Shown piece by piece: positions 1-64,000 of a stretch of DNA of 64,000 bases. The position numbers and the translations under genes were made by a program. The notes below the pieces were generated by a model that did not search any database, was not told the DNA's origin, and worked only from the letters and a program-made list of their open reading frames with translations. Position 1 is the first letter of the stretch; every line of letters starts with the position of its first letter. The DNA is taken from positions 1-64,000 of IMG/VR virus record IMGVR_UViG_3300036466_000273; one strand, given 5' to 3'. The stretch comes from a virus.

Positions 1-51
1 TATGTCATTCGAAAATCTGAGTAATATCTATTTTCCCAAACAGCGCAGTCT

Positions 52-66
52 GGTCGCTGCGCGACC
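52..66. repeat. GC-rich mini-hairpin
   Basis: GGTCGC and GCGACC flank a three-base loop (tgc) just upstream of the first gene. It is one of several short GCGA-based palindromes that stand out in this A+T-rich genome. It has no T-run, so it is probably not a terminator by itself. Confidence 0.5.
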
Positions 67-130
67 TAATTAGCGCAAACCAGTAAATAACTAGTAATAA
101 CAGGATGCAACGTAGCAAAATGGAGTGGTT

Positions 131-466
131 ATGAAATATTCTGAGAGTGAAGAAAAATTGATGACTGAAACCTACACAGCTGCTGAAGATAAGCAAGAGG
201 CTGTAATGGAATTAGTGGAACAACTGGGGCGTAGTAAGACTAGTGTGATAGCTAAGCTTACTAGTATGGGGATTTATCAGAAGAAAAAGGTTTATCAGCC
301 GAAAAGTGGAATAACTAAGAAAGAAATGATACACAGGATAGCAATGGCAGTAGATGCTGAGCCTGAGTATTTGCAAGGAATTGAGAAATCTGCTAAACCT
401 GCATTAGAATATTTAATGAAGCGAACTGAAGCAGAGATTAATTTGTTGAAATCTGAGATAGAGTAA
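131..466 (+). CDS. Small Myb/SANT-like DNA-binding protein (paralogue 1)
   Basis: A 111-residue protein with an N-terminal helical domain (about 3-55: YSESEE then a helix ending in VAxLxxxGIY-type spacing) and a C-terminal helical part (about 65-110). Both halves match the protein at 28435-28917, and the N-terminal half matches the repeats of the protein at 32581-33315, so I infer a shared nucleic-acid-binding role. The ATG at 131 is chosen because GGAG (122-125) sits 5 bases before it; the GTG at 125 overlaps that site. The gene stands alone between two non-coding stretches, and a direct repeat (taataacagg) flanks it on both sides. Confidence 0.7.
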   Translation: MKYSESEEKLMTETYTAAEDKQEAVMELVEQLGRSKTSVIAKLTSMGIYQKKKVYQPKSGITKKEMIHRIAMAVDAEPEYLQGIEKSAKPALEYLMKRTEAEINLLKSEIE

Positions 467-483
467 TAACAGGGATACAACCA

Positions 484-545
484 TTACCCCAATGCAGCAA
501 TTAGCTCGCTACGCGAGCAGTTAGCTGTAATTGGGGTATTTTTGT
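484..545 (+). terminator. Terminator hairpin after first gene
   Basis: TACCCCAAT (485-493) pairs with ATTGGGGTA (530-538) and is followed by TTTTTG. Inside it lies a second perfect stem, GCTCGC-tac-GCGAGC (504-518). The position just after the stop codon at 466 and the T-run suit a rho-independent terminator. Confidence 0.7.
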
Positions 546-612
546 TTCTAATGCTAGAGAAATGAGCAGTTAGCTGTAATTGGGGTAATTTTGTTTCTAA
601 TACTAGAGAAAA
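515..612 (+). repeat. 49-bp tandem duplication of the terminator 3' half
   Basis: The segment beginning gagcagttagctgtaattgg occurs at 515-563 and again at 564-612 with only a few changes. The second copy has the 3' arm of the terminator without its own adjacent 5' arm. Confidence 0.8.
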
Positions 613-829
613 GAGAAATCTAATGAAACGAGAAAAATTTAAGAGAAATCTAGAGAGGGCGGAACTCTCAATTAATTCGCAGTAATTTTCAACAAAAAAT
701 AGAAAAAATGCAATTTTTATTTGACTTTAATTCAAGTTATAGTAGATACAGCTTTCCTCTTAACCGGATTTTATTAGTTGTTTTCGATATTTATATTTTT
801 AATATTCATTAAAATCTTTTTAGCTCTAC

Positions 830-921
830 CGAAGACTTCCTTTAGGGTAGAAAAACCAAAAGTCGTAAACGCTCGACGGGGAGGCAAGCGTTCACGACTT
901 CCCTACCTACGGAAGTCTTCG
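830..921. ncRNA. Candidate structured RNA with three stacked helices
   Basis: CGAAGACTTCC (830-840) pairs perfectly with GGAAGTCTTCG (911-921). Inside, GGGTAG (845-850) pairs with CTACCT (903-908), and the 14-base arm 860-873 pairs with 887-900 with a single mismatch. The 13-base apical loop (874-886) displays GGGGAGG, a Shine-Dalgarno-like sequence. The pairings are seen directly; that this is an expressed RNA, and its strand, are inference because the palindrome reads similarly both ways. Confidence 0.5.
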
Positions 922-1066
922 TATATCTAACTGTTCGTTATATACTATATATTTTAGCATATTTCAACGAAAAATACAAGAATAATTTTCTCATGGGATG
1001 TTAGAACTTGATTATCTAGGTTTTTATTATTTTAATTTGCAGGGAGCATAAAGCTCCTCTAGTAAT

Positions 1067-1122
1067 CTCACCAGATTGCACTAATCATGCGACGAAGTCG
1101 CGTATCTGTGCAATCTGGTGAG
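1067..1122. other. Long perfect hairpin with nested stem
   Basis: CTCACCAGATTGCAC (1067-1081) is the exact reverse complement of 1108-1122. Inside the loop GCGAC-gaa-GTCGC (1089-1101) forms a second stem. There is no T-run on either side, so it may be an RNA-stability or control element rather than a terminator. The gene that follows contains a similar short motif at about 2501-2525 (ttgcacta followed by GCGAC-tgt-GTCGC). Confidence 0.6.
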
Positions 1123-1200
1123 TTGTCGTGTGATGAAATTAGTTAATTATACCTAATTTCAGAATGAATGTGTGTAATTTAGCAATGCTTAAAATAGTAC

Positions 1201-1229
1201 TTGACTTTCTCTCCTTAGTACGGTATAAT
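1201..1229 (+). promoter_or_regulatory. Sigma70-type promoter P1
   Basis: TTGACT (1201-1206), 17-base spacer, TATAAT (1224-1229), preceded by the aaaatagtac block seen at other promoters here. The spacer holds CTCCTT (1211-1216), which is complementary to the Shine-Dalgarno AAGGAG (1262-1267) of the next gene. Confidence 0.85.
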
Positions 1230-1276
1230 AGCTATATAACGATGGAAATTTACTTAATGAAAAGGAGGAAATGGAC

Positions 1277-2671
1277 ATGATAGATAAAACTAAGGTATTT
1301 TATGTAATTCAATTTAAGGATGAAAACTGTTTCAAATGTGGGTTCTCTCACGCTTCTAGCATAGAGGAAGCAAAAGAAAAGTTAGAGAAGAATTTGCCAA
1401 AGTTTGACTATCTTTTAATTGAACAAGGGTACGATAAAGGCAAAGAGACTGCTTTGTTAAACAAAGTAAATTGTGGTTATGAACCCAAAGACCTATTTAC
1501 AGTTAAAGGCAGAAAAAGGTACGCTGTTAGAGGTAACCGAAAATTCTTCACACTTCCAGATGGAGTAACTATTAAGTCTTTAATAGATGGAGATGAGCTG
1601 TGTTATGTATGGGTTGTTAAAGATAGACTAGCATTGAAAATGACTAAAAACAAACCCTTAGAGTATTCTTGGTGCTCAGTTCCTTGCACAATAAAAGAAG
1701 GAAAAAGATTAATTAACATTTTCAAAAGTATTACAATCCCAGTAGAATCTAATAGTAAAAAAGAATATTGTTTTAAGTTTGATAGAGAAAGACCTAAGTT
1801 GGATGATGTACTCTTAGCAATTGATGGCTCTCTTAGAATATTAATTGTTGAAAGATGTGGAGATTGGTATCTCACCAGGTATACTAAAGGGAGCTTAGAA
1901 GAGCCAACTAAGGGTTTCGAGATTGTATTTAGAAAACTAATGTCTGAATCTGATGCAAAACAATTTAAGACTAAATTCTTCTCTCTAGGTGGCGGTGGAG
2001 AAAAAGTAAACTTTGATTATAATATAGGGTATAGACGAGTAATAAAGGTTGCTGAGGATGAAATAGATGAGTTTATTAGTAATGCTCTTTCAATGGATTC
2101 CCCTATAGAAGCCCCCAGACTTCTTTGGTTGTTAAAAACTGGAGAGACATATATTTTGAAAAATTCCCAACAACCTTTAGCAGTATGGGCTTCAGAACTA
2201 TTAGAAACTAAAAATCCTGAAGTTATTTTAGCTGTTCCTTATTCTAATAAACTAAAGAAGGGGTTAGAGGATAATAGTGACAAGAAATCAGTAAAGAAAG
2301 ATGAATACTCAATAGAGCTACGAAATTTTAAGAAAGATCCAATTGAGATTTATAAGAGGTGTAAAGAAGAGCTAGAATTCTTTGCTTACCTACTGTATTT
2401 TCCAGAACTAGGTATGTATAGATATGGCGCTACTAAATTATCTAGCCAAGATGCAGTACCAAAGCAAAAGATTTTTACCTCTCAAAAATGCTCACTAATT
2501 TGCACTAAATACGCGACTGTGTCGCAAGCTAAGTACGAGATGAGTAGAATTGATGAAGTATTTGAACGTATAGAAGACCACCGAGAAGACGGATGTTACT
2601 TCAGGCTAGGAAAATATAAAGAGGATAAATTAGAAACTGATTTCTTAAATAATAACTTTGTAAAGGAGTAG
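1277..2671 (+). CDS. Large early protein of unknown function
   Basis: About 464 residues; no family recognised. The N-terminus reads as an alpha/beta segment (KVFYVIQF then DENCFKCGF) and a small glycine-rich turn (SLGGGGEK) lies near the middle; no membrane segment or obvious catalytic motif is seen. The ATG at 1277 is preferred over 1271 because AGGAGG (1263-1268) lies 8 bases before 1277 but only 2 before 1271. It is the first and by far the largest gene of the P1 operon, followed after 4 bases by the small Cys-rich gene. Its strong, dedicated promoter suggests early expression; a takeover role would be a guess. Confidence 0.8.
   Translation: MIDKTKVFYVIQFKDENCFKCGFSHASSIEEAKEKLEKNLPKFDYLLIEQGYDKGKETALLNKVNCGYEPKDLFTVKGRKRYAVRGNRKFFTLPDGVTIKSLIDGDELCYVWVVKDRLALKMTKNKPLEYSWCSVPCTIKEGKRLINIFKSITIPVESNSKKEYCFKFDRERPKLDDVLLAIDGSLRILIVERCGDWYLTRYTKGSLEEPTKGFEIVFRKLMSESDAKQFKTKFFSLGGGGEKVNFDYNIGYRRVIKVAEDEIDEFISNALSMDSPIEAPRLLWLLKTGETYILKNSQQPLAVWASELLETKNPEVILAVPYSNKLKKGLEDNSDKKSVKKDEYSIELRNFKKDPIEIYKRCKEELEFFAYLLYFPELGMYRYGATKLSSQDAVPKQKIFTSQKCSLICTKYATVSQAKYEMSRIDEVFERIEDHREDGCYFRLGKYKEDKLETDFLNNNFVKE
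2513..2525. repeat. GC-rich mini-hairpin inside a gene
   Basis: GCGAC-tgt-GTCGC inside the P1 gene. Same type as the stems at 52, 504, 1089 and 3435. Confidence 0.45.
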
Positions 2672-2675
2672 TAAA

Positions 2676-2900
2676 ATGGGAAAAGTCTTTTGTAGTGATT
2701 GTGAGTACTGTAAAGCTGTAAATAGAGAAAATTCTAGCGCTAAATGCCAGCATCCTAAAAATATAGTGGATGAAAACTGGCACAGTGTAGCTGCTAAAGA
2801 TACTTGCGCTTTCATCAATAAGAATAATGATTGTACTTGGTTTGAGGACAGAAGAGTAGGTGACTTACCTAGTCATGGCTCTGATGTGTATGATTTGTAG
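2676..2900 (+). CDS. Cys-rich zinc-finger-like microprotein, copy 1
   Basis: A 74-residue protein with CSDC near residue 6, further cysteines near 24 and 43 and a closing DCTWF near 53. This spacing recurs in the genes at 2944 and 14706, so it is a paralogous family, probably zinc-binding (inference). Start has GGAG (2666-2669) 6 bases ahead. It follows the large P1 gene and has an extra 16-residue tail compared with copy 2. Function unknown. Confidence 0.75.
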   Translation: MGKVFCSDCEYCKAVNRENSSAKCQHPKNIVDENWHSVAAKDTCAFINKNNDCTWFEDRRVGDLPSHGSDVYDL

Positions 2901-2943
2901 AAAATGATTGCCCTTTTGACATTGAAGCATAAGGAGTACTAAA

Positions 2944-3132
2944 ATGAGTAAAGTTTTTTGTAGTGATTGTAAATATTGTATGGCAGAACATGAAAATGAT
3001 GTAGATTCTAAGTGTAAACACCTAGAAAATAGAATTAATAATTGGTATGGTGTAGTTTTTAATCTGACGTGTTCAGAGAAAAACAAAGATAATGATTGTA
3101 GTTGGTTTGAGCATTGGACGGATATTGAGTAA
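2944..3132 (+). CDS. Cys-rich zinc-finger-like microprotein, copy 2
   Basis: A 62-residue paralogue of the preceding gene: SKVFCSDCKYC at the N-terminus and NDCSWFEHW at the C-terminus, with two cysteines between. AAGGAG (2931-2936) precedes the ATG. The pair arose by tandem duplication and has since diverged. A zinc-binding role is inferred from the cysteine pattern only. Confidence 0.75.
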   Translation: MSKVFCSDCKYCMAEHENDVDSKCKHLENRINNWYGVVFNLTCSEKNKDNDCSWFEHWTDIE

Positions 3133-3145
3133 TCAGGAGTAGAAA

Positions 3146-3313
3146 ATGAAAAAGGCATTAATAGTTGGGAATGCTTCAAACTACTTCATCTTTTTAATGA
3201 AAGAGCAAGGGTATGAAATAGTATACTATGAGGACTGCCCTGAAAATATTCTAGGCTTAGAATTTGATATTATTTGGATTGATGAGGAGATTAGAAATGA
3301 AAAATCGTTATAG
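3146..3313 (+). CDS. Small protein of unknown function (55 aa)
   Basis: A 55-residue ORF beginning MKKALIVGN, with AGGAG (3135-3139) 6 bases ahead of its ATG. The start resembles the first strand and turn of a nucleotide-binding fold, but the protein is too short to judge. It overlaps the start of the next gene by 17 bases. Real on the basis of its Shine-Dalgarno site and its fit between neighbours. Confidence 0.6.
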   Translation: MKKALIVGNASNYFIFLMKEQGYEIVYYEDCPENILGLEFDIIWIDEEIRNEKSL

Positions 3314-3497
3314 AATTATAAATGAAGCTAAAGGTTCAAGTTCGTGGTACTGGATTGAAATTAAACGATGGTGGCTTCCTTTCTGGTACAAATGTATAGG
3401 GCTTGGTCCTAGTACAACACAAGGCGAGGCAAAAGCTCGCCTTCGCGAGCTGACTGCCCCGACTGTGCGAATGGTAGTTTATGAGGAGGATGAGTGA
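3297..3497 (+). CDS. RWW-motif small protein, copy 1
   Basis: About 66 residues: N-terminal YRI strand, a central IEIKRWWLPFW block near residue 19, and VRMVVYEEDE at the end. GAGGAG (3284-3289) lies 7 bases before the ATG at 3297, so the longer reading from 3264 is not used. The next gene has the same order of motifs, making this a tandem duplicate pair. Function unknown; the aromatic block suggests a small beta-rich fold. Confidence 0.7.
   Translation: MKNRYRIINEAKGSSSWYWIEIKRWWLPFWYKCIGLGPSTTQGEAKARLRELTAPTVRMVVYEEDE
3435..3450. repeat. GC-rich mini-hairpin inside a gene
   Basis: GCTCGC-cttc-GCGAGC within the preceding gene; the arms are the same as at 504-518. Confidence 0.5.
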
Positions 3498-3715
3498 TGT
3501 TTAATTGCATGAAACCTAAGTACAGAATAGTAAAAATTCAAGAGTGGGGGAAAGAATACTTTCAAATTGAAACTAAGCGTTGGTGGTTCCCTTTTTGGTC
3601 TTGTTTAAACGGTGGATTTTTTGAGAGAAATTTTTATGATATTAGAGATGCGAAGGTATATTTAGAGAAACTTAAACTCGGTAGATGTAAAACAGTAGTT
3701 TATGGGGAGGATTAA
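3497..3715 (+). CDS. RWW-motif small protein, copy 2
   Basis: A 72-residue paralogue of the preceding gene: KYRIVKI, IETKRWWFPFW and a closing TVVYGED. The start overlaps the previous stop (TGATG), and AGGAGG (3484-3489) is 7 bases upstream. Translational coupling with copy 1 is likely. Function unknown. Confidence 0.7.
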   Translation: MFNCMKPKYRIVKIQEWGKEYFQIETKRWWFPFWSCLNGGFFERNFYDIRDAKVYLEKLKLGRCKTVVYGED

Positions 3716-3969
3716 TGAATAATTTTATAGAAAAAATTTATAATGAATTAGTAGAAAAGAGAGAGAAGACATTAACTAATAAGGATTACAGACTAGTTTG
3801 TGAAAATATGGATTCTATTCTAGTACAGATTGAACAAAAGATTCTTAATGACCCTGTTATATATAGCAACAAAGAATACTATAACCTAGTTGCTGAAGCT
3901 TTCTCAACTATTAGTAGACTGAGTACAATTATAGAAATAGAGCGAGATTTAAAGGAACTTAAAAGATGA
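3715..3969 (+). CDS. Helical small protein, PVI-motif family copy 1
   Basis: An 84-residue, all-helical protein. Its central pattern (YxxV, then ILNDPVI, then LVAEAFSTISRL) is shared with the protein at 5246, and similar short helical proteins are common in large phages. GGGGAGG precedes the ATG, which overlaps the previous stop codon. Function unknown. Confidence 0.7.
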   Translation: MNNFIEKIYNELVEKREKTLTNKDYRLVCENMDSILVQIEQKILNDPVIYSNKEYYNLVAEAFSTISRLSTIIEIERDLKELKR

Positions 3970-4130
3970 AATACACACTAGACAACGATGAATTGCAGGA
4001 AGCCATTAATGTTCTAATCACAGCTCACAAAGAAGGCTCTACTAGTTCTATGCGTAGTATACTAGAACGATACCTTGAGAGATTACTGGCTGCCCAATGT
4101 GAACGTGTTTCAAATATAGTACAAAAATAG
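3966..4130 (+). CDS. Small protein of unknown function (54 aa)
   Basis: A 54-residue ORF (starts MKYTLDNDELQEA, ends VQK) that overlaps the previous stop by 4 bases and ends just before promoter P2. It is predicted helical. Its stop codon lies 3 bases before the -35 element. Support is its position and coupled start; it is too short for recognition. Confidence 0.55.
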   Translation: MKYTLDNDELQEAINVLITAHKEGSTSSMRSILERYLERLLAAQCERVSNIVQK

Positions 4131-4133
4131 TAT

Positions 4134-4162
4134 TTGACTTTTTCCTCAATGTTCGTTATAAT
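4134..4162 (+). promoter_or_regulatory. Sigma70-type promoter P2
   Basis: TTGACT (4134-4139), 17-base spacer, TATAAT (4157-4162). The spacer motifs TTTTCCT and GTTC are complementary to AGGAAAA and GAAC in the leader (about 4184-4196). Confidence 0.9.
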
Positions 4163-4206
4163 ATATTTATAAACAATAGCAGAACCCAAGGAAAAGGAGA
4201 AAGATA

Positions 4207-4404
4207 ATGACTGGAGATTTTAGTGGTGGATTTTGGTTAGGTATGTTAGTTGGGTTTGTTGTTGGAATGTGTTTTATTGGCGTTGGGTTAACTATTGTGA
4301 ATCAAACATACATAGATGGACAAATTGATGCCTTATCTGGCAATAAGATTATAGTAGAGAAAGTAGAAAATGAGAGAGGGGAATTAGTATGGCAGATAAA
4401 GTAA
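4207..4404 (+). CDS. Small one-helix membrane protein
   Basis: A 65-residue protein with one strongly hydrophobic, glycine-rich helix (about 9-31) followed by YIDGQIDALSGN, a sequence type often seen after the membrane helix of small phage membrane proteins. GGAG (4195-4200 region) precedes the ATG. First gene behind promoter P2. The target or partner is unknown; an inner-membrane location is predicted. Confidence 0.75.
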   Translation: MTGDFSGGFWLGMLVGFVVGMCFIGVGLTIVNQTYIDGQIDALSGNKIIVEKVENERGELVWQIK

Positions 4405-4433
4405 AAGTGTATTGTAAGAATTGTGAGTTATGA
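4389..4433 (+). pseudogene. Truncated Cys-finger remnant or 14-aa peptide
   Basis: MADKVKVYCKNCEL then a stop. The start resembles the Cys-rich family at 2676, 2944 and especially 14706 (which begins MANKKVYCNTC), but the frame stops right after the first CxxC. It overlaps the previous gene by 16 bases and its TGA overlaps the next ATG (ATGA). It may be a decayed copy retained as a coupling peptide. Confidence 0.45.
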
Positions 4434-4795
4434 AAACACTAAGAGGTTCAACAAGACTCACTATATTATGTGGAAAATGGGCTATTAAAATTCCATATAG
4501 CAAGAGTGAATTTTATGGATATATTCATGGTATTTTAAGCGGATGGAAATCAAATAGAAATGAATTTGTGTGGTCTAAGTGTAACAAAGAAACGCAAATG
4601 TACAGCTTTTTGTGTCCAGTTAGATGCTCTTTTTTGTTTTCTATGATAATAGTAATGGATAAAGCTACGCCAATATCTTGTTCTGATTTTAAGAATATAG
4701 ACAAACAAAGTTTTGATTTTGGTGGTTATGAACATAAGCAAGATAGTTTTGGGAAAATCAATGGTGAAGTTGTAATTGTAGATTATGGAGAATGA
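4430..4795 (+). CDS. Conserved phage-type protein, possibly kinase-like
   Basis: A 121-residue protein. The N-terminus (GSTRLTILCGKWAIKIPY) reads like two strands of a kinase-type N-lobe with the lysine in a WAIKIP context, and the end (VVIVDYGE) resembles the catalytic-loop strand; the middle has two CP-type turns. I have low confidence in kinase activity because most of the C-lobe is missing. It is coupled to the 14-residue remnant by an ATGA overlap. Confidence 0.6.
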   Translation: MKTLRGSTRLTILCGKWAIKIPYSKSEFYGYIHGILSGWKSNRNEFVWSKCNKETQMYSFLCPVRCSFLFSMIIVMDKATPISCSDFKNIDKQSFDFGGYEHKQDSFGKINGEVVIVDYGE

Positions 4796-4798
4796 AAT

Positions 4799-5017
4799 AT
4801 GAGTGTTAATATTATAGATCTAATATGTAGTAACGACAAAGAACAATTAAGTGGTTATTGGGTTCCGTCTCTAGCTTTAAATTGGACTATTTGTAGAACA
4901 TTTAAACAGAAAGTTAAAGATTGTGTAGAAGTGTGGAAAGGTGAAGCTATTGCAGTCAACTGGAAAGAAAATCCAAACTATGAGTCTGATTCGATAGGGA
5001 TGACATTTTATGAATAA
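4799..5017 (+). CDS. Small protein of unknown function (72 aa)
   Basis: A 72-residue protein with several tryptophans (SGYWVPSLALNW, VEVWKGEAIAVNW) and no recognised motif. GGAG lies 7 bases before the ATG in the end of the previous gene. Overlaps the next gene by 8 bases. Function unknown. Confidence 0.6.
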   Translation: MSVNIIDLICSNDKEQLSGYWVPSLALNWTICRTFKQKVKDCVEVWKGEAIAVNWKENPNYESDSIGMTFYE

Positions 5018-5228
5018 AGAAAAAGATTTACAAAAAATAAAAGCATTGGCTACTGGTGAACAATGTAATATCTTTTGGTTTGAAGAGGGTGGTGGGGTTG
5101 TATATAAGGTGTATGATCGGTTAATCCTCTTTGAAGTTCCTCAATATGGCGGTCATATGGTTTATGAGAACACATTTCACATCAGCGAAGCAGAGAAACT
5201 AGTTAACCTAGTTTATACTTGGACTTAA
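5010..5228 (+). CDS. Small protein of unknown function (72 aa)
   Basis: A 72-residue, probably alpha/beta protein (helix, then CNIFWFEEGGGVVYKVYD strands). It overlaps the previous gene by 8 bases, so it is probably translated by coupling. No family recognised. Confidence 0.6.
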   Translation: MNKEKDLQKIKALATGEQCNIFWFEEGGGVVYKVYDRLILFEVPQYGGHMVYENTFHISEAEKLVNLVYTWT

Positions 5229-5245
5229 AATAAGGAGAACTTAAA

Positions 5246-5473
5246 ATGGAAAGCGAAGAAAAGATGCCTAAAGTAAAATTAGATGAGTTTCATTACCACG
5301 AAGTAATTGATAGACTAATGATAATGCACAATCATTACTATGATGATATTATGAATCATCCAGTGATAGAACAATCAGCAGAGCTAACAGTACTAGCAGA
5401 AGATATCTTTAAGAAACTAAGTCTTCTTAACACTAAGATTAACTTAGATGAGATTGAAAACAATGGAAATTAA
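5246..5473 (+). CDS. Helical small protein, PVI-motif family copy 2
   Basis: A 75-residue helical protein sharing the pattern YHEVIDRLM, IMNHPVI and LAEDIFKKLSLL with the protein at 3715. AGGAG precedes the ATG. Overlap with the next gene is avoided if the latter starts at 5484. Function unknown. Confidence 0.65.
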   Translation: MESEEKMPKVKLDEFHYHEVIDRLMIMHNHYYDDIMNHPVIEQSAELTVLAEDIFKKLSLLNTKINLDEIENNGN

Positions 5474-5483
5474 GGAGAAGAGA

Positions 5484-5708
5484 ATGAATAAAGTACATCG
5501 TTTCCGTGATGAACATTCTGTGCTGTTCTTAGTGACATATCCTATTACATTACCATTAGCAATCATTTGTATATTTATTGACTTGTTTGTGATGTGTTGG
5601 GATTATGGTGTTCCAAGTGGATTTAGATATTGGAAAGATGATTGGCGTGATGCACCAAAAGGAATGGTCGATACTCTAAAAGAAGCTATATCACGAGTAA
5701 GGGGGTAA
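5484..5708 (+). CDS. Small membrane protein
   Basis: A 74-residue protein: short basic N-terminus, a hydrophobic stretch (about 14-38, FLVTYPITLPLAIICIFIDL) and an amphipathic tail. AAGGAGAAG (5472-5480) fixes the start at 5484 rather than the longer 5448 reading. Probably an inner-membrane protein; role unknown. Confidence 0.65.
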   Translation: MNKVHRFRDEHSVLFLVTYPITLPLAIICIFIDLFVMCWDYGVPSGFRYWKDDWRDAPKGMVDTLKEAISRVRG

Positions 5709-5711
5709 GTA

Positions 5712-6011
5712 ATGACTAACTGGTTACACAAATTTTATGAATTAGATAATATAAATGATGCTATATTAACTGCTGAATTTATTGGACGTATTAGTGAGTA
5801 TATTGAACAATATGGATTTGATTTGTGTGATGAATTACTAGATGTTGTTGATTTGGAAAGATTGCATCCAGTCTTAATGGTAGCTTTAATTAGAACAACT
5901 TTCTCCTTTAGGCACGAATTAAATAATTGGGTAAGTTGTCGTGACAAAATATCAGCGTTATTGTATAAATTAGGTTATGATAGCGCAGGTGTATTGCGAG
6001 GGTTATACTAA
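5712..6011 (+). CDS. Protein of unknown function (99 aa)
   Basis: A 99-residue acidic, mostly helical protein. The start follows the previous stop by 3 bases with GGGGG upstream. Its stop codon overlaps the AUA that appears to start the next gene. No motif recognised. Confidence 0.6.
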   Translation: MTNWLHKFYELDNINDAILTAEFIGRISEYIEQYGFDLCDELLDVVDLERLHPVLMVALIRTTFSFRHELNNWVSCRDKISALLYKLGYDSAGVLRGLY

Positions 6012-6253
6012 TATCTAAACATGCTAAACTAAGAGTATGTGCTAGTTGTGAATGGGTGTTCCGAAACAGTATTGATTGTCCTAAATGTGGCTTTGGTTCT
6101 TATGGTGCTAGATATGTTTACGGGGATAAATGCTATAAGTACGAACGCACTCAACAGCCATGGTTTGAAAAGAAACTAGATAAATACAGACTCAACCTAT
6201 TAGGCGAGATTAGCGAAGCGAAGGAGGCGAGGGGTGATACACCGATGGTATGA
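6011..6253 (+). CDS. Zinc-ribbon protein with apparent AUA start
   Basis: The frame reads CASC, then CPKC 14 residues later, then a final cysteine in YGDKCYKYE: a zinc-ribbon layout. The first CxxC lies upstream of the only common start codon in the frame (GTG at 6056), which would remove half of the metal site. In the intact frame the only candidate placed behind a Shine-Dalgarno (GAGGG, 5998-6002) is ATA at 6011, 8 bases on. The full protein would be 80 residues. If the GTG is used, the product is 65 residues with a broken finger. Overlaps the next gene by 20 bases. Confidence 0.55.
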   Translation: MSKHAKLRVCASCEWVFRNSIDCPKCGFGSYGARYVYGDKCYKYERTQQPWFEKKLDKYRLNLLGEISEAKEARGDTPMV

Positions 6254-6428
6254 AATAACATGTGATTATTGCGGTTGCGCATCTCATTATATGGGCAACA
6301 AGCGTAGTGCTGAAAGTCTAGCGCGTGACGAAGGCTATATAATTACCAGAGACGGAAAACATTATTGCGACTCAAAGTGTAGATGTAAAGCAAAGGAGGC
6401 GAAGTATGAATGCAAAGGATTTAAATGA
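6234..6428 (+). CDS. Zinc-finger microprotein
   Basis: A 64-residue protein with CDYCGC near residue 10 and CDSKCRCKAK near 45, a two-knuckle zinc-binding pattern. Starts at GTG with AGGAGG (6222-6227) 6 bases ahead. It overlaps both neighbours, as is usual in this operon. DNA, RNA or protein binding cannot be told apart. Confidence 0.7.
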   Translation: MIHRWYEITCDYCGCASHYMGNKRSAESLARDEGYIITRDGKHYCDSKCRCKAKEAKYECKGFK

Positions 6429-6714
6429 AGCTTTCCTCGAAGCTTGTGAACAATGCCCTAATTTTCAAGGGTTTGATTCCGATCTGACCGAGATTGTTAA
6501 CGGTAGTTATGTAAATGTCGCAAAGTTGCATACTAAGGGTGTGGTAGCAGTTATTCGTTATTGGAGGGACGAGGATACTGTTGGAGGCAGTATAATCCAT
6601 AGAAGTGGGTATTTAGAAGAACTTCCGGCAGAAGTCACTGAACTGCTGGATTCGATAGACTCAATAATTGATGAGGCTATTTCAGAAGCTATCCGTGCAG
6701 CGAAGGAGGTATAA
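6406..6714 (+). CDS. Protein of unknown function (102 aa)
   Basis: A 102-residue acidic protein ending in a long helix (IDSIIDEAISEAIRAAKEV). AGGAGG lies 6 bases before the ATG. The boundary sequence ending this gene (cagcgaaggaggtata) recurs before the gene at 6970. No family recognised. Confidence 0.65.
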   Translation: MNAKDLNEAFLEACEQCPNFQGFDSDLTEIVNGSYVNVAKLHTKGVVAVIRYWRDEDTVGGSIIHRSGYLEELPAEVTELLDSIDSIIDEAISEAIRAAKEV

Positions 6715-6930
6715 ATGGAAGAAAAAACTTATTCTGTAAGTATCTATTTACCAGAAGATCATGACGAATATCATTGGCAAGACCTCCCAATATTTTATAT
6801 AGAATTAGGGGGAGAAGAATGGAGGTCAAAAGCCAAATTATTAGCAGAGAGATTTCCTGACTATGATATTGAAGTAAGAGAACTAGATCTGGGGTGCGCT
6901 AGGCTGATTCCCCCTAAATTCTACACATAG
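6715..6930 (+). CDS. Small acidic protein (71 aa)
   Basis: A 71-residue protein starting MEEKTYSVSIYLP, with an alpha/beta pattern and a strongly acidic character. AAGGAGG precedes the ATG, which follows the previous stop directly. Function unknown. Confidence 0.6.
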   Translation: MEEKTYSVSIYLPEDHDEYHWQDLPIFYIELGGEEWRSKAKLLAERFPDYDIEVRELDLGCARLIPPKFYT

Positions 6931-6969
6931 TCATATTTGTAAAGCTGTCCGTACAGCGAAGGAGATATA

Positions 6970-7236
6970 ATGGAAGATACAGTTAAGAATATAGACAATA
7001 AATTCAAAAGTGGAAACTCTATAGAAGTAGAGCGTACGCAAATAACTAAAACAGTATGGGAGGCAATTAAAAATTATCTTGCAGAGCAAGACCTAGAAAT
7101 CGAAGACCTAAAAGCAGAAATTAGAAACTTAGAAAGGTTGTTAGACTTGGCAAATGAGGCGTCCGCTTCATACTTAACTCATATTGGAAACTTGGAAACT
7201 GAATTGCTTAGTGCTGGACTAGATATAGGTGATTAA
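6970..7236 (+). CDS. Coiled-coil small protein
   Basis: An 88-residue protein whose residues about 30-75 form a leucine/isoleucine heptad pattern (LEIEDLKAEIRNLERLLDLA). Similar short coiled-coil proteins are frequent in phage accessory regions. The leader repeats the 6690-6714 boundary sequence. Last gene before promoter P3. Confidence 0.65.
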   Translation: MEDTVKNIDNKFKSGNSIEVERTQITKTVWEAIKNYLAEQDLEIEDLKAEIRNLERLLDLANEASASYLTHIGNLETELLSAGLDIGD

Positions 7237-7248
7237 CTAAAATAGTAT

Positions 7249-7277
7249 TTGACAATTTCCTTGGTTTCCGTTATAAT
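7249..7277 (+). promoter_or_regulatory. Sigma70-type promoter P3 with 15-bp perfect inverted repeat
   Basis: TTGACA (7249-7254), 17-base spacer, TATAAT (7272-7277). Spacer bases 7256-7270 are the exact reverse complement of leader bases 7295-7309, and the downstream arm touches the Shine-Dalgarno GGGAG (7310-7314). This is the strongest member of the promoter family. Confidence 0.92.
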
Positions 7278-7319
7278 AGTATTATAAACAATGGCGGAAA
7301 CCAAGGAAAGGGAGTTAGT

Positions 7320-7457
7320 ATGCTTACCAGTATAACTAGAGAACTAGCGAGATTGATGGATAAGTATGAGGATTACCAGGAAGTAACGGATGATTTAGTG
7401 TATGTACTAGAAATGGTGCAAACTCTTAGGAGCAAACTTATTTGGAGGAAAAAATGA
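7320..7457 (+). CDS. Small helical protein (45 aa)
   Basis: A 45-residue ORF (MLTSITRELARLM to LIWRKK) directly behind promoter P3, with GGGAG 5 bases before the ATG. Its TGA overlaps the next ATG (ATGA), so the two are coupled. Mostly helical; function unknown. Confidence 0.6.
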   Translation: MLTSITRELARLMDKYEDYQEVTDDLVYVLEMVQTLRSKLIWRKK

Positions 7458-7867
7458 ACAATGATAACTTAATTCTTAATAACCTGAGTTTTAGTATTGA
7501 AGAACTGGATATTAACATAGATTCAATAAAAGACTTTATGCACACGGCTGACTTTGGTAAGCTGCCTGCTATTGAGCAAGGTTTTTACATGATGCAACTA
7601 TCTGATATGCAGAAATTAAAAGATACTTTGGATAGGCGATTTGAGCATTATAAAGAAAAAATTAGACCGCGGATACCTCTGGAGCCTAAGGAAGCAGTTA
7701 AAGCACTAGCCGAAGGTTTAAGAATTTATAAGCGTGTCTGGCACTCATCATCTGCTAGTAGAAATAATCAATATATAGAGCTTGATGATCAAGGTTATAT
7801 TATTGATGAGAATAATAAGCTATACCAATTAACAGATTTTAATGGTTTTTTCCTCTACACGGAGTAA
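7454..7867 (+). CDS. Protein of unknown function (137 aa)
   Basis: A 137-residue protein: N-terminal helical half (about 1-65, a coiled-coil-like stretch MMQLSDMQKLKDTLD) and a C-terminal half with short strands (YIELDDQGYIIDENNKLYQL). TTTGGAGG (7441-7448) precedes ATG 7454; the earlier TTG reading is not needed. The same N-terminal helical layout is common in phage accessory proteins. Confidence 0.65.
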   Translation: MNNDNLILNNLSFSIEELDINIDSIKDFMHTADFGKLPAIEQGFYMMQLSDMQKLKDTLDRRFEHYKEKIRPRIPLEPKEAVKALAEGLRIYKRVWHSSSASRNNQYIELDDQGYIIDENNKLYQLTDFNGFFLYTE

Positions 7868-7871
7868 ATAA

Positions 7872-8360
7872 ATGATTTGGTTCACCGCAGATACCCACTT
7901 CGGTCATGCTAACGTACTAAAGTACGAAAACAGACCATTTATGGACTGTCAGGAGATGGACGAGTATCTTATTGCGCAGTGGAATCAATATGTAGAGCCG
8001 GGGGATACTATCTATCATCTTGGAGATTTTGCATTTTGCGGAGTTGATAGGATGCGAGAAATCTTTTCACAATTGAATGGAAATAAGCATCTAATTCTAG
8101 GCAACCATGATGATAATAGAACTAGAAAGCTAGGATGGGGTTCTATAGATTGGTACAGAGAAATAAAGTATGCTGGTACTAAGGTATGTCTATTCCATTT
8201 CCCAATAGAGAATTGGAATGGTAAGCATCATGGCTTCTACCACTTTCATGGGCACTGTCACTCTAATCAAGTTGATTCTTGCAACGGTCTTAGACTAAAT
8301 GTAGGCGTAGACGTAAGTGGTTTTTCCCCAATATCAATTGAAGGATTACTAGATGGATGA
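7872..8360 (+). CDS. Metallophosphoesterase (calcineurin-like)
   Basis: A 162-residue protein with the classic metal-binding signature: DTHFGH (7-12), GDFAF (about 51), GNHDD (about 77), HFP (about 116) and HFHGHCH (about 132-138). Its size fits single-domain phosphoesterases found in many phages. Substrate unknown; nucleic acid ends, cyclic nucleotides or protein phosphate are all possible. Overlaps the next gene by 8 bases. Confidence 0.9.
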   Translation: MIWFTADTHFGHANVLKYENRPFMDCQEMDEYLIAQWNQYVEPGDTIYHLGDFAFCGVDRMREIFSQLNGNKHLILGNHDDNRTRKLGWGSIDWYREIKYAGTKVCLFHFPIENWNGKHHGFYHFHGHCHSNQVDSCNGLRLNVGVDVSGFSPISIEGLLDG

Positions 8361-8565
8361 ATTAGAAAAGCGTAATAGACAAGTACGAATATTAGGCAAA
8401 TCATTTAATAGAATAGCATCAGAAAGAAATAGAGCTATTGATATTCTATTTAAGGTTTTAGCAGAAGTACAGGCTCCAGATGATACGAGCGATATAGAAG
8501 AGTATAAACGTATGCAAGATTTTATAATTGATATTATTTGTGAATTTTTGCAGGAGGATAATTAA
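8353..8565 (+). CDS. Small helical protein (70 aa)
   Basis: A 70-residue helical protein with a basic first half (RNRQVRILGKSFNRIASERNR) and an acidic second half. Start overlaps the phosphoesterase stop, so coupling is likely. No family recognised. Confidence 0.6.
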   Translation: MDELEKRNRQVRILGKSFNRIASERNRAIDILFKVLAEVQAPDDTSDIEEYKRMQDFIIDIICEFLQEDN

Positions 8566-8799
8566 ATGGTTTCTACATGGGAATGCCCCAAATGCGGCAA
8601 TTCATACGCCTCAGGCGTAAAAGAGTGCCCTAATGATGGGGCTACTGTTAATGATTTTTTGATTAGTATAGTAACTTCTACTTTGGAGGGTACTCTAATA
8701 GACAGAATAGATGTTTCTCTTGAAGAAGATTTTTGCTATAGTCCTTATAACGATTTGAAACATATGAAAGTTCTAACAGTAAAATTTCGAGAGATATAA
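8566..8799 (+). CDS. Zinc-ribbon small protein
   Basis: A 77-residue protein with an N-terminal ribbon: CPKCGNSYASGVKECPNDG (residues 7-25), followed by a short alpha/beta segment. AGGAGG precedes the ATG. One of more than a dozen CxxC microproteins in this region; binding partner unknown. Confidence 0.7.
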   Translation: MVSTWECPKCGNSYASGVKECPNDGATVNDFLISIVTSTLEGTLIDRIDVSLEEDFCYSPYNDLKHMKVLTVKFREI

Positions 8800-8803
8800 T
8801 ATT

Positions 8804-8974
8804 ATGGGCGCTAGAAAAATAACTCTAAAATTGGTACGTAATTTCGGTCTTGGATTTAAAGTATTTTCCCCAAAGTTAAAAGGTTTATCTTTTGAGATTA
8901 ACATAGCATGCTTTACTTTGACAGTTTGGAGCAAGCCTGATAAATGGTTCGGCTTTAATAATTTTTGGTACTAG
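8804..8974 (+). CDS. Small basic protein (56 aa)
   Basis: A 56-residue ORF (MGARKITLKLVRNFG to FNNFWY), basic and aromatic, with GAGATATAA before its ATG. It fills the space between the previous gene and promoter P4. Coding status rests on spacing alone. Confidence 0.5.
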   Translation: MGARKITLKLVRNFGLGFKVFSPKLKGLSFEINIACFTLTVWSKPDKWFGFNNFWY

Positions 8975-8999
8975 TAAGTATATAAGACTAAAATATCAC

Positions 9000-9028
9000 T
9001 TGACTTTTTTCTCGGTATTCGCTATAAT
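9000..9028 (+). promoter_or_regulatory. Sigma70-type promoter P4
   Basis: TTGACT (9000-9005), 17-base spacer, TATAAT (9023-9028). TTTTCTC (9007-9013) is complementary to GAGAAAA (9052-9058) at the Shine-Dalgarno site, and TTCGC (9018-9022) to GCGAA (9045-9049). Confidence 0.92.
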
Positions 9029-9060
9029 ATAATTATAAACAATGGCGAAAGGAGAAAATT

Positions 9061-9375
9061 ATGAAAAAGTATGTTTGTGACGTTTGTGGGTCTTCTGAAG
9101 TAACTTTTGACGCTACTATTTCTTGGGATTATGAAACTCAATCTTTTATCACTGAATCAGCAGAAGATGGTTGCTACTGCAATGACTGCGAAGATATTCA
9201 ACCTGTTAAAATCATTGAAGAAACTTTTCAATGGAAAATTACAGACAAAGCTGGCATTAGCTTTACACCCAATAAGCATTATGGCACTTTGGAAGACGTA
9301 CAGAAAGACTTTAATGTTAAAGATATTGAAAAGTTTCAGAGATTGGATTCAACCAAGCAAGTTGAGGAGGTGTAA
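9061..9375 (+). CDS. Zinc-binding protein (104 aa)
   Basis: A 104-residue protein with CDVCGSSEV at residues 6-14 and CYCNDCED near 38-45, a two-pair cysteine site around a beta hairpin. AAGGAG precedes the ATG directly downstream of promoter P4. An alternative frame (9107-9388) is a shadow. Function unknown. Confidence 0.7.
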   Translation: MKKYVCDVCGSSEVTFDATISWDYETQSFITESAEDGCYCNDCEDIQPVKIIEETFQWKITDKAGISFTPNKHYGTLEDVQKDFNVKDIEKFQRLDSTKQVEEV

Positions 9376-9566
9376 TGAAAGCGAATAGCCTTTTTGAAAC
9401 CGACCAGATGAGTGGCGCATTATACTACAAAATACTAGAAGACTATGCGAATGATTTAGAGGTTGATTTAGCTTGTATAATGGCAGCTGGTATAGATAAA
9501 GATCAAATTGAACTAGTATATAAGTATAATACATTTGTTCCTGATATTCAGTTTAAGGAGATATAA
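9375..9566 (+). CDS. Small acidic protein (63 aa)
   Basis: A 63-residue acidic helical protein whose ATG overlaps the previous TAA. GAGGAGG is 6 bases upstream. No recognised family. Confidence 0.6.
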   Translation: MKANSLFETDQMSGALYYKILEDYANDLEVDLACIMAAGIDKDQIELVYKYNTFVPDIQFKEI

Positions 9567-9567
9567 T

Positions 9568-9783
9568 ATGCCGCGTACACGACTTAAGTGGTTAATTGAA
9601 TCAGACGATGGTGTCAATATGCGAGAGCCTCGCCCCACTAGGAAAAGTGTTGATAGAAAGGCTCAAGAATTAGCTAATGCCTTTGGGCAGACTATGTGGT
9701 ACTACACAAACCGTGATAGAGCCAGGTGGTGGCGTACTGGAAAATCTATTAAGATGTATGAAGTGGAACCTAATAATGAGTGA
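9568..9783 (+). CDS. Small basic protein (71 aa)
   Basis: A 71-residue basic protein (starts MPRTRLKWLIES; contains RDRARWWRTGK). AAGGAG lies 8 bases before ATG 9568, so the 9535 extension is dropped. Charge suggests nucleic-acid contact; this is inference. Confidence 0.6.
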   Translation: MPRTRLKWLIESDDGVNMREPRPTRKSVDRKAQELANAFGQTMWYYTNRDRARWWRTGKSIKMYEVEPNNE

Positions 9784-10072
9784 TAGGCTGGATATTGGGA
9801 AATATATAGATTACTTTAATAATTTGGTGCAAAGTACTTTTTCTTCTGCTGCATCTACGGATGCCTATATTGTGTATTACCATGAATATATGGACTATAG
9901 TCTAGTATTAATGCTTAGTGTGTTAGATAGTAGTGGAAGATTGAAGAAATGTAAGCAGGAGATTCCACTTAAAATATTATGCCAAACTAGTATTCCAGAC
10001 GCTTTAGTGGAAGAGAAAATCCAAGGAATAGTAAATCTAGTAACAGAAAGCTTAGGAGAACAAAATGATTAA
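9776..10072 (+). CDS. Protein of unknown function (98 aa)
   Basis: A 98-residue protein starting MSDRLDIGKYIDYF. Its ATG overlaps the previous gene by 8 bases (TAATAATGAGTGA). The region about 30-60 reads as two beta strands (YIVYYHEYMDYSLVLMLSVLD). No family recognised. Confidence 0.6.
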   Translation: MSDRLDIGKYIDYFNNLVQSTFSSAASTDAYIVYYHEYMDYSLVLMLSVLDSSGRLKKCKQEIPLKILCQTSIPDALVEEKIQGIVNLVTESLGEQND

Positions 10073-10289
10073 ACATTTCTGTGATTACTGTGGAGAAGAA
10101 ATTTTAGAGGAACACTTAAACAATAACTTTAAAGTAGAGAGAAATACGTATACTAATGGAGACCTTAGTGCTACTATCATGGCTAAGAACATACAAATTA
10201 ACCTCCAAGAAGGAAGGGTTTTTGAAATTTGTAAGTATTGTCTAATAGACTTAGTAAACTCATTAGATGACCGTACGAAGGCAGGGTAG
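10065..10289 (+). CDS. Zinc-finger small protein
   Basis: A 74-residue protein with CDYCGEEI at 6-13 and CKYC near 57-60. The pair spacing resembles a small treble-clef or ribbon finger. Overlaps the previous gene by 8 bases; AGGAG upstream. Confidence 0.65.
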   Translation: MIKHFCDYCGEEILEEHLNNNFKVERNTYTNGDLSATIMAKNIQINLQEGRVFEICKYCLIDLVNSLDDRTKAG

Positions 10290-10290
10290 A

Positions 10291-10692
10291 ATGAGTGATT
10301 ATAGCAAACGGTTCGTTTTGGAAGTAGAAGAAAATAATTATTCTTCTACTCTGTACCCTTATATTTATAAAGTTCCACAAGAGCCAGTATTTAATATTAG
10401 CTTTTTGGATGATAATGTACAACCGGATATAGCTGAAATCCCTTATGATGTACATTTAGATGTTCAAGTAAATATTAGAGAATATAGGGATTTTAAGGCT
10501 TTATATCTTATAGAAGTTATTCTAGGGCATAATACGTATACCTCTGCATCCCAGAAATCTTTGTTGCATACTAGTCTAGTAGGGAAAGATTTTTTCAAAG
10601 TTTTACCTAACCCAGTATATGACCTACTAACTTCATTAATCGGTAGACATACTATTAAAAAAGAGTCTGGTTTTGACTATATAGGAGAATAA
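10291..10692 (+). CDS. Protein of unknown function (133 aa)
   Basis: A 133-residue protein starting MSDYSKRFVLEVEE, with beta-rich N-terminal and middle parts. ATG 10291 is 1 base after the previous stop; the longer reading from 10267 is possible. No recognised motif. Confidence 0.6.
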   Translation: MSDYSKRFVLEVEENNYSSTLYPYIYKVPQEPVFNISFLDDNVQPDIAEIPYDVHLDVQVNIREYRDFKALYLIEVILGHNTYTSASQKSLLHTSLVGKDFFKVLPNPVYDLLTSLIGRHTIKKESGFDYIGE

Positions 10693-10693
10693 A

Positions 10694-11122
10694 ATGATTA
10701 CTAGTGTAGAAGCTATGGGAATGAAACGTATTAAAGAAAATATTAAAAGAGGTTGTATCCCTAGTGAAGATTTTGAAGTAATCTCCATCCTCAATGCAGA
10801 TGAAACGGAAGTACTAAATGATGAATTCTATACTTTTTTCTTCGACGATATTGGACCAAAGTCTTCAGCTATGTATTGTAAAGACCAATCCAGCGCAATG
10901 CGCATCTCCGATGCAATCGCGCTATACGAAACAATTCTTCAACTAGAGAACAAGACTGAGGCAATTGATTTGATTGTTCATTGCGGAGCAGGTATTTGCA
11001 GGTCAGGAGCAGTAGTACAGTTTATATCTGATAAATTTAATGTTCCGATTGAGGGTAGTTCTCAAATTCAGCCTAATGAGTGGGTAGAGAATCTTTTGTG
11101 GTGTGTAAGTGAGGAGGTATAA
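10694..11122 (+). CDS. Cysteine-based protein phosphatase (PTP/DSP-like)
   Basis: A 142-residue protein with the active-site signature HCGAGICRSG: Cys97, five residues, Arg103, then Ser. This Cx5R loop defines tyrosine and dual-specificity phosphatases. An upstream Asp (D51-D52, FFFDDIG) is in a plausible position for the general acid. The size fits compact phage-encoded enzymes. The substrate may be a host phosphoprotein or an RNA 5' end. AGGAG before the ATG; overlaps the next gene by one base. Confidence 0.8.
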   Translation: MITSVEAMGMKRIKENIKRGCIPSEDFEVISILNADETEVLNDEFYTFFFDDIGPKSSAMYCKDQSSAMRISDAIALYETILQLENKTEAIDLIVHCGAGICRSGAVVQFISDKFNVPIEGSSQIQPNEWVENLLWCVSEEV

Positions 11123-11367
11123 TGGGACTTATTGATGCAGTAAAATGTGATGGGTGTGGTAAAGTTATGGATTTTGAAAGCAAAGATTTCTTCCGAGTAG
11201 ACGGAAATATCTATATAGGTTATACAGGAGGGATTATTGGAGGAGCTGAACCAGAAGCTCCTACTACCTTTCTCTGTGTACCTTGCTTCATGCAGTGTGT
11301 AGAGCAGGCAGCGGGTATACCTAAGTATAGAGACCCTCGTATACAAAACGAAACTTTACTTTGTTAA
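11122..11367 (+). CDS. Zinc-binding small protein (81 aa)
   Basis: An 81-residue protein with CDGCGKVM (9-16) and CVPCFMQC near 52-59, probably one zinc site. GAGGAGG precedes the ATG that overlaps the phosphatase stop. Function unknown. Confidence 0.65.
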   Translation: MGLIDAVKCDGCGKVMDFESKDFFRVDGNIYIGYTGGIIGGAEPEAPTTFLCVPCFMQCVEQAAGIPKYRDPRIQNETLLC

Positions 11368-11377
11368 GGAGGTATAA

Positions 11378-11692
11378 ATGTATACTCCAGACGAATGGGT
11401 ACTAGTAAAAGTAAATGGAACTGACCCACACTATAGAGTATTTGGGTCTTGGCGAGGAGGATATCTTGACGGAGATTCTTGGAGATTAAATTCTGGAATC
11501 GTAAGAGCGGAGCAAGACGGAGATAGTTACATATTTTACGGCGCAAGTGGCTCAGTGTACATATGTCATAAAGACTCTTATGGTGTTAAATCAATGTATA
11601 GTAGCGGAGTGTTAGAAAATCTGTGCGATAATAATATGGACATTCTTTCTAAATGCCCTGATGTACCAAACTTTAACTGGATTATATTATAG
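11378..11692 (+). CDS. Protein of unknown function (104 aa)
   Basis: A 104-residue beta-rich protein (WVLVKVNG, HYRVFGSWRGGYLDGDSWRL, SYIFYGASGSVYICHK). The pattern of short strands with Gly turns resembles small beta-barrel or SH3-like folds, but no family is certain. AAGGAGG upstream. Confidence 0.6.
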   Translation: MYTPDEWVLVKVNGTDPHYRVFGSWRGGYLDGDSWRLNSGIVRAEQDGDSYIFYGASGSVYICHKDSYGVKSMYSSGVLENLCDNNMDILSKCPDVPNFNWIIL

Positions 11693-11704
11693 GAGAGAAG
11701 TAAA

Positions 11705-12004
11705 ATGAAAAAGATTTTTGTATGTGTAGCAATCGTATTCGCAGTAACAGTATCAAACGCTAAAGCTAATGAACTTTGTGAAGCTCAGAGTAACCTAGCT
11801 TCAACAATTATGGATGCTAGACAAGATGGAATGCCAATGCTTCAGATGATGAAAGCAGTAGGACCTGATGCTCCTTTGGCTAAAATTCTTGTAAGAGCTG
11901 CATATGATTCTCCTCGTTACCATTCTGAGGAAATGCGTACTTATGCTACTACAGAATTCAGTAACGAAGTATACCTTATGTGTGTAGAGGCTACAGAGGA
12001 TTAA
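11705..12004 (+). CDS. Secreted periplasmic small protein
   Basis: A 99-residue protein with a clear signal peptide (MKKIFVCVAIVFAVTVSNAKA, cleavage likely near residue 21-23). The mature part begins NELCEAQSNLASTIMDARQDG and has a second cysteine in EVYLMCVEA, allowing one disulphide. Proteins of this pattern occur in gammaproteobacteria and their phages; the role is not known. Export implies action in the periplasm, for example on the envelope. Confidence 0.8.
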   Translation: MKKIFVCVAIVFAVTVSNAKANELCEAQSNLASTIMDARQDGMPMLQMMKAVGPDAPLAKILVRAAYDSPRYHSEEMRTYATTEFSNEVYLMCVEATED

Positions 12005-12013
12005 AAATAGTAC

Positions 12014-12042
12014 TTGACTTTTTCCTCAATGTTCGCTATAAT
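12014..12042 (+). promoter_or_regulatory. Sigma70-type promoter P5
   Basis: TTGACT (12014-12019), 17-base spacer, TATAAT (12037-12042), nearly identical to P2 and P6. TTCGC in the spacer is complementary to GCGAA in the leader; the spacer TTTTCCTC pairs with leader GGAGAAAA with one mismatch. Confidence 0.92.
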
Positions 12043-12074
12043 ATATTTATAAACAATGGCGAAAGGAGAAAATT

Positions 12075-13112
12075 ATGATTTATGCAGAAGTATTGGAAGA
12101 CGAAGCTTTAAAGCAATATAATGAAGCATTAGCGCAGCCTTTTACACTACAAGGGGCTCTTATGGCGGATGCCCATACCGGGTATTCTCTTCCTATAGGT
12201 GGGGTAATACTGACTCAAGAAATGCTAGTACCTGCCTGGGTAGGTTATGATATTGGTTGTGGTATGTTAGCTATTCCCCACAACTACTGTATCCATAAGT
12301 ATAAAGATTCAATATTTAAAGATATCTATAATAATATCCCAGTAGGTTTTAAGCACAGTCCTTCCCCTAGTCACTTTGATGAATTTCCTAATTTTAGTGG
12401 TATAGCTATGGAAATTTATAAAGAAAAGGGTGGAGGCTACCAACTTGGCAGTCTAGGTAGTGGTAATCATTTTATTGAGATCTCTGATAACTGGATTATT
12501 ATTCATTGCGGTTCTCGTGGAGTAGGTCATGGAATTGCCTCTCACTACATGAAAAACTGTGATTTTGCTCTTTCTATATTTTCAGAAGAAGGAAAAAATT
12601 ATCTTAAAGATATGGAAACCTGTGAAGAGTGGGCATTGTTAAACCGTGAGATTATTGCAAAATCTGTAATTAAGATACTACATCAGTATTCCCAAGGAAA
12701 AGCTGATTGGAGTAAGTTAGTAAATACAACCCATAATCATGTTCGCAGGTTAAGCCATACGGATGCTTTTGTTCATCGTAAAGGGGCTACTCAAGCCAAT
12801 AAAGGGCAACTTGGTATAATTGCAGGAAATATGCGTGATGGCTCATTTCTAGTGCGAGGTAAAGGAAATGAAGAATCCATGTGTTCAGCTTCACATGGTG
12901 CTGGGCGAGTTCTTGGGCGTCGAGCTGCTAAAAAGAAGTTGGATTTTGATGAATTTGAAAAATCGATGAGTGGGATTTTAGCCAACGTTTCTACCTCTAC
13001 CTTAGATGAAGCGCCATTAGCTTACAAGAACATTTATGAAGTAATGGAGCTCCAAAAGGACTTAGTAGAAGTAGTAGAACATATTAAACCAGTAATTAAT
13101 ATAAAAGGCTAG
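12075..13112 (+). CDS. rtcB: RtcB-family RNA ligase
   Basis: A 345-residue RtcB protein. RtcB joins 2',3'-cyclic-phosphate or 3'-phosphate RNA ends to 5'-OH ends using GTP and Mn2+. Visible motifs: DAHTGYSLPIGGV (32-44), VGYDIGCGM (56-64, metal Cys62), LGSGNHF (127-133), HCGSRGVGH (144-152), NHV (221-223), HRKGAT (234-239) and SHGAGR (273-278) with the His274 that is guanylated. It is shorter than the about 400-residue bacterial enzymes but has the whole active site. It has its own promoter (P5) and is a single-gene unit. A role in repairing tRNAs cut by host defence nucleases fits the phage tRNA array but is inference. Confidence 0.93.
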   Translation: MIYAEVLEDEALKQYNEALAQPFTLQGALMADAHTGYSLPIGGVILTQEMLVPAWVGYDIGCGMLAIPHNYCIHKYKDSIFKDIYNNIPVGFKHSPSPSHFDEFPNFSGIAMEIYKEKGGGYQLGSLGSGNHFIEISDNWIIIHCGSRGVGHGIASHYMKNCDFALSIFSEEGKNYLKDMETCEEWALLNREIIAKSVIKILHQYSQGKADWSKLVNTTHNHVRRLSHTDAFVHRKGATQANKGQLGIIAGNMRDGSFLVRGKGNEESMCSASHGAGRVLGRRAAKKKLDFDEFEKSMSGILANVSTSTLDEAPLAYKNIYEVMELQKDLVEVVEHIKPVINIKG

Positions 13113-13125
13113 TATAAAATAGTAC

Positions 13126-13154
13126 TTGACTTTTTCCTCAATGTTCGCTATAAT
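13126..13154 (+). promoter_or_regulatory. Sigma70-type promoter P6
   Basis: TTGACT (13126-13131), 17-base spacer, TATAAT (13149-13154), 13 bases after the rtcB stop. Same spacer as P5; leader CGAAAGGAG pairs partly with the spacer. Confidence 0.92.
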
Positions 13155-13186
13155 ATATTTATAAACAATGACGAAAGGAGAAAATT

Positions 13187-13546
13187 ATGAGAGCCTGCGA
13201 CGAGATGGTAATTGAAATTGGGGTCTTTGAAGTAGACGCTGAAGATGGGTCTTTCTCAGTCATTATGAAAGAAGTAGAGGTAGTAATAGACGGTACTCAA
13301 AATGAGGAGGATAGAGACGCTCTAGGTGGAGGTTTTATTGATATTTGGGATATTAAATGCTCAGATATTATAGTAAATTATACACAAATATCTGATGATG
13401 AAGAGGTAGAGTACAAATATTACAGTTACGATGGCTGCCCAGCAAACATCCAAGAGTTTATTTTCTATGAAATAGAAAACTTTCTCAGTGGCTATGATGA
13501 GACTATTGAAATCAAATCAGATAGGAGAGTTCGAATTAAGCACTAG
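13187..13546 (+). CDS. Acidic protein of unknown function (119 aa)
   Basis: A 119-residue, very acidic, beta-rich protein (VIEIGVFEVDAEDGSFSVIMKEVEV). AAGGAG precedes the ATG behind promoter P6. Strong negative charge is common in phage DNA-mimic inhibitors, but nothing specific supports that here. Confidence 0.65.
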   Translation: MRACDEMVIEIGVFEVDAEDGSFSVIMKEVEVVIDGTQNEEDRDALGGGFIDIWDIKCSDIIVNYTQISDDEEVEYKYYSYDGCPANIQEFIFYEIENFLSGYDETIEIKSDRRVRIKH

Positions 13547-13733
13547 ATTTGAACCAATTCTACTAGCAGAGTATGAATTGATGCCTGGGCTTAGATATCG
13601 TTGTGTTGAAGGGGAGGACTGCCTTGACTGTCTTTGCTGTAACGCTCAGATATTATGTGAAGGCTTAGAGTGTAGAGATAATTATAGAACTGATGGTAAA
13701 AGTATAATTTTGGAGGTTATTGAAAATGAGTGA
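13488..13733 (+). CDS. Cys-rich small protein, start uncertain
   Basis: A frame with CVEGEDCLDCLCC followed by two more cysteines (CEGLECRDNYRTDGKS), a likely metal-binding or disulphide-rich protein. The open frame starts at GTG 13488 inside the previous gene; ATG 13497 and ATG 13581 are alternatives, but the best Shine-Dalgarno (AGGAG, 13523-13527) points to about 13536, which is TTA. The conserved-looking part begins near 13530. Treat the start as unknown. Confidence 0.5.
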   Translation: MAMMRLLKSNQIGEFELSTRFEPILLAEYELMPGLRYRCVEGEDCLDCLCCNAQILCEGLECRDNYRTDGKSIILEVIENE

Positions 13734-14070
13734 TAAGACTTTTAGTAGATGTGTGCCTCTTGAGAACCATGATATACTATTTGATAGGCAGGTATCGCTG
13801 GGGGGATCTGACCCAGGGTTCGTAGAAATTATGATTGATGATCTTGCTGCTCTAGTATCTGTTAAAGAGCTACAAGAAGCACTTAATTACTATAACCATA
13901 GCAGTAATACTTCGAGTAGCAGTAATACTTCAAATAGAAAAGATGATGCTCTAGCTAAAGAATTGTGGAAAGAAATCTATCTTGAAGAAAGGGAGAGAGT
14001 CCGCACTAGCACAGATGCTGCCGACCATGCTAATAAAGCGGTAGAAGAATTTTATAAAACTTTTGAATAG
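13726..14070 (+). CDS. Protein of unknown function with Ser/Asn linker
   Basis: A 114-residue protein: N-terminal part (1-60), a low-complexity linker HSSNTSSSSNTSN near 62-74 encoded by a short direct repeat, and a helical C-terminal part (ELWKEIYLEERERVR). TGGAGG precedes ATG 13726, which overlaps the previous stop. Confidence 0.6.
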   Translation: MSDKTFSRCVPLENHDILFDRQVSLGGSDPGFVEIMIDDLAALVSVKELQEALNYYNHSSNTSSSSNTSNRKDDALAKELWKEIYLEERERVRTSTDAADHANKAVEEFYKTFE

Positions 14071-14076
14071 GGATTA

Positions 14077-14370
14077 ATGGTGTCAGAACAAGAGGTAATT
14101 AAGATATTAAATCAGTTGTCAGACACTGGTAATAGGGCATTTGAAATATTGGTTCAGCAAGCAATATTCGATGCGGGGATTTGTTTGGTTATATTAATTC
14201 TATCTACCATATTCTCAACAGTAGTACTTATAAAGCACAACAAGGTATTAGATAGCCACCCAAGTAATGATGAAAAAAGATTGGGCACAGTTTGTAATAG
14301 GAGTAACAGTTGTTATGTCTATTATTATATTTTGTGTACTAATCTACCCTCTAGTTACGGGTTTTATTAA
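14077..14370 (+). CDS. Membrane protein, probably frameshifted with the next ORF
   Basis: Residues 1-65 form a coherent protein with one membrane helix (about 30-52, DAGICLVILILSTIFSTVVLI). After that the frame runs for 33 residues of unlikely sequence (CNRSNSCYVYYYILCTN) while the +1 frame at 14267-14413 encodes a second membrane helix and the tail FINPEYLAIKELL. The change point holds AAAAAAG followed by ATTGG. Either one two-helix gene is broken, or a +1 shift joins the halves. Confidence 0.55.
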   Translation: MVSEQEVIKILNQLSDTGNRAFEILVQQAIFDAGICLVILILSTIFSTVVLIKHNKVLDSHPSNDEKRLGTVCNRSNSCYVYYYILCTNLPSSYGFY

Positions 14371-14413
14371 TCCAGAATATCTAGCAATCAAAGAACTTTT
14401 AGGAGCTTTATGA
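14267..14413 (+). CDS. Second half of a two-helix membrane protein, or separate ORF
   Basis: A 48-residue frame starting MMKKDWAQFVIGVTVV, with a membrane helix (about 10-30) and FINPEYLAIKELLGAL. It has no good Shine-Dalgarno site and overlaps the previous ORF by 104 bases out of frame. The ending is the kind expected for the C-terminus of the upstream membrane protein. Confidence 0.5.
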   Translation: MMKKDWAQFVIGVTVVMSIIIFCVLIYPLVTGFINPEYLAIKELLGAL

Positions 14414-14706
14414 TGAACGCTAAAAAAGAACTGTTAAAGGATATTGAGAATATTGACTCTCCGATTATTTGTGCCCTCATAACTTTTGAAGACAGACTAA
14501 TCAAGTTACCAATGTTTTATACCAATGAGCAGTGGGAAAAGTTCCTCGAAGAATTAGACTTTGAGTATGAAGAAGGTTATGGTGGTCAGGAACTTTTTGG
14601 TACTGTATGGTTTCTAAATGGAACTTGGATGGAACGTGGAGAGTACGACGGCTCTGAATGGTGGGAATATAAAACTTGCCCTAAAATTCCTGGAGATTTA
14701 CAATAA
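14413..14706 (+). CDS. Protein of unknown function (97 aa)
   Basis: A 97-residue protein starting MNAKKELLKDIEN with the motif FTNEQWEKFLEEL-like helix near 37-50 and a Trp/Gly-rich second half (GTVWFLNGTWMERGEYDGSEWW). AGGAG (14401-14405) is 7 bases before ATG 14413; ATG 14410 is also possible. Such WFxDGTW-type proteins recur in phages; the role is unknown. Confidence 0.65.
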   Translation: MNAKKELLKDIENIDSPIICALITFEDRLIKLPMFYTNEQWEKFLEELDFEYEEGYGGQELFGTVWFLNGTWMERGEYDGSEWWEYKTCPKIPGDLQ

Positions 14707-14915
14707 TGGCTAATAAAAAGGTATATTGTAACACTTGTACGTATCTTAAGGGTTATGTAAAAGATTGGGATGTGACTTACAAGCATTCCTGCGCAGCTCC
14801 TAGTAATATAAAAATTAGGGATACTTATTATTGCCAAGAAGAGGAGATTATTGCACATCCTAAAGAAATTAATAAGTACAATAACTGTCCTTGGTATAAA
14901 GAGAGAGGTAACTAA
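14706..14915 (+). CDS. Cys-rich zinc-finger-like microprotein, copy 3
   Basis: A 69-residue member of the family at 2676 and 2944: MANKKVYCNTCTYLK at the start, single cysteines near 29 and 43, and NNCPWYKER at the end. It starts at the previous stop (TAATGG overlap). This copy is 12 kb from the other two, so duplication was old or mobile. Confidence 0.7.
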   Translation: MANKKVYCNTCTYLKGYVKDWDVTYKHSCAAPSNIKIRDTYYCQEEEIIAHPKEINKYNNCPWYKERGN

Positions 14916-15625
14916 TGTCTATTTATGTATGTGGAGATATCCATGGAGACCTAGATATAGGACTTCTATCTTTTAGCAACTGGCCTGAAAGCCGAGAACT
15001 AACTGAAAAAGACGTAGTAGTAATTCTGGGAGACTTCGGGCTTATATGGGGTCACCCAGGCACTCGTTGTGCCAAAAAAGACCAATACTGGCTAGATTGG
15101 TTGGGGAAACGCCCATATACAGTTGCATTTGTTGATGGTAATCATGAAAACTTTGATTTGATTAATAAATTACCAACAGTAGTAAAATGGGCTAATGAAG
15201 TAGGAGTTGTAGAAACTTCTGAAAAGCCTATCTACCACCTACGCAGAGGGCGCAAATATACCATAAATGGTAAGTCAGCGCTTGCATTAGGAGGAGCAGA
15301 AAGCCACGACAAAGGTAGGCGGATAGAAGGACTTAGTTGGTGGCCTGCTGAAGTATGGTCTAGTGATGATTGTGAGAGAATAGCTGAACAACTGCCTATA
15401 TCTGTTGATTATGTATTAGCCCACACTTGTCCTCAATATGTAGCAAACCTAATGTTTGAGTTGTACCCTAGAAACTGCTCAGTAGCTTCAGCTATGAATA
15501 ATCTAGTAGATGCTATATCATGCAAAGAGTGGCACTTTGGGCACTGGCATCAGAATAAAGAAATAGATATTGATGGCAAAAAGTATATCTGTCATTATCG
15601 TAGTAAACCTTGGAGATTAGTATGA
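14915..15625 (+). CDS. Metallophosphoesterase (calcineurin-like), second copy
   Basis: A 236-residue enzyme with CGDIHGD (6-12), GDFGLIWG (about 39), GNHENFD (about 75), AHTCPQ (about 169) and FGHWHQN (about 209-215). The layout fits Ser/Thr-phosphatase-like calcineurin enzymes. It is not a close copy of the shorter enzyme at 7872. Overlaps the next tiny membrane gene by 4 bases. Confidence 0.9.
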   Translation: MSIYVCGDIHGDLDIGLLSFSNWPESRELTEKDVVVILGDFGLIWGHPGTRCAKKDQYWLDWLGKRPYTVAFVDGNHENFDLINKLPTVVKWANEVGVVETSEKPIYHLRRGRKYTINGKSALALGGAESHDKGRRIEGLSWWPAEVWSSDDCERIAEQLPISVDYVLAHTCPQYVANLMFELYPRNCSVASAMNNLVDAISCKEWHFGHWHQNKEIDIDGKKYICHYRSKPWRLV

Positions 15626-15732
15626 CTTGGTTAGATTTACTATATTTTCTTTTGGGCTATTTGATAGGGTCTATTCTATATATTCTAGTAATATTAGTAT
15701 TATCTCGGTTATTTAACAAATTATCCAAGTAA
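15622..15732 (+). CDS. Membrane microprotein, copy 1 (36 aa)
   Basis: MTWLDLLYFLLGYLIG then a continuous hydrophobic helix and a short basic tail. The ATGA overlap with the phosphoesterase and the strong resemblance to the next microprotein (DLLYFxLGYLIGxxLY shared) show that it is real. Confidence 0.65.
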   Translation: MTWLDLLYFLLGYLIGSILYILVILVLSRLFNKLSK

Positions 15733-15762
15733 TATTTCTCTTAATTTGGATTGAGGTTTTTT

Positions 15763-15855
15763 ATGTTCGAAGTAGACTTACTATATTTTTTCTTAGGTTA
15801 TCTAATTGGAAACGTTTTGTACCTAATTCTTTGTAATATTTTTGGAAGGAAGTAA
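15763..15855 (+). CDS. Membrane microprotein, copy 2 (30 aa)
   Basis: MFEVDLLYFFLGYLIG and a hydrophobic helix ending in GRK. A tandem duplicate of the 36-residue protein; the shared amino acid block with different codons argues that both are translated. TTGAGG precedes the ATG. Confidence 0.6.
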   Translation: MFEVDLLYFFLGYLIGNVLYLILCNIFGRK

Positions 15856-15858
15856 ACA

Positions 15859-15990
15859 ATGCTTAAAGACTTTGTATTTTATGCTGTGATAGGTTATTAT
15901 AGCGTTATTATAATATATAACTTAGTGGAGTTAATTTATGTTCATTATCAAAACAAACTGGGCGAAGAGAGTCGTAACTCCAGAATTTGA
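15859..15990 (+). CDS. Membrane microprotein, copy 3-like (43 aa)
   Basis: MLKDFVFYAVIGYYSV with a hydrophobic helix (about 5-27) and a polar tail. It overlaps the next gene out of frame by 53 bases. AAGGAAG (15847-15852 region) precedes it. Related in layout to copies 1 and 2 but more diverged. Confidence 0.5.
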   Translation: MLKDFVFYAVIGYYSVIIIYNLVELIYVHYQNKLGEESRNSRI

Positions 15991-16561
15991 CTGGATGCCT
16001 GACAGAGTAGATGACTTTCTTCAGCTTATACTAGATAAGACAATAAATTCTTTTACCCGTATATTTGATAGAAGGAGTTTTATCAAATTTAATAGGTCTG
16101 ACTTTTTATGTATTGATAGTACTTTGTCAGATATTATTTTACCTCTAGTAAAAGAGGTAAAACGAGAAAAACAAGGTGTACCTTGTATAGATAATGAAGA
16201 TGTACCAGAAGAATTACGTACTGAAGAAGATCTATTTAGTAAATGTAACCATTCAGATAAAGAAATGGAAATACTAGTGGCTAGGTGGGATTATATTTTA
16301 GATGAGATGATATTTGCTTTTGAGAAATTGAAAGAAGCTAATTGGGAAGCCGAATTTCATTCAGGTCATATAGATTTCAAATTTACTCCGGTAGACAAAG
16401 AAGGAAATGAAGTTCCTGAGGAAGGAGCAGAACTTTTCAGGATGGATAGAGGCCCTAATGACACCCATGAACTAGATATTGAAGGTCTCAAAGCTATGGA
16501 TGCACGTATCCAAAATGGAACTATGCTTTTCGGTAAGTACTACAGGGATTTGTGGCTTTAG
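15938..16561 (+). CDS. Conserved phage protein of unknown function (207 aa)
   Basis: A 207-residue protein with WDYILDEMIFAFE near the middle and RIQNGTMLFGKYYRDLW at the end; I have seen these two signatures together in conserved proteins of many large phages, with no known function. GGAG (15926-15929) is 8 bases before the ATG. Last gene before promoter P7. Confidence 0.75.
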   Translation: MFIIKTNWAKRVVTPEFDWMPDRVDDFLQLILDKTINSFTRIFDRRSFIKFNRSDFLCIDSTLSDIILPLVKEVKREKQGVPCIDNEDVPEELRTEEDLFSKCNHSDKEMEILVARWDYILDEMIFAFEKLKEANWEAEFHSGHIDFKFTPVDKEGNEVPEEGAELFRMDRGPNDTHELDIEGLKAMDARIQNGTMLFGKYYRDLWL

Positions 16562-16579
16562 CATAATCTAAAATAGTCC

Positions 16580-16608
16580 TTGACAATTTCCTCAATATTC
16601 GTTATAAT
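16580..16608 (+). promoter_or_regulatory. Sigma70-type promoter P7
   Basis: TTGACA (16580-16585), 17-base spacer, TATAAT (16603-16608). The first eight spacer bases ATTTCCTC (16586-16593) are the exact complement of GAGGAAAT (16629-16636), the Shine-Dalgarno stretch that ends at the start codon. Confidence 0.92.
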
Positions 16609-16636
16609 AGTATTATAAACAATGAGGGGAGGAAAT

Positions 16637-17149
16637 ATGAAAGATAGGATGCACAAGATAGAGGCTCAGAGAATAGCAACAGAGCGCATAGAGCATTTTC
16701 TAGGAGATGAATGGTCTTTTAGTTTTATAACTAAGAAGCGTACACTAGGAATGTGTTGTTTCGATACCAAAACAATATCTCTCTCGCTTAACTATCTAAA
16801 AACAGCCAAGTTTGTAGATGTTGAAGAAACCATAATGCACGAGATAGCGCATGCGCTAGTCGGCCCAGGCCACGGGCATAACCAGCACTGGAAGGCGCAG
16901 ATGCGTGCATTAGGTTATCCTAATGCTAAGGCAACTAGAAGAATTGAACACACTAGCATTGATTCTTATATCGAATCCGGTGCTAAGTGGCTTCTAATTG
17001 AACCTAATGGTAAAATTGTTAGAGAATGGTATCGCAAACCCGCTGATAAAACCTTTGTAACTATTAAAAACAAATATATCCCTGGGAGAAAAGAAGAAAC
17101 TATAGGTAAGCTGAAAATAGTCCGAATTGAGGAGTATGGCAATGTGTAA
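16637..17149 (+). CDS. SprT-like zinc metalloprotease
   Basis: A 170-residue protein with HEIAH (68-72) and a downstream His-rich stretch (GPGHGHNQHW), the gluzincin-type site of the SprT/Spartan family. Spartan enzymes cut DNA-protein crosslinks in eukaryotes; the role in phages is not known. GGGGAGG lies 5 bases before ATG 16637; ATG 16622 is in frame but overlaps the Shine-Dalgarno. It lacks the zinc-ribbon half seen in longer SprT proteins. First gene after P7. Confidence 0.85.
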   Translation: MKDRMHKIEAQRIATERIEHFLGDEWSFSFITKKRTLGMCCFDTKTISLSLNYLKTAKFVDVEETIMHEIAHALVGPGHGHNQHWKAQMRALGYPNAKATRRIEHTSIDSYIESGAKWLLIEPNGKIVREWYRKPADKTFVTIKNKYIPGRKEETIGKLKIVRIEEYGNV

Positions 17150-17384
17150 GATTGAGGAATCTCTGACTAGGAATCTATGTGTATTCCACCAAGATGAGCT
17201 GTTTGGTAGAAATATTGAAATAACTGCCAATGATTGGAGTAATGGTGAAGCAGTAGACCTCGAAATCAGTATTGTAGAAAAAGACCAAAACGTTTCGTTT
17301 AGTAAGCGAACTGTTTATCTAGAACTTACATATTCCGAGTTGGAAATCCTAGGCAAAGTAATCAATAAGCTTAATGAGGAGTAA
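17142..17384 (+). CDS. Small protein of unknown function (80 aa)
   Basis: An 80-residue alpha/beta protein starting MCKIEESLTRN; strands near 30-60 (VDLEISIVEK, RTVYLELTYSE). AGGAG (17130-17134) is 7 bases before ATG 17142. Overlaps the protease gene by 8 bases. Confidence 0.6.
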   Translation: MCKIEESLTRNLCVFHQDELFGRNIEITANDWSNGEAVDLEISIVEKDQNVSFSKRTVYLELTYSELEILGKVINKLNEE

Positions 17385-17386
17385 AA

Positions 17387-17689
17387 ATGCCAAAAATTGA
17401 ATTTTATACTATTGACGAGTACAAAACAAAACGCTCCTTTACTAGTATTGACCTTCCTCAAATAGAAATCGATTATATATTCAGTGGAGCAGCTAAACCA
17501 ATACAACAATATGTTGCATTTTTAAATGCTTACGAGCCAGAGATTGTTTACTTTGAAGAGGATGACCCAATTTGCGGTATGAAAGAATTTGGTAAGTATA
17601 ATATTTATGAAAAAGCTAAGATAGACTTTCTAAAGTGGGTTAATGACCAAGATAGTTTAATCTATGTGCGAGAGGCAGAAAATGGCTAA
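17387..17689 (+). CDS. Protein of unknown function (100 aa)
   Basis: A 100-residue protein starting MPKIEFYTIDEYK, mixed alpha/beta, with a short CGMKEFG segment. GAGGAG upstream. Overlaps the next gene by 8 bases. No family recognised. Confidence 0.6.
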   Translation: MPKIEFYTIDEYKTKRSFTSIDLPQIEIDYIFSGAAKPIQQYVAFLNAYEPEIVYFEEDDPICGMKEFGKYNIYEKAKIDFLKWVNDQDSLIYVREAENG

Positions 17690-17900
17690 ATTTGCAGAAA
17701 TTGGAACCAAGACTCTATACCTAGTCAAAGCAGAAACTTTCAAAGAGTGGCTTACCCTTCTTAAATATCGTTGGGATGGAAAAATTATCGGCTCACTGCT
17801 AGTACGCTTTGATAACGGTAAGTTTTATAAAATGAATGTTGTATCTCCTAAAGACATGAGGGAGTTCAAAAAAGTTTACGCATTTAAGTATCAAAAATGA
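17682..17900 (+). CDS. Small protein of unknown function (72 aa)
   Basis: A 72-residue basic protein starting MAKFAEIGTKTLYLVK, with the frame overlapping both neighbours. Reading from 17664 is possible but ATG 17682 fits the operon spacing. No motif recognised. Confidence 0.6.
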   Translation: MAKFAEIGTKTLYLVKAETFKEWLTLLKYRWDGKIIGSLLVRFDNGKFYKMNVVSPKDMREFKKVYAFKYQK

Positions 17901-18418
17901 AATGGTTGATTTGTATTTTATTGTTGCTCCCCTGCAATTCTTTAGCATTAGAGGATTCGCAGAGGGAGCTTATTGTGTATGCACATAGCTACGCCTCTGA
18001 ATATGGATGGGGCGAAACCGTAGCCTCAATACTTTATCAAGAGAGTAAAGCAGGATTTTCTGGATATAGAAAATACGGAGTAGTAGTTGGGGACAGAAGT
18101 AAGAGTGGGGGTTATAAGTCTCTAGGAGTTATGCAAATCCAGCTAGAAACTGCAAAAGATATACTAAGGTGGTTTCCTCATCTGTGCCCAGAACCTATCT
18201 CAGACACGGAACTTAGTTACAGACTTCTAGCTGATGATAAGTTTAGTATTAGACTTGGAACTTGGTATTTTATAAAGTTATACGAAGTAAAAGGTTCTTG
18301 GAGAGAGGCAATATTAGCTTATAATATTGGGCCATCTGGAACTTTAGATATCAATGATTATGTTAGTAAAGTATTAAAATGGAGAAAATGGCTACTAAAG
18401 GAGGTAATAAATGATTAA
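17897..18418 (+). CDS. Secreted lytic transglycosylase (SLT-like)
   Basis: A 173-residue protein with a signal peptide (MKWLICILLLLPCNSLAL) and the SLT signature: catalytic Glu49 in YQESKAG, then SLGVMQIQLETA, and AYNIGP near 140. These enzymes cut peptidoglycan glycan strands with a 1,6-anhydro product. Export by its own signal suggests periplasmic action during infection or lysis. It sits among small early-type genes rather than with the holin. ATGA overlap with the previous gene. Confidence 0.85.
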   Translation: MKWLICILLLLPCNSLALEDSQRELIVYAHSYASEYGWGETVASILYQESKAGFSGYRKYGVVVGDRSKSGGYKSLGVMQIQLETAKDILRWFPHLCPEPISDTELSYRLLADDKFSIRLGTWYFIKLYEVKGSWREAILAYNIGPSGTLDINDYVSKVLKWRKWLLKEVIND

Positions 18419-18614
18419 ATCGTCCTGCATCTGTGGTGCAAGTTTAGAGTTAGATTTAGAAGGAAGAGACAAAGAATGTGAATTATACCAAGAATGGCTT
18501 GAGGTGCATAAAAGATGTACTGAATTATATCAGCAGGAAAAATTCTTTGCTATTTCACTAGCTGTAAATAAAAATAACCCTAAGTCTAAGCCTAGGGGTT
18601 CTAGGCTAAATTAA
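18411..18614 (+). CDS. Small Cys-containing protein (67 aa)
   Basis: A 67-residue protein starting MIKSSCICGASLELDLEG; the CxC and two later cysteines could bind zinc. The middle is helical (ECELYQEWLEVHKRC), similar to small phage proteins that begin with a half zinc ribbon. Overlaps the transglycosylase gene by 8 bases; AAGGAGG upstream. Confidence 0.6.
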   Translation: MIKSSCICGASLELDLEGRDKECELYQEWLEVHKRCTELYQQEKFFAISLAVNKNNPKSKPRGSRLN

Positions 18615-18623
18615 AGGAGTAAT

Positions 18624-18839
18624 ATGTGCTCAGATATTGAACTCTTATTCATAGACTTAATAAACCCTAGTAAAACTAAGTTTGTTAGAAAGGATTTAGA
18701 TATAGCAGAGTTTTTAGAAGACCATTATTTTGGTAACCATTACGCCTCTATTCCTTTTAATGAGTATATCGTAGAATATACTAAGCTTCTAATGATAGAT
18801 GAGGATAATAATGTTAAAGAAGTTAGTTACATCGTTTAA
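18624..18839 (+). CDS. Small acidic protein (71 aa)
   Basis: A 71-residue protein starting MCSDIELLFIDLINPSK. AAGGAG is 5-6 bases before the ATG. Its end overlaps the next gene by 29 bases. Unknown function. Confidence 0.55.
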   Translation: MCSDIELLFIDLINPSKTKFVRKDLDIAEFLEDHYFGNHYASIPFNEYIVEYTKLLMIDEDNNVKEVSYIV

Positions 18840-19002
18840 GAAGCCAAAAAGTCCTCCTACAGGAAACCTAAAAGATGTAGATATTTATTGCCCTTTTTGT
18901 GGGTTTACTGTGAAGAGAATTGTTCAAGAACAGTTAAGGCTTCCTATTGAATGCCCTAAATGTGGAAAATATACTGTTCAAGAGTTTAAGGAGAAAGTAT
19001 GA
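18811..19002 (+). CDS. Zinc-ribbon small protein
   Basis: A 63-residue protein with CPFCGFTV near 25-32 and CPKCGKYTV near 48-56: a complete C2C2 zinc ribbon. GAGG (18800-18803) precedes ATG 18811. It overlaps the endolysin gene by 4 bases. Confidence 0.7.
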   Translation: MLKKLVTSFKKPKSPPTGNLKDVDIYCPFCGFTVKRIVQEQLRLPIECPKCGKYTVQEFKEKV

Positions 19003-19595
19003 CTAGACAATTTGATCTTATATTTGAAAAAATTATGAAACATGAGGGTTTTTATTCTAACCATGCTAATGATAGGGGAGGACAGACTTATCGAGGAATA
19101 GCTAGGAAGTTTCATCCGGATTGGGAGGGGTGGACTATTATAGACAAGATTATGGACGAAAATGGTAACTTTTCAGAGGCATCCCTACCACTTTCCACAA
19201 CTATCGACCTCGATACTAAGGTTAGAGAATTTTATAAACAAAACTACTACGACGACTTTTGTGGTGATTCTCTCCCGTTCGCTGTAGCTCAGGAGATGTT
19301 TGATATTTCCATAAATATGGGTCTGCGCCGAGCAGTACTTTTTCTACAGAACTCTATTAACGCGCTCAATAGGTCGGGTGTGCAACCTGATTTAGTTGCA
19401 GACGGAATTTTTGGAAATAAAACCTTAGCTGGAGTAAATGAATTTCTAGATAAGGGCAATTATATGTGGCTAGTAAAATTGCTTAATATAATGCAGGGGT
19501 ATCAATATGCAGAAATAGCCATGAATAATGCAGACCAAAGAGTTTTTCTACGTGGTTGGCTAAAACGAGTGGAGATTAATACAGATGATTTCTAA
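18999..19595 (+). CDS. Endolysin, GH108 N-acetylmuramidase type
   Basis: A 198-residue enzyme matching the glycoside hydrolase 108 family: catalytic Glu16 in KHEGFYSNHANDRGGQT and a C-terminal peptidoglycan-binding half (about 100-195) with VAQEMFDISINMG and DGIFGNKT. No signal peptide, so release needs a holin or similar. It lies 35 kb from the holin gene and next to the signal-bearing transglycosylase. AAGGAG upstream. Confidence 0.88.
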   Translation: MTRQFDLIFEKIMKHEGFYSNHANDRGGQTYRGIARKFHPDWEGWTIIDKIMDENGNFSEASLPLSTTIDLDTKVREFYKQNYYDDFCGDSLPFAVAQEMFDISINMGLRRAVLFLQNSINALNRSGVQPDLVADGIFGNKTLAGVNEFLDKGNYMWLVKLLNIMQGYQYAEIAMNNADQRVFLRGWLKRVEINTDDF

Positions 19596-19836
19596 GCTTA
19601 TACAGAAGTTCAAAAGCTATACGACTGATTCTATTAATAAAGAATTAGCTACTGATTATGAGTTTGTTGAGAAATGGTTGTGGGTTCTACGAGATAAAAA
19701 TACGGCAAGAGAATATCGATCTAAGTTCTATTACCGAGATTTGGAAGATTTGGAGCAACATGGTATTGAGCTCATTGATGTAGTATATAAACTACCAGAA
19801 ACAAGAATAATTGTATCTGCTAGTAAACGGGTATAG
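19585..19836 (+). CDS. Small basic protein (83 aa)
   Basis: An 83-residue protein starting MISKLIQKFKSYTTDS. It overlaps the endolysin gene by 11 bases. Helical N-terminus, then WVLRDKNTAREYRSKFYYRDLEDLE. No family recognised. Confidence 0.55.
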   Translation: MISKLIQKFKSYTTDSINKELATDYEFVEKWLWVLRDKNTAREYRSKFYYRDLEDLEQHGIELIDVVYKLPETRIIVSASKRV

Positions 19837-19845
19837 GAGGTAAAA

Positions 19846-20073
19846 ATGGAAATTATAGGCACTAGATGCCCAACTTGTAAAAGTACAGATGTTATAGAAG
19901 TATCAGATATTCAATCCTATCAATTTCATGAGGAGATTAAAAAGTGTGCTTCATGTGACACACTATTTGCAGTAACTAGAGAAGTATCAATCCTAATCCA
20001 AGATAGCGCAGAAGGGTCATTCCTCGACCACTCTAGCGCAACTACGGACGGGAGCAGTGATTTATATTCATGA
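19846..20073 (+). CDS. Zinc-ribbon small protein (75 aa)
   Basis: A 75-residue protein with CPTCKSTDVIE (8-18) and CASCDTLF near 36-43, a C2C2 ribbon, and a disordered Ser/Asp-rich tail. GGAGG precedes the ATG. Confidence 0.68.
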   Translation: MEIIGTRCPTCKSTDVIEVSDIQSYQFHEEIKKCASCDTLFAVTREVSILIQDSAEGSFLDHSSATTDGSSDLYS

Positions 20074-20468
20074 AATCTTTCATTAAATCAACTATAGAAC
20101 AACATTTTTCTTTACATAGACTAAATATAGCTTGGTATATAGCAGCTGTCACCAACAGTGCTATGGCGATATTAGGTATATATAGCAATCTTGCCTTATA
20201 CTATTCTATAGTAACTATGAGTAGTATTTTAGTACTAAACTTATTTAGTCTTATTTACACTAAGAGAAAGGGATTGAAAATATTTTATTTTCCTTCGTCC
20301 TTTACCACAGCAGTACTGCTTTATATCCCTTTTGTTTTATTAGGTGCATTCTCAAATGTATATGTTTTGTCTCTGTCTATAACAGCTAGTTTAGTTTATA
20401 TTATAGAAAGACTATACATAGAAAAGACACTAGTAGTATATGAAAAGCAAATCCCTGGATACAACTAG
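20070..20468 (+). CDS. Multi-pass membrane protein
   Basis: A 132-residue protein with about four hydrophobic helices (roughly 16-38, 42-62, 70-92, 96-115). No signature. A 4-base overlap couples it to the previous gene. A role in superinfection exclusion or envelope change would be a guess. Confidence 0.7.
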   Translation: MKSFIKSTIEQHFSLHRLNIAWYIAAVTNSAMAILGIYSNLALYYSIVTMSSILVLNLFSLIYTKRKGLKIFYFPSSFTTAVLLYIPFVLLGAFSNVYVLSLSITASLVYIIERLYIEKTLVVYEKQIPGYN

Positions 20469-20477
20469 GAGGTTATA

Positions 20478-20693
20478 ATGGACAAATGCCTAATTTGTGG
20501 GAATAAGAAACTTTTAACACAGCCTAAGCCCCAAACTCTAAAGTATAAAGGATTCTCTCATCCAATATACTACAAAATTCTAGTATGTATGAACTGCTAT
20601 GGTGAAGTAGTGCCTCGTAAAGCTATAGAATATTATAAGTATGAGCTAGACAACTTCAGAGCTGAGATTGACTCAATAAAAAATTATTCTTGA
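20478..20693 (+). CDS. Zinc-binding small protein (71 aa)
   Basis: A 71-residue protein: CLICGNKK (4-11), CMNCYGEVVPRKA (37-49), then a helix. This resembles the N-terminal zinc part of MqsA/YgiT-type proteins, but is too short to claim that. AGGAGG upstream. Its stop is just before promoter P8. Confidence 0.65.
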   Translation: MDKCLICGNKKLLTQPKPQTLKYKGFSHPIYYKILVCMNCYGEVVPRKAIEYYKYELDNFRAEIDSIKNYS

Positions 20694-20718
20694 CAATTTA
20701 CTCGAATTTTAGTATAAT
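20690..20718 (+). promoter_or_regulatory. Sigma70-type promoter P8
   Basis: TTGACA (20690-20695), 17-base spacer, TATAAT (20713-20718). The -35 overlaps the stop codon of the previous gene. Complementarity between spacer and leader is weak here. Confidence 0.9.
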
Positions 20719-20742
20719 GTACTATAAATAATTGGAGAATTT

Positions 20743-21258
20743 ATGAATATTTTTTACACAAATCACAATCCTCAGTTCTGTGCTAGAGAACATTGCACAG
20801 TGCATACTAGAAAAATGATAATTGAGTATGCACAAATGCTCTCTACAGCCCATAGAGTATGTGATGGAGATGAGTTTGCTGATGAAGATAGTTTATATAA
20901 GCGTACACATGAAAACCATCCATGTACTAAGTGGGTAAGAGCAAACTCAGGTAATTATAGGTGGTTGTATGCTTGCCTTAAAGAATTATGTAAAATCTAC
21001 TGGAAAAGTTCCGGTAATAAGCATGCCACCCATAGATTACTGGAATATCTACAGTATTGCCCTGTGTATATACCAAATTACTTATGTACTTGGGAGCCAC
21101 CCCCACAAGCAATGCCAGATGAATTTAAGCATAAAGATATTAGAGAGGCTTATAAACAATACATCAATTCTAAGTACTTAGATTGGCTGAGTAGAGAAAA
21201 GCCTATTAAAGTTGATTGGTACTTTGAAAAACCAGAATGGGCTGAGTATGGGGGATAG
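20743..21258 (+). CDS. Conserved phage protein of unknown function (171 aa)
   Basis: A 171-residue protein of a type I know from many phages: N-terminal MNIFYTNHNP, a helix with KMIIEYAQMLSTAHRV, then THENHPCTKWVRANSGNYRWL and AMPDEFKHKD. Conserved His, Cys and Trp residues suggest an enzyme or metal site, but no function is established to my knowledge. First gene behind promoter P8. Confidence 0.75.
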   Translation: MNIFYTNHNPQFCAREHCTVHTRKMIIEYAQMLSTAHRVCDGDEFADEDSLYKRTHENHPCTKWVRANSGNYRWLYACLKELCKIYWKSSGNKHATHRLLEYLQYCPVYIPNYLCTWEPPPQAMPDEFKHKDIREAYKQYINSKYLDWLSREKPIKVDWYFEKPEWAEYGG

Positions 21259-21260
21259 CT

Positions 21261-21485
21261 GTGCGAATAGAGCGTGAAAATAGATACGTAGTACTAAAAC
21301 TAAAGGATATAAATAACTGCTTTTCTAGTACAGAATGGGAAATTTTAAGAGCACTTTGTGAAAAAGTAGACTATTACAGAGAGTGCGTTGATAAAGAGAA
21401 ATTAGAGTGTTTAGTTATTGAAAGTGACTGGCCTGAGTATGAAACAGCCTGGCTATCTATAGTGAACAGGATGAGGAACTCATAG
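21261..21485 (+). CDS. Small protein of unknown function (74 aa)
   Basis: A 74-residue acidic protein beginning at GTG (MRIERENRYVVLKLKD), with GGGGGA 7 bases before it. Ends by overlapping the next GTG start. No family recognised. Confidence 0.55.
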   Translation: MRIERENRYVVLKLKDINNCFSSTEWEILRALCEKVDYYRECVDKEKLECLVIESDWPEYETAWLSIVNRMRNS

Positions 21486-21769
21486 TGCAGAAACTATTAA
21501 ATACTTTAAAAGATAAATTCCCTGAAATAGAAATGATTGAAGAAAAAAGAGAGTTCATATACTCTAGTTGGATTCTTGACTTCAAAAATGGTAATTCAAT
21601 GATTATTATGAAACAGCCACCACCATACATAGGAGACGGGGAACTCTATACTATTGCAACCTATAACTCTGAGGAGGAATATGACGATTCGTTGACTTAT
21701 CAAGGGGAAGAGGCTTACCTAACAGATAAATGTATTATTAAAAGTGTAGACTTTATAAGGAGTTTATAA
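21485..21769 (+). CDS. Protein of unknown function (94 aa)
   Basis: A 94-residue protein starting at GTG, with a helix followed by a beta-rich part (SSWILDFKNGNSMIIMKQPPP). AGGATGAGG lies upstream. One-base overlaps with both neighbours suggest coupled translation. Confidence 0.55.
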   Translation: MQKLLNTLKDKFPEIEMIEEKREFIYSSWILDFKNGNSMIIMKQPPPYIGDGELYTIATYNSEEEYDDSLTYQGEEAYLTDKCIIKSVDFIRSL

Positions 21770-22227
21770 TGGATATTAAAAAAATGGCTCAAGCTATTGA
21801 GCAAGCAAATGAAGCAGGGCTGATACCTTTCATAACTAAATTCTATGAAGAAGGCGAAGATTATTCAGTTGAGTCACTGGAAGAGTATCTCCAACAAAAT
21901 ATACATTTTGGGAAAGCCTCCGCAGCAATAGAGAGTGTAGCACAAGATCTCTACTATGAGAAAAGTAATAATGCTACCAAAAGCTTGGTAATGGACTCTG
22001 GTATTGCTATTACAATAGATATCGAAGAGTATCTGCTAGTAGCGCTATACTCAAAGTCTGAAGATGACCCGGGATATTTTGCTAAGCTAGAAGTAGTGTT
22101 TGATAAGGAGGAGTCTATTCAAACATTTGTGGATGCTATGTATGATATGGATACTGCAATTATGGCTCTTATGGAGTCAATAGGTTTTGATAACCTAGGT
22201 TATATCCAGCTTAGAATGGAGAAATAA
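21769..22227 (+). CDS. Protein of unknown function (152 aa)
   Basis: A 152-residue acidic protein, mixed alpha/beta (IAITIDIEEYLLVALYSKSE in the middle). AAGGAG precedes the ATG. No recognised motif or membrane segment. Confidence 0.6.
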   Translation: MDIKKMAQAIEQANEAGLIPFITKFYEEGEDYSVESLEEYLQQNIHFGKASAAIESVAQDLYYEKSNNATKSLVMDSGIAITIDIEEYLLVALYSKSEDDPGYFAKLEVVFDKEESIQTFVDAMYDMDTAIMALMESIGFDNLGYIQLRMEK

Positions 22228-22249
22228 AGTATATACTAAGGAGGTACGT

Positions 22250-22351
22250 ATGGAATTTAGTTGGAAAGTAATCATTGCTACCCCCGTACTCTTCCTAATA
22301 GCTATAATAATTGAATCAGCAATAAAGGAATATTTATATGATAGACGATGA
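22250..22351 (+). CDS. Membrane microprotein (33 aa)
   Basis: MEFSWKVIIATPVLFLIAII and a short polar tail: one membrane helix. AAGGAGG (22238-22244) gives it one of the best Shine-Dalgarno sites in this stretch. Overlaps the next gene by 14 bases. Confidence 0.6.
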   Translation: MEFSWKVIIATPVLFLIAIIIESAIKEYLYDRR

Positions 22352-22532
22352 CATACTTTGTAAGATGTATAAAGTAGCAAAATCATGCACTACAAAAGAG
22401 CAAGCAGCTTCTGCAAAGAAGTATATCGAATTAGCAAGCAAGCAATATCCATGTATATTAAATATACTATCTCATCTATTTATGATTACGGATTTATCAG
22501 TTGCTAGGAGTAAGAAGCATGTCCGATTATAA
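22338..22532 (+). CDS. Small helical protein (64 aa)
   Basis: A 64-residue helical protein starting MIDDDILCKMYKVAK, with a hydrophobic stretch near 40-50. AAAGGAA precedes the ATG. No family recognised. Confidence 0.55.
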   Translation: MIDDDILCKMYKVAKSCTTKEQAASAKKYIELASKQYPCILNILSHLFMITDLSVARSKKHVRL

Positions 22533-23154
22533 AGAACTGGAAAATAGTAGTAAATGGGAGTCTGAAAACTCTCGTTTGAAGTATGTACTAGGAAATAACC
22601 ATAAAAAAGTACGCATAAAAAATAGAGAGGAGTTACTACTGACCCCAGGGGTTTCCTATACTGCAGATAATAGAATAATTGGACCGGGTAATATTATATT
22701 CTTCAATACTATGGCAGAATTTGCAGGGATGGAATTTAGAATAGGAGACCTCCCAAGAGGATACCCTTGGAAAAGTTGGATGTATGAAGAAGTACGAGGG
22801 TGTATTAAAGAGGAGAGGCTTGTAGCAGAGGAAGATCCCAATGGAATTAACCAACATGATCCAGGTGCTAAGCTAGACAAAGGTAAAAATAGAGTCGCTT
22901 TAGTATTAAGTGGATTTTCTAATGCTATTGAAGAAGTGTCTAAGGTAGGAACGTACGGGGCTGAAAAATATTCTCCTAATGGGTGGGAAAAAGTGGATAA
23001 TGGTTTAGAACGCTATGATAACGCTATGCTAAGACATTGGTTAGCTGAAAAACGTGGGGAAGAGTCTGACCCAGATACTGAGTTACTTCATGCAGCCCAT
23101 GCAGCTTGGAACTCTCTTGCTTACCTAGAACTCAAACTTAGGGAGAAAATATGA
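22519..23154 (+). CDS. Protein with dATP/dGTP diphosphohydrolase-type domain
   Basis: A 211-residue protein. The C-terminal half (about 110-205) reads GAKLDKGKNRVALVL, EVSKVGTYGAEKYSPNGW, RYDNAMLRHWLAEKRGEE and LLHAAHAAWNSLAYLEL, which I recognise as the phage domain annotated as the N-terminal part of dATP/dGTP diphosphohydrolases, a MazG-like fold that hydrolyses dNTPs. The N-terminal 100 residues are unrelated. TAGGAG precedes ATG 22519. It may adjust the dNTP pool alongside ThyX, dUTPase and the reductase. Confidence 0.7.
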   Translation: MSDYKELENSSKWESENSRLKYVLGNNHKKVRIKNREELLLTPGVSYTADNRIIGPGNIIFFNTMAEFAGMEFRIGDLPRGYPWKSWMYEEVRGCIKEERLVAEEDPNGINQHDPGAKLDKGKNRVALVLSGFSNAIEEVSKVGTYGAEKYSPNGWEKVDNGLERYDNAMLRHWLAEKRGEESDPDTELLHAAHAAWNSLAYLELKLREKI

Positions 23155-23366
23155 ATATAATAGCAGAGGTTAAAGAATTTGTTGTAGAATTTACAGAACG
23201 TAAAGGGCACTACCCTAAACACATTATTCTAGGGAGGGCAGAAAAATCAAGGCTTAGAAATCTTCCTGACCTGATGCTATTAAATTACCCTGAGGAGTGG
23301 CCAGATAAATTATTTTGTATTCCGTTGAGTTATACTGCGGAAGAAAGTTGTATACGGGTGAAATGA
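23151..23366 (+). CDS. Small protein of unknown function (71 aa)
   Basis: A 71-residue protein starting MNIIAEVKEFVVEFTER, with a helix and a strand-turn segment. ATGA overlap with the previous gene; its last base is the first of the next ATG. Unknown function. Confidence 0.55.
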   Translation: MNIIAEVKEFVVEFTERKGHYPKHIILGRAEKSRLRNLPDLMLLNYPEEWPDKLFCIPLSYTAEESCIRVK

Positions 23367-23530
23367 TGCCAATCTATGAGTATAAATGCAAAGTCTGTGG
23401 GAAAGAATACACCAAAATTAAAAATATTCTAGAGTACAAAGACTCTATTATGTGCAACTGTGGTAATTGGGCTGATAAAGTCCCCTCCTTGCCAGGGTAT
23501 AGGCGAGACCATACCAGATTTGAGAGGTGA
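23366..23530 (+). CDS. FmdB-type zinc-ribbon protein
   Basis: A 54-residue protein starting MPIYEYKCKVCGKEYTK, the hallmark of FmdB-type ribbons, with the second pair in IMCNCGNWADK. FmdB ribbons occur in many small bacterial and phage proteins with unknown partners. The ATG overlaps the previous TGA, so the longer reading from 23315 is dropped. Confidence 0.72.
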   Translation: MPIYEYKCKVCGKEYTKIKNILEYKDSIMCNCGNWADKVPSLPGYRRDHTRFER

Positions 23531-23533
23531 GAT

Positions 23534-23836
23534 ATGCCAATAGATTATGGATTCTTTTATTATGTGTTAACTGGTTTAAAATACACGGCGGACTTCAAAA
23601 AGGATGTTGGCATACTACTAGGAACTGATGGTAAACTACAAAAATTACTAGACCATAAAATTGAAGTTGAGTCTGATATGTTAAGTATTCTTTGCAAAGA
23701 CGAGGATGATTTAATAGATTACTTTATCAATACATTAAACTTTGGAAGAGATAAAGCCCAAGAAAATGATATTGAGATCCTTACAATAGGTAAATTATAT
23801 GATTTATTAGATGACAGATATTCGGAGGGCGAATGA
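23534..23836 (+). CDS. Protein of unknown function (100 aa)
   Basis: A 100-residue acidic helical protein starting MPIDYGFFYYVL. GAGAGGTGAG precedes the ATG. Overlaps thyX by 4 bases (ATGA). No motif recognised. Confidence 0.58.
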   Translation: MPIDYGFFYYVLTGLKYTADFKKDVGILLGTDGKLQKLLDHKIEVESDMLSILCKDEDDLIDYFINTLNFGRDKAQENDIEILTIGKLYDLLDDRYSEGE

Positions 23837-24549
23837 ATATAGAGCTAGTAAGTTTTACAAATAACCCTATTGAAACCTGTGCAAAAGCCGCTTATAACTG
23901 CACTAATACTATAGAAATGCCAGAACATGTAGACCCACATGGTTTAGTGGAGAGAGTACTTACATTAGGTCATGAGAGCATAGCTGAGTTTGCGGATTTT
24001 GTGTTTAAGGCAGATGGAATTAGTAGGGTTGCTAGTCACCAACTAGTTAGACATAGGGTGGCAAGCTATGCACAACAAAGTCAGAGATATAATACATATG
24101 ATACCTTAAGTATTAATATTCCTGACGGGTTATCTTATGAACAAGCAGAGAAAATGAAACAAGCTGCTTCATATTGCCACAACCTTTACCTAGAGTTACT
24201 TAGTGAAGGAGTCCCTGGAGAAGCGGCAAGATACATTCTTCCTAACGCTGCCACTTCTAGTATTTTTATAAAAATGAACGCTAGAGAGTTACGACATTTC
24301 TTTAGCCTAAGACTTTGTTTGACTACTCAGACTGAGATTCGTTTCATGGCGCAGGCTATGTACGAAATTGTACGACGCAAATTTCCAGCCCTTTTTGTAG
24401 GGCAATTCCCGCCTTGTGAAACAAAAGGTGAATGTAAATCATGTCCGGGGGTGAATAAAAATGACAGTACAACAAAAATTAGGGTTACGAAACCTAAGCA
24501 AACCAAACCAAGTAATGAAGCCCAAAAAGACTTATTCGAGGAAGTTTAA
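23833..24549 (+). CDS. thyX: Flavin-dependent thymidylate synthase
   Basis: A 238-residue ThyX, which methylates dUMP to dTMP using methylene-tetrahydrofolate and FAD. The motif RHRVASYAQQSQR (73-85) is the ThyX signature RHRxxSxxxxSxR; LGHESIAEF (45-53) and the C-terminal half with ELRHFFSLR are also typical. A 40-residue Lys-rich tail after residue 195 includes ECKSCPG and may be species-specific. It fits the dTTP supply for phage DNA and complements dut. A 4-base overlap couples it to the previous gene. Confidence 0.95.
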   Translation: MNIELVSFTNNPIETCAKAAYNCTNTIEMPEHVDPHGLVERVLTLGHESIAEFADFVFKADGISRVASHQLVRHRVASYAQQSQRYNTYDTLSINIPDGLSYEQAEKMKQAASYCHNLYLELLSEGVPGEAARYILPNAATSSIFIKMNARELRHFFSLRLCLTTQTEIRFMAQAMYEIVRRKFPALFVGQFPPCETKGECKSCPGVNKNDSTTKIRVTKPKQTKPSNEAQKDLFEEV

Positions 24550-24576
24550 ACATCGCAATCGTAAAGGATGGTAATT

Positions 24577-24840
24577 ATGATTAGCAATTTAGATGATACG
24601 TTTGCTTTTAATAAGGCAATAGAATCTTTAGAAGGGATAATTGAACTACAAGAAGGAGTTGCTTTTCCATATGAAGAGAGAACCCAGGAAGCTTTTAAAG
24701 ATGCTCTAAAAGCATTTGAAACAGCCAGTACATATGCTACTAGAATCTCCAGATTGCTCAAAAAGGAAGATTACGAAACTACGTTTCACACGCTTCTAGA
24801 AAGAGACTTGGCTGAAATAGAAGAGCTATTTAATGATTAA
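24577..24840 (+). CDS. Helical small protein (87 aa)
   Basis: An 87-residue all-helical protein starting MISNLDDTFAFNKAIES. AAGGATGG (24564-24571) is 5 bases before ATG 24577; ATG 24568 overlaps it. It ends just before promoter P9. Unknown function. Confidence 0.58.
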   Translation: MISNLDDTFAFNKAIESLEGIIELQEGVAFPYEERTQEAFKDALKAFETASTYATRISRLLKKEDYETTFHTLLERDLAEIEELFND

Positions 24841-24849
24841 AAATAGTTC

Positions 24850-24878
24850 TTGACAATTTTCTCAATATTCGCTATAAT
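24850..24878 (+). promoter_or_regulatory. Sigma70-type promoter P9
   Basis: TTGACA (24850-24855), 17-base spacer, TATAAT (24873-24878). ATTTTCTC (24856-24863) pairs exactly with GAGAAAAT (24902-24909) and TTCGCTAT (24868-24875) with ATAGCGAA (24892-24899), leaving a 16-bp interrupted stem that includes the Shine-Dalgarno site. Confidence 0.93.
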
Positions 24879-24910
24879 AGTATTATAAATAATAGCGAAA
24901 GGAGAAAATT

Positions 24911-25141
24911 ATGACTAGGGAAAATATTATTAACATTCTTCGTAATTCTGAAGCAACAGTAACATTTCTTAAAAAAGACGGGTCAAAACGTGTTATGAAA
25001 TGTACACTTCGCCCAGATGTACTGCCCGCTCTAAAAGGCTCAAATCATAAGAAGAATGAAGATGTACTTCCAGTATGGGACTTAGAGAAAAATGCTTGGA
25101 GGTCTTTCCGCCTAGATAGTATTATAAAAATAGGAGATTAG
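24911..25141 (+). CDS. SH3-like barrel protein (DUF2693 type)
   Basis: A 76-residue protein matching a widespread phage/bacterial family: ATVTFLKKDGSKRVMKCTLR then a lysine-rich turn and DVLPVWDLEKNAWRSFRLDS. The family is annotated as an SH3 beta-barrel fold, function unknown. First gene after promoter P9; AAGGAG upstream. Confidence 0.78.
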   Translation: MTRENIINILRNSEATVTFLKKDGSKRVMKCTLRPDVLPALKGSNHKKNEDVLPVWDLEKNAWRSFRLDSIIKIGD

Positions 25142-25142
25142 A

Positions 25143-25358
25143 TTGATTGATAATGTTAACAAAATTGAGGAATATCTAAGAGATTCTCTAATTGCACTGG
25201 AAACAATACGAGCAATTACTAAAAAAGATGAACATAGTGAAATAATTAATGTATTTCTCCAAAAGATGGAGAATTCATTAGTTAAAGTAGCGGAATGTAA
25301 CTTAGAGATTACCGATTCTTGCGGTAAACCAAAATCACGATGTATTTTCTTTAACTAA
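25143..25358 (+). CDS. Helical small protein (71 aa), TTG start
   Basis: A 71-residue helical protein starting at TTG 25143 (MIDNVNKIEEYLRDS), with AGGAG (25132-25136) 6 bases upstream and the previous stop overlapping. It contains a C-terminal CGKPKSRC segment. Its stop codon abuts the tRNA gene. Confidence 0.58.
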   Translation: MIDNVNKIEEYLRDSLIALETIRAITKKDEHSEIINVFLQKMENSLVKVAECNLEITDSCGKPKSRCIFFN

Positions 25359-25434
25359 GCGAGTGTAGTCCAACGGCAGAGACAATGGACTTAAAATCCA
25401 TAAAGTGAGGATTCGAATTCCTCCACTCGCACCA
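25359..25434 (+). tRNA. tRNA-Leu (TAA)
   Basis: Acceptor GCGAGTG pairs with CACTCGC, discriminator A, CCA encoded. Anticodon arm ATGGA-CTTAAAA-TCCAT gives TAA. The T arm is GAGGA-TTCGAAT-TCCTC. The variable loop is only about five bases, which is unusual because bacterial leucine tRNAs normally have a long variable arm. It lies 3.5 kb before the main tRNA array. Confidence 0.93.
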
Positions 25435-25439
25435 ATTTT

Positions 25440-25511
25440 GTCCGTTCAATGTAGGACGGACACACTAGACTCCGTGACGCCTTCGAAGTCTAGCGCACAA
25501 CAAAAGGCCGA
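25440..25511 (+). other. Structured leader between tRNA-Leu and a secreted peptide gene
   Basis: Two hairpins: GTCCGT (25441-25446)/ACGGAC and CTAGACT/AGTCTAG (about 25467-25494). They lie between the tRNA and the next Shine-Dalgarno and may mark tRNA processing or protect the mRNA end. Confidence 0.45.
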
Positions 25512-25530
25512 GATAACAAAGGAGGCCGTT

Positions 25531-25743
25531 ATGAAATTTTTTCTTTCTACTCTCTTTATATTGATGCTTACTACTCAAGCCTTTGCATCAACAGCTGGGC
25601 GAACTGACCATTCAGGTATTCTTGTTTGGATGTTCCTAGGGTTTTGTGCGCTGATTGTAGTAGCACAGGTAGTACCTGCTCTAATGATGATGGTTGGTGT
25701 TGGGAAAGCACTACAAAAGGATGCTGCTATTACCAATGAGTAA
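25531..25743 (+). CDS. Small exported or membrane protein (70 aa)
   Basis: A 70-residue protein with an apparent signal peptide (MKFFLSTLFILMLTTQAFAS, cleavage near residue 19) followed by a short polar stretch and one membrane helix (about 30-55, ILVWMFLGFCALIVVAQVV). AAGGAGG precedes ATG 25531; the longer frame runs back into the tRNA and is spurious. Probably an inner-membrane protein with its N-terminus outside. Confidence 0.7.
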   Translation: MKFFLSTLFILMLTTQAFASTAGRTDHSGILVWMFLGFCALIVVAQVVPALMMMVGVGKALQKDAAITNE

Positions 25744-25753
25744 TAGGTGTATT

Positions 25754-25779
25754 GGGGGGGAATTTCCCCTCCCATTTTT
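25754..25779 (+). terminator. Rho-independent terminator
   Basis: GGGGGGGA pairs with TCCCCTCC around a three-base loop (one G-T pair), followed by CATTTTTA, 10 bases after the stop at 25743. Confidence 0.75.
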
Positions 25780-25802
25780 ATATAGCATTAAAAATTTTGC
25801 TC

Positions 25803-25831
25803 TTGACGCAAGGGTGGATTTTTAGTATTAT
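25803..25831 (+). promoter_or_regulatory. Sigma70-type promoter P10 (hsp20)
   Basis: TTGACG (25803-25808), 17-base spacer, TATTAT (25826-25831). Unlike the other promoters it lacks the conserved spacer and the complementary leader, so it may be controlled differently. Confidence 0.75.
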
Positions 25832-25896
25832 ATAAGAATAATACATAAAGCTACCGAATAATCGGGGCAAGTTTTCTACCGAAAGGAGAAAAACAG

Positions 25897-26292
25897 ATGA
25901 ATCATTCACGAAGCGCTATTAACCAAATGGACAGACTATTTGAGGTACTGTTAAAGACCTCGCAAGCTACTAAAACCAACTATCCTAGATACAGTCTATG
26001 GACTACTGAAGGATGGCAGAATAAGAAGTATATTCTGGATATATTAGTAGCAGGTTTTTCTAGAGATGAACTAAAAGTCTCTTGTTCAGATGGTGTATTA
26101 ACCGTAGCTGCTAAACAAGCAGACTATGGGCACAGAAATTACTTGGAAAAAGGATTTAGTACGAAAGACTTTGAAGTAGAATTTCCAATAGCTAATTCAT
26201 GGCAAGTAACCTCCGTTACCTTGAATAATGGGGTACTAAGTATTCAAATTGAAAAAGAAACTAAAGACGAACAAATACTAGAGATTGGATAA
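25897..26292 (+). CDS. Small heat shock protein (Hsp20/alpha-crystallin)
   Basis: A 131-residue Hsp20 chaperone. The alpha-crystallin core (about 38-125) shows KYILDILVAGFSRDELKVSC, GVLTVAAKQ, FSTKDFEVEFPIA and the family signature NNGVLSIQIEKE. It binds unfolding proteins without ATP; in phages it may aid virion protein folding. AAGGAG upstream. It has its own promoter P10 and is followed by the lysozyme-like gene. Confidence 0.9.
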   Translation: MNHSRSAINQMDRLFEVLLKTSQATKTNYPRYSLWTTEGWQNKKYILDILVAGFSRDELKVSCSDGVLTVAAKQADYGHRNYLEKGFSTKDFEVEFPIANSWQVTSVTLNNGVLSIQIEKETKDEQILEIG

Positions 26293-26294
26293 GT

Positions 26295-26744
26295 ATGAAC
26301 GTAGAACGGTTGATAAAACAACTCGAAAAGGATGTAGGGAAATCTAATAGGTTATATCAAGACACAGATGGAAATAAACTAATTGGTATTGGACACTTGA
26401 TAACTGATGACGACCCTGAAGCTCTTAGAGACATACGACCTGGACAGAAAATATCTGAGTCGAAATGCACGGAGCTTCTAACATCTGATCTAACGACTGT
26501 AATAACAGATTGTGTAAAAATATTCGGAACAGAATGGGAAACTTTCCCAGAAGAGTTCCAAGAATCTTTCGCTAACCTTTTGTTCTCTACAAGTAGAGAT
26601 AATATTAGTGACCTAAAAGATATTATCTATAATGCTGTAGACAGAAATTGGACACAAGTAGTAGTAGCACTAAAAGATACTGCTGTCTATCAATCGAATC
26701 CTCAACGAATAGCAAGGATGCAATCACGACTATCTATTCTGTAA
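26295..26744 (+). CDS. T4-lysozyme-like protein with altered catalytic residue
   Basis: A 149-residue protein of the T4 lysozyme (GH24) type: Glu11, YQDTDGNKLIGIGHL (21-35) and a C-terminal half with NWTQVVVALKD and YQSNPQRIARM, matching the T4 order. The catalytic Asp is Asp23, but the position of T4 Thr26 is Leu29, and the distance from Glu11 to Asp23 is three residues longer than in T4. It may be a divergent lysozyme or have lost activity. No signal peptide. Followed by a strong terminator. Confidence 0.8.
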   Translation: MNVERLIKQLEKDVGKSNRLYQDTDGNKLIGIGHLITDDDPEALRDIRPGQKISESKCTELLTSDLTTVITDCVKIFGTEWETFPEEFQESFANLLFSTSRDNISDLKDIIYNAVDRNWTQVVVALKDTAVYQSNPQRIARMQSRLSIL

Positions 26745-26785
26745 ATAAAAAGCACTGGCTATCTATTAGTCAGTGCTTTTTATTT
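26743..26785. terminator. Strong terminator hairpin
   Basis: An 18-bp stem (26743-26760 with 26768-26785, one G-T pair) around a seven-base loop, with A-run and T-run ends; it works as written in either direction. It includes the stop codon of the lysozyme-like gene. Confidence 0.88.
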
Positions 26786-26850
26786 CTTCTATCTCAGCGC
26801 CGAGTTGCGTACATTTTAAGTGATAGTATTACGTGCGTATAAAAAAGTTC

Positions 26851-26879
26851 TTGACAATTTTCTCAATATTCGCTATAAT
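26851..26879 (+). promoter_or_regulatory. Sigma70-type promoter P11
   Basis: TTGACA (26851-26856), 17-base spacer, TATAAT (26874-26879). TTCGC in the spacer is complementary to GCGAA in the leader; ATTTTCTC pairs with GAGTAAAAAT with a one-base bulge. Confidence 0.93.
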
Positions 26880-26910
26880 AGTATTATAAACAATGGCGAA
26901 AGGAGTAAAA

Positions 26911-27588
26911 ATGGCTAGAGTTAAAAAGAAAGAACACGAAAATTTATCAGATTCTAATATTAAAAAAGTAATAGAACTGCTAGAAGCTAAGCAACCTATT
27001 ACTAAAAAGCACGCTTGTGAGATTCTCAACATCTCTTATAATACCACTAGATTAAATAATATTATAGAGGGATACAAGCACAAAAAAGAGATAGAAGCTA
27101 AGAATAGAAAAGCTAAACGCGGGAAACCTGCTACAAAAGATGAAATTTCAGATATAATTAGAGAGTATCTAAATGGTACTTCTATATCAGAAATTTCTAA
27201 GGATATTTTTAGGTCTTCTAGTTTTGTATCTAATATTATAGATAGAGTAGGAGTACCGCGTAAGCTAACTAAAGAAGAGATGAAGGAGAGCCACTTACTT
27301 CCAGACCAGTGTATGGCGTATGAATTCAAGTATGGTCAAATTGCGTGGTCAGCGAAGTATAATGCTCCCTGTGAAGTTAGAGAAGAATTAACTGATACAG
27401 ACTCAGTAAAATACGAAGAGAAGTACGGATGTAAATGTTATAAGATTTATATCGTTAGTAGGGTAGAGGAGCCAGTTCCAGGGTTCTCATCTGTAGAAAT
27501 CGGTGGGTATAATGCTATTTCTCCCGCAAGTGAGTTAGGTGACTTAACCCATCTTATTGAGTTTTGCCCTAGTGTAGGAAAAATATAA
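26911..27588 (+). CDS. Helix-turn-helix DNA-binding protein
   Basis: A 225-residue protein with two probable helix-turn-helix segments: about 33-55 (ITKKHACEILNISYNTTRLN) and about 85-115 (TSISEISKDIFRSSSFVSNII), and a basic linker between them. The C-terminal half (about 130-225) has four cysteines or polar strands and an unknown fold. Proteins of this plan occur in T4-like and other large phages. It may be a phage transcription regulator. AAGGAG is 6 bases before ATG 26911; an in-frame ATG 26893 lies in the leader. Confidence 0.75.
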   Translation: MARVKKKEHENLSDSNIKKVIELLEAKQPITKKHACEILNISYNTTRLNNIIEGYKHKKEIEAKNRKAKRGKPATKDEISDIIREYLNGTSISEISKDIFRSSSFVSNIIDRVGVPRKLTKEEMKESHLLPDQCMAYEFKYGQIAWSAKYNAPCEVREELTDTDSVKYEEKYGCKCYKIYIVSRVEEPVPGFSSVEIGGYNAISPASELGDLTHLIEFCPSVGKI

Positions 27589-27842
27589 TGGAATATTATT
27601 TGATTGGAAGTTTGTCTGTAGGAATTGTATCGTATCTTTCTATTCATAGACCGGTACTAAAGGAATTGAGAGCTTCTGGGGAGTTGGAGCGCGATGAATT
27701 TAGGAATCCTATGCTAACAGCTATGATTCTTATAGCATTATTTACAGTTTTGGCTCCATTTATGGTATTTGCTGGTATTTTCACTAGTAATGACCAATTT
27801 AAGCAAAACTATAAAGATAGGCTCCTAGACCAAGAAAAATAG
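27588..27842 (+). CDS. Small membrane protein (84 aa)
   Basis: An 84-residue protein with two hydrophobic helices (about 4-20 and 45-68) separated by a charged loop. A one-base overlap couples it to the HTH gene. Its stop lies 3 bases before the -35 of P12. Confidence 0.65.
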   Translation: MEYYLIGSLSVGIVSYLSIHRPVLKELRASGELERDEFRNPMLTAMILIALFTVLAPFMVFAGIFTSNDQFKQNYKDRLLDQEK

Positions 27843-27845
27843 TTC

Positions 27846-27874
27846 TTGACAATTTTCTCAATATTCGCTATAAT
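27846..27874 (+). promoter_or_regulatory. Sigma70-type promoter P12
   Basis: TTGACA (27846-27851), 17-base spacer, TATAAT (27869-27874). ATTTTCTC (27852-27859) pairs exactly with GAGAAAAT (27898-27905), which covers the Shine-Dalgarno and the first two bases of the start codon at 27904. Confidence 0.93.
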
Positions 27875-27903
27875 ATATTTATAAACAATGGGAAAGGGAG
27901 AAA

Positions 27904-27975
27904 ATGGAAGATTGGGTGAAAGAGTATTGTATGCAGGGTGTTCTTTGGACGGTACATTTTGATGAAGCAATTTAA
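27904..27975 (+). CDS. 23-aa peptide behind P12
   Basis: MEDWVKEYCMQGVLWTVHFDEAI, with GGGAG 3 bases before the ATG. It may be a leader peptide or a microprotein. The next gene begins 39 bases later with its own Shine-Dalgarno. Confidence 0.45.
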   Translation: MEDWVKEYCMQGVLWTVHFDEAI

Positions 27976-28014
27976 AACAGACCCTGCAACCACACTAGCG
28001 AAGAAGGAGAAAGT

Positions 28015-28362
28015 ATGAACACATTGTACAAAGTAATTGAGACTGAAGAGTATGGAACTTTTCTTACTAAAGATTCCCAGGGTAAGTTGGTTTTGGAACT
28101 GAAAGGTTCTAACAAAGTAGCGTCTTTTTCAAGCGATGAGCTTGAGGAAGTAATACCTTATACTATTGATATTCGATTTAAGACTGATGGGGGTATCTAT
28201 ACTTTTACCAGTGAAAAGGGCACTCTTGAGTTGGATGACCTAGTAGTATACGAAGGCCCATATGGGCGCGACATCGCGCAGGTCACGGGCGTAGATACTA
28301 AGAATAAAAAATCTAATAAGCCTTTTAAGGGATGGAAGTTGCAAACTCAACGAATCGCATAA
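28015..28362 (+). CDS. Protein of unknown function (115 aa)
   Basis: A 115-residue beta-rich protein with ELKGSNKVASFSSDELEEV and LDDLVVYEGPYGRDIAQV, a pattern seen in phage proteins with SH3-like or KOW-like barrels; not certain. AAGGAG precedes the ATG. Contains the GC-rich palindrome at 28266-28279. Confidence 0.62.
   Translation: MNTLYKVIETEEYGTFLTKDSQGKLVLELKGSNKVASFSSDELEEVIPYTIDIRFKTDGGIYTFTSEKGTLELDDLVVYEGPYGRDIAQVTGVDTKNKKSNKPFKGWKLQTQRIA
28266..28279. repeat. GC-rich mini-hairpin inside a gene
   Basis: GCGCG-acat-CGCGC within the preceding coding region. Confidence 0.4.
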
Positions 28363-28372
28363 AAAATAGTTC

Positions 28373-28401
28373 TTGACAAAAAGCTCGATTTTCGGTATAA
28401 T
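28373..28401 (+). promoter_or_regulatory. Sigma70-type promoter P13
   Basis: TTGACA (28373-28378), 17-base spacer, TATAAT (28396-28401). Where other family members read CTC opposite GAG, this one reads GCTC opposite GAGC at the Shine-Dalgarno (28424-28428), a compensating change. Confidence 0.92.
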
Positions 28402-28434
28402 ATATTTATAAACAATGGCAGAAGGAGCACTTTC

Positions 28435-28917
28435 ATGGGTGATAGATTTTATGGACAACAATTAAAGGCTACCGGAGATTGCCCAGGTGCTTCAAAATCA
28501 CAAAAACGAAAGGGAAGAAAAATGGCGTGGACTGACGAGAAAAAAGCTGAAGCAATCAAACTGTACGAAGATGCTGAACCTACTCCTGAAAATTCAATGG
28601 AAATTGTTAAAGAAGTAGCAGACCAGCTCGACGAAACTCCTAACGGAGTACGAATGATTCTCAGCAAAGCTGGAGTATACGTAAAGAAAGCAGCTGCTGC
28701 AAAAGCATCTGGTGGAGAATCTAAGAAAGGTGGCTCTAAGCGAGTTAGCAAAGAGGATGCTCAAAATGCACTTCGCGAAGCTATCCAAGGTCTTGGACTT
28801 GAGCCTGATGAAGACATCATCACAAAGATGACTGGGAAAGCAGCTCAGTACATTACATCAGTAATCAAAAGTTCTCAAGGTGAAGCTGAAGAAGCTGAAG
28901 CTGAAGCTGAAGGTTAA
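28435..28917 (+). CDS. Myb/SANT-like DNA-binding protein (paralogue 2)
   Basis: Up to 160 residues. From the inner ATG at 28522 (131 residues) the protein reads MAWTDEKKAEAIKLYED, then EIVKEVADQLDETPNGVRMILSKAGVY, a helical DNA-binding domain, a basic linker, a second helical domain (about 80-120) and an acidic tail of Glu-Ala repeats. It matches the first gene of the window over both domains. Two starts look usable: 28435 (AAGGAG 8 bases ahead, under P13) and 28522 (AGGGAAG 6 bases ahead). Homologues known to me begin at the inner site. Just upstream of the tRNA array. Confidence 0.78.
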   Translation: MGDRFYGQQLKATGDCPGASKSQKRKGRKMAWTDEKKAEAIKLYEDAEPTPENSMEIVKEVADQLDETPNGVRMILSKAGVYVKKAAAAKASGGESKKGGSKRVSKEDAQNALREAIQGLGLEPDEDIITKMTGKAAQYITSVIKSSQGEAEEAEAEAEG

Positions 28918-28927
28918 GTAGCAATAT

Positions 28928-29002
28928 TCCCAGGTAGCTCAATGGCAGAGCAAGTGACTGTTAATCACTTGGTTGCTGGTTCGAGTCCAGCTCTGGGAGC
29001 CA
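28928..29002 (+). tRNA. tRNA-Asn (GTT)
   Basis: Acceptor TCCCAGG/TCTGGGA (one G-T pair), discriminator G, CCA encoded. Anticodon arm AGTGA-CTGTTAA-TCACT gives GTT. First tRNA of the array, 11 bases after the preceding stop. Confidence 0.95.
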
Positions 29003-29011
29003 ATTAATGTG

Positions 29012-29085
29012 GTGACTGTAGCTCAATGGTAGAGCAACTGACTGTGACTCAGTGTATTGGGGTTCAACTCCCCACAGTCACACCA
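29012..29085 (+). tRNA. tRNA-His (GTG)
   Basis: Acceptor GTGACTG/CAGTCAC, discriminator A, CCA encoded. Anticodon arm ACTGA-CTGTGAC-TCAGT gives GTG. The base before position 1 is G, as expected for the extra G of histidine tRNA, but the opposing discriminator is A rather than C. Confidence 0.93.
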
Positions 29086-29092
29086 ATAATAA

Positions 29093-29169
29093 GCGTCCGT
29101 CGTCTAGCTTGGTAAGGACACTGCCCTTTCACGGCAGTAACGAGGGTTCAAATCCCTTCGGGCGCTCCA
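29093..29169 (+). tRNA. tRNA-Glu (TTC)
   Basis: Acceptor GCGTCCG/CGGGCGC, CCA encoded. Anticodon arm CTGCC-CTTTCAC-GGCAG gives TTC. Confidence 0.94.
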
Positions 29170-29176
29170 ATAATAT

Positions 29177-29251
29177 GCCGCTGTAGCTCAATGGTAGAGG
29201 TGCCGACTTGTAATCGGCGGGTTAGAGGTTCAAGTCCTCTCGGCGGCTCCA
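29177..29251 (+). tRNA. tRNA-Thr (TGT)
   Basis: Acceptor GCCGCTG/CGGCGGC, CCA encoded. Anticodon arm GCCGA-CTTGTAA-TCGGC gives TGT. Confidence 0.94.
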
Positions 29252-29260
29252 AACAACTAT

Positions 29261-29334
29261 AGGGGTGTATTTCAATGGTAGAATAACGGTCTCCAAAACC
29301 GTAGATGGGGGTTCAACTCCTCCCACCCTTGCCA
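29261..29334 (+). tRNA. tRNA-Trp (CCA)
   Basis: Acceptor AGGGGTG/CACCCTT, discriminator G, CCA encoded. Anticodon arm ACGGT-CTCCAAA-ACCGT gives CCA. Confidence 0.94.
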
Positions 29335-29342
29335 AATACTTA

Positions 29343-29429
29343 GGGAAGGTGTGCCGAATTGGTGAAGGCAGCGGTCTGTAAAACCGTGACAGAGAAACGT
29401 TGATGGTTCAAGTCCATCCCTTCCCACCA
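29343..29429 (+). tRNA. tRNA-Tyr (GTA)
   Basis: Acceptor GGGAAGG/CCTTCCC, discriminator A, CCA encoded. Anticodon loop CTGTAAA gives GTA. A long variable arm is present, as normal for bacterial tyrosine tRNA. Confidence 0.95.
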
Positions 29430-29437
29430 TAATTAAA

Positions 29438-29530
29438 GGAGGGCTAAGTCCATAATTGGTATTGGCGCGGTCTTGAAAACCGTTGGGCGTTAATAGCGTT
29501 CTCAGAGTTCGAGTCTCTGGCTCTCCGCCA
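29438..29530 (+). tRNA. tRNA-Ser (TGA)
   Basis: Acceptor GGAGGGC/GCTCTCC, discriminator G, CCA encoded. Anticodon loop CTTGAAA gives TGA. Long variable arm as expected for serine. Confidence 0.95.
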
Positions 29531-29536
29531 AATTTA

Positions 29537-29623
29537 GGAAGAGTGTCCGAATTGGTAAGGAGCCCGACTGCTAATCGGGTAGGCGTAATAGCTTTGAAGG
29601 TTCGAGCCCTTCCTCTTCCGCCA
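29537..29623 (+). tRNA. tRNA-Ser (GCT)
   Basis: Acceptor GGAAGAG/CTCTTCC, discriminator G, CCA encoded. Anticodon arm CCCGA-CTGCTAA-TCGGG gives GCT. Long variable arm present. Confidence 0.95.
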
Positions 29624-29633
29624 AATAAATTAT

Positions 29634-29705
29634 AGGGGTATAGTTCTAATTGGTCGAATTGCGGTTAACTTACCGTAGATGGGAGTTCGAATCTCCCTGC
29701 CCCTA
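29634..29705 (+). tRNA. Aberrant tRNA, identity unclear (AAC or TAA region)
   Basis: Acceptor AGGGGTA/TGCCCCT and T arm GGGAG-TTCGAAT-CTCCC are intact, but the anticodon arm GCGGT-TAACTT-ACCGT leaves only six loop bases instead of seven, and no CCA is encoded (the 3' end reads A then TACAT). A normal loop would need one more base, so the anticodon cannot be read safely. It resembles a decayed relative of the tRNA-Trp gene two places upstream by its acceptor and GTAGATGGG stretch. Confidence 0.65.
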
Positions 29706-29714
29706 TACATTAAA

Positions 29715-29818
29715 TGCCCGACAAGCCTCTCCTTAGAATCTACTAGATGAAGTGAAGCTCAAATCGTGACCGAGCATAAACGGTATCGCCTGTAGGACGC
29801 TATAGGAATCGGGTTTTT
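29715..29818 (+). ncRNA. Candidate structured RNA inside the tRNA array
   Basis: A 100-base stretch between two tRNA genes that cannot be folded as a tRNA. CCCGA (29717-29721) pairs with TCGGG (29809-29813), which is followed at once by TTTTT (29814-29818), so it has a terminator-like end. Inside, ATCT-act-AGAT and ACCG (29769-29772)/CGGT (29781-29784) form further hairpins. It could be a small RNA made with the tRNAs or a terminator with a long loop. Confidence 0.5.
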
Positions 29819-29830
29819 CTAGCAATTTAT

Positions 29831-29907
29831 ACTACCGTAGCCCAACTGGCAGAGGCGCTAGATTTAGGCTCTAGTTGTTAGGAGTTCGACTCTCCTCGGT
29901 AGTACCA
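29831..29907 (+). tRNA. tRNA-Leu (TAG)
   Basis: Acceptor ACTACCG/CGGTAGT, discriminator A, CCA encoded. Anticodon arm CTAGA-TTTAGGC-TCTAG gives TAG, reading CUA, a frequent codon here. As in the other leucine tRNA, the variable loop is only about five bases. Confidence 0.92.
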
Positions 29908-29914
29908 AATCTAT

Positions 29915-29988
29915 AGGGGTATAGCTCAATGGTAGAGCATTAGACTTTGAATCTAAGTATGTAGGTTCGATTCCTACTACCCCCTCCA
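29915..29988 (+). tRNA. tRNA-Gln (TTG)
   Basis: Acceptor AGGGGTA/TACCCCC with an A-C mismatch at the first pair, discriminator T, CCA encoded. Anticodon arm TTAGA-CTTTGAA-TCTAA gives TTG. A weak first pair is also a feature of bacterial glutamine tRNAs. Confidence 0.92.
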
Positions 29989-29995
29989 AATTTGC

Positions 29996-30072
29996 CGGAG
30001 TGTAACTCAGCTGGAGAGAGTGACGGATTACGAATCCGTAAGTCGTAGGTTCGAATCCTACCACTTCGGCCA
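29996..30072 (+). tRNA. tRNA-Arg (ACG)
   Basis: Acceptor CGGAGTG/CACTTCG, discriminator G, CCA encoded. Anticodon arm ACGGA-TTACGAA-TCCGT gives ACG. Reading CGC/CGA as well as CGU would need host tadA to deaminate the A. Confidence 0.94.
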
Positions 30073-30096
30073 TTAAATAAGTAGTACCAAATCTAT

Positions 30097-30172
30097 CGGA
30101 GTGTAGCTCAGTTGGGAGAGTAGCCGCCTTGGACGCGGGCAGTCGCAGGTTCGAGTCCTGCCACTCCGACCA
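30097..30172 (+). tRNA. tRNA-Pro (TGG)
   Basis: Acceptor CGGAGTG/CACTCCG, discriminator A, CCA encoded. Anticodon loop CTTGGAC gives TGG; the outermost pair of the anticodon stem is a G-G mismatch. Last tRNA of the array. Its acceptor and T-arm sequence closely resemble the preceding tRNA-Arg gene, suggesting duplication. Confidence 0.92.
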
Positions 30173-30230
30173 TTAAATAAGAGCTCTCCATCGTTCAGTA
30201 AAGGCTTTTGCTTGTTTGAGGGAGAATGGT

Positions 30231-30494
30231 GTGAAAAAAGAAGAAGTACAAAAAAAGGTAATGGCGGTAGGAGATGCAGTAATTACTTATCGAAGTAAAA
30301 ATTCTAACAAGCTGAAATACAATGTATGCACGTTAGACTTCGATAATAGCTACATCAAAAGCAAAGTACGAAAAGCTGAAGAATCAGAAGATACTATTCT
30401 ATTCTTTTGTTGGGATACTGACTCCTACCGGCTACTAAGACCTGAGTATATTACTAAGGTCGTGGCATTAACCTCTATCTTGAAAGGAGTATAA
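30231..30494 (+). CDS. Protein of unknown function (87 aa), GTG start
   Basis: An 87-residue protein beginning at GTG 30231 (MKKEEVQKKVMAVGDAV), with GAGGGAG (30218-30224) 6 bases upstream. The end has DTILFFCWDTDSYRLLRPEYI, typical of a small phage protein with an SH3-like barrel. First gene after the tRNA array. Confidence 0.65.
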   Translation: MKKEEVQKKVMAVGDAVITYRSKNSNKLKYNVCTLDFDNSYIKSKVRKAEESEDTILFFCWDTDSYRLLRPEYITKVVALTSILKGV

Positions 30495-30799
30495 TGGATG
30501 GTACAATAGAAGATAATGAAATCTTTTATCGTATTCTAAATGAAGATGAAAATGGGTTCAACCAGCTACGGTTAGTAGTTAATAGACTTAGAGGAATCGA
30601 ATATTTACATCTTAGAGAATACTATCTTGATTTCGATGGAGAATGGTGCCCAAGCCCTAGAGGACTAGCCACACCACTAGACTTAAATACAGTATCTGAA
30701 CTACTGATAGGGCTTGCAGAGATAATTTCACTAGCAGAATCTAGAGAAATTATCGAGGAGTACTTTGGAGATATTATTAATAATATCTACGAACAGTGA
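30494..30799 (+). CDS. Protein of unknown function (101 aa)
   Basis: A 101-residue acidic protein. The segment RLVVNRLRGIEYLHLREYYLDFDGEWCPSPRGLATPLD resembles the PC4-like single-stranded DNA/coactivator fold pattern of phage proteins, but I cannot be sure. One-base overlap with the previous gene, then 9 bases to the ligase gene. Confidence 0.6.
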   Translation: MDGTIEDNEIFYRILNEDENGFNQLRLVVNRLRGIEYLHLREYYLDFDGEWCPSPRGLATPLDLNTVSELLIGLAEIISLAESREIIEEYFGDIINNIYEQ

Positions 30800-30808
30800 G
30801 GAGAGGGA

Positions 30809-31744
30809 ATGAAGGAATTTCTTGACAAAGCATCTACGGCTTACTATGAAGGGAGCCCTATTATATCAGATGAAGAATTTGATAGGCTTTCTAGAGCATG
30901 TAACTACCGAAGTGTAGGCTATTCAGTAGAAGGTGGTGTGGAACTCCCATACCGCCTCTACTCCCTTGAAACAATTTTTGAGGGAGAGTCTTATCCGATT
31001 GATATTAGTAGTAAATCTACGATAAAATCACCTAAATTGGATGGATTAGCAATAGCTCTAATATATGTACATGGTAATCTACTATCAATAATCACTAGAG
31101 GTGATTGTAAAGTTGGTAAAGATGTTAGCAGGCATATTCCTTCATTCCCTGTACCCAAAAGTATTAAAACTACGGAAGAGGTAGTACAGATTAATGGAGA
31201 GTTAGTCGCTCCCAAAGATATCCCCAGAGCACGTAATTATGCTTCTGGAGCAGTAGGGCTAAAAGATACTAAGGAATTTGCCACTAGAGACTTAACTTTT
31301 GTAGCTTATGGAATAATTCCATACCCAACTGATAACTTTTCTACCGATATGGAACTACTCAGAAGCCGAGGCTTCAAAACAGTTCTAGATGCGGAAGGTT
31401 TGAATAAATTTCCTACTGATGGGATTGTTTATCGCCTTAATAGTAATAAAAAGTATCTTGATGCTGGATTTACGGCGAGAGAGCCAAAAGGAGCTTTTGC
31501 TCTAAAAACTCTTAAAACTGGAATAACTACTACCTTAAAAGATGTTGTATGGCAGGTAGGGAAATCAGGTATAGTAAGTCCAGTAGCAATTCTAGAGCCT
31601 ATTGAAATTGACGGAGCAACAATTTCTAGAGCTACACTTCATAATATAAAATATATAGATGCTCTAGGCTTAGAAATTGGTTGTGATGTAGAAGTAATAC
31701 GTTCAGGAGACATTATTCCACGTATTGTACGAAGGGTTGATTAA
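30809..31744 (+). CDS. NAD-dependent DNA ligase, N-terminal subunit
   Basis: A 311-residue protein equal to the first half of LigA. It holds domain Ia (AYYEGSPIISDEEFDRL, 11-27), the adenylation domain with catalytic Lys76 in SPKLDGLAIAL, NGELVAP (about 130), DGIVYRL (about 206) and the OB part with WQVGKSGIVSPVAILEP. It seals nicks using NAD+. The zinc finger, HhH and BRCT parts are in the separate downstream gene. A two-piece NAD ligase is also known from phage T5. GAGGAGAGGG precedes the ATG. Confidence 0.93.
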   Translation: MKEFLDKASTAYYEGSPIISDEEFDRLSRACNYRSVGYSVEGGVELPYRLYSLETIFEGESYPIDISSKSTIKSPKLDGLAIALIYVHGNLLSIITRGDCKVGKDVSRHIPSFPVPKSIKTTEEVVQINGELVAPKDIPRARNYASGAVGLKDTKEFATRDLTFVAYGIIPYPTDNFSTDMELLRSRGFKTVLDAEGLNKFPTDGIVYRLNSNKKYLDAGFTAREPKGAFALKTLKTGITTTLKDVVWQVGKSGIVSPVAILEPIEIDGATISRATLHNIKYIDALGLEIGCDVEVIRSGDIIPRIVRRVD

Positions 31745-31763
31745 ACCTATCAAAAAATTATAC

Positions 31764-31792
31764 TTGACTTTTTCCTCGAATATTAGTATAAT
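31764..31792 (+). promoter_or_regulatory. Sigma70-type promoter P14, between ligase halves
   Basis: TTGACT (31764-31769), 17-base spacer, TATAAT (31787-31792). CCTC (31774-31777) is complementary to GAGG (31811-31814), the Shine-Dalgarno site for ATG 31817. A transcript from it would start at or very near ATG 31802. Confidence 0.92.
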
Positions 31793-31816
31793 ATAAAAAT
31801 AATGAAAGTTGAGGCT

Positions 31817-32575
31817 ATGAAGGAAATTATTCCACCTACAAATTGCCCCGAGTGTAATAGCAACCTACTATGGGTTAATGACCAGTTATATTGTAAAAAT
31901 TCAAGTTGTCCGGCTATAACACTGAAAGCCTTGCAACATTTTACTAAAACTGCGAAAATAAAGGGATTAGGAGAAGCTTCACTCCTAAAACTGGAAATTA
32001 ATAGCATAGTAGAGCTTTACCAACTTTCAAAGGAAGACTTTATTGATGCTTTAGGTGAGAAAAACGGTACTAAGTGTTACAATGAGTTGGAGAAATCGAA
32101 AAAACTCCCCCTCAACATGCTTTTACCTGCTTTCAACATCCCTTTAATTGGCAATACTGCTTCTAGTAAAATCTGTTCTAAAGTTTCACATATTGATGAA
32201 ATAACAGAAAGCTCTCTTAAAGACGCAGGAATCGGACCGAAAGCATCAGCAAATTTGTTAAACTGGCTTAATAAAGTATATAAGCCAATGTATGAGAATA
32301 TTCTACCGTTTGATTTTAAATCATCCAATGTCGTAGAGACTAACACTGAGGACTCCAAAGGTACAGTTTGCATAACAGGGAAGCTTAAGACTTTCAAAAC
32401 CAAAGCGGAAGCAGAGCAAGCTTTACACAATAAAGGATACTCCACAGTTCCTAGGATGACAAAAGCAGTAGATATTCTAGTCAATGAGAGCGGAATAGAA
32501 TCCGCAAAAACCGAGAAAGCCAGAGAATCTGGCGTAACTATTGTTACAAACCTTAACCAACTTTTAGGAGACTGA
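31817..32575 (+). CDS. NAD-dependent DNA ligase, C-terminal subunit
   Basis: A 252-residue protein equal to the second half of LigA: zinc finger Cys10, Cys13, Cys26, Cys31, then helix-hairpin-helix repeats (about 45-150, GLGEASLLKLEINS, FNIPLIGNTAS, AGIGPKASANLL) and a BRCT domain from about 165 (GTVCITGKLKTFKTKAEA). Alone it cannot adenylate DNA. ATG 31817 has GAGG 3-6 bases before it; ATG 31802 is in frame and would be nearly leaderless. It has its own promoter, so the two subunits may be made in unequal amounts. Confidence 0.9.
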   Translation: MKEIIPPTNCPECNSNLLWVNDQLYCKNSSCPAITLKALQHFTKTAKIKGLGEASLLKLEINSIVELYQLSKEDFIDALGEKNGTKCYNELEKSKKLPLNMLLPAFNIPLIGNTASSKICSKVSHIDEITESSLKDAGIGPKASANLLNWLNKVYKPMYENILPFDFKSSNVVETNTEDSKGTVCITGKLKTFKTKAEAEQALHNKGYSTVPRMTKAVDILVNESGIESAKTEKARESGVTIVTNLNQLLGD

Positions 32576-32580
32576 TTAAA

Positions 32581-33315
32581 ATGGCAAAAACTACACAAAA
32601 ATGGACTGAAGAGCGTACTGCACAACTTACTAACATCTTTCCGGAAGGAACATATGTTACTCAAGAAGATGTAGCAAAAGCTGCTGACGCTCTCGAGACC
32701 TCTGCTCGTTCTGTATCTAGTAAACTTCGTAAGCTGGGCTATGATGTTCAGCTGGCATCTGAAGTAGCTAAGAGCAAAGCATTTTCAGAGGAAGATGAAG
32801 CTAAGCTGAAAGAGCTGCTTACTAATAACCAAGGTACCTTTACCTACGGTGAACTTGCAGAGCAGCTTGGTGGGGATTTCACCGCTAAAAAAGTGCAGGG
32901 CAAAGTTCTTAGTATGGAACTTACCGACTTTGTACGCCCTACCCCGAAGGTAGAAGCTGCTAAAAAGTACACTGATGAAGAGCAGGCTACTTTTGTACAG
33001 ATGGTACAGGACGGTGCTTTCATTGAAGAAATCGCTGAGAAGCTTGGTCGTGCTACTAACTCCATTCGTGGTAAGGCTCTCAGCCTTCTTCGTTCTGGTG
33101 AAATTGATGCTATTCCTAAGCAGAAGGAGTCAAAAGCAGTTGAGTCTGTTGATGCTCTTGCAGACCTTGGAGACAAAGTAGCTGAGATGACTGTAGCAGA
33201 GATTGCAGAAGCTATTGGGAAGACTGAGCGTGGTGTAAAAACAATGCTTACTCGTCGTGGTATTTCTGCCTCTGACTATGACGGTGCTGCCAAAGCTGAG
33301 AAAAAAAGCAGATAA
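32581..33315 (+). CDS. Myb/SANT-like repeat DNA-binding protein (paralogue 3)
   Basis: A 244-residue basic protein made of about four related helical repeats: about 7-55 (KWTEERTAQL to SSKLRKLGYDV), 62-110 (FSEEDEAKLKELL), 120-175 (YTDEEQATFVQMV to IRGKALSLLRSGE) and 195-230 (MTVAEIAEAIGKTERGVKTML). The first repeat matches the smaller proteins at 131 and 28435. The position between ligase and helicase is that of the abundant T5 DNA-binding protein D5, so a coating or transcription-control role is inferred. Followed by a GC-rich hairpin. Confidence 0.8.
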   Translation: MAKTTQKWTEERTAQLTNIFPEGTYVTQEDVAKAADALETSARSVSSKLRKLGYDVQLASEVAKSKAFSEEDEAKLKELLTNNQGTFTYGELAEQLGGDFTAKKVQGKVLSMELTDFVRPTPKVEAAKKYTDEEQATFVQMVQDGAFIEEIAEKLGRATNSIRGKALSLLRSGEIDAIPKQKESKAVESVDALADLGDKVAEMTVAEIAEAIGKTERGVKTMLTRRGISASDYDGAAKAEKKSR

Positions 33316-33329
33316 GTAATTGTATTATA

Positions 33330-33352
33330 GGGAGGGGTACTTTACCCCTCCC
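33330..33352 (+). other. GC-rich hairpin after the DNA-binding protein gene
   Basis: GGGAGGGGTA and TACCCCTCCC pair perfectly around a three-base loop. No T-run follows, so it is more likely an mRNA stabiliser or processing site than a strong terminator; it would allow reduced read-through into the helicase gene. Confidence 0.6.
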
Positions 33353-33375
33353 TGCCTTAAATCGGGGAGCCTCTT

Positions 33376-34740
33376 TTGAATATAACACAAGTATTTCTTA
33401 AAAAAGTTATATCAGAGGTGGATTCTGACACTTGGGCACAGGTAAGGCCTCACTATCTGCCTGCTGAATATCACAGTGTTTATAAAATTATAAATAAATA
33501 CTTTGAAGACCACAGTAGGCTTCCTTCCTTTGATGCACTAAAGCTCTCCGTCAGAAGCGATGTTGTATTAAATAAAATATATGCTATATCTTTAGCAGAG
33601 GATGTTGACCTTCCAAACTCTGAATTGTTAGAGTATGTTAAGAATCAATATGCTCAAGAGGAGATACTGGACCAAATATCTAAATATCTTGAAGAGTCTA
33701 TAATGATAGATTCTGCTAAAGATAATATAACACACCTTTCAAATATAATTGCTCATGTCGAAGATAGGGTTGATATGAAAGACCCGGAGGAGGACATGAA
33801 CAGAATAGAGTTATTTGATTCCGAGGAAGACCTTAGTAAAGCATTCTCGCTTGGGTTGAACTCTGACTTTGACTCTAAATTTAAGTTCGGCTGTACCGAT
33901 TATATACTTATTGGTGGTGTTAGAGGTACGGGTAAGTCCCTTACTTGCTCTAATATAGCTGTCCATGCGTATGAACAGTTGCAGCGTTCTTCAATATATT
34001 TCACAATAGAGATGACACCTAGGGCTGTACTACAGCGCAACTGTGCTATAGCTACAGGTATTCCAGCCTCTAAAATGCGAAGCAAAACTTTATCAGTAGA
34101 AGAATGGCGTATTGTTGCTAAATGGTGGTCTGGTCGCTTTACTGATGGAGAAAAGGCTTATGAAAAATACCTACAACATCGTAGTTTTGACGAACTACAC
34201 GGAGACTTAGCTAGGCTCCCTCTTTTAGAAGAAAAACAACTTGATATCGTTTACGATCCGTCTATGACGCTAGCAACGATAAGGAGCGAACTTGATAAAA
34301 AGGTAGAGCGATTAAAACCTGCCGTTATCTTAGTGGACTATGTCAACCAAGTGAGTAGATTTGGTCATAGGAAAATGGGACAATATGATTGGACAGAACA
34401 GATTGAGGTTTCAAAAGCTTTAAAAGCTATAGCCCAAGAATACCAGATTCCTGTAGTATCACCTTACCAAATCGATGCAACAGGGGAAGCTAGATTCGCG
34501 AAAGGGTTACTAGACTCAGCGGATGCGGCTTTCACACTAGACGCACACAAGAAAGAAGACGAATGCATAACTTTCAAGTGTGCTAAGATGAGAGATAACG
34601 AAGAGGTTGATTTTACTTCTAAAATGAATTGGTCTACATTGAAGATGGGGCCTGAACCAGCACAACTACCGGAAAAAGAAACAAAAGAGAAATCTTCAAA
34701 ATCTAATAATTCCACTGGGGAGGATGTCTACGATTTATAA
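33376..34740 (+). CDS. Replicative DNA helicase (DnaB-like)
   Basis: A 454-residue RecA-fold helicase. The N-terminal domain (1-150) is helical; the motor domain has the Walker A loop GGVRGTGKS near 179-187, then SIYFTIEMT, a Walker B-like ILVDYVNQV (about 320) and SPYQIDATGEARFAKG near 365-380. It unwinds DNA ahead of the polymerase and pairs with the primase downstream. The TTG start at 33376 is chosen because GGGGAG (33364-33369) lies 6 bases before it and no earlier ATG exists. A terminator follows. Confidence 0.9.
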   Translation: MNITQVFLKKVISEVDSDTWAQVRPHYLPAEYHSVYKIINKYFEDHSRLPSFDALKLSVRSDVVLNKIYAISLAEDVDLPNSELLEYVKNQYAQEEILDQISKYLEESIMIDSAKDNITHLSNIIAHVEDRVDMKDPEEDMNRIELFDSEEDLSKAFSLGLNSDFDSKFKFGCTDYILIGGVRGTGKSLTCSNIAVHAYEQLQRSSIYFTIEMTPRAVLQRNCAIATGIPASKMRSKTLSVEEWRIVAKWWSGRFTDGEKAYEKYLQHRSFDELHGDLARLPLLEEKQLDIVYDPSMTLATIRSELDKKVERLKPAVILVDYVNQVSRFGHRKMGQYDWTEQIEVSKALKAIAQEYQIPVVSPYQIDATGEARFAKGLLDSADAAFTLDAHKKEDECITFKCAKMRDNEEVDFTSKMNWSTLKMGPEPAQLPEKETKEKSSKSNNSTGEDVYDL

Positions 34741-34784
34741 AGGCTCGAATATCTTATAATAAAGGTTTCGAGCCTTTATTTTTT
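34739..34784 (+). terminator. Rho-independent terminator after helicase
   Basis: AAAGGCTCGAA (34739-34749) pairs with TTCGAGCCTTT (34767-34777) and is followed by ATTTTTT. It starts inside the helicase stop codon. Since the primase gene follows without a recognisable promoter, it is likely to be partial. Confidence 0.8.
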
Positions 34785-34796
34785 GCAGGAGAAGTT

Positions 34797-35633
34797 ATGA
34801 ATGTAAAAGAGCTACTAGATAAAAAGAAAATATATCATAAAACCTCTGGTAGAGATTTTGTCATTAATTGTCTCAACCCAGAGCATGACGACTCCAATCC
34901 TAGTATGCGAGTTGACCAAGTTCTAGGAATATTCCACTGTCTCTCATGCGGGTACAAAGGTAATATCTTTCATTATTTTGGGGAAAAATTCAATAAGATT
35001 GACACCGCCAGAGAGACACTACATCGCAAAATTGAAGATATCCGCGCCGAGTCAGTAGGATTGAGATTTCCCGAAGATTACGCATTACTAGAAACGGATT
35101 ATCGTGTGTCAGTAGAAACTCTACGAGAATTCGAAGCCTTTAGATCTTCTAGTAAAGACTACTCTAACCGTATAATCTTTCCGATACGGGATTTGAAAGA
35201 TAAGATAGTGTGTTTCATAGGGCGTTCAGAAGACCCCTATGAAAAGAAACAAAAGTACAAAATCTATCCTAATAGAGCTAAAGTTCCTCTTTTCCCGCTC
35301 AGCAAAGCTGTGCCCTTGCAGGGCAAATTCTTGCTAGTCGAGGGACTATTTGACATGCTTAACTTATGGGACAATGGGTATAGAAATGTTGTCTGTTCCT
35401 TTGGCACAAGTACTGTTTCTAAGGAAAAAATAGAATTACTAAAAATGATGGGTGCAACAGGAATTGACATTTGTTTCGACCCAGACGATGCAGGACAGGC
35501 AGCTGCAGAAAAAGTAAAAGAGCTAATTGAAGAACAAGAAATGGACGTACGAAATATTAATCTAAGGGATACCGACCCGGGAGATTTAACACCAAATCGG
35601 GCATCCAGACTAAAGGAAAAATTGTATGGCTAA
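34797..35633 (+). CDS. DNA primase (DnaG-type)
   Basis: A 278-residue primase: CHC2 zinc finger with Cys25, His30, Cys48 and Cys51 (CLNPEHDDSNPSMRVD, CLSCGYKG), followed by a TOPRIM catalytic domain with Glu182 in LLVEGLFDML and the acidic DPDDAG near 228. It makes RNA primers for the lagging strand. It lacks a long C-terminal helicase-binding domain. AGGAG upstream; overlaps the polymerase gene by 8 bases. Confidence 0.92.
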   Translation: MNVKELLDKKKIYHKTSGRDFVINCLNPEHDDSNPSMRVDQVLGIFHCLSCGYKGNIFHYFGEKFNKIDTARETLHRKIEDIRAESVGLRFPEDYALLETDYRVSVETLREFEAFRSSSKDYSNRIIFPIRDLKDKIVCFIGRSEDPYEKKQKYKIYPNRAKVPLFPLSKAVPLQGKFLLVEGLFDMLNLWDNGYRNVVCSFGTSTVSKEKIELLKMMGATGIDICFDPDDAGQAAAEKVKELIEEQEMDVRNINLRDTDPGDLTPNRASRLKEKLYG

Positions 35634-37893
35634 AGTAGCAATAGTTGAAGTTAAACCTAGTAAGAATGACTATAAAGAACTTTTCAATAATGAGTTTGAA
35701 TTCGATCTTTATAGGCTTACTTCTAATCCAGACTTGAAAAAAGTATTACGTAAAGATGTTGATATTGATATCAACACAGATGAGTACGAATTTGTAATTT
35801 TAGTTGGGTCTGAGTCTCTAAAGTATTTTACAAAGTACACAGCAATTACTTCTTATTCAGGAAGATTAGTAGATGATAAATTTCTTCCAGTTTTGAACCC
35901 AGCAATGATTAGGTTTAAGCCAGAAGCTAAAAAACCTTGGATTGAAGCTAGAAACAAGATTATTAAGTATGTGAAAGGTGAAGCTTCCGAGGCTGAAATT
36001 GATAGAAGCCAATTCATCGGTATAGAAGATGAAGAGGAAGCATTGAAATACGTAAAAAATGCTATAAACTATGACGATGATGTTATAGGGCTTGACTCTG
36101 AAACATCTGCGTTGTACCCTCGAAATGGGGAAATTCTTGGCATATCTCTGACGTATAAGCCCGACTCTGGGGCTTACATCTCAGCGGATTGCATATCCCC
36201 TGAGGTAGAAGAAGCTCTACAAATGCTCTTTGATAAAAAGGCTGTAGTCTTTCATAACGCTAAATTCGACCTCGCTTTTTTTGAATATCATTTTGGCTTT
36301 AAGTTTCCTAACTTTCAAGATACAATGTTGATGCATTATACTCTTGATGAAACTCAAGGTAGTCATGGTCTAAAAGAATTAGCGATGAAGTTCACTAAGT
36401 ACGGAGACTATGAGCAGGAGTTAGTAGAGTGGCGAGAAAATTATTGTAGAAAGAATAGAATTAGAAAAGGGGATTTTACTTATGATTTGATTCCTTTTGA
36501 TGTAATGTATTTCTATGCTGCCGTTGATGCTTGTGTTACGTATATGTTGTATAAGAAGTTCAAATCCTATTTGGACAGGAATGAGCGTCTTACTAATGTA
36601 TACAGAAACATTCTACTGCCAGGCTGTAGGTTCTTAACAGATATTCAAGATAATGGGGTTCCTTTCGATAAAGATAGGTTGCTATTCTCTCAAAAAATGA
36701 TGGAAGAGCAGATTGCTGCAGCAGTAGAAGGTCTATCTAAATTTCCAGAAATCGCTAAAATGGAAGAAGATACTGGAAAACAGTTTAACCCTAATAGCAC
36801 TGTTCAGCTCAGGAAACTATTGTTTGATTATGTAGGTCTTAAGCCCACAGGTAAACTAACTGGTAAGGGAGCACATTCTACAGATTCTGAAGTACTTGAA
36901 CAGCTTTCAGAAAAACATGAGATTCCGAAGTATATTCTAGAACTAAGGAAAAGTTTGAAGATTAAATCCACTTATATTGATAAAATTATACCTCAGCTTG
37001 ATAGAGATAGTAGATTAAGAACTAATTTTAATCTTCATATGACTACCAGTGGGAGGCTGTCTTCTTCAGGTAAGCTTAATATGCAGCAACTTCCTCGCGA
37101 TAACCCTACTGTCAAGGGTTGTATAAAAGCAAGACCAGGGTATAAAATTGTTGCAATGGACTTAACCACAGCAGAGATGTATTATGCAGCAGTTCTTTCC
37201 GATGACCTTGCACTGCAAGATGTATTTAAAAGTGGAGGAGACTTTCACTCCGCGATTGCTAAGAAAGTGTTCAATCTTAAATGTCCGGTAGAAGAGGTTG
37301 CCGAATCACACTCCGAGCTTCGTCAAGCCTGTAAGGCTATTTCCTTCGGAATCCTTTACGGGGCTTCTCCACAAAAGATAGCCGATACAGCAGGTTTATC
37401 AGTAAGTAAAGCCAAACAAGTTATTGATGATTATTTTGGAACTTTTTGGAAATTGAAAGAATGGATTGATGAGACTAGAGATTTTATCCAAACAAATGCC
37501 TACGTCTATTCTCCCTTTGGTCGAAAACGTAGACTCCCAAATGTTAAATCCTCAGATAGAGGGATTGTCGGTCATGAACTTAGATCGGGCTTAAATTTTA
37601 TAATTCAGTCGGTTAGTTCAGATATTAACCTACTAGCTGGTATTGATACACATAATGAGATAAAAGAGAAAAATATGGGAGCTAAAATCTTTGCTTTGGT
37701 ACATGACTCTATACTAGCAGAAGTCCCAGAAGAAGAAGTAGATGAATATTGTACAATGCTTGAATATCATACCCAAAAGGACAGAGGGGTAGGTATCCCA
37801 GGCACTCCAGTAGGATGTGACTTCGATATTGCGGACGACTACTCGCTAGGCAAGTTTGAGAAATTTTATGCAGATAGACTACAGGCAGCTTAA
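35626..37893 (+). CDS. DNA polymerase, family A, with 3'-5' exonuclease
   Basis: A 755-residue polymerase. The exonuclease domain shows GLDSETSALYPRNG (about 155), FHNAKFDLAFFEY (about 207) and YAAVDACVTYMLY (about 302). The polymerase domain has motif A MDLTTAEMYYAA (Asp512, Glu517), motif B RQACKAISFGILYG (about 566) and motif C LVHDSILAEVP (about 692). Motif A keeps the Asp and Glu of the usual DYSQIELR but differs elsewhere. The first 130 residues form an extra N-terminal domain. This is the replicative polymerase, of the same plan as in T5. Confidence 0.95.
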   Translation: MAKVAIVEVKPSKNDYKELFNNEFEFDLYRLTSNPDLKKVLRKDVDIDINTDEYEFVILVGSESLKYFTKYTAITSYSGRLVDDKFLPVLNPAMIRFKPEAKKPWIEARNKIIKYVKGEASEAEIDRSQFIGIEDEEEALKYVKNAINYDDDVIGLDSETSALYPRNGEILGISLTYKPDSGAYISADCISPEVEEALQMLFDKKAVVFHNAKFDLAFFEYHFGFKFPNFQDTMLMHYTLDETQGSHGLKELAMKFTKYGDYEQELVEWRENYCRKNRIRKGDFTYDLIPFDVMYFYAAVDACVTYMLYKKFKSYLDRNERLTNVYRNILLPGCRFLTDIQDNGVPFDKDRLLFSQKMMEEQIAAAVEGLSKFPEIAKMEEDTGKQFNPNSTVQLRKLLFDYVGLKPTGKLTGKGAHSTDSEVLEQLSEKHEIPKYILELRKSLKIKSTYIDKIIPQLDRDSRLRTNFNLHMTTSGRLSSSGKLNMQQLPRDNPTVKGCIKARPGYKIVAMDLTTAEMYYAAVLSDDLALQDVFKSGGDFHSAIAKKVFNLKCPVEEVAESHSELRQACKAISFGILYGASPQKIADTAGLSVSKAKQVIDDYFGTFWKLKEWIDETRDFIQTNAYVYSPFGRKRRLPNVKSSDRGIVGHELRSGLNFIIQSVSSDINLLAGIDTHNEIKEKNMGAKIFALVHDSILAEVPEEEVDEYCTMLEYHTQKDRGVGIPGTPVGCDFDIADDYSLGKFEKFYADRLQAA

Positions 37894-38359
37894 AACTATA
37901 AAATTTCCGATATATCCTCTCCCATCAGATAATATAGAAGAGATGGATGGATTAGTATTTGAGGGCGGTTTCGTTGTAGATGATAAAAACCAAGAGGGGA
38001 AAACTTTAGGGATTCGCAGACTACAAAGTCCATATGAACTTCTTCCGCTTAGACGCTGTTATTACGAGGTTGCAGGGTTGATGCGTTCAAAAAATAGAGT
38101 ATTTATAGATTCAGAAGGAAAAGTTTTTAAGTACCAAAAAACTAAAATGATGTCTGTAAAACCTCATAAAATATTAAAAGTAATTCCTAAAGATACATAT
38201 TCAGTAGTAAAACTATCAAATATCTCCAATGGATTTATCATTCCGAGACCGCCCTCTCCTGGGTTAGAGTGGGCGTCAGTATTATACCTAAACAGATTTC
38301 CTTGGCTAATTTATGAATTTACTGAGGAGCAGGAACCTATAAAGAAAAGGAAGATTTAA
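37868..38359 (+). CDS. Protein of unknown function (163 aa)
   Basis: A 163-residue beta-rich basic protein starting MQIDYRQLKTIKFPIY, overlapping the end of the polymerase gene by 26 bases. It sits in the replication block, so a replication role is possible. TTG 37856 is an alternative start. No motif recognised. Confidence 0.65.
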   Translation: MQIDYRQLKTIKFPIYPLPSDNIEEMDGLVFEGGFVVDDKNQEGKTLGIRRLQSPYELLPLRRCYYEVAGLMRSKNRVFIDSEGKVFKYQKTKMMSVKPHKILKVIPKDTYSVVKLSNISNGFIIPRPPSPGLEWASVLYLNRFPWLIYEFTEEQEPIKKRKI

Positions 38360-39639
38360 TGCGGGGTAAAACCTATATAATTGATACAAATGTCTTAGTA
38401 CATGACTTTCATTCCTTTCATAATATACTTACAGATAATGTAGTAGTAATCCCCTATACTGTACTAGAAGAACTTGATAAGTTAAAATCAAAAAACGATG
38501 AAGTAGGGGTAAACGCTAGAAACGTTATTCGTAAGATTGAGCAAGAACAAATAAACAATAACCCTAGAGTCATAATTGCCGAAGTAGATAACTCTATCCC
38601 TGTACCTGATGATCGTATTCTTGAGGTATGCAAAGACCTTAGAGAGGCTGAACCTACTCTAGTGAGCAAAGACGTGTGCCTTCGCACAAAAGCGCGCGCT
38701 TTTGGTATTAGAACAGAAGATTATAAAGCAGATAAAGTAGAAGTATCAAATCTATACACTGGAATGGCTGAGGAAATTTTTGTCCCAGCCGATGTAGTTA
38801 CTAATATTTATCTACGAGGAGAGTATCTTGTAGAGGATATTGCGGGATTGCGTAAACATGTCAAACTTTATCAAAATCAAGCGGTAACGCTTGTAAATGA
38901 TACGGATTTGACTAATAGAGCCTACGCTATCCACAAAAATGGGACACTAGAGTTAATTGACAACAAAGTAAAGCCCTTTGATTTAACTCCTGCAAATCTT
39001 GAGCAACAAATTCTAGTGAATCACTTGCTAGACCCGGAGGTTAGTTTAGTCACCGTAACTGGAGCAGCTGGTAGTGGGAAGACACTAGTTGCAGTTGCTT
39101 GTGCATTAGAGTCTGTAATGACACGTGATGAATACAGTAAAGTAACTGTTGCGAGACCGATAATGCCATTCCAGAAAGATATAGGGTTTCTTCCTGGAGA
39201 CATCGCAGAGAAGGTATCACCCTGGTTTATGCCTATTGTCGATAACTTAGACTTTCTAATGCCAATGGCTAAACAGCCTAAGAGTAAATCAGGTGCTCGA
39301 CTCTCAGCATTTGAAGAACTACAGGCACAAGGAATATTAGAAATGTGCCCTCTTACATTTATTCGAGGACGCAGCATGCCAGACCAGTATATTATAGTTG
39401 ATGAGGCTCAGCAGGTAACTGTAGCTGAAATGAAAACTATTCTTACTCGTGTAGGGCAGGGCACAAAAATTGTACTTACAGGAGACTACAGCCAGATTGA
39501 TAATCCATACCTATCAGCTGACTCTAATGGGCTTGTACATTGTGTTGAAAAGTTTAAAGACGAAAGTATAGCAGCCCACATATCTTTGCAGAAATGCGAG
39601 CGAAGCGAGCTGGCAGAAATATCGAGTAAACTACTATGA
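38359..39639 (+). CDS. phoH: PhoH-like ATPase with PIN domain
   Basis: A 426-residue fusion: N-terminal PIN nuclease-like domain (YIIDTNVLVHD at 5-15, IPYTVLEELDKLK, VSKDVCLRTKA with conserved acids) and a C-terminal PhoH P-loop ATPase with GAAGSGKTLVA (235-245) and YIIVDEAQQV near 345. This two-domain PhoH2 type is an RNA-targeting ATPase/nuclease in bacteria; phoH is common in marine phages. T5 lacks it as far as I know. One-base overlap with the previous gene. Confidence 0.92.
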   Translation: MRGKTYIIDTNVLVHDFHSFHNILTDNVVVIPYTVLEELDKLKSKNDEVGVNARNVIRKIEQEQINNNPRVIIAEVDNSIPVPDDRILEVCKDLREAEPTLVSKDVCLRTKARAFGIRTEDYKADKVEVSNLYTGMAEEIFVPADVVTNIYLRGEYLVEDIAGLRKHVKLYQNQAVTLVNDTDLTNRAYAIHKNGTLELIDNKVKPFDLTPANLEQQILVNHLLDPEVSLVTVTGAAGSGKTLVAVACALESVMTRDEYSKVTVARPIMPFQKDIGFLPGDIAEKVSPWFMPIVDNLDFLMPMAKQPKSKSGARLSAFEELQAQGILEMCPLTFIRGRSMPDQYIIVDEAQQVTVAEMKTILTRVGQGTKIVLTGDYSQIDNPYLSADSNGLVHCVEKFKDESIAAHISLQKCERSELAEISSKLL

Positions 39640-40922
39640 AAAAAGCAATCTTATGTAATAGAATCTTTTTAGAGGTTGACGACGAGACTAGAGTTAAACT
39701 AAGAAAAGAACTAACGTATAAGATTCCTCCTACTAGGCGACACGAACCACCTCTTACAATTCGTAATGTGCAAAGCGTTATGAAAGGGGTAATTTCAATT
39801 CCTTCTGGTAGAGAGGATCTGATTCCAGAAGGGTACGAGATAGTTGACAAACGAATTAATAATCCTGTAGAGTTCCCGGAGTTTAAGTACACTCTAAGAG
39901 ATTCTCAGCAAGAGATATACGACCAGATTAATTCTAGTGCAATAATAAATGCTACAGTGTCTTTTGGTAAAACTTTTACAGCTTTAGCTATTGCTGGAAA
40001 GTTAAAACAAAAGACTTTAGTAGTAACCCACACAGTAGCTCTTAGAAATCAGTGGGAGCGAGAAATTAAAAAAGTGTATGGGATTTCTCCAAGTGTTATT
40101 GGTTCTGACAGATTTGAATTAGCTGGGCCAATAGTAGTCGGAAATATACAAACTCTTTATAATAATATTGATCGAATTAAAAAGGAGTTTGGGACTTTAA
40201 TCTTGGACGAAATGCATCACTGCTCAGCGGCTACGTTCTCTAGAGTAGTGGATAGGTCTTGGGCTACCTATAAGATTGGGTTATCTGGCACAATAAAACG
40301 TAAAGATGGTAAGCATGTAGTATTCACGGATTATTTTAGTGACAAGATTTTCCAACCTCCTGTAGAGAACTCTATGGAGCCTGAGATTCATCTTCATAAG
40401 TCTGAGATAAGGCTTATTGATGGGGAAGTCCCCTGGGCTACTAAGATGAATAAGTTGGCTTATGATGAAGATTATCAACATAGTGTCGCTTTATTAGCTT
40501 CCTACTATGCAAGTAAGGGTCATAAGGTTTTGGTGGTATCAGATAGAGTTGAATTTCTTACCACCTGCGCCGAGCTAGTCGGCTCTAATGCTATTAGTGT
40601 TACGGGCGCTATAAAGGATTTTGAAGAGCGTGAATCCTTACTAAAGCAGGTAAGCTTAGGAGAATATAATGTCCTTTGTGGTACACAAAGTATATTCTCG
40701 GAGGGGATATCCTTAAACGAACTGTCTTGTTTAATTATGGCTACCCCTATAAATAATGAACCTTTACTTGAACAGCTAATAGGTAGAATACAACGAATCT
40801 GTGAAGGAAAACCAACCCCCGTAGTAGTAGATATAAATTTACTTGGGGGTATAGCTAAAAGACAGGCGGAAAATAGATTAGGTTTCTATCTTCGTAAAGG
40901 ATGGAAAGTTAGCACCATCTAA
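39636..40922 (+). CDS. SF2 helicase (T5 D10 / T4 UvsW-like)
   Basis: A 428-residue superfamily 2 helicase. Motif I is SFGKT (109-113), lacking the usual first Gly of the P loop; motif II is DEMH (191-194); motif III IGLSGT (about 208); and motif VI EQLIGRIQR (about 385). The T5 homologue D10 branch-migrates recombination intermediates. Placed with the recombination genes. ATGA overlap with phoH. Confidence 0.9.
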   Translation: MKKAILCNRIFLEVDDETRVKLRKELTYKIPPTRRHEPPLTIRNVQSVMKGVISIPSGREDLIPEGYEIVDKRINNPVEFPEFKYTLRDSQQEIYDQINSSAIINATVSFGKTFTALAIAGKLKQKTLVVTHTVALRNQWEREIKKVYGISPSVIGSDRFELAGPIVVGNIQTLYNNIDRIKKEFGTLILDEMHHCSAATFSRVVDRSWATYKIGLSGTIKRKDGKHVVFTDYFSDKIFQPPVENSMEPEIHLHKSEIRLIDGEVPWATKMNKLAYDEDYQHSVALLASYYASKGHKVLVVSDRVEFLTTCAELVGSNAISVTGAIKDFEERESLLKQVSLGEYNVLCGTQSIFSEGISLNELSCLIMATPINNEPLLEQLIGRIQRICEGKPTPVVVDINLLGGIAKRQAENRLGFYLRKGWKVSTI

Positions 40923-40930
40923 AATTGTTC

Positions 40931-40959
40931 TTGACATTTACCTCAATCTTTAGTATAAT
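40931..40959 (+). promoter_or_regulatory. Sigma70-type promoter P15
   Basis: TTGACA (40931-40936), 17-base spacer, TATAAT (40954-40959), 8 bases after the helicase stop. Shares the CCTCAAT spacer but pairs poorly with its leader. It likely drives the SSB/recombination operon. Confidence 0.9.
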
Positions 40960-40994
40960 AGTAGTATAAATAATGGTTAGGAAGTATAAAAATT

Positions 40995-41399
40995 ATGGTC
41001 TTTTATAACTGGAGGAGAATTTATGCGCTAACTAATGGGTCGTCTTTCAAAATCTTTGACGTAATTGAGTACTTAACCTACAGAAAATTACCTTGGAATA
41101 AACTATCAAAACACTATTGGGTATCCCAACATGATTGGCATGGAGATAGTTTTCTTATTAATCCGCGAGACTTACTAGAGCAAGGTCAGCTTATAACTAC
41201 TAAGAGAGACATCGCCGAATACGTCGGCTTAGCTAGTATGAGAAACTACGCGGAGTATAAAGTTTTTGGTGACCCAACATTAGACTTCCTCGCCTGTAGT
41301 GGGAAGGAAGACATTATTCAACGGAATAGACTTCTACGATTAGAAGATGGTAGAGTACATTTTCTATACGAAGATGCCGTTCCAAACAAAAAGGAGTAA
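40995..41399 (+). CDS. Protein of unknown function (134 aa)
   Basis: A 134-residue basic protein starting MVFYNWRRIYALTNG. TAGGAAG lies about 8 bases before the ATG. A second Shine-Dalgarno (GGAGGAG) with ATG 41023 gives only a two-codon frame and is ignored. First gene of the P15 operon, upstream of the ssDNA-binding protein. No motif recognised. Confidence 0.62.
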   Translation: MVFYNWRRIYALTNGSSFKIFDVIEYLTYRKLPWNKLSKHYWVSQHDWHGDSFLINPRDLLEQGQLITTKRDIAEYVGLASMRNYAEYKVFGDPTLDFLACSGKEDIIQRNRLLRLEDGRVHFLYEDAVPNKKE

Positions 41400-41405
41400 A
41401 GTATT

Positions 41406-42050
41406 ATGGCTATTGCATTTAACAAGACTAATGGTTCAGCGAAAAAAGGTGGAGCAAAGTATTACGAGTACAAGATGGGTGATAATAAAGTACGAATCTT
41501 CGGAGAAGTGCTCCCTCGCTATATTTACTGGGTATCTGGTACAAACGGTAAAAACGTACCTTTTGAATGCCTAGCATTTAATCGAGATACTGAAACATTT
41601 GATAAAGCCGAGCGAGATTATGTACAGGAGATGTATCCAGACCTTCGCTGCAGCTGGTCTTATGCCGTTAAATGTATTCAGGATGGAGAAGTAAAAATTA
41701 TGTCTCTCAAAAAGAAGCTGTTCGAGCAGATTCTCACAGCTGCCGAGGATTTGGGAGACCCTACTGACCTTGAGACAGGCTATGATATCTGTTTTAAAAA
41801 GGTAAAAACTGGAAGTATGGCTTATAATGTGGAATACCAATTCCAGCCTCTCAAGTGTAAGCCTAGTCCAGTAACTGATGAAGAGCGTAAGCTTATTGAA
41901 GAATCAAAGCCTATTGATGAACTGCTTCCTCGTGAATCAGCCGAAGACCAGAAAAAACGACTTGATAAACTTATGAGTATGGTTGATGGTGAAGAGGAGA
42001 AGGAAGAGGAAGTTGATTCTGAAGTAGCTGACGAGTTTGATGTAGAATAA
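41406..42050 (+). CDS. Single-stranded DNA-binding protein
   Basis: A 214-residue protein with a compact N-terminal domain (1-150) and a highly acidic tail (about 185-214, GEEEKEEEVDSEVADEFD), the layout of phage SSBs, where the tail recruits partners. The core has KVRIFGEVLPRYIYWV and LKKKLFEQILTAAEDLGDP, reminiscent of T4 gp32. It follows D10 and precedes SbcD, the position of T5 D11. AAGGAG precedes the ATG. Confidence 0.8.
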   Translation: MAIAFNKTNGSAKKGGAKYYEYKMGDNKVRIFGEVLPRYIYWVSGTNGKNVPFECLAFNRDTETFDKAERDYVQEMYPDLRCSWSYAVKCIQDGEVKIMSLKKKLFEQILTAAEDLGDPTDLETGYDICFKKVKTGSMAYNVEYQFQPLKCKPSPVTDEERKLIEESKPIDELLPRESAEDQKKRLDKLMSMVDGEEEKEEEVDSEVADEFDVE

Positions 42051-42051
42051 T

Positions 42052-42978
42052 ATGAAAATACTATTAACAGCAGATTATCATATAAAGTTAGGTCAGAAAA
42101 ACGTGCCTTTTGATTGGGCTGTTAATAGGTTTGAAAGTTTATTTCAGCAAATTCACTCTATTGATTGTGACGTCCATGTGGTAGCCGGTGATATATTTGA
42201 CCGGCTACCATCATTGGATGAGTTAAAAGTATTTTATCAATTCGTACTAGGATGCACTGTAGATACATATATTATTGATGGTAATCATGAGGCTACTAAG
42301 AAAGGGCACACTTTCTTAGAGAAGCTTACTGATATTGTGCAACTATTAAATCCTAAAGTTAGAATTGTCACTAGTATTGAGGAATTTGACTGGGGCACTC
42401 TGCTCCCTTACTGTAAATTAAAGCAGAAGGGAGTTTTTGCGTCTTTGGATAAGAGTAAGCCTCTTTTTACACATGTTAGAGGAGAAATTCCTCCTCATGT
42501 CAAACCAGAAATAGACTTAGACCTATTATCAGATTTTCCAGTAGTTTATGCAGGAGACCTACACTCTCATTCTAATACTCAAAGGAATATAGTATATCCA
42601 GGTTCTCCTATTACTACAAGTTTCCACCGCTCTCTAGTAAGTACAGGATATGTACTAATTGAGGATGCTAGCTGGGAGTGGCATAAATTTGAAGTTCCAC
42701 AATTAATACGTAAGACAGTTACATCAGAAAAAGAGATGATACTGACAGATTACCATCATACTATTTATGAGTATGAAGGAAATCTAGCAGAACTATCAGA
42801 TGTTAAAAATACCGAGTTACTGGATAAGAAAATAGTTAAACGTAGTTCAGAGGCATCTCTAATTCTTACTAATAATATGACTATAGAAGACGAGCTGTCT
42901 GAGTTCTTCCTGTATATTCTAGAGCTGAGCGAAGCTGAAACCAAAGAAGCTATAGGAGTTTTTCGTGATAATATTTAA
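42052..42978 (+). CDS. SbcD/Mre11-like nuclease (T4 gp47 / T5 D12)
   Basis: A 308-residue phosphoesterase-fold nuclease with TADYHIKLG (5-13), HVVAGDIFDR (about 43-52), IIDGNHEAT (about 75), HVRGE and GDLHSHSN (about 167) and YPGSPITTSF. It works with the SbcC-like ATPase to process DNA ends and crossovers. The two genes overlap by 14 bases. Confidence 0.93.
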   Translation: MKILLTADYHIKLGQKNVPFDWAVNRFESLFQQIHSIDCDVHVVAGDIFDRLPSLDELKVFYQFVLGCTVDTYIIDGNHEATKKGHTFLEKLTDIVQLLNPKVRIVTSIEEFDWGTLLPYCKLKQKGVFASLDKSKPLFTHVRGEIPPHVKPEIDLDLLSDFPVVYAGDLHSHSNTQRNIVYPGSPITTSFHRSLVSTGYVLIEDASWEWHKFEVPQLIRKTVTSEKEMILTDYHHTIYEYEGNLAELSDVKNTELLDKKIVKRSSEASLILTNNMTIEDELSEFFLYILELSEAETKEAIGVFRDNI

Positions 42979-44767
42979 AGAGTTAAAATGGGATAACTGC
43001 TTCAGTTATGGAGTTGGTAATTCTCTTAGGCTTGATGGTGATTCCCTCACTCAGCTAGTAGCAGAGAATGGCAGCGGAAAATCCTCTATACCTCTCATTC
43101 TTGAAGAAGTGCTATTCAACAAAAACTTCAAAGGAATCAAAAAGGCGGATATTCCCAACAGGGCAGGGGATGGTACATATAGTATTTCATTATCTTTTGA
43201 AGTCGACGGAGAAGACTATTTAGTTGATTTAAAACGTACTAAAAGTATCAAACTGAAGCTGTTCAAGAATGGGAAGGATATCTCTAGTCATACTGCTACT
43301 AGCACTTTTAAGCAGATTCAAGAAATATTAAAAATTGACTATAAAACATTCACCCAACTAGTCTACCAAGGCAATAACTCAGGGCTTCAATTCCTCACTG
43401 CTACCGATACAACTAGAAAGAAATTTTTAATAGAACTCTTAGGGCTGGAAAAATATGTTGAGTATTATGAAACTTTTAAAGATGTGGCGAGGGAAACAAA
43501 TATTTCAGTTTCTGCGCTTGAGTCTAAGTGTGAAACTATTAAAGGCTGGCTTGAAGATAATAAACTAAAAGACGATAGTGAGTGGGAAATTCAAGAAATT
43601 AATATAAGTACTGAACACTTAGAGAAAGAATTAGCTGAATTAAAAGTATCAAAAGACAACATAGAACAGACTAATCGTAAAATTACCTCTAATAACAGTA
43701 ACAAGAAGCGTCTAGATGAGCTTAGTAATAAACCTAAGATTACTACTGAAACTACTAAAATAGATACGTCTAGTATTAACTCTGAAATAGGCGGTTTAAA
43801 ATCTGAGCAAAGGACAATTAAAGCTCAAGTAGATAAAGTTAAGTCTGTAAACCAAGAATGCCCTACCTGTAAGCAGAAAGTTTCTGAAGAGTTTAAAGAA
43901 AACTACATTTCTAGTAAACGAGAAGAATTTAACAAGCTAAAAGAAAAGCTTGAAAAGCTTAAAACTGAACTAAAGGGTGCACAAGAACATAATAAAGCAA
44001 TAGAAGCCCAACAAGCAAGAGACAAAGAGTTTGAAAAAATCTACCAAACCATTGATAGCTCTCTCCCAGAAGAACTGCTAGTAAAAGATGACCTTGAAGA
44101 ACAAATACAGGCTCTCACTTCTAAGATTAAGGAACAGCGTAGTAAATTAAACACTATAATCGCTAAAAATCAAGAAGCTGAGCGGCATAATACCAAGGTT
44201 AAGTTATACAAAGAACAGAGCGCAAGTTATCTTACTAAACTAAAAGAAGCTGAAGAAGAGCTAAAGGAAGTAAAACATTATCGTAAAAGCGTAGAATTGC
44301 TTAAAAAAGCATTCTCTACTAATGGTTTATTAGCGTATAAGATAGAAAATCTTGTAAAAGAGTTGGAGGATTTAGCTAATACTTATTTAGCTGAGTTAAG
44401 CGACGGTAGATTTACTATAGACTTCTTTGTTGAAAAAGACAAGCTAAATATCAATATTACAGATGAAGGCAAAGATACGCTAATCACCGCTCTTTCCAGC
44501 GGAGAATTAGCACGGGTTAATATAGCTACTCTATTAGCGATAAGAAGTCTAATGAATAGTATTTCTAAATCTAGGATAAATACTTTATTCTTGGATGAAA
44601 TTATTAATACACTAGACGAGTTTGGTAGAGAGAAGTTAATTGAAGTACTTTCTAAAGAAAAGAACTTAAATAGTTTTGTCGTATCACACGGCTGGGAACA
44701 TCCGATGCTAACTAAAGTAGGGATTAGCAAGGAGGAAGGAATAAGTAGAATAGACTATGGCGGTTGA
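42965..44767 (+). CDS. SbcC/Rad50-like ATPase (T4 gp46 / T5 D13)
   Basis: A 600-residue SMC-type ATPase: Walker A ENGSGKSS (34-41), a coiled coil (about 170-480) with the zinc hook CPTC (299-302), signature ALSSGELARVN (about 508) and Walker B TLFLDEIINTLDE (about 540-552). Starts at GTG 42965 with AGGAG (42953-42957) 7 bases ahead. It is short, like T4 gp46. Confidence 0.93.
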   Translation: MIIFKELKWDNCFSYGVGNSLRLDGDSLTQLVAENGSGKSSIPLILEEVLFNKNFKGIKKADIPNRAGDGTYSISLSFEVDGEDYLVDLKRTKSIKLKLFKNGKDISSHTATSTFKQIQEILKIDYKTFTQLVYQGNNSGLQFLTATDTTRKKFLIELLGLEKYVEYYETFKDVARETNISVSALESKCETIKGWLEDNKLKDDSEWEIQEINISTEHLEKELAELKVSKDNIEQTNRKITSNNSNKKRLDELSNKPKITTETTKIDTSSINSEIGGLKSEQRTIKAQVDKVKSVNQECPTCKQKVSEEFKENYISSKREEFNKLKEKLEKLKTELKGAQEHNKAIEAQQARDKEFEKIYQTIDSSLPEELLVKDDLEEQIQALTSKIKEQRSKLNTIIAKNQEAERHNTKVKLYKEQSASYLTKLKEAEEELKEVKHYRKSVELLKKAFSTNGLLAYKIENLVKELEDLANTYLAELSDGRFTIDFFVEKDKLNINITDEGKDTLITALSSGELARVNIATLLAIRSLMNSISKSRINTLFLDEIINTLDEFGREKLIEVLSKEKNLNSFVVSHGWEHPMLTKVGISKEEGISRIDYGG

Positions 44768-45209
44768 TAGTAGAGCAAAAGGAGCGCGCGGTGAATACCA
44801 AGCGCGCGACCTATTACGTAAATATACGGATTACCAATGGGAGCGTGTGCCTGCTTCAGGTGCGTTAAGCTACCTCAAAGGGGATCTTTATGTTCCTAAT
44901 GAAGACAATAAGTATATGATTGAAGTTAAAAACTATGAGGAGCCTATCTTCGATCATAAAGTATTCACCAATAAGAGTTCTCCCTTTACAAAGTTCTGGC
45001 AAAAAGCGGTAGAACAAGCAGGAGAACGAAATCAACTTCCAGTATTAGTGTTTAAGCATAACAGAAGTAAATTTTTCGTTGCCGTAGACAAGGAACCTAA
45101 GAATGTAAATAGATTCATGTTCATTAAATGGTTGGACGTGTATGTTCTTATGTTTGAGGAATGGTTGCAGAAAGAGGATATTGAATGGCTAAGAAATTCG
45201 GCGAATTAG
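44757..45209 (+). CDS. Holliday junction resolvase (Hjc-like PD-(D/E)XK)
   Basis: A 150-residue nuclease of the archaeal Hjc type: KGARGEYQARDLL with Glu13, ALSYLKGDLYVP with Asp43, and YMIEVKNY with Glu56 and Lys58, the complete PD-(D/E)XK site. Cuts four-way junctions before packaging. It overlaps SbcC by 11 bases and the flap nuclease by 25. Equivalent in order to T5 D14. Confidence 0.85.
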   Translation: MAVDSRAKGARGEYQARDLLRKYTDYQWERVPASGALSYLKGDLYVPNEDNKYMIEVKNYEEPIFDHKVFTNKSSPFTKFWQKAVEQAGERNQLPVLVFKHNRSKFFVAVDKEPKNVNRFMFIKWLDVYVLMFEEWLQKEDIEWLRNSAN

Positions 45210-46021
45210 GAGAAGTTGACAATAGTAGAGTTCTCATTGTTGATGCACTCAACGTCTCTTTTAAATGGAAACACCTGAAACAATGGGACTTTGCCGATGA
45301 TTTTCTTGATTTTTGCAGATCATTAGCACGCTCCTACAAATGCGGGAGAATTCTTATCACAGCGGATAAAGGTTCCTCCAGTTATCGCAAGGAAATTTTC
45401 CCTGACTACAAAGGTAATCGTAAAGATTTACAGGAAAAGCAAACTGAGCAAGAAAAACAAGATTTTGAAATGTTCATCCAAGGCTATAATGACATGCTAG
45501 AAATAGCTGAAGATGAAGGTTATACAGTTTTAGCTTACCAAGGGGTAGAAGCGGATGATATTGCTGCCTATCTTGTCAAATATAAAAACGATTTTGGATT
45601 TGGTAATATCTTTTTAGTAAGTTCTGATAAAGACTGGGACTTGTTGCTTAACCATGAAGTACAGCGATTTTCCCATATGACTAGAAAAGACTATACACTA
45701 GACACTTGGGTAGATAGATACGAATTTCACCATGATGATTATATATCTTATAAGTGTCTGACAGGGGATGCGGGAGATAATGTACCTGGGGTAAACGGAG
45801 TTGGAGATAAACGAGCCACTCAATTAATAGAACAGTATGGTTCAGTATTTGATATTTATGACCAACTTCCGTTACCTGGTAAGCAAAAATTTGTGCAAAA
45901 TCTCAATGACTTTGGCGAACAACTTCTTACTAATGTTGAGTTAATGGATTTATTAACCTATTGTGATGAAGCTATTGGGGAAGATAATATAGCTGATATA
46001 AGGGAGAAACTGAATGACTGA
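45185..46021 (+). CDS. Flap endonuclease / 5'-3' exonuclease (T5 D15-like)
   Basis: A 278-residue FEN-1-type nuclease. LIVDALNVSFKWK (18-30), YRKEIFPDYKGNR (about 67-79), GVEADDIAAYLV (about 118), SSDKDWDLL (about 140) and CLTGDAGDNVPGVNGVGDK (about 193) give the metal-binding acids and the H3TH motif. It removes RNA primers and flaps. The length fits T5 D15 (about 290). Confidence 0.93.
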   Translation: MAKKFGELGEVDNSRVLIVDALNVSFKWKHLKQWDFADDFLDFCRSLARSYKCGRILITADKGSSSYRKEIFPDYKGNRKDLQEKQTEQEKQDFEMFIQGYNDMLEIAEDEGYTVLAYQGVEADDIAAYLVKYKNDFGFGNIFLVSSDKDWDLLLNHEVQRFSHMTRKDYTLDTWVDRYEFHHDDYISYKCLTGDAGDNVPGVNGVGDKRATQLIEQYGSVFDIYDQLPLPGKQKFVQNLNDFGEQLLTNVELMDLLTYCDEAIGEDNIADIREKLND

Positions 46022-46283
46022 TAAAGACCTAGATAAAGAGCTTGAAATTATAATCAAGAATACAAAGTCAATTGAATCTCTTAGAGCATTATATAACATT
46101 AACAAGACTTTAGAGGACAGAAAAGCAGAAAAACTTGATGAATTAGAGCAAAAAATACGTGCACTGACAGAGGAACATGATAAACTCGCTCAAAAAAGTT
46201 CACCTTGGGCATTATCATATTCAGAGATAATAAAACGCAGAATATCAGAACTAATAGTAGGAGACGACGAATGCTCAGAATAG
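46014..46283 (+). CDS. Coiled-coil small protein (89 aa)
   Basis: An 89-residue helical protein, with a heptad stretch at about 25-65 (LYNINKTLEDRKAEKLDELEQKIRAL). Overlaps the flap nuclease by 8 bases and dut by 13. Function unknown. Confidence 0.6.
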   Translation: MTDKDLDKELEIIIKNTKSIESLRALYNINKTLEDRKAEKLDELEQKIRALTEEHDKLAQKSSPWALSYSEIIKRRISELIVGDDECSE

Positions 46284-46684
46284 TAACAGACGACCCTAAT
46301 CAATTTCAGAAAGCCCATTCCGTGGATGCGGGATATGATATTCTTTCTTCCGAGGATAAAAAAGTCAGTGCCGGTAGCCGTGCATTAATTTCCACAGGTT
46401 TACGTGTGGCTATTCCGGAAGGGTACGTAGGAATTATTAAACCACGTAGTGGGCTTTCAGTAAAACATAACATAGATATTGGTGCCGGGGTAGTTGATAG
46501 CGGGTATACTGGTGAAGTAAAAGTATGCTTTATAAATAATGGAAAAGTACCTTACCATATCAAAAAAGGAAACAAAATAGCTCAGATGGTAGTAGCTTTA
46601 ATTTACCAAGATACGGTGGAGAAAGTTGATTCACTGGATGAATCGGAACGATCTGAGGGTGGATTCAACTCTAGTGGTTACTAG
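46271..46684 (+). CDS. dut: dUTPase
   Basis: A 137-residue trimeric-type dUTP pyrophosphatase with all motifs: DAGYDI (19-24), KPRSGLS (about 57), GAGVVDSGYTGEV (about 72), GNKIAQMVV (about 99) and the P-loop-like RSEGGFNSSG (about 126). It makes dUMP for ThyX and keeps uracil out of DNA. GGAG (46259-46262) is 8 bases before ATG 46271. Confidence 0.95.
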   Translation: MLRIVTDDPNQFQKAHSVDAGYDILSSEDKKVSAGSRALISTGLRVAIPEGYVGIIKPRSGLSVKHNIDIGAGVVDSGYTGEVKVCFINNGKVPYHIKKGNKIAQMVVALIYQDTVEKVDSLDESERSEGGFNSSGY

Positions 46685-46735
46685 TAGTAAACCTATGATA
46701 TTTTTACATAGTAGTAAACCTACGAGATTTTGAAA
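46682..46735 (+). repeat. Imperfect 27-bp tandem repeat
   Basis: TAGTAGTAAACCTA begins at 46682 and again at 46709, followed by similar T-rich ends. Lies between dut and the reductase gene; no function evident. Confidence 0.65.
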
Positions 46736-46743
46736 GGATACAA

Positions 46744-48945
46744 ATGGACAAAAATTTTAGAACACTAATGGCTGAGGCTAAGTTCTTTGAGGGCTATGCT
46801 CGATTTGATGATAATCTTGGTAGGTACGAAACCTGGGAAGAAGCTGTAACTCGTGTAATGAATATGCATCGAGATTACTACTCTAACCTCATGACTCCTG
46901 AGCTAAAAGATTATATTGACTTTGCTGAACGCATGTATAAAGATAAAAAAGTTCTAGGAGCACAACGAGCACTTCAATTTGGAGGTGATCAACTTCTAAA
47001 AAACCATGCTAGGCTTTATAACTGCGCTGCAACCTATGCAGACCGACCTGAGTTTTTTGGAGAATGTTTTCATTTAATGCTTTGTGGTTGTGGAGTAGGC
47101 TTCTCTGTACAAAGGCCTCATGTTGCTAGTATGCCTGAGATTAGGCGCAGAGATAAAGACCCTAAAACTTTTGTAGTCCCTGATAGTATTGAAGGGTGGG
47201 CTAGAGCATTGGACGTTCTAATGTCTAGCTTCTTCACTAGTGGGGTACACCAAGAGTATGAAGGGCATAAAGTTTATTTCGATCTTGAGCAAATACGCCC
47301 CAAAGGGGCACATATCTCAGGAGGCTTCAAAGCACCTGGGCCAGAACCTCTACGTAAAGCGCTAGATAGAATAGAGCAAATGCTAAAAGATATTCTAAAA
47401 TCTGGGCGCACAACTCTTAAACCAATAGATATTTATGATATCACGATGCACGCGGCAGATGCCGTGATAAGCGGCGGTGTCCGCCGAGCTGCTACTATTT
47501 GTCTCTTCTCTCTCGATGATAAAGAAATGATGAGAGCTAAGACAGGGAATTGGTTTAACGATAATCCACAACGTGCTAGGAGTAATAACTCAGTAGTTCT
47601 TTTAAGGGATGAAACTTCCTATACGGAATTAAAAGCTATAGTTGATTCTATAAAAGAATGTGGAGAGCCTGGGTTTGTATTCTCTGATGATATAGACACT
47701 CTCTTTAATCCATGCTGTGAAATCGGCCTTTACCCCCGCCTTGAAAGCGGAAATACAGGGGTTCAGATGTGTAACCTTACAGAGATTAATGGGGGGCTTT
47801 CAAATACAAGAGAGGAATTTTTCGAACAATGCCAAGCAGCTGCAATTCTAGGAACTCTACAAGCTGGTTATACTAATTTTAAGTTTCTAAACGAGGAATC
47901 TCATAAGCTGATTGAAGAGGAAGCTCTTATTGGGGTAGGCATAACTGGTTGGATGAATAATCCTGATATATTATTTGATAAAAATAATATGGTTGGAGGA
48001 GCCGAAATTGTAAAGGCAACCAATAAAGTATTAGCAGAAATTTTAGGGATTAACCCAGCAGCTAGATGTACGACAGTAAAGCCTTCTGGTAACTCATCCG
48101 TGTTGCTAGAAACTACAAGTGGTATCCACGGAGAGCATGCTCCTGCCTATATTCGTAACGTTCAGTTTAATAAAGAGACAGAAATTGCTAAGATTTTTGA
48201 AAAACTGAACCCTGATATGGTGTCAGATTCAGTATGGTCACAAAATGGTACTGATATATGTGTTTCTTTTCCAGTGATTAGCCCAAAAGGCAGTAAGTAT
48301 AAATCCGAGCTACTAGGAGTTAAACAGCTTGAGTATGTAAAGAAAGCTCAGCAATACTGGATAGAGTATGGTACTGACGTGGAACTTTGTCGTAAGCCTT
48401 ATTTAAGGCATAATGTCTCTAATACAATTACTGTGGATGACTGGGATGAAGTAATTGATTATGTGTATGATAATAGAGACTACCTATGCGGAGTATCATT
48501 CCTATCGGAATTTGGTGATAAAGCATTACCACAAGCTCCTTTTACCGAAGTACTAAATCTACAGCAATTAACGGACAAATATGGAGCAGAAGTGCTCCTA
48601 ACTTCCGCACTTATTGAGGCAGGTCTTCATGCTTTTAATGATGATTTATGGTTGGCATGTGATACTGCTCTCGGTAGAGGTAAGGATATTAGTAAAGAAA
48701 CTCATAGTAATATCCCTAAGCGAGATTTTGTACGTAGATTTGAAAAATTTGCTAAGAACTTTTCTACTAAAGAGGAATGTGCTGAATGCCTCAAAGATGT
48801 ATATCTATTCCACAAATGGTGGAAGATTCAGAAAAACGCTAGGTTTATTAATTTTGTAGAAGAGTTGGAAGAAAAGACCTATACTGATATTAACACAATA
48901 GGCGCACAAGCCTGCGCGGGAGGCGCATGTGAGTGGGGATCGTAA
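46744..48945 (+). CDS. nrdJ: Class II ribonucleotide reductase (B12-dependent)
   Basis: A 733-residue adenosylcobalamin-dependent reductase of the monomeric Lactobacillus type. NCAAT with Cys94 gives one of the reducible pair; GGVRRAATICLFSLDD is at about 241; NPCCEI (322-327) carries the thiyl-radical cysteine Cys324 and acid Glu326; TVKPSGNSSVLL is at about 446; and Cys724/Cys729 near the C-terminus transfer electrons. It converts ribonucleotides to deoxyribonucleotides without oxygen, using host or environmental B12. AAAGGA upstream. Confidence 0.93.
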   Translation: MDKNFRTLMAEAKFFEGYARFDDNLGRYETWEEAVTRVMNMHRDYYSNLMTPELKDYIDFAERMYKDKKVLGAQRALQFGGDQLLKNHARLYNCAATYADRPEFFGECFHLMLCGCGVGFSVQRPHVASMPEIRRRDKDPKTFVVPDSIEGWARALDVLMSSFFTSGVHQEYEGHKVYFDLEQIRPKGAHISGGFKAPGPEPLRKALDRIEQMLKDILKSGRTTLKPIDIYDITMHAADAVISGGVRRAATICLFSLDDKEMMRAKTGNWFNDNPQRARSNNSVVLLRDETSYTELKAIVDSIKECGEPGFVFSDDIDTLFNPCCEIGLYPRLESGNTGVQMCNLTEINGGLSNTREEFFEQCQAAAILGTLQAGYTNFKFLNEESHKLIEEEALIGVGITGWMNNPDILFDKNNMVGGAEIVKATNKVLAEILGINPAARCTTVKPSGNSSVLLETTSGIHGEHAPAYIRNVQFNKETEIAKIFEKLNPDMVSDSVWSQNGTDICVSFPVISPKGSKYKSELLGVKQLEYVKKAQQYWIEYGTDVELCRKPYLRHNVSNTITVDDWDEVIDYVYDNRDYLCGVSFLSEFGDKALPQAPFTEVLNLQQLTDKYGAEVLLTSALIEAGLHAFNDDLWLACDTALGRGKDISKETHSNIPKRDFVRRFEKFAKNFSTKEECAECLKDVYLFHKWWKIQKNARFINFVEELEEKTYTDINTIGAQACAGGACEWGS

Positions 48946-49111
48946 ATATGCTACAAACGAAGAGATACTAGAAGCTTTGGGAATATCTAATATAGATAGT
49001 ATTAGAAAAGTCGAGATTATATTATTTCCAGAATGTTTGCCTACTTTAAAAGTAACTCGATATATTGACAATGTAGAAACTTTAACACAATTCACAATTA
49101 GAAAAAGATAA
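48929..49111 (+). CDS. Small protein of unknown function (60 aa), GTG start
   Basis: A 60-residue protein starting at GTG 48929 (MSGDRKYATNEEILEALG), with GGGAGG (48918-48923) 5 bases upstream inside the reductase gene. Overlaps the reductase by 17 bases. Last rightward gene before the convergent terminator. Confidence 0.62.
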   Translation: MSGDRKYATNEEILEALGISNIDSIRKVEIILFPECLPTLKVTRYIDNVETLTQFTIRKR

Positions 49112-49113
49112 AG

Positions 49114-49153
49114 AAAAAGCCTCTACTACATAATTCGTAGTAGAGGCTTTTTT
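49114..49153. terminator. Bidirectional terminator between early and late blocks
   Basis: AAAAAGCCTCTACTAC and GTAGTAGAGGCTTTTT form a perfect stem with A-run and T-run ends. It separates the converging rightward replication genes and leftward tail genes and should work on both strands. Confidence 0.93.
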
Positions 49154-49154
49154 G

Positions 49155-49322
49155 TTATTCTTTAGTAGAATCAAAATCAAACTCAGGCCACTCAGCCTCT
49201 CTTAACATGTCTTCAATTTCTGCGATAGTCATATTAGATACATCATTATCACTAATATCTTTAATTCCTTTAATTACTTCTACTAAAACGGGTAGTAATT
49301 GTTTAATTAATTTAATATCCAT
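49155..49322 (-). CDS. Small acidic protein (55 aa)
   Basis: A 55-residue ORF: MDIKLIKQLLPVLVEVIKG, then SNMTIAEIEDMLREAEWPEFDFDS. It overlaps the lipoprotein gene by 11 bases and stops just before the terminator. Last gene of the leftward late operon. Function unknown. Confidence 0.6.
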   Translation of the reverse strand: MDIKLIKQLLPVLVEVIKGIKDISDNDVSNMTIAEIEDMLREAEWPEFDFDSTKE

Positions 49323-49650
49323 ACGCAATTTCTCCTATCTTAGTCAAAGTATCAAATAGGTTTTTTCGTGCACGTTCTCGCTCATCTTCAAACTCTTTCT
49401 GGTTACTAAGGTATAAAAGTTCAAATTCTAAAGCATTAGTATATAACTTTTGAGATTTCTTATATAAGGAAGCGGCTTTATCACACTGTTTCTGATTAAG
49501 TACGCCCTCAGAACATAAACTATCCGCTGTTCTAGCTGCTAAAACGATTGACTCTTGGGCTGTTTTCAGCTGTCTAGCGCTATCCTTAGCGCTATATGCT
49601 GCACAGCCGGAGAGTAATGCTATCAATAAAAATCCTATAAAAATTCTCAT
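49312..49650 (-). CDS. Lipoprotein, possible outer-membrane spanin
   Basis: A 112-residue protein with a lipoprotein signal (MRIFIGFLLIALLSGC; lipobox LSGC, Cys16). The mature part is helical and charged with two cysteines (SLCSEG, QKQCDKA). Small lipoproteins beside holin genes are often o-spanins that disrupt the outer membrane at lysis; this fits the position, but it is longer than most Rz1-type proteins. An i-spanin partner is not obvious. Confidence 0.65.
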   Translation of the reverse strand: MRIFIGFLLIALLSGCAAYSAKDSARQLKTAQESIVLAARTADSLCSEGVLNQKQCDKAASLYKKSQKLYTNALEFELLYLSNQKEFEDERERARKNLFDTLTKIGEIAYGY

Positions 49651-50048
49651 TAATCCTCCTCAAAATCTGAGCCAACCCCAAACATAGCCCCTATTCTGAC
49701 TCCTAAGTATCCTTTAATTTGCTCCCATTTAGTACCTCTAATACCTACGTCCCGCCTAAATAGCTTATCAGCAATCTTACGCTCTTCCTTAGTCTTAGCT
49801 ATAGCACACCTAAAATCATGGCGACAACTAGCTATAGGATGCTTCCATTTAGGAAACCCAATAATAGGCATATTCCTTAAAGGCCCACTAGAGCTTCCAT
49901 CCCAGCTCCAAAATGCCGGAATTTCTCCTTCTCCACAGGGAAGAGGTTTAGTAAGCTGCATAATATCAGCAGTCTCTTTTACATCCCGCATATAAATATG
50001 TCCGTCCCAGTCTTGTTTATTTATCTCATCTGTAAAATAATTAATCAT
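49650..50048 (-). CDS. DUF1353-family protein
   Basis: A 132-residue protein. The stretch GEIPAFWSWDGSSSGPLRN and the later PIASCRHDFRC...EERKIADKLFRRDV match the DUF1353 family seen in many tailed phages near the tail or lysis genes (established as a family of unknown function). AGGAG precedes the start. One-base overlap with the lipoprotein gene. Confidence 0.75.
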   Translation of the reverse strand: MINYFTDEINKQDWDGHIYMRDVKETADIMQLTKPLPCGEGEIPAFWSWDGSSSGPLRNMPIIGFPKWKHPIASCRHDFRCAIAKTKEERKIADKLFRRDVGIRGTKWEQIKGYLGVRIGAMFGVGSDFEED

Positions 50049-50069
50049 GTATTATACTCCTATAAAGGT

Positions 50070-50111
50070 ATCTACAAGACTAATTATAGCGTTATAATTA
50101 GTCTTGTAGAT
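50070..50111. repeat. 19-bp perfect inverted repeat
   Basis: Bases 50070-50088 are the exact reverse complement of 50093-50111, with a four-base loop (gcgt). No T-run follows on either strand. It sits 6 bases after the stop of the foreign-looking gene at 50114, before the Shine-Dalgarno of the next gene. Confidence 0.9.
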
Positions 50112-50113
50112 TG

Positions 50114-50443
50114 TTACTGTTGGGGAAACACCGGCAACATCCCAACAAACTCATCTTCATCCGGCGGATCAATTATCCCTGTTGCTACATCATGCATGAT
50201 CTGACGTGCAGATTCCCACACTGATACGTTCCATGCCCACACATCGTTGCAGAACTGGTAGTGAGTGTAAGTGTTATCATCTGCATAGTTTTTGCAGGAG
50301 TGAACATCGCGGAATGCTGTACCGTTGGCTTTGTTATAGGCGTCCACCTCTGCCTGTATCAGCTCAGTGACCAGCTGCTCGTACTTCCACAATTTGTTGC
50401 TGTTGCTTAGGTCAATCTGTTGCGTGAAGCTGTAGAGGTTCAA
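50114..50443 (-). CDS. Foreign-looking protein of unknown function (109 aa)
   Basis: Up to 109 residues (SFTQQIDLSNSNKLWKYEQ, ANGTAFRDVHSC, FCNDVWAWNVSVWESARQI). The DNA is visibly richer in G+C and uses other codons than the neighbours, so recent transfer is likely. The frame begins at TTG 50443 inside the holin gene, without a Shine-Dalgarno, so the natural start may have been lost. The shape is like small tail-fibre-associated proteins of temperate phages, but I do not recognise a family with certainty. Confidence 0.6.
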   Translation of the reverse strand: MNLYSFTQQIDLSNSNKLWKYEQLVTELIQAEVDAYNKANGTAFRDVHSCKNYADDNTYTHYQFCNDVWAWNVSVWESARQIMHDVATGIIDPPDEDEFVGMLPVFPQQ

Positions 50444-50765
50444 TTAAAGGCATAATAGCATCTAGTTGAGAGGGTTCCTGAAAAAAGGCCCCTACACGCC
50501 CAATCATTGGGAATATTACATAGTTAAGAAAAATCATAAATAAACCACCATACACTACGCTTGGTCTTGCACGCTTAGTAAATTTATCTTTTTGCTTTAG
50601 CTCCTCTACCATTATTTCTGATTTAGCTTGGTCTCTGATAGCTACTTCTTGTGAGATTGCTGCCGCCATCTTTGCTTTTTGTTCTGGAGAAGCATCGGGC
50701 GGGAAAAACCTATCTACTAGATTTTCTGCGAAAGATGCTATGCCCCCTAGTCCTGTTAAATCCAT
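50412..50765 (-). CDS. Holin (3TM type)
   Basis: A 117-residue protein with NLVDRFFPPDASPEQKAKM near 16-34, EELKQKDKFTKRARPSVVYGG and one clear hydrophobic segment (about 73-93, GLFMIFLNYVIFPMIGRVG). This matches phage holins of the 3TM group, which form the membrane lesion at lysis. The last about 11 residues are encoded in DNA shared with the foreign-looking gene, so the natural C-terminus may have been replaced. Stands at the end of the tail operon. Confidence 0.72.
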   Translation of the reverse strand: MDLTGLGGIASFAENLVDRFFPPDASPEQKAKMAAAISQEVAIRDQAKSEIMVEELKQKDKFTKRARPSVVYGGLFMIFLNYVIFPMIGRVGAFFQEPSQLDAIMPLIEPLQLHATD

Positions 50766-50890
50766 ATTAACTCCTGACTAAATATATAATAAGCTTAAAG
50801 TTTCAAACTTATCCTGAGATGCACTGTCTATTTTTGCTACTAAATAGTGCATATGCAGCTCCTAAGTTTCTTACCTTATAAAAGGTAGCC

Positions 50891-51907
50891 TTACATTCTG
50901 TTGCCTAAGAGTTTTATCTCATAGTCGGTAAGAGCAGATGAGTAAAGTGCGAAAGCTCTAAATACTCCATTAAAGAAGTTAGATAATACCCCATCAATAT
51001 AGCCAGCTCCTAACTTTAAAGAGCCATTAGCTGAAGACAATTCAGAGTTATATACACCTATATCATTAGCAATCTGTCGTCCATAAGATAGTATTTGATG
51101 GTTGGTTCCTGTATACCGCATAGCAATCATAAAAGGGAACCCTCGGCCTACATTAGCTACCGTGGCGGGGTTTTCCATAATATTAAATGATATACTACCA
51201 GAGCCATCTTCAATCTGTAGATCTAATAGAGGCGAAGTACTAGTTTCGGAATCTGCATCCATACCTGCGATAGCTCTTATTGAAGAAACATCAAAAACCG
51301 AGCCAGAAAAAAGCATTGTCCATGCTGGGGAGGGTAAGGATATGACTGGGGTGTCTATATAGTCATCAACCCCATCAAATTTTATCCCGCATAGAGTAGG
51401 AATAGCACCGTAAATAGTGCCGTCATTTACTCCAGTAGAGTCCACTACAGTAGTACCATTTATACCCTGTATAAAATCATACTCTATAACTAAACTATCA
51501 AGACTCGGGGATACAAAACCTCCCAAATTACCAACCCATACATTATTATTTAGGGTATTATCGATACAAACCCACTCTTCTCCTGTAGTGGTATTTAATT
51601 CCTTAGCTCCAATAGAGGGAGGATTATAGTCAATTGTTGGGTCAATACTCTGCTGCACAGGAAATCTGAAGTCATTGCCTTCCGCCACTGTCTCAGCATC
51701 CGAACCGAAAGGTTTGTTGAAGGCAGAAGCTTTCTCAAACGCTGGCTCCGCATTTATAGTAGCAGGGGTTATGTTATGCGGATTGGATGCCTCTTTATGG
51801 TCTTGAACCTCAGTGTTAATATTTATGAAATTATTATCTACTTCTGTATTTGTTAATGGAGCACCCTTAGCAGTAGTGCCTGTCTCTCTAGTAATTATAG
51901 TAGCCAT
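50891..51907 (-). CDS. Tail fibre / receptor-binding protein with LamG-like domain
   Basis: A 338-residue protein. The N-terminus (ETGTTAKGAPLTNTEVDNNF) is the pattern found at the start of many phage tail fibre proteins; KEASNPHNITPATINAEPAF at 42-61 is a fibre-type repeat. The C-terminal 200 residues resemble a concanavalin/LamG lectin fold (GIKFDGVDDYIDTP, GVFRAFALYSSALTDYEIK). A candidate for host recognition. AGGAG before the ATG. Confidence 0.75.
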   Translation of the reverse strand: MATIITRETGTTAKGAPLTNTEVDNNFININTEVQDHKEASNPHNITPATINAEPAFEKASAFNKPFGSDAETVAEGNDFRFPVQQSIDPTIDYNPPSIGAKELNTTTGEEWVCIDNTLNNNVWVGNLGGFVSPSLDSLVIEYDFIQGINGTTVVDSTGVNDGTIYGAIPTLCGIKFDGVDDYIDTPVISLPSPAWTMLFSGSVFDVSSIRAIAGMDADSETSTSPLLDLQIEDGSGSISFNIMENPATVANVGRGFPFMIAMRYTGTNHQILSYGRQIANDIGVYNSELSSANGSLKLGAGYIDGVLSNFFNGVFRAFALYSSALTDYEIKLLGNRM

Positions 51908-51916
51908 GCTTTCTCC

Positions 51917-52234
51917 TTATGAAATATCCAATACACGTTCTGTATAGTCATTAGTCTCAAAGTACGTATAAGTATCTGTATACCAAGTTAATATAATAAA
52001 AACTTCCGAACCAAACGAACTAATATTGTTTGAAACTGCTTCAATAGTATAATAATTACTAAAGTCTCCAATACTAACATCTGTATCTTCGAAGCTGAAG
52101 GGGGCTTCTACTATAGTGGCAACAGGAGTACCTGGAGCGCTAGTATCAATACTATCACTCGATTTATATATATTGTATTCTGCCCCTCCTAAATTTGTAT
52201 CCTCAAAATTTATAGTTATCTTTGGTGTAGGCAT
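51917..52234 (-). CDS. Fibronectin-III-like small tail protein
   Basis: A 105-residue beta-rich protein (EYNIYKSSDSID, FSFEDTDVSIGDFSNYYTIEAVSN) with a fibronectin type III pattern. Likely part of the tail tip between hub and fibre. GGAG upstream; 2 bases from the hub gene. Confidence 0.65.
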   Translation of the reverse strand: MPTPKITINFEDTNLGGAEYNIYKSSDSIDTSAPGTPVATIVEAPFSFEDTDVSIGDFSNYYTIEAVSNNISSFGSEVFIILTWYTDTYTYFETNDYTERVLDIS

Positions 52235-52236
52235 AA

Positions 52237-54660
52237 TTACTCCGTATATGAGATTGTTACGTTGCCGGCTGGATTAATAGGTCTGTAGAACAAAATTGAA
52301 GGAGTTTGCAAATTCTTAACTCCCGACCTATCTGCCTCAATAGTAAATTTAAAATAGCCCGCAGTTGTATAACCAGATACCAGCGCTTCCGTGACCTCAT
52401 ATGAAGTACCTGTAGTCGTGCCAGAATCTACGGTTCCCAACAGTGTATCATTAGCATCATAAGCTTGTAAAGTATAGTTATATACTACTCCTGCTTCTAA
52501 ATCCGTAGAATCTTCATCCCATGTTAGGGGGCGCTCTATCTCAGTTAATCTATTTCTATGTGACCAAGTTACATTAATAGGCCAACTAAAAAATCCAGCT
52601 AGATCATCTAACATACCAGCTACTCTGAGATTAGCTGGGCGCAGAGGTTTATAATGCCTAGCAGAGGTTACTAAAGTCTGTTCTGGGGCATCTTCTGGCT
52701 CTAAAGTATCTGCAATAGCTATAGTACCTATTTTTAGGTACGCAGTACTTCCTACTGAGAAAGCTCTATTATACACACCCAACCCATTTTTCCCAAATAG
52801 TATTACTACAGTGTCTTTGGGATGATTTTTTGGGACAGTATCAAATAGTCCTCGTTCTACAACGATCGAAGAGCTTAATACTGACTTTAATAGTACTATC
52901 TCTGAGCCTCCTATCAAGGCATATGTGTCAGGTACAATACTATTGGGCTGATTTAACCAAGTTATATCCATATTAGAGGTAGACTTATAGACATCAAAAT
53001 TTAACTTACATCTAAAACTTTGAGAAGCATATACTGAATCAGAATAACTGCCTTGAGGATTTTTGAATACTGGATCTATTGAAATCGTATCCTGTGTAGA
53101 GGGGACTCCTGCACACATTACGTAACTTTGAGTGGGAGTAACACTATCAGAAACTGGTGTGCCTAATCTACTACCTATAATAAACTTAGGCATATCTTCT
53201 AGTATATGAACGCTACAAGGAGCGGCATCTTGAGAAGGAGGCTGAAATATTGCCTGCCCAGTCTGAGAATACACAGCAGAAGAGTTAGAAAATACATCTT
53301 CTATACACTCTAATCTCAGTTTGGAGTCGGATAAATCTCCATATTTAATAGAAACGACCCTAAGCACTATTTGATCAATACCATATCTAGGCCATGACAT
53401 TAATATTGGGTCTCCAATAGATACCCTCATGCCGTCTAGGTTAGTTTCTAAAGTGGCTGTTGCTAAGTTAGTAGATAAGGACTGTAAATCTCTGCTTAAT
53501 AATTTTTCAGCGGTATCCTTATGTGCTACAAGTGGGTATTCTAAGGTTTTAGAGATAGTGCGTCCAGCTTGTGCAACTAGTGCAATGTCAGAACGTGTTA
53601 AAGAAGACTTTTCTCCAGTGTCACTATCCCAGAATTTAATTGTAAGAGTGTTAGGAGACTCCTCATATGTATTACGCTTAAAAGATTTTACTTCAATTAT
53701 GTTATCTTCGTCAAAGACAGGTAGGTTGTCTATATCAAAGTCATCACGTATCAGTTTTAGTCTCAACTTACCGGTATGAATATCAGAAAATAGAAAGGCA
53801 TCTATATGATTAAGTAGATCTTTTATAAACTCTCCTATTTCTGCCTCTTGAGTCCACAGTGCACACATCCCAAAATTTTCAGAAGCTAATACTGAGTTTG
53901 CTGAATTAAAAGAAGCTACGTCTATATCATCTAATGTATACCCCAGCCCCCACTTTTCATTTAATATTATCTCTGCCAATAAGTTGGCTGGATTCATTGC
54001 TTGGATACCATTGGGGAGGGTTATTACAGGGTTATTAAGGCCAGACCTATAATATATATTTCTGCCCCAAGCATGCCAAGGTCTTATCATATCACTATCC
54101 CCTACCCAAACATGTTCTAGTACTAGGGAAGCGACTCCTCTAAATGCAGGAATTCCGCCAGACCATGTGGTTGGAAGTTTACTAGCTAGGTAAGCATTAG
54201 GCATTTGATTGGGGTTTCCATCATGGAATCTAAAAGTGCCCCCAATACCCCCGCCGGCATAAAAACCCCCAAAAAATGAGCTTCGCCACACATGTGCTGA
54301 AGTATCTGTGCCTATCCCATCCCCATAAGGGTCTCCCCAAAGAGCTCTACCATCTACCTCAATAGCTAGAAGTCTTTGCATATCATGACAGAGCGCTAAA
54401 TGCATCCCTAGATAGTAGTTATAACCAACTGTTTGGTCTTCTTTCTCTTTTTCATAAACTCGTAAGTCCCCATACCACACAACATTAGGAGAGGTTACCT
54501 TTTTAGTACCAAATAAAACAGGAATTTCTTTTCCAATTTCCGCCGTTGGTATATCTAATTGATCTAGCGATTTAGCAGCCATATGCACGCTAGCAGAAGG
54601 GGCTAGTATTAGAGTTGCTATGACTGCTATGATTACTACTATAAGTAAGCCTAGACCCAT
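52237..54660 (-). CDS. Tail hub / tail-tip protein (Phage-tail_3-like)
   Basis: An 807-residue protein with a hydrophobic N-terminus (LGLLIVVIIAVIATLILA), a central tail-hub type region (GKEIPVLFGTKKVTSP, GVASLVLEHVW, WGLGYTLDDID, EIGEFIKDLL, HTGKLRLKLIRDD) and C-terminal fibronectin-like modules (about 680-800). This matches the tail-tip hub proteins of siphoviruses and gene transfer agents that span the tail axis at its end. AGGAG upstream. Confidence 0.8.
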   Translation of the reverse strand: MGLGLLIVVIIAVIATLILAPSASVHMAAKSLDQLDIPTAEIGKEIPVLFGTKKVTSPNVVWYGDLRVYEKEKEDQTVGYNYYLGMHLALCHDMQRLLAIEVDGRALWGDPYGDGIGTDTSAHVWRSSFFGGFYAGGGIGGTFRFHDGNPNQMPNAYLASKLPTTWSGGIPAFRGVASLVLEHVWVGDSDMIRPWHAWGRNIYYRSGLNNPVITLPNGIQAMNPANLLAEIILNEKWGLGYTLDDIDVASFNSANSVLASENFGMCALWTQEAEIGEFIKDLLNHIDAFLFSDIHTGKLRLKLIRDDFDIDNLPVFDEDNIIEVKSFKRNTYEESPNTLTIKFWDSDTGEKSSLTRSDIALVAQAGRTISKTLEYPLVAHKDTAEKLLSRDLQSLSTNLATATLETNLDGMRVSIGDPILMSWPRYGIDQIVLRVVSIKYGDLSDSKLRLECIEDVFSNSSAVYSQTGQAIFQPPSQDAAPCSVHILEDMPKFIIGSRLGTPVSDSVTPTQSYVMCAGVPSTQDTISIDPVFKNPQGSYSDSVYASQSFRCKLNFDVYKSTSNMDITWLNQPNSIVPDTYALIGGSEIVLLKSVLSSSIVVERGLFDTVPKNHPKDTVVILFGKNGLGVYNRAFSVGSTAYLKIGTIAIADTLEPEDAPEQTLVTSARHYKPLRPANLRVAGMLDDLAGFFSWPINVTWSHRNRLTEIERPLTWDEDSTDLEAGVVYNYTLQAYDANDTLLGTVDSGTTTGTSYEVTEALVSGYTTAGYFKFTIEADRSGVKNLQTPSILFYRPINPAGNVTISYTE

Positions 54661-54663
54661 AAG

Positions 54664-55479
54664 TTATCTCCTAATTGATGAGAGGAAAGGGTTTTTATTC
54701 GGAACCCAGTTAAATGCTAAATAGTTAAGTATATTATTAAACCTGCCCGAGCATGTTTGAGGTGTTTTATCACACCCCGGATATAAAAATATTGTATCCC
54801 CAAAACTAACATCATACAAGGGTCTTGCTAGGTATAAAGTATTTCCTACATGGTTCGTTATAAACGAAGTTTTGTACTGCAATGGAATTTCTGCAATTCC
54901 CCCAGTAAAATATCCGTCAGTATAAGTATTTTGTACTTCAATATGAGTATTACTTATTACTGAAGCTATGATTTCTTCTTGCTCAAACTCTACTTTACTA
55001 ACTCCGCAACCTTGCCCATATACTAGGTGTTGGCAAACAAATTCATATCTAATACCTAAGCCTGACATAGAGATAGATGATAAAATAGGTTCACAATGGA
55101 TATCCGCTACAGTATTTTTAGGTTCTACAGATACAATTCTTCCTTTCCACATAACTAAAGCTTCCGAGATATTATTAGTTCTATGTAGCTTCTTTATAGT
55201 AAGGGTGGTGCGCATTTCAGGGGTAAAATGTAGTAATTCATTAACTAATGTGTTAGATATTGGAAGTGTAATAGTTATAGGTACCTTAAGTACATCATCA
55301 GTAGTATCAATCTTACTTCTGGAAATAGGCTCGGCTTCATAAAAATCATTACTCCCTACGGGGGTAAATCCTTCTCTAGCTGAAGTTATCTTATATCTCC
55401 ATAGGTCTGAGCGACTAAACTCATATAGTTCTACCGGTTCTCCACTATGTACACTATACTCATCAGATGCAAAGCTCAT
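54664..55479 (-). CDS. Tail-tip protein, BR0599 (DUF2163) family
   Basis: A 271-residue protein of the phage BR0599 family: cysteines in FVCQHLVYGQGCGV (about 150-163) and in YPGCDKTPQTCSGRFNNILNYLAF (about 235-258). The family is found in the tail tips of siphoviruses and gene transfer agents. The cysteines may bind a metal, as in lambda gpL (inference). Between the 622-residue protein and the hub, as expected for a baseplate module. Confidence 0.8.
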   Translation of the reverse strand: MSFASDEYSVHSGEPVELYEFSRSDLWRYKITSAREGFTPVGSNDFYEAEPISRSKIDTTDDVLKVPITITLPISNTLVNELLHFTPEMRTTLTIKKLHRTNNISEALVMWKGRIVSVEPKNTVADIHCEPILSSISMSGLGIRYEFVCQHLVYGQGCGVSKVEFEQEEIIASVISNTHIEVQNTYTDGYFTGGIAEIPLQYKTSFITNHVGNTLYLARPLYDVSFGDTIFLYPGCDKTPQTCSGRFNNILNYLAFNWVPNKNPFLSSIRR

Positions 55480-57347
55480 TATTCAGGTACCTCCATTATC
55501 TCTATTGAAACTTCCGCTACGTTACTATTCTCATATTTAAATTTTATTTTATCAGAGTTTAACCTTACAAAATCCAATACACAAACCATGTAGATGGTTT
55601 CTGGATTTGTATCTTTAGTTAAAGCAGTCTCTAAGAAAAGCTGTTCCTCAGTTTCTGAATTAATATCTATAGAAGTAACAGTATTAAACTGATAAGACCC
55701 GTCTTTATACCCAATAAGAATATGCGTAAGGCCTCCTTGTAACTTAGATACATCTATTGCTCTTATATTAAGAGAAGTTTCCCCTGAAATGTGATACCCA
55801 GTTACAATAAAATCCTTATTCCAAGTAGGTAAGAAGAAAGGTTTTTGTTTTCCTCTTAAGCTAAATAACCAAGATTTCCAATCCCAAATATCCTTCTTAT
55901 TAGTAAGAAGTTTTTGTAGAACTCTGGTCTTATAAGGGAAATCTTGTGCAGTATCGTAAACAATTCTACCTTGCTCATTATCTACCTTTGTATGGAATAT
56001 TTTTAATTTTTCATTCCAAGAAGAAGTAGTTGCTGTGCTGTCTAATAGGACTTGGTATCCCTTGTATACTGGGAAAGAGATCAGTCTTGGTCTATCATCC
56101 AAGTCTAAGGGAACGAACTCAACCTTAACTTCAGACCAGTCCCGCAAAGTACCACGAGAAGTTTTAATCCCTTCGGGTATATTAGCAGCTCTTACAGGAA
56201 ATAATAAAGCATTACTCCAAGATAGAGCAGTAGCAGGGAATATTGATATAGAAGTAGACGTAACCTCAGTAACTTGGTATGCCACCATCTTAGACTCATT
56301 TTCATATAAAGCTATATTAGAAGATTCTTTTATCCAAGTCCTATCTAAGTCCAGAGATACATTAATCGTCATATCTCCAGAACCAACATTTACAGTATGA
56401 AATTCGTTCCATACCGGGAAAGACCAAGTATTTATGCCCCAATTACGAATTTTATTACTAATATTCATTAATTGGTCTGCATGAACAGTGTGAGTAAACT
56501 CGATTATCTCCCTAGGCTTATCTCGCAGGGCAACCCGCTGCTCTCCTTTTCGAGTTTTCATTACATCTGTTTTCCACTCAAATTGTTCTGAAAATTTTCT
56601 ATTAGGTTGAAATTTCCATAATACTGAGCGACTACCAGAAAACCCTAATATAGAACTGGTGTCGTTATCATATACTAAAGTATATGATCCATTAATAGTA
56701 CTAGGGCCATCACTTGTTGCTACAAAAACAGGATTAATTGAGCGTAAGAATGGCAATACTTGAGGTATATTTACCCCATAGAACTGTGTACCTTCAGCTC
56801 CGTCAGCCTGAATCTCAACTACTGATACATCCTCAAAATAGGCGTTCCAAAGCTCTAAATCATAGGTAGCATCATTAATGATAGTGCCAAGAGAGATATT
56901 GGAAGGAATTAGATGAACTCTATAATAGAAATCATCCATAAAAGAAATAGCTTTTTCAGCATTGACCGTAGGATGGGCATACCCCCTATCCCACAGCTCA
57001 TCTTTTGAATAGGTTCCAGTGAGTACTTCCATACTAGGAACATAAATATCTGAGTAGTTATATTCCTTAGTTAGAGGTAAAAGATCACTATTTGAAAAAG
57101 TTTCAGGCGGTTGAACTGGGGAAATAGCTATATAGGCTATCCCATTATTATACCTAGTGTTTACTACAGCGGTAGCAGAACCGTAAGTAATTACCGTTTC
57201 TGATGATAGCTCTGTCTTATCAATGGTAGGGGTAGGGCTCCCTGAATTGAAGGCAAGTACTGTTTCTGTGGGTTCTTGTGTTATAGGGGTACGCAATACA
57301 GAGCCAAAACTTACCACAACAGGTCTAGCGGTTAAGGCGTCAGCCAT
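55479..57347 (-). CDS. Tail-tip structural protein (622 aa)
   Basis: A 622-residue beta-rich protein. It contains two related segments (FEWKTDVMKTRKGEQRVALRD at about 255 and a similar RVLQKLLTNKKDIWDWKSWL at about 490), which resemble the repeated phage tail domain found next to DUF2163 proteins. Likely forms part of the tip below the tail tube. One-base overlap with the next gene. Confidence 0.7.
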   Translation of the reverse strand: MADALTARPVVVSFGSVLRTPITQEPTETVLAFNSGSPTPTIDKTELSSETVITYGSATAVVNTRYNNGIAYIAISPVQPPETFSNSDLLPLTKEYNYSDIYVPSMEVLTGTYSKDELWDRGYAHPTVNAEKAISFMDDFYYRVHLIPSNISLGTIINDATYDLELWNAYFEDVSVVEIQADGAEGTQFYGVNIPQVLPFLRSINPVFVATSDGPSTINGSYTLVYDNDTSSILGFSGSRSVLWKFQPNRKFSEQFEWKTDVMKTRKGEQRVALRDKPREIIEFTHTVHADQLMNISNKIRNWGINTWSFPVWNEFHTVNVGSGDMTINVSLDLDRTWIKESSNIALYENESKMVAYQVTEVTSTSISIFPATALSWSNALLFPVRAANIPEGIKTSRGTLRDWSEVKVEFVPLDLDDRPRLISFPVYKGYQVLLDSTATTSSWNEKLKIFHTKVDNEQGRIVYDTAQDFPYKTRVLQKLLTNKKDIWDWKSWLFSLRGKQKPFFLPTWNKDFIVTGYHISGETSLNIRAIDVSKLQGGLTHILIGYKDGSYQFNTVTSIDINSETEEQLFLETALTKDTNPETIYMVCVLDFVRLNSDKIKFKYENSNVAEVSIEIMEVPE

Positions 57348-57356
57348 GTTGCCTCC

Positions 57357-57761
57357 TTACGTAACAATTATCGATAAGGCGCCTGGGCTAAAGATAGGAG
57401 CCGGGTCACCTGCCAATATCTCCTTAGAAACCGCCAGTGTGTCTAATATGAGTAGGTTTCCTAGATCATCATAGATGCCGTATCCTAGTACCGTGCCCCA
57501 ATCTTCCACAGGAGTGGGGAATATAATAGCAATATCATTAGTAGTGGTTCCGTCCCCACTGACAGGGGCACTCCAATAAGTAGCCCCAGGTCCTGCATCT
57601 GCTCTAGCGTAGCTAGGGGCGGAAGGCTCCGCACCCCCTACTCCGTCCTCGCCTGGCATGGTCAAAAATAACGCAACCTTTAAGGCTGTAGGTTGATGAA
57701 TAGTACCAGACCTAAATAAAAGTTCTATACATAAATTCTCTAAATAATTTGATGCACTCAT
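57357..57761 (-). CDS. Phage tail protein of the Gp80-like type
   Basis: A 134-residue protein. LKVALFLTMPGEDG, SYARADAGPGATYW, NDIAIIFPTPVEDWGTVLGYGIYD and GNLLILDTLA follow the pattern of a phage structural family often labelled Gp80-like. Found near the tail tip or capsid decoration genes. GGAGG upstream. Confidence 0.72.
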   Translation of the reverse strand: MSASNYLENLCIELLFRSGTIHQPTALKVALFLTMPGEDGVGGAEPSAPSYARADAGPGATYWSAPVSGDGTTTNDIAIIFPTPVEDWGTVLGYGIYDDLGNLLILDTLAVSKEILAGDPAPIFSPGALSIIVT

Positions 57762-58699
57762 TAGTCCTCCTTAAGGATTGCAACTCCATACGCTCTACTA
57801 TTATAAATTGGAATCATCATCCAATTATCAGAACCGTACGTAACTATATCTCTAGGACTTAGATTATCTATTCTAACTGCCCGTAAATTTGGAACATGAC
57901 CCCCATACTTCCAAGTACCCTCACTAGTCCTGAAGAATATATAGTATGGGAATAACATAGTAGTGCCGTTGAACCTGTTGGGGGTATTACTCAATAATTG
58001 ATGCATGATTGAGTAGCACCGAGTATAGTAGGAACTAGTATCAACGCGCTCCCAACATACCGAACTGGTTGCTGTTCCGCCCCAAGTATTATGTGGATAA
58101 GATCTAGATACTAGAGACCATCCTTCTGCGTTTGGGGTCTTCATATTCGACTCAAGCATCCGTACCCAGGCCCCATAAAAACCATTAGAGGAAGCGTATA
58201 GATTCGCATCAAATAAGGCTGAGTTATTATACCGATCTTGGGTATCGTATCTATCACTATCATAATAATCTGTGCAATGCCCAAAAGTAAACTCCCCGCC
58301 TATATAGTTAGCAGGCTTATAAAGTTTACCAAACCCCATAGTAACAAAATCAGTTTCAGTACGCTCCACTACTATATAAATATTATCATTGGTAGAATAG
58401 GAGAAGAAATGGTACCTATTTAAATTTTGATAATGGTGTGTTCTAGAACCGTATGGGCTAGTAGTAGAAAAATCTGAAGATAAAGATCCTATAATACGAA
58501 ATGCAAATGCGTTAGTGTAAGACGTAGTATTACTGGTGTAAGTATCTTCATTGTACATACGTACATAATACCCGTTCTTACCAATACGAAGCTCTTCCGA
58601 TTCATGGAGCAAAACAGTCCACCCATTTGCTTCAACAAAGGCTCTTAAACTATTAAAAAACCCGGGAATATCGCTTATATTATCTGTTTGGTATGCCAT
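57761..58699 (-). CDS. Tail-tip structural protein, paralogue A (312 aa)
   Basis: A 312-residue Tyr/Asn-rich beta protein: N-terminal helix (FFNSLRAFVEANGWTVLL), then IYIVVERT, GFGKLYKP, and C-terminal IPIYNSRAYGVAILKE. The next gene upstream in the operon has the same plan (helix, strand with RFxxx, GKxxPY, final strand), so the two are likely paralogous. Probably a virion protein of the tail tip; no function established. Confidence 0.65.
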   Translation of the reverse strand: MAYQTDNISDIPGFFNSLRAFVEANGWTVLLHESEELRIGKNGYYVRMYNEDTYTSNTTSYTNAFAFRIIGSLSSDFSTTSPYGSRTHHYQNLNRYHFFSYSTNDNIYIVVERTETDFVTMGFGKLYKPANYIGGEFTFGHCTDYYDSDRYDTQDRYNNSALFDANLYASSNGFYGAWVRMLESNMKTPNAEGWSLVSRSYPHNTWGGTATSSVCWERVDTSSYYTRCYSIMHQLLSNTPNRFNGTTMLFPYYIFFRTSEGTWKYGGHVPNLRAVRIDNLSPRDIVTYGSDNWMMIPIYNSRAYGVAILKED

Positions 58700-59616
58700 T
58701 ATTGTAACCTCACTGCCATAAAACTTCTTCCACCAGTATTTAAACCCTCTTGAGCTATTAAGTAATTTACTCCGTCAATCATAATAATTGACTCTGATAC
58801 TTGATTAAGCCCTGGGGGATAAAATACTCCATCTAATTCCCCAAATACTGCATTTTTATAGTAATCCCTACCAGATGAATCCCCATAGTCCCTAGAACAA
58901 AGCACATAAGGAAAAACATAAGATTCACCACTATCATAAGGCACAAGAAGTCCTAAAAATTCTTCACAAGAACTATCATACAAGGAGGCTTCTCTAGGGA
59001 AGCAGAAAAAATCGAAGTTAGAAGTATCTTCATTATCATACCCTAGCCAACTATTATCGGGGGTATACAACCAAGCATTATTTTCGGAAGTATTTCGATA
59101 AGTAAAACAGGTACCGGCAGTACTTGTATAAGATAATGGTGCATCATATTCTGCCCCTATAAGTAAAGGGAGAGGATACTGCGAAGGGGTGGCATATGGA
59201 TGAAATTTTCCTAAATAACACGAGCGCATCCCTGTGTTTACTTTTGCGAATACCATCACTCTTTGACCGTTAGCTACGAACCAATAAGGGGTATCATTAT
59301 TCCAGAAAGCAGTATATACATCATAGGGGGTGGTGCCAGGTGACTGGCCCCACCCATCAGTATCTCTCCAACCGGCAGAACCTCTAAATGCCCAACAGTA
59401 ATAATTACTAGATATATTTTGCAGAGTTCTAATCTGAATATAGATATTCTCAGTTCCTGTTAATCCAGGAGCTCTAAAATACCTAGTAGTCCCATCTTTC
59501 TTTAAAAGTTGCCATTGCTCCCCCGTACTTACTAGATCAACATTAGTGGTTAAAAATACCTCTAATCTATCCAACAAGTCTAGGTAGTCAGTGGCTATAC
59601 CGATTTCTACAGCCAT
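58699..59616 (-). CDS. Tail-tip structural protein, paralogue B (305 aa)
   Basis: A 305-residue Tyr/Trp-rich beta protein: N-terminal helix (DLLDRLEVFLTTNVDLV), IYIQIRTLQ, MVFAKVNTGMRSCYLGKFHPY, VFPYVLCSRDYG and a closing SFMAVRLQ. Same plan as the 312-residue protein. One-base overlaps with both neighbours. Likely a tail-tip component. Confidence 0.65.
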   Translation of the reverse strand: MAVEIGIATDYLDLLDRLEVFLTTNVDLVSTGEQWQLLKKDGTTRYFRAPGLTGTENIYIQIRTLQNISSNYYCWAFRGSAGWRDTDGWGQSPGTTPYDVYTAFWNNDTPYWFVANGQRVMVFAKVNTGMRSCYLGKFHPYATPSQYPLPLLIGAEYDAPLSYTSTAGTCFTYRNTSENNAWLYTPDNSWLGYDNEDTSNFDFFCFPREASLYDSSCEEFLGLLVPYDSGESYVFPYVLCSRDYGDSSGRDYYKNAVFGELDGVFYPPGLNQVSESIIMIDGVNYLIAQEGLNTGGRSFMAVRLQ

Positions 59617-62600
59617 TAAATTGCTCCTTTGTTTCTGCGAACTATGTTAACAATAGCATTTTCACCATCCGCAGTAGAAATATAATCAGATACGATGCTA
59701 GGGTCTAAAACATTAATAATATTAGGTGAGCCACTGGTAGGTTCTTTTTTAGTACTTTCCTTATTCTCAGGGTACTCACTAATATTTTTAATATTAGTAT
59801 TAGTTACATTTTGAGTAGTTGAGCTACCCCTTATTAGTCCCCCAACGGCGTATTTTTGTTCTGATACCGATAACTGACGATTATTTAATTTATTCATAAA
59901 GTCACTGCCATAATAATCTACAGTGTCTCGACTCATCATGTACTCCCCAGGGGTAGCTGCAATCGTGACATTGTCAGCTTTGCGACCTCTTTTCAAGCCT
60001 TGAATCTCACCACCCTCAGCGTATGCAGGTTGCTGTTGTTTGATAGCTGCTACTTGAGCCATACCTGAAGCAATAGCCGCTGCTGCAGCTGCAGCACCCA
60101 ACGCAGGCCCAACATAAGGAATACTAGCCATAGATGAGAAAGCTTTGGTTGCACTGTTATATGTACTAACAGTCGCTTCTACAATAGCAAAGGCTTTATA
60201 AGCTTCCCAAGCCTTTCGGTTTTCAATTAATCCGGCATCCATTATACTTTTAATTGAAGCTGCCATACTACCAGCGAAGGAACCAACAGCTGAAGTTCTA
60301 GCGTTAAATAAGGCTTCAGATTGTTCCGCATAAAGCCTTTCACGCTCTAGAGCTTGTTCCTGTTGAACCATTTCCATTTCAGCCCTAGATGCCCCATACT
60401 CTTCTAGTAGTTGGAGTTGTCTAGCATGTTGTTCTTTCATTGCGATAATCTGAGGCTGCTCATCAACAGATTTAAATAGTGCTTGTCCCTGGAATAAGGT
60501 ATCCTCATCAGGAGCTGACCCTTTAATAGTTGCTCTCATTTCTTCAGGGTCTCTAATACCTTGGCGAGTAGTCTCTATTTTAGACATAGCAGATTCATAC
60601 TCTGGGGTACCAGGTTTTAAGTTTTCTTTCACTTTCTTTGCAATACTATCAAGTTCCTTAGTTTTCTTAATAGAATCAACAATAGCTGAAGTGAGGTCAT
60701 TAGAAGCCCCAATACTATCAAGCGAAGAGGAAAGAGCAGTAGATATTGACGAATCAAGGCCATCTAAACTATCTGTAATCTTAGTTACAGTATCCTCATA
60801 CTCGCCAACTAGTTTTCTTTCTTCTATTTCTAAGTTATTAATAGCAGTTTTAGTTTGTAAATCAAGCGCCCTAGTTTGGGCTTCTCTAGCACTCTCTAAA
60901 GTATCTAAATATGAGGTATCTAAGGTGCCGTTAGCTTCAATATTTAATAACTTAAATTTATGAGCGAGTAAGTCATACTCTGCATCAATCATACCCTTTT
61001 TAATCTTAGCTTCTTGGGTAATTGTAGCAATACGCTCTTCTTTTATCTCCCTAAAAACATCTAACTCTTGATAAACAGCCAGTCCTGTACCGCCTGCATC
61101 AATAGTAGCTGCACTTAATCGATACTCTAGTAGTGCATTTAGGCGTTCTCTCGTTGCAGAAGCTAATTTGTCTTCTGCCCCTAATTGAAGCTGTCTAATA
61201 TTTAATAAAGCTTTTTCTTTTGCAAGAAGTTTATCACTATTATCACTTAGTTTTCTACTTATTTCGCTTCTTTCAGCTACAAGCTCTTTTATTTTTCTTG
61301 CAGTATCTTCCGAAGCTTCCTCTAGTCTCAAAATCTTTAATTTACTGTCAACCAGAGAACGTTGTTCTAAGAGCATTTTATCCTGTATTGAAAAATATTC
61401 CCCAATACTTGAAACATCATACTCCATAGACTTTTTTAAATCTTTTAACTGGTTTTTATAAATCTTTACTTGATAGCCAGATTCTGCAGTTGCTTCTGAA
61501 GTACTTTTCCATAATGCTAATAAAGCGGAAAGCCCTTCATACATATCGCCATTCTCAGATAGCTCTTTTGCAGCAGATTTTAAATTATCACTAAGTTTAG
61601 AAACTAGAGCTCTTTCATGCTCTTCACTAACGTCTTTAAAGCTATTTACGATTGACTCTAAGTTTGAAATAGTTTCTTGGAAAGGGGCTTTATCAATGTC
61701 TAATGCAGATTCTATAGAATACCCATAGTTCTCTGCAGACTCAGCTAAACTATCAAGGTTACCTTTAGCTGCTACTAAATCTCTGTTTAAAGCGAGTGCA
61801 TACTCTACTAATAATTTTTTATTTTCATCTGAAATTAGTGGGTCTTCTAGGGCTTCAGAAATACTGCGTAAAGCTGTAATATCACCTTTTAAAGCCGTAG
61901 CTAAAGCACTACTAGAAGATTCCACGCTAATGATTGCGGAATCTATAACTTTCCTGATAGCAGTAATAGCAGAAGTACTATACGCTTCTAAATTTTTTGT
62001 CTCTTTACGAATTTCTGCCAGTTGTTGCGCGTATAGAAAAGCCCAGTTAGACCCAAATAGTTTAGTATGTTTATTAATTATATCTTGTGCATCATCTCCA
62101 CCCTTTTTCAAGATTTCAATTTCCTGGGTAGTTAAATGTTCTGCATATTTAAGTAACTTCTCTCTCTGCTCTACTGTAGCTTCTAAGTCTTGTTCCCGTT
62201 CGGCTTCTACTATTTTAGAGATTCCAGAAGTAATTTGATTTAAAATACCCACCTGAGTATTTAAGGTAGCAATATATCTATCTACAGAACCTTCGGCTAA
62301 GGTGTTAAGCTTGTCCTGAAGTTGGCTTGCTGCCTCATCGATATCTTTAAAGCTATCGACTATTTCTGAGGCGGTTTTAGTTAGTTTATCTGGTTTTGTT
62401 AACCACTTAAAAGCACTATAAAGAGCAGAACCTGCTGAAATTGCCAAACCAATGAGAGGCATCGCAGACAGCAAGGCGGTGCCAAAAGCTTTCACGCTTA
62501 CAGTCGCGGCGTACCACACAATTTTTACTCTACCCATAATTCCAATTGAAAGATTTTGTGCTGCAGCATTCGCATATATTCTTGCAGTATTAGCATCTAT

Positions 62601-63953
62601 AGCTGCTGATACACTTCTTATAGTACCACGCAAAGATAAACGTTGTGCATTTTCTAGTGCAGCTATTTCAATACCCTTAATCTGGGCTTTTTGGGAGTGA
62701 GTATAGGATTGTACATATACCGTACGCGCTCGTTCTACTTCTCTTAGATTTTCCTTAGATTTAGCAATAGACTCATTAGATCTAGTTTGTACTTTCTCTT
62801 GTTCAGCTAAAGTTCTAGTGTAGGTAGCAATTGATTTATCTAAGGATCTTAATCCTTTTACATACTGCTCCTCTGAAATTACCCCATCTTTGAATTCATC
62901 ACTAAGTCGCCTAAACCCTTCTGGTAATACTTTAGTAATTTCTAAGGCTTTAAGGCTTTCCTGTGAAGTTTTTGATAGCGCAGCGGCTGCCTCCTCAGAA
63001 GCTTCAGCCGCTTTATACAGCCCAGGTACCATTTGTCTAGTAACCGAAGCACCAAGTACCGTAATAGCTCCAATCAAAGCACCTTGGTTTCCTGAAAGTA
63101 AGGATATTAAAGGAGAAAGACCTCTATTAATTAATTCTAAAAAAGACTTGGTAAGGTCATCAAAAGATGCTGCTAATTTAGCGAAAGGACTAATCTCTAT
63201 CTCTTTAGAGATAGATGAGAATTTATCCGTCCCTTGTTCTATAATGGCATTAGTGAAAGCCATTCTACGCTCAAACTGACTTAAATCCCCTGCAGTTTTC
63301 CCTAAAGTTTGGGCATAACTTTCAGTGGCGTCATCAAGCCTTACCATAATTCCTAATTCATCGAGAATTTCAGGCTCTAACTTGGTGGCACCACGTACTA
63401 GACGATCCATTGCATCGCCCATATCTCTACCAAGTGCTACGGAGGCTCCTTTTGCTACCTTAGTTAAGTCTTCTAACTGACCTGTGGAAAAGCCAGAACT
63501 AATACCTAAAGCCACGCTCTCCATAGCTTGGGCAGTAGATATACCGTACCCGGAGATTTCCTTAAGCTGCTCCGCAACGTAAGGTAGGTTAGCCCCAGCT
63601 GCTCTTCCTACATAACTCAACCCTTCGGCAAGTTGTGTAACTTCAGCTGCCCTACTTAATGCATGAAAGCCAGCGGATAGAGCGAAGATATTTGCAGCTA
63701 AACTAGCGTAAGCAGGAACGAGAGTGCCCCCTAAAGTTTGAGCCTGCTTGGCAAAAGCTTTAGTACTGTTAGATGTTAGTCCCGCAACACCCTTTTCCTG
63801 CTTACTGTAATTATTTTTGGTCTTATTATGGGAATTTTGGGCATTAGAGGCTTTTTCTATAGCTGAGGTATATACTTTTACCCCTGAAGTGGCTTGCTTA
63901 AGAGAGCCCTTATCATCAATTATAAGTTGTATATTAATAGCATTATCTGCCAT
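59616..63953 (-). CDS. Tail tape measure protein
   Basis: A 1445-residue protein, the longest in the window. The N-terminal 300 residues carry hydrophobic segments (LVPAYASLAANIFALSAG, TAQAMESVALGISSGFS). The middle is predicted coiled coil over several hundred residues. The C-terminal part has an Ala-rich stretch (GPALGAAAAAAAIASG) and YAEGGEIQGLKRGRKADNV, the usual C-terminal motif in lambda-like tape measures. It sets tail length; at about 1.5 Å per residue a tail over 200 nm would be expected. AAGAGG upstream. Confidence 0.92.
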   Translation of the reverse strand: MADNAINIQLIIDDKGSLKQATSGVKVYTSAIEKASNAQNSHNKTKNNYSKQEKGVAGLTSNSTKAFAKQAQTLGGTLVPAYASLAANIFALSAGFHALSRAAEVTQLAEGLSYVGRAAGANLPYVAEQLKEISGYGISTAQAMESVALGISSGFSTGQLEDLTKVAKGASVALGRDMGDAMDRLVRGATKLEPEILDELGIMVRLDDATESYAQTLGKTAGDLSQFERRMAFTNAIIEQGTDKFSSISKEIEISPFAKLAASFDDLTKSFLELINRGLSPLISLLSGNQGALIGAITVLGASVTRQMVPGLYKAAEASEEAAAALSKTSQESLKALEITKVLPEGFRRLSDEFKDGVISEEQYVKGLRSLDKSIATYTRTLAEQEKVQTRSNESIAKSKENLREVERARTVYVQSYTHSQKAQIKGIEIAALENAQRLSLRGTIRSVSAAIDANTARIYANAAAQNLSIGIMGRVKIVWYAATVSVKAFGTALLSAMPLIGLAISAGSALYSAFKWLTKPDKLTKTASEIVDSFKDIDEAASQLQDKLNTLAEGSVDRYIATLNTQVGILNQITSGISKIVEAEREQDLEATVEQREKLLKYAEHLTTQEIEILKKGGDDAQDIINKHTKLFGSNWAFLYAQQLAEIRKETKNLEAYSTSAITAIRKVIDSAIISVESSSSALATALKGDITALRSISEALEDPLISDENKKLLVEYALALNRDLVAAKGNLDSLAESAENYGYSIESALDIDKAPFQETISNLESIVNSFKDVSEEHERALVSKLSDNLKSAAKELSENGDMYEGLSALLALWKSTSEATAESGYQVKIYKNQLKDLKKSMEYDVSSIGEYFSIQDKMLLEQRSLVDSKLKILRLEEASEDTARKIKELVAERSEISRKLSDNSDKLLAKEKALLNIRQLQLGAEDKLASATRERLNALLEYRLSAATIDAGGTGLAVYQELDVFREIKEERIATITQEAKIKKGMIDAEYDLLAHKFKLLNIEANGTLDTSYLDTLESAREAQTRALDLQTKTAINNLEIEERKLVGEYEDTVTKITDSLDGLDSSISTALSSSLDSIGASNDLTSAIVDSIKKTKELDSIAKKVKENLKPGTPEYESAMSKIETTRQGIRDPEEMRATIKGSAPDEDTLFQGQALFKSVDEQPQIIAMKEQHARQLQLLEEYGASRAEMEMVQQEQALERERLYAEQSEALFNARTSAVGSFAGSMAASIKSIMDAGLIENRKAWEAYKAFAIVEATVSTYNSATKAFSSMASIPYVGPALGAAAAAAAIASGMAQVAAIKQQQPAYAEGGEIQGLKRGRKADNVTIAATPGEYMMSRDTVDYYGSDFMNKLNNRQLSVSEQKYAVGGLIRGSSTTQNVTNTNIKNISEYPENKESTKKEPTSGSPNIINVLDPSIVSDYISTADGENAIVNIVRRNKGAI

Positions 63954-64000
63954 ACTTACCTCTTGCCTTCTTTAACTCCTTCTCCATATCATCTGAAGAT
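63943..64000 (-). CDS. 3' end of an upstream tail gene (partial)
   Basis: The last 18 residues (SSDDMEKELKKARGKYGR) of a gene that runs off the window, overlapping the tape measure start by 11 bases. By position it would be a tail assembly chaperone; the fragment is too short to confirm. Confidence 0.55.
   Translation of the reverse strand, partial: SSDDMEKELKKARGKYGR

What the first reader, a model, noticed from the sequence alone, without database searches (positions are those of the whole stretch)
830..921. Large three-helix palindromic RNA candidate in a gene-free region
An 11-bp outer helix, a short middle helix and a 14-bp inner helix with one mismatch enclose a loop showing GGGGAGG, an exposed ribosome-binding-like sequence. 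The region has no ORF. A small RNA that titrates ribosomes or an RNA-binding protein, or a DNA structure at an origin, are both possible.
Basis: partly seen in the sequence, partly recalled or inferred. Interest (0 to 1): 0.6.

Follow-up and report, generated by a model that had tools for sequence, protein, structure and literature searches.

The report
Orphan hairpin RNA of T5-like phage
A T5-like bacterial virus carries a long, very stable hairpin that most likely is a small non-coding RNA read from the strand opposite to the one first supposed; what it does in infection is not yet known.

Summary
The hairpin at 830-921 is real. It is one of the two strongest structural outliers of its phage, a T5-like genome of about 88.5 kb. 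A close relative (G002) keeps the flanks, the gene order and a hairpin at the same place. There it is that genome's strongest structure (z -10.8 on -), but most of the stem sequence has changed. The inner helix can be matched: of 15 alignable pairs, 10 are unchanged, 3 changed on one side, 1 compensated, 1 broken. The evidence favours the minus strand. Folding is about 10-13 kcal/mol better there. A leftward promoter (-35 at about 979, extended -10 at about 951) is conserved in both phages and is the best non-training match in this genome to the phage's own promoter model. No Rfam family matches. The hairpin has no terminator U-tract, no DnaA box was found nearby, and there is no skew switch. 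Best reading: an orphan phage-encoded structured RNA. Its function is inferred, and the family has two members here.

The parts
830..921 (-). Long irregular hairpin (about 37 bp on the minus strand) with apical CCUCCCC
   Evidence: strand folding z -6.3 on -, -5.5 on +; second structural outlier of the genome; a hairpin at the same place in relative L066 4670-4770, z -10.8 on -
887..902 (-). 5' arm of inner helix (GGAAGUCGUGAACGCU), alignable to relative GGAA-UCGUGAUCGCU
   Evidence: local alignment (10 of 2000 shuffles reach the score); pair list
859..873 (-). 3' arm of inner helix; pairing kept in the relative although most of the sequence differs (1 compensatory pair, 3 one-sided, 1 broken)
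875..884 (-). Apical loop region with CCUCCC, shared with the relative
945..983 (-). Leftward promoter: -35 TTGTAT, 17-nt spacer, TGC, -10 TAAAAT; inferred start near 944
   Evidence: Best non-training hit in the genome to a matrix from 19 phage promoters (13.0 bits); 16.0 at the same place in G002; 2 of 20 simulated genomes have a site at or above 12.9
740..779 (-). Conserved block downstream of hairpin on - (CTAATAAAATCCGGTTAAGAGGAAAGCTGTATCTA), possible 3' part of the RNA
   Evidence: Nearly invariant between window and L066; one copy per genome
690..710 (-). U-rich tract, possible 3' end of the transcript (weak)
   Evidence: UUUUUUCUAUUUUUU here, UUUUUUCGUUUUUU in L066, no strong stem before it

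Best explanation
It is a phage-encoded structured non-coding RNA, transcribed leftward (minus strand) from a host-sigma70-type promoter whose -10 is at about 946-951. Transcription would start near 944, the hairpin 921-830 would form at the 5' end, and the RNA would continue through a conserved tail (779-740) to a U-rich tract near 710-690. Shown by sequence: the hairpin, its conserved position and pairing, and the conserved promoter sequence. Inferred: that it is transcribed, where it ends, and what it does. The most likely action is in trans: the long stem protects the RNA and presents the C-rich apical loop (CCUCCC), which could pair with purine-rich ribosome-binding sites of host or phage mRNAs. 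A protein-binding role of the stem-loop is the main alternative within this reading.
For: Structure far beyond shuffles on both strands, better on -. Relative G002 has the same gene order and conserved flanks with a hairpin in the same place, the strongest structure of its genome. Inner helix keeps 14 of 15 alignable pairs, one by compensation and three by one-sided change. On - the two hairpins form 7 G.U pairs, against 2 on +. The leftward promoter is the best non-training site in G000 for a matrix trained on the phage's own promoters and is also found in G002, which was not used for training. A conserved block follows the hairpin on -. The + strand promoter-like site at 721 is not conserved. 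The promoter segment of the relative also matches a Novosibvirus (T5-like) intergenic site oriented toward phoH, with a TTGCAA-17-TATAAT promoter.
Against: Only two independent sequences, so covariation is thin (one full compensation). The similarity of the hairpins is modest (10 of 2000 shuffles reach it). Helix lengths outside the inner helix differ between the two phages. The 7:2 G.U bias is not significant on its own. The promoter's -35 in this window is weak (TTGTAT). No clear terminator. No expression data. Binding to ribosome-binding sites rests only on the loop sequence.
Confidence: 0.6

Rival explanations
1. A DNA element: a palindrome acting as cruciform or single-strand hairpin, for example for replication, packaging or a T5-type injection stop, with no RNA role.
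For: The gene-free region holds several other palindromes (483-540, 1067-1122). The strongest fold in the first 30 kb of T5 lies in its gene-free injection-stop region. DNA folding is also significant.
Against: Pairing is better on one strand through G.U pairs. A phage promoter conserved in both genomes sits 25-30 nt upstream in the matching direction. No DnaA box, no skew switch. Terminal repeats were not seen: the contigs close into a circle map of about 88.5 kb, though collapsed repeats cannot be excluded.
Confidence: 0.2
2. A stable double-stranded RNA stem that serves as an RNase III processing site or as a decoy for a host RNA-binding or RNA-sensing protein; stem shape matters, stem sequence does not.
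For: Stem sequence largely replaced while a long hairpin remains; length about 37-41 bp on -.
Against: The apical CCUCCC and the 5' arm of the inner helix are shared, suggesting that sequence matters too. No coding RNA on either side that would need processing.
Confidence: 0.13
3. One reading: a + strand RNA that exposes GGGGAGG and titrates ribosomes.
For: The loop does show GGGGAGG on + in this window; a promoter-like TTGACT/TAGATA lies at 721-748.
Against: The relative pairs the GGGAGG in a helix and lacks that promoter; folding is 10-13 kcal/mol weaker on +.
Confidence: 0.04
4. An intrinsic terminator or simple transcription punctuation.
For: Strong hairpin between two genes.
Against: No U-run follows on either strand (tails TATATCTAAC on + and GTAGAGCTAA on -); the scan finds no terminator here. 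The rightward gene has its own terminator-like palindrome at 483-540.
Confidence: 0.03

Closest known systems
Bacterial small RNAs with C-rich loops that pair with Shine-Dalgarno regions (e.g. S. aureus RNAIII, PMC2837412; Listeria LhrC, PMC4132741)
   Same: C-rich apical loop complementary to ribosome-binding sites, presented on stable stems
   Different: No sequence relation shown; single hairpin, in a lytic-type phage; no target or expression known. The two papers were seen only as search results; the mechanism is from general knowledge
Phage-associated structured RNAs such as GOLLD (PMC12286853, seen as a search result)
   Same: Structured non-coding RNA of a kind known from phage genomes
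   Different: About 250 nt at most against a giant ornate RNA; one hairpin; no Rfam match
T5 injection-stop / terminal-repeat non-coding region (AY543070, 9140-10149)
   Same: T5-like phage, gene-free early region with strong hairpins
   Different: No sequence match to any phage record for this region; leftward promoter and RNA-like pairing here

Membership tests
Known Rfam RNA family | covariance-model score at or above gathering | tested here: not met
   Only tRNAs pass in the window; sub-threshold hits are far below gathering
Phage-encoded structured small RNA (general kind) | stable structure beyond composition | tested here: met
   z -6.3 here and -10.8 in the relative
Phage-encoded structured small RNA (general kind) | conserved pairing with sequence change | tested here: inconclusive
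   One compensatory and three one-sided changes, one broken pair, two sequences only
Phage-encoded structured small RNA (general kind) | own promoter | tested here: met
   Conserved promoter-matrix hit in both genomes, sequence evidence only
Phage-encoded structured small RNA (general kind) | expressed transcript | not testable with these tools
   No RNA data held
C-rich-loop small RNAs acting on Shine-Dalgarno sites | conserved C-rich unpaired loop | tested here: inconclusive
   CCUCCC shared; exposed in the window, partly paired (CCUC/GAGG) in the relative
Intrinsic terminator | GC-rich stem followed at once by a U-run | tested here: not met
Replication origin | DnaA boxes or skew switch | tested here: not met

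The most novel reading that the evidence does not exclude
A previously undescribed family of T5-like phage regulatory RNAs whose stems turn over quickly while a CCUCCC apical motif, promoter and tail are kept, so that the RNA interferes with ribosome-binding sites of host or phage messages, or baits a host RNA sensor.
Probability: 0.25. Interest if true: 0.6.

Novelty: new member of a known kind. Interest (0 to 1): 0.38.

Why it matters
Small RNAs of lytic phages are little known. A strongly structured RNA with its own promoter and a kept loop gives a single, small, testable target for phage control of host or phage messages in T5-like phages. If it is only a DNA palindrome, it is ordinary.

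Tried and rejected
Searches that found no homolog beyond G002: blastn of the region in phages and plasmids, hairpin arm pattern and flank patterns in viral contigs and one in genome contigs, apical motif pattern in viral contigs with a fold filter (only the window and G002 stand out of 50 hits), neighbour protein alone and as an alignment. More distant T5-like contigs G005, G006, G007, G009 and G010 show no comparable CCUCC-capped hairpin among their top folds. The neighbour 466-aa protein has no family match at cut-off, and its predicted structure is poor (pLDDT 43.5), so no fold search was made. A pseudoknot between the apical CCUC and GAGG of the 3' block is possible by eye but is only 4 bp and was not pursued. 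No covariance model was built, because two sequences with an uncertain alignment would not support one.

Full report
What the window is. The window is bases 1-64000 of an 86,107-base virus record. It is a T5-like phage: DNA polymerase 45% identical to Klebsiella T5-like phages, the T5-type replication module at 30-49 kb, tRNAs at 25-30 kb, tail genes on the minus strand from 50 kb, terminase further right. A nearly identical contig (G001) runs past the right end of the record and back into window bases 1-127, so the map closes at about 88.5 kb and the finding is internal, not at an assembly end.

The observation. The 11-bp outer helix (830-840/911-921), a short middle helix and a long inner helix are present. 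Against 200 dinucleotide shuffles the 112-nt stretch folds at z -5.45 on + and -6.34 on -, with no shuffle as good. Scanning 110-nt windows across the genome, it is the second strongest outlier after the neighbouring palindrome at 1067-1122.

A relative. IMGVR_UViG_3300035041_000007 (G002, 87,919 bases; locus L066) has the same arrangement. The upstream 113-aa putative DNA-binding protein is 99% identical; the downstream orphan protein is 31% identical. The blocks just outside the hairpin are 57-90% identical in 30-column steps, but the hairpin blocks are only 23-47% identical. Nevertheless L066 4670-4770 folds into a longer hairpin, the strongest structure of that genome (z -8.2 on +, -10.8 on -). 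A local alignment of the two hairpins on the minus strand reaches a score that 10 of 2000 shuffles reach. It joins the 5' arm of the inner helix (GGAAGUCGUGAACGCU / GGAAUCGUGAUCGCU) and the apical CCUCCC. The 3' arms look different yet both pair: 15 alignable pairs give 10 unchanged, 3 changed on one side, 1 compensatory (A-U to U-A) and 1 broken. The outer helices cannot be aligned.

Which strand. On the minus strand the two hairpins are 10 and 13 kcal/mol more stable, because A.C mismatches on + are G.U pairs on - (7 G.U on -, 2 on +). I trained a matrix on the 19 strict promoters of this phage (TTGAC...17...TATAAT). Its best further site in the whole genome is on the minus strand at 983-945 (ATTCTTGTATTTTTCGTTGAAATATGCTAAAATATATAG, 13.0 bits). 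The same place in G002, not used for training, scores 16.0. Only 2 of 20 simulated genomes hold a site at or above 12.9. Both copies also have TG one base before the -10. The start would lie near 944, some 23 nt before the hairpin. This promoter segment of the relative also matches (80%) a promoter region reading toward phoH in Novosibvirus phages, which are T5-like. The promoter-like site on + at 721 is not kept in the relative.

Rest of the transcript. Downstream on the minus strand comes an A/U-rich linker and then a block nearly invariant in both phages (CTAATAAAATCC(G)GTTAAGAGGAAAGCTGTATCTA), followed by a U-rich tract. No open reading frame of note lies there. The hairpin has no U-run on either side, so it is not an intrinsic terminator.

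Interpretation. The best reading is a phage-encoded, leftward, structured non-coding RNA. That it is an RNA gene follows from structure, strand bias, conserved promoter and conserved tail; expression is not shown. How it acts is inference: the C-rich loop is complementary to purine-rich ribosome-binding sites, as in known C-rich-loop small RNAs (PMC2837412, PMC4132741; seen as search results). In the relative, however, part of this motif is paired, so this is a lead, not a test. A decoy or RNase III role of the stem is the main alternative among RNA readings, and a DNA palindrome the main non-RNA alternative; T5 itself has its strongest fold of the first 30 kb in its injection-stop region.

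Limits. Two sequences are too few for a covariation claim. All scans of viral contigs and one of genome contigs were used, and no third homolog was found. The collections may leave out near records.

Noticed in passing
window 1067-1122; L066 4895-4955; L066 about 3120-3160; L081 tail: Intergenic palindromes with a GC-rich inner stem and a triloop that is GAA in one phage and TTC in the relative (GCGACGAAGTCGC against GCGACTTCGTCGC; CGGCGAAGCCG against CGGCTTCGCCG), as if loops invert by template switching.
   Followed up: partly
window 7245-7309: A strong promoter (7245-7283) whose spacer TTTCCTTGGTTTCCG is repeated as a perfect 15-bp inverted copy at 7295-7309, so the promoter lies within a hairpin; possible autoregulation.
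   Followed up: no
L003 5840-6107 and L081 (G001) tail: Tandem array of about 22 bp (ATGTTAGTAAAATTTAGTACGA) at the right end of the record, where the assembly broke.
   Followed up: no
window 1271-2671: 466-aa orphan protein, 31% identical to the relative's 496-aa allele while the gene upstream is 99% identical; no family match. The N-terminal 65 residues are predicted as beta-beta-alpha-beta-alpha, which resembles a GIY-YIG-like topology (guess).
   Followed up: partly
L081 (G001) tail, reading frame with ATGGCCAAAAGTGGTGCACTTCGTGCACCACTTTTGGCG: A palindrome inside a coding sequence that differs in the relative (GTGGTGCACGAAGTGCACTC), suggesting mobile or inverting palindromes within genes.
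   Followed up: no
window 29633-29706: tRNA gene with an unassigned four-base anticodon call (aact) inside the tRNA cluster.
   Followed up: no
G004 (114,484 bases; L073, L078): Contig starts within the 1067-1122 palindrome region, and its right end encodes an unrelated-looking terminase and portal; possibly chimeric.
   Followed up: no
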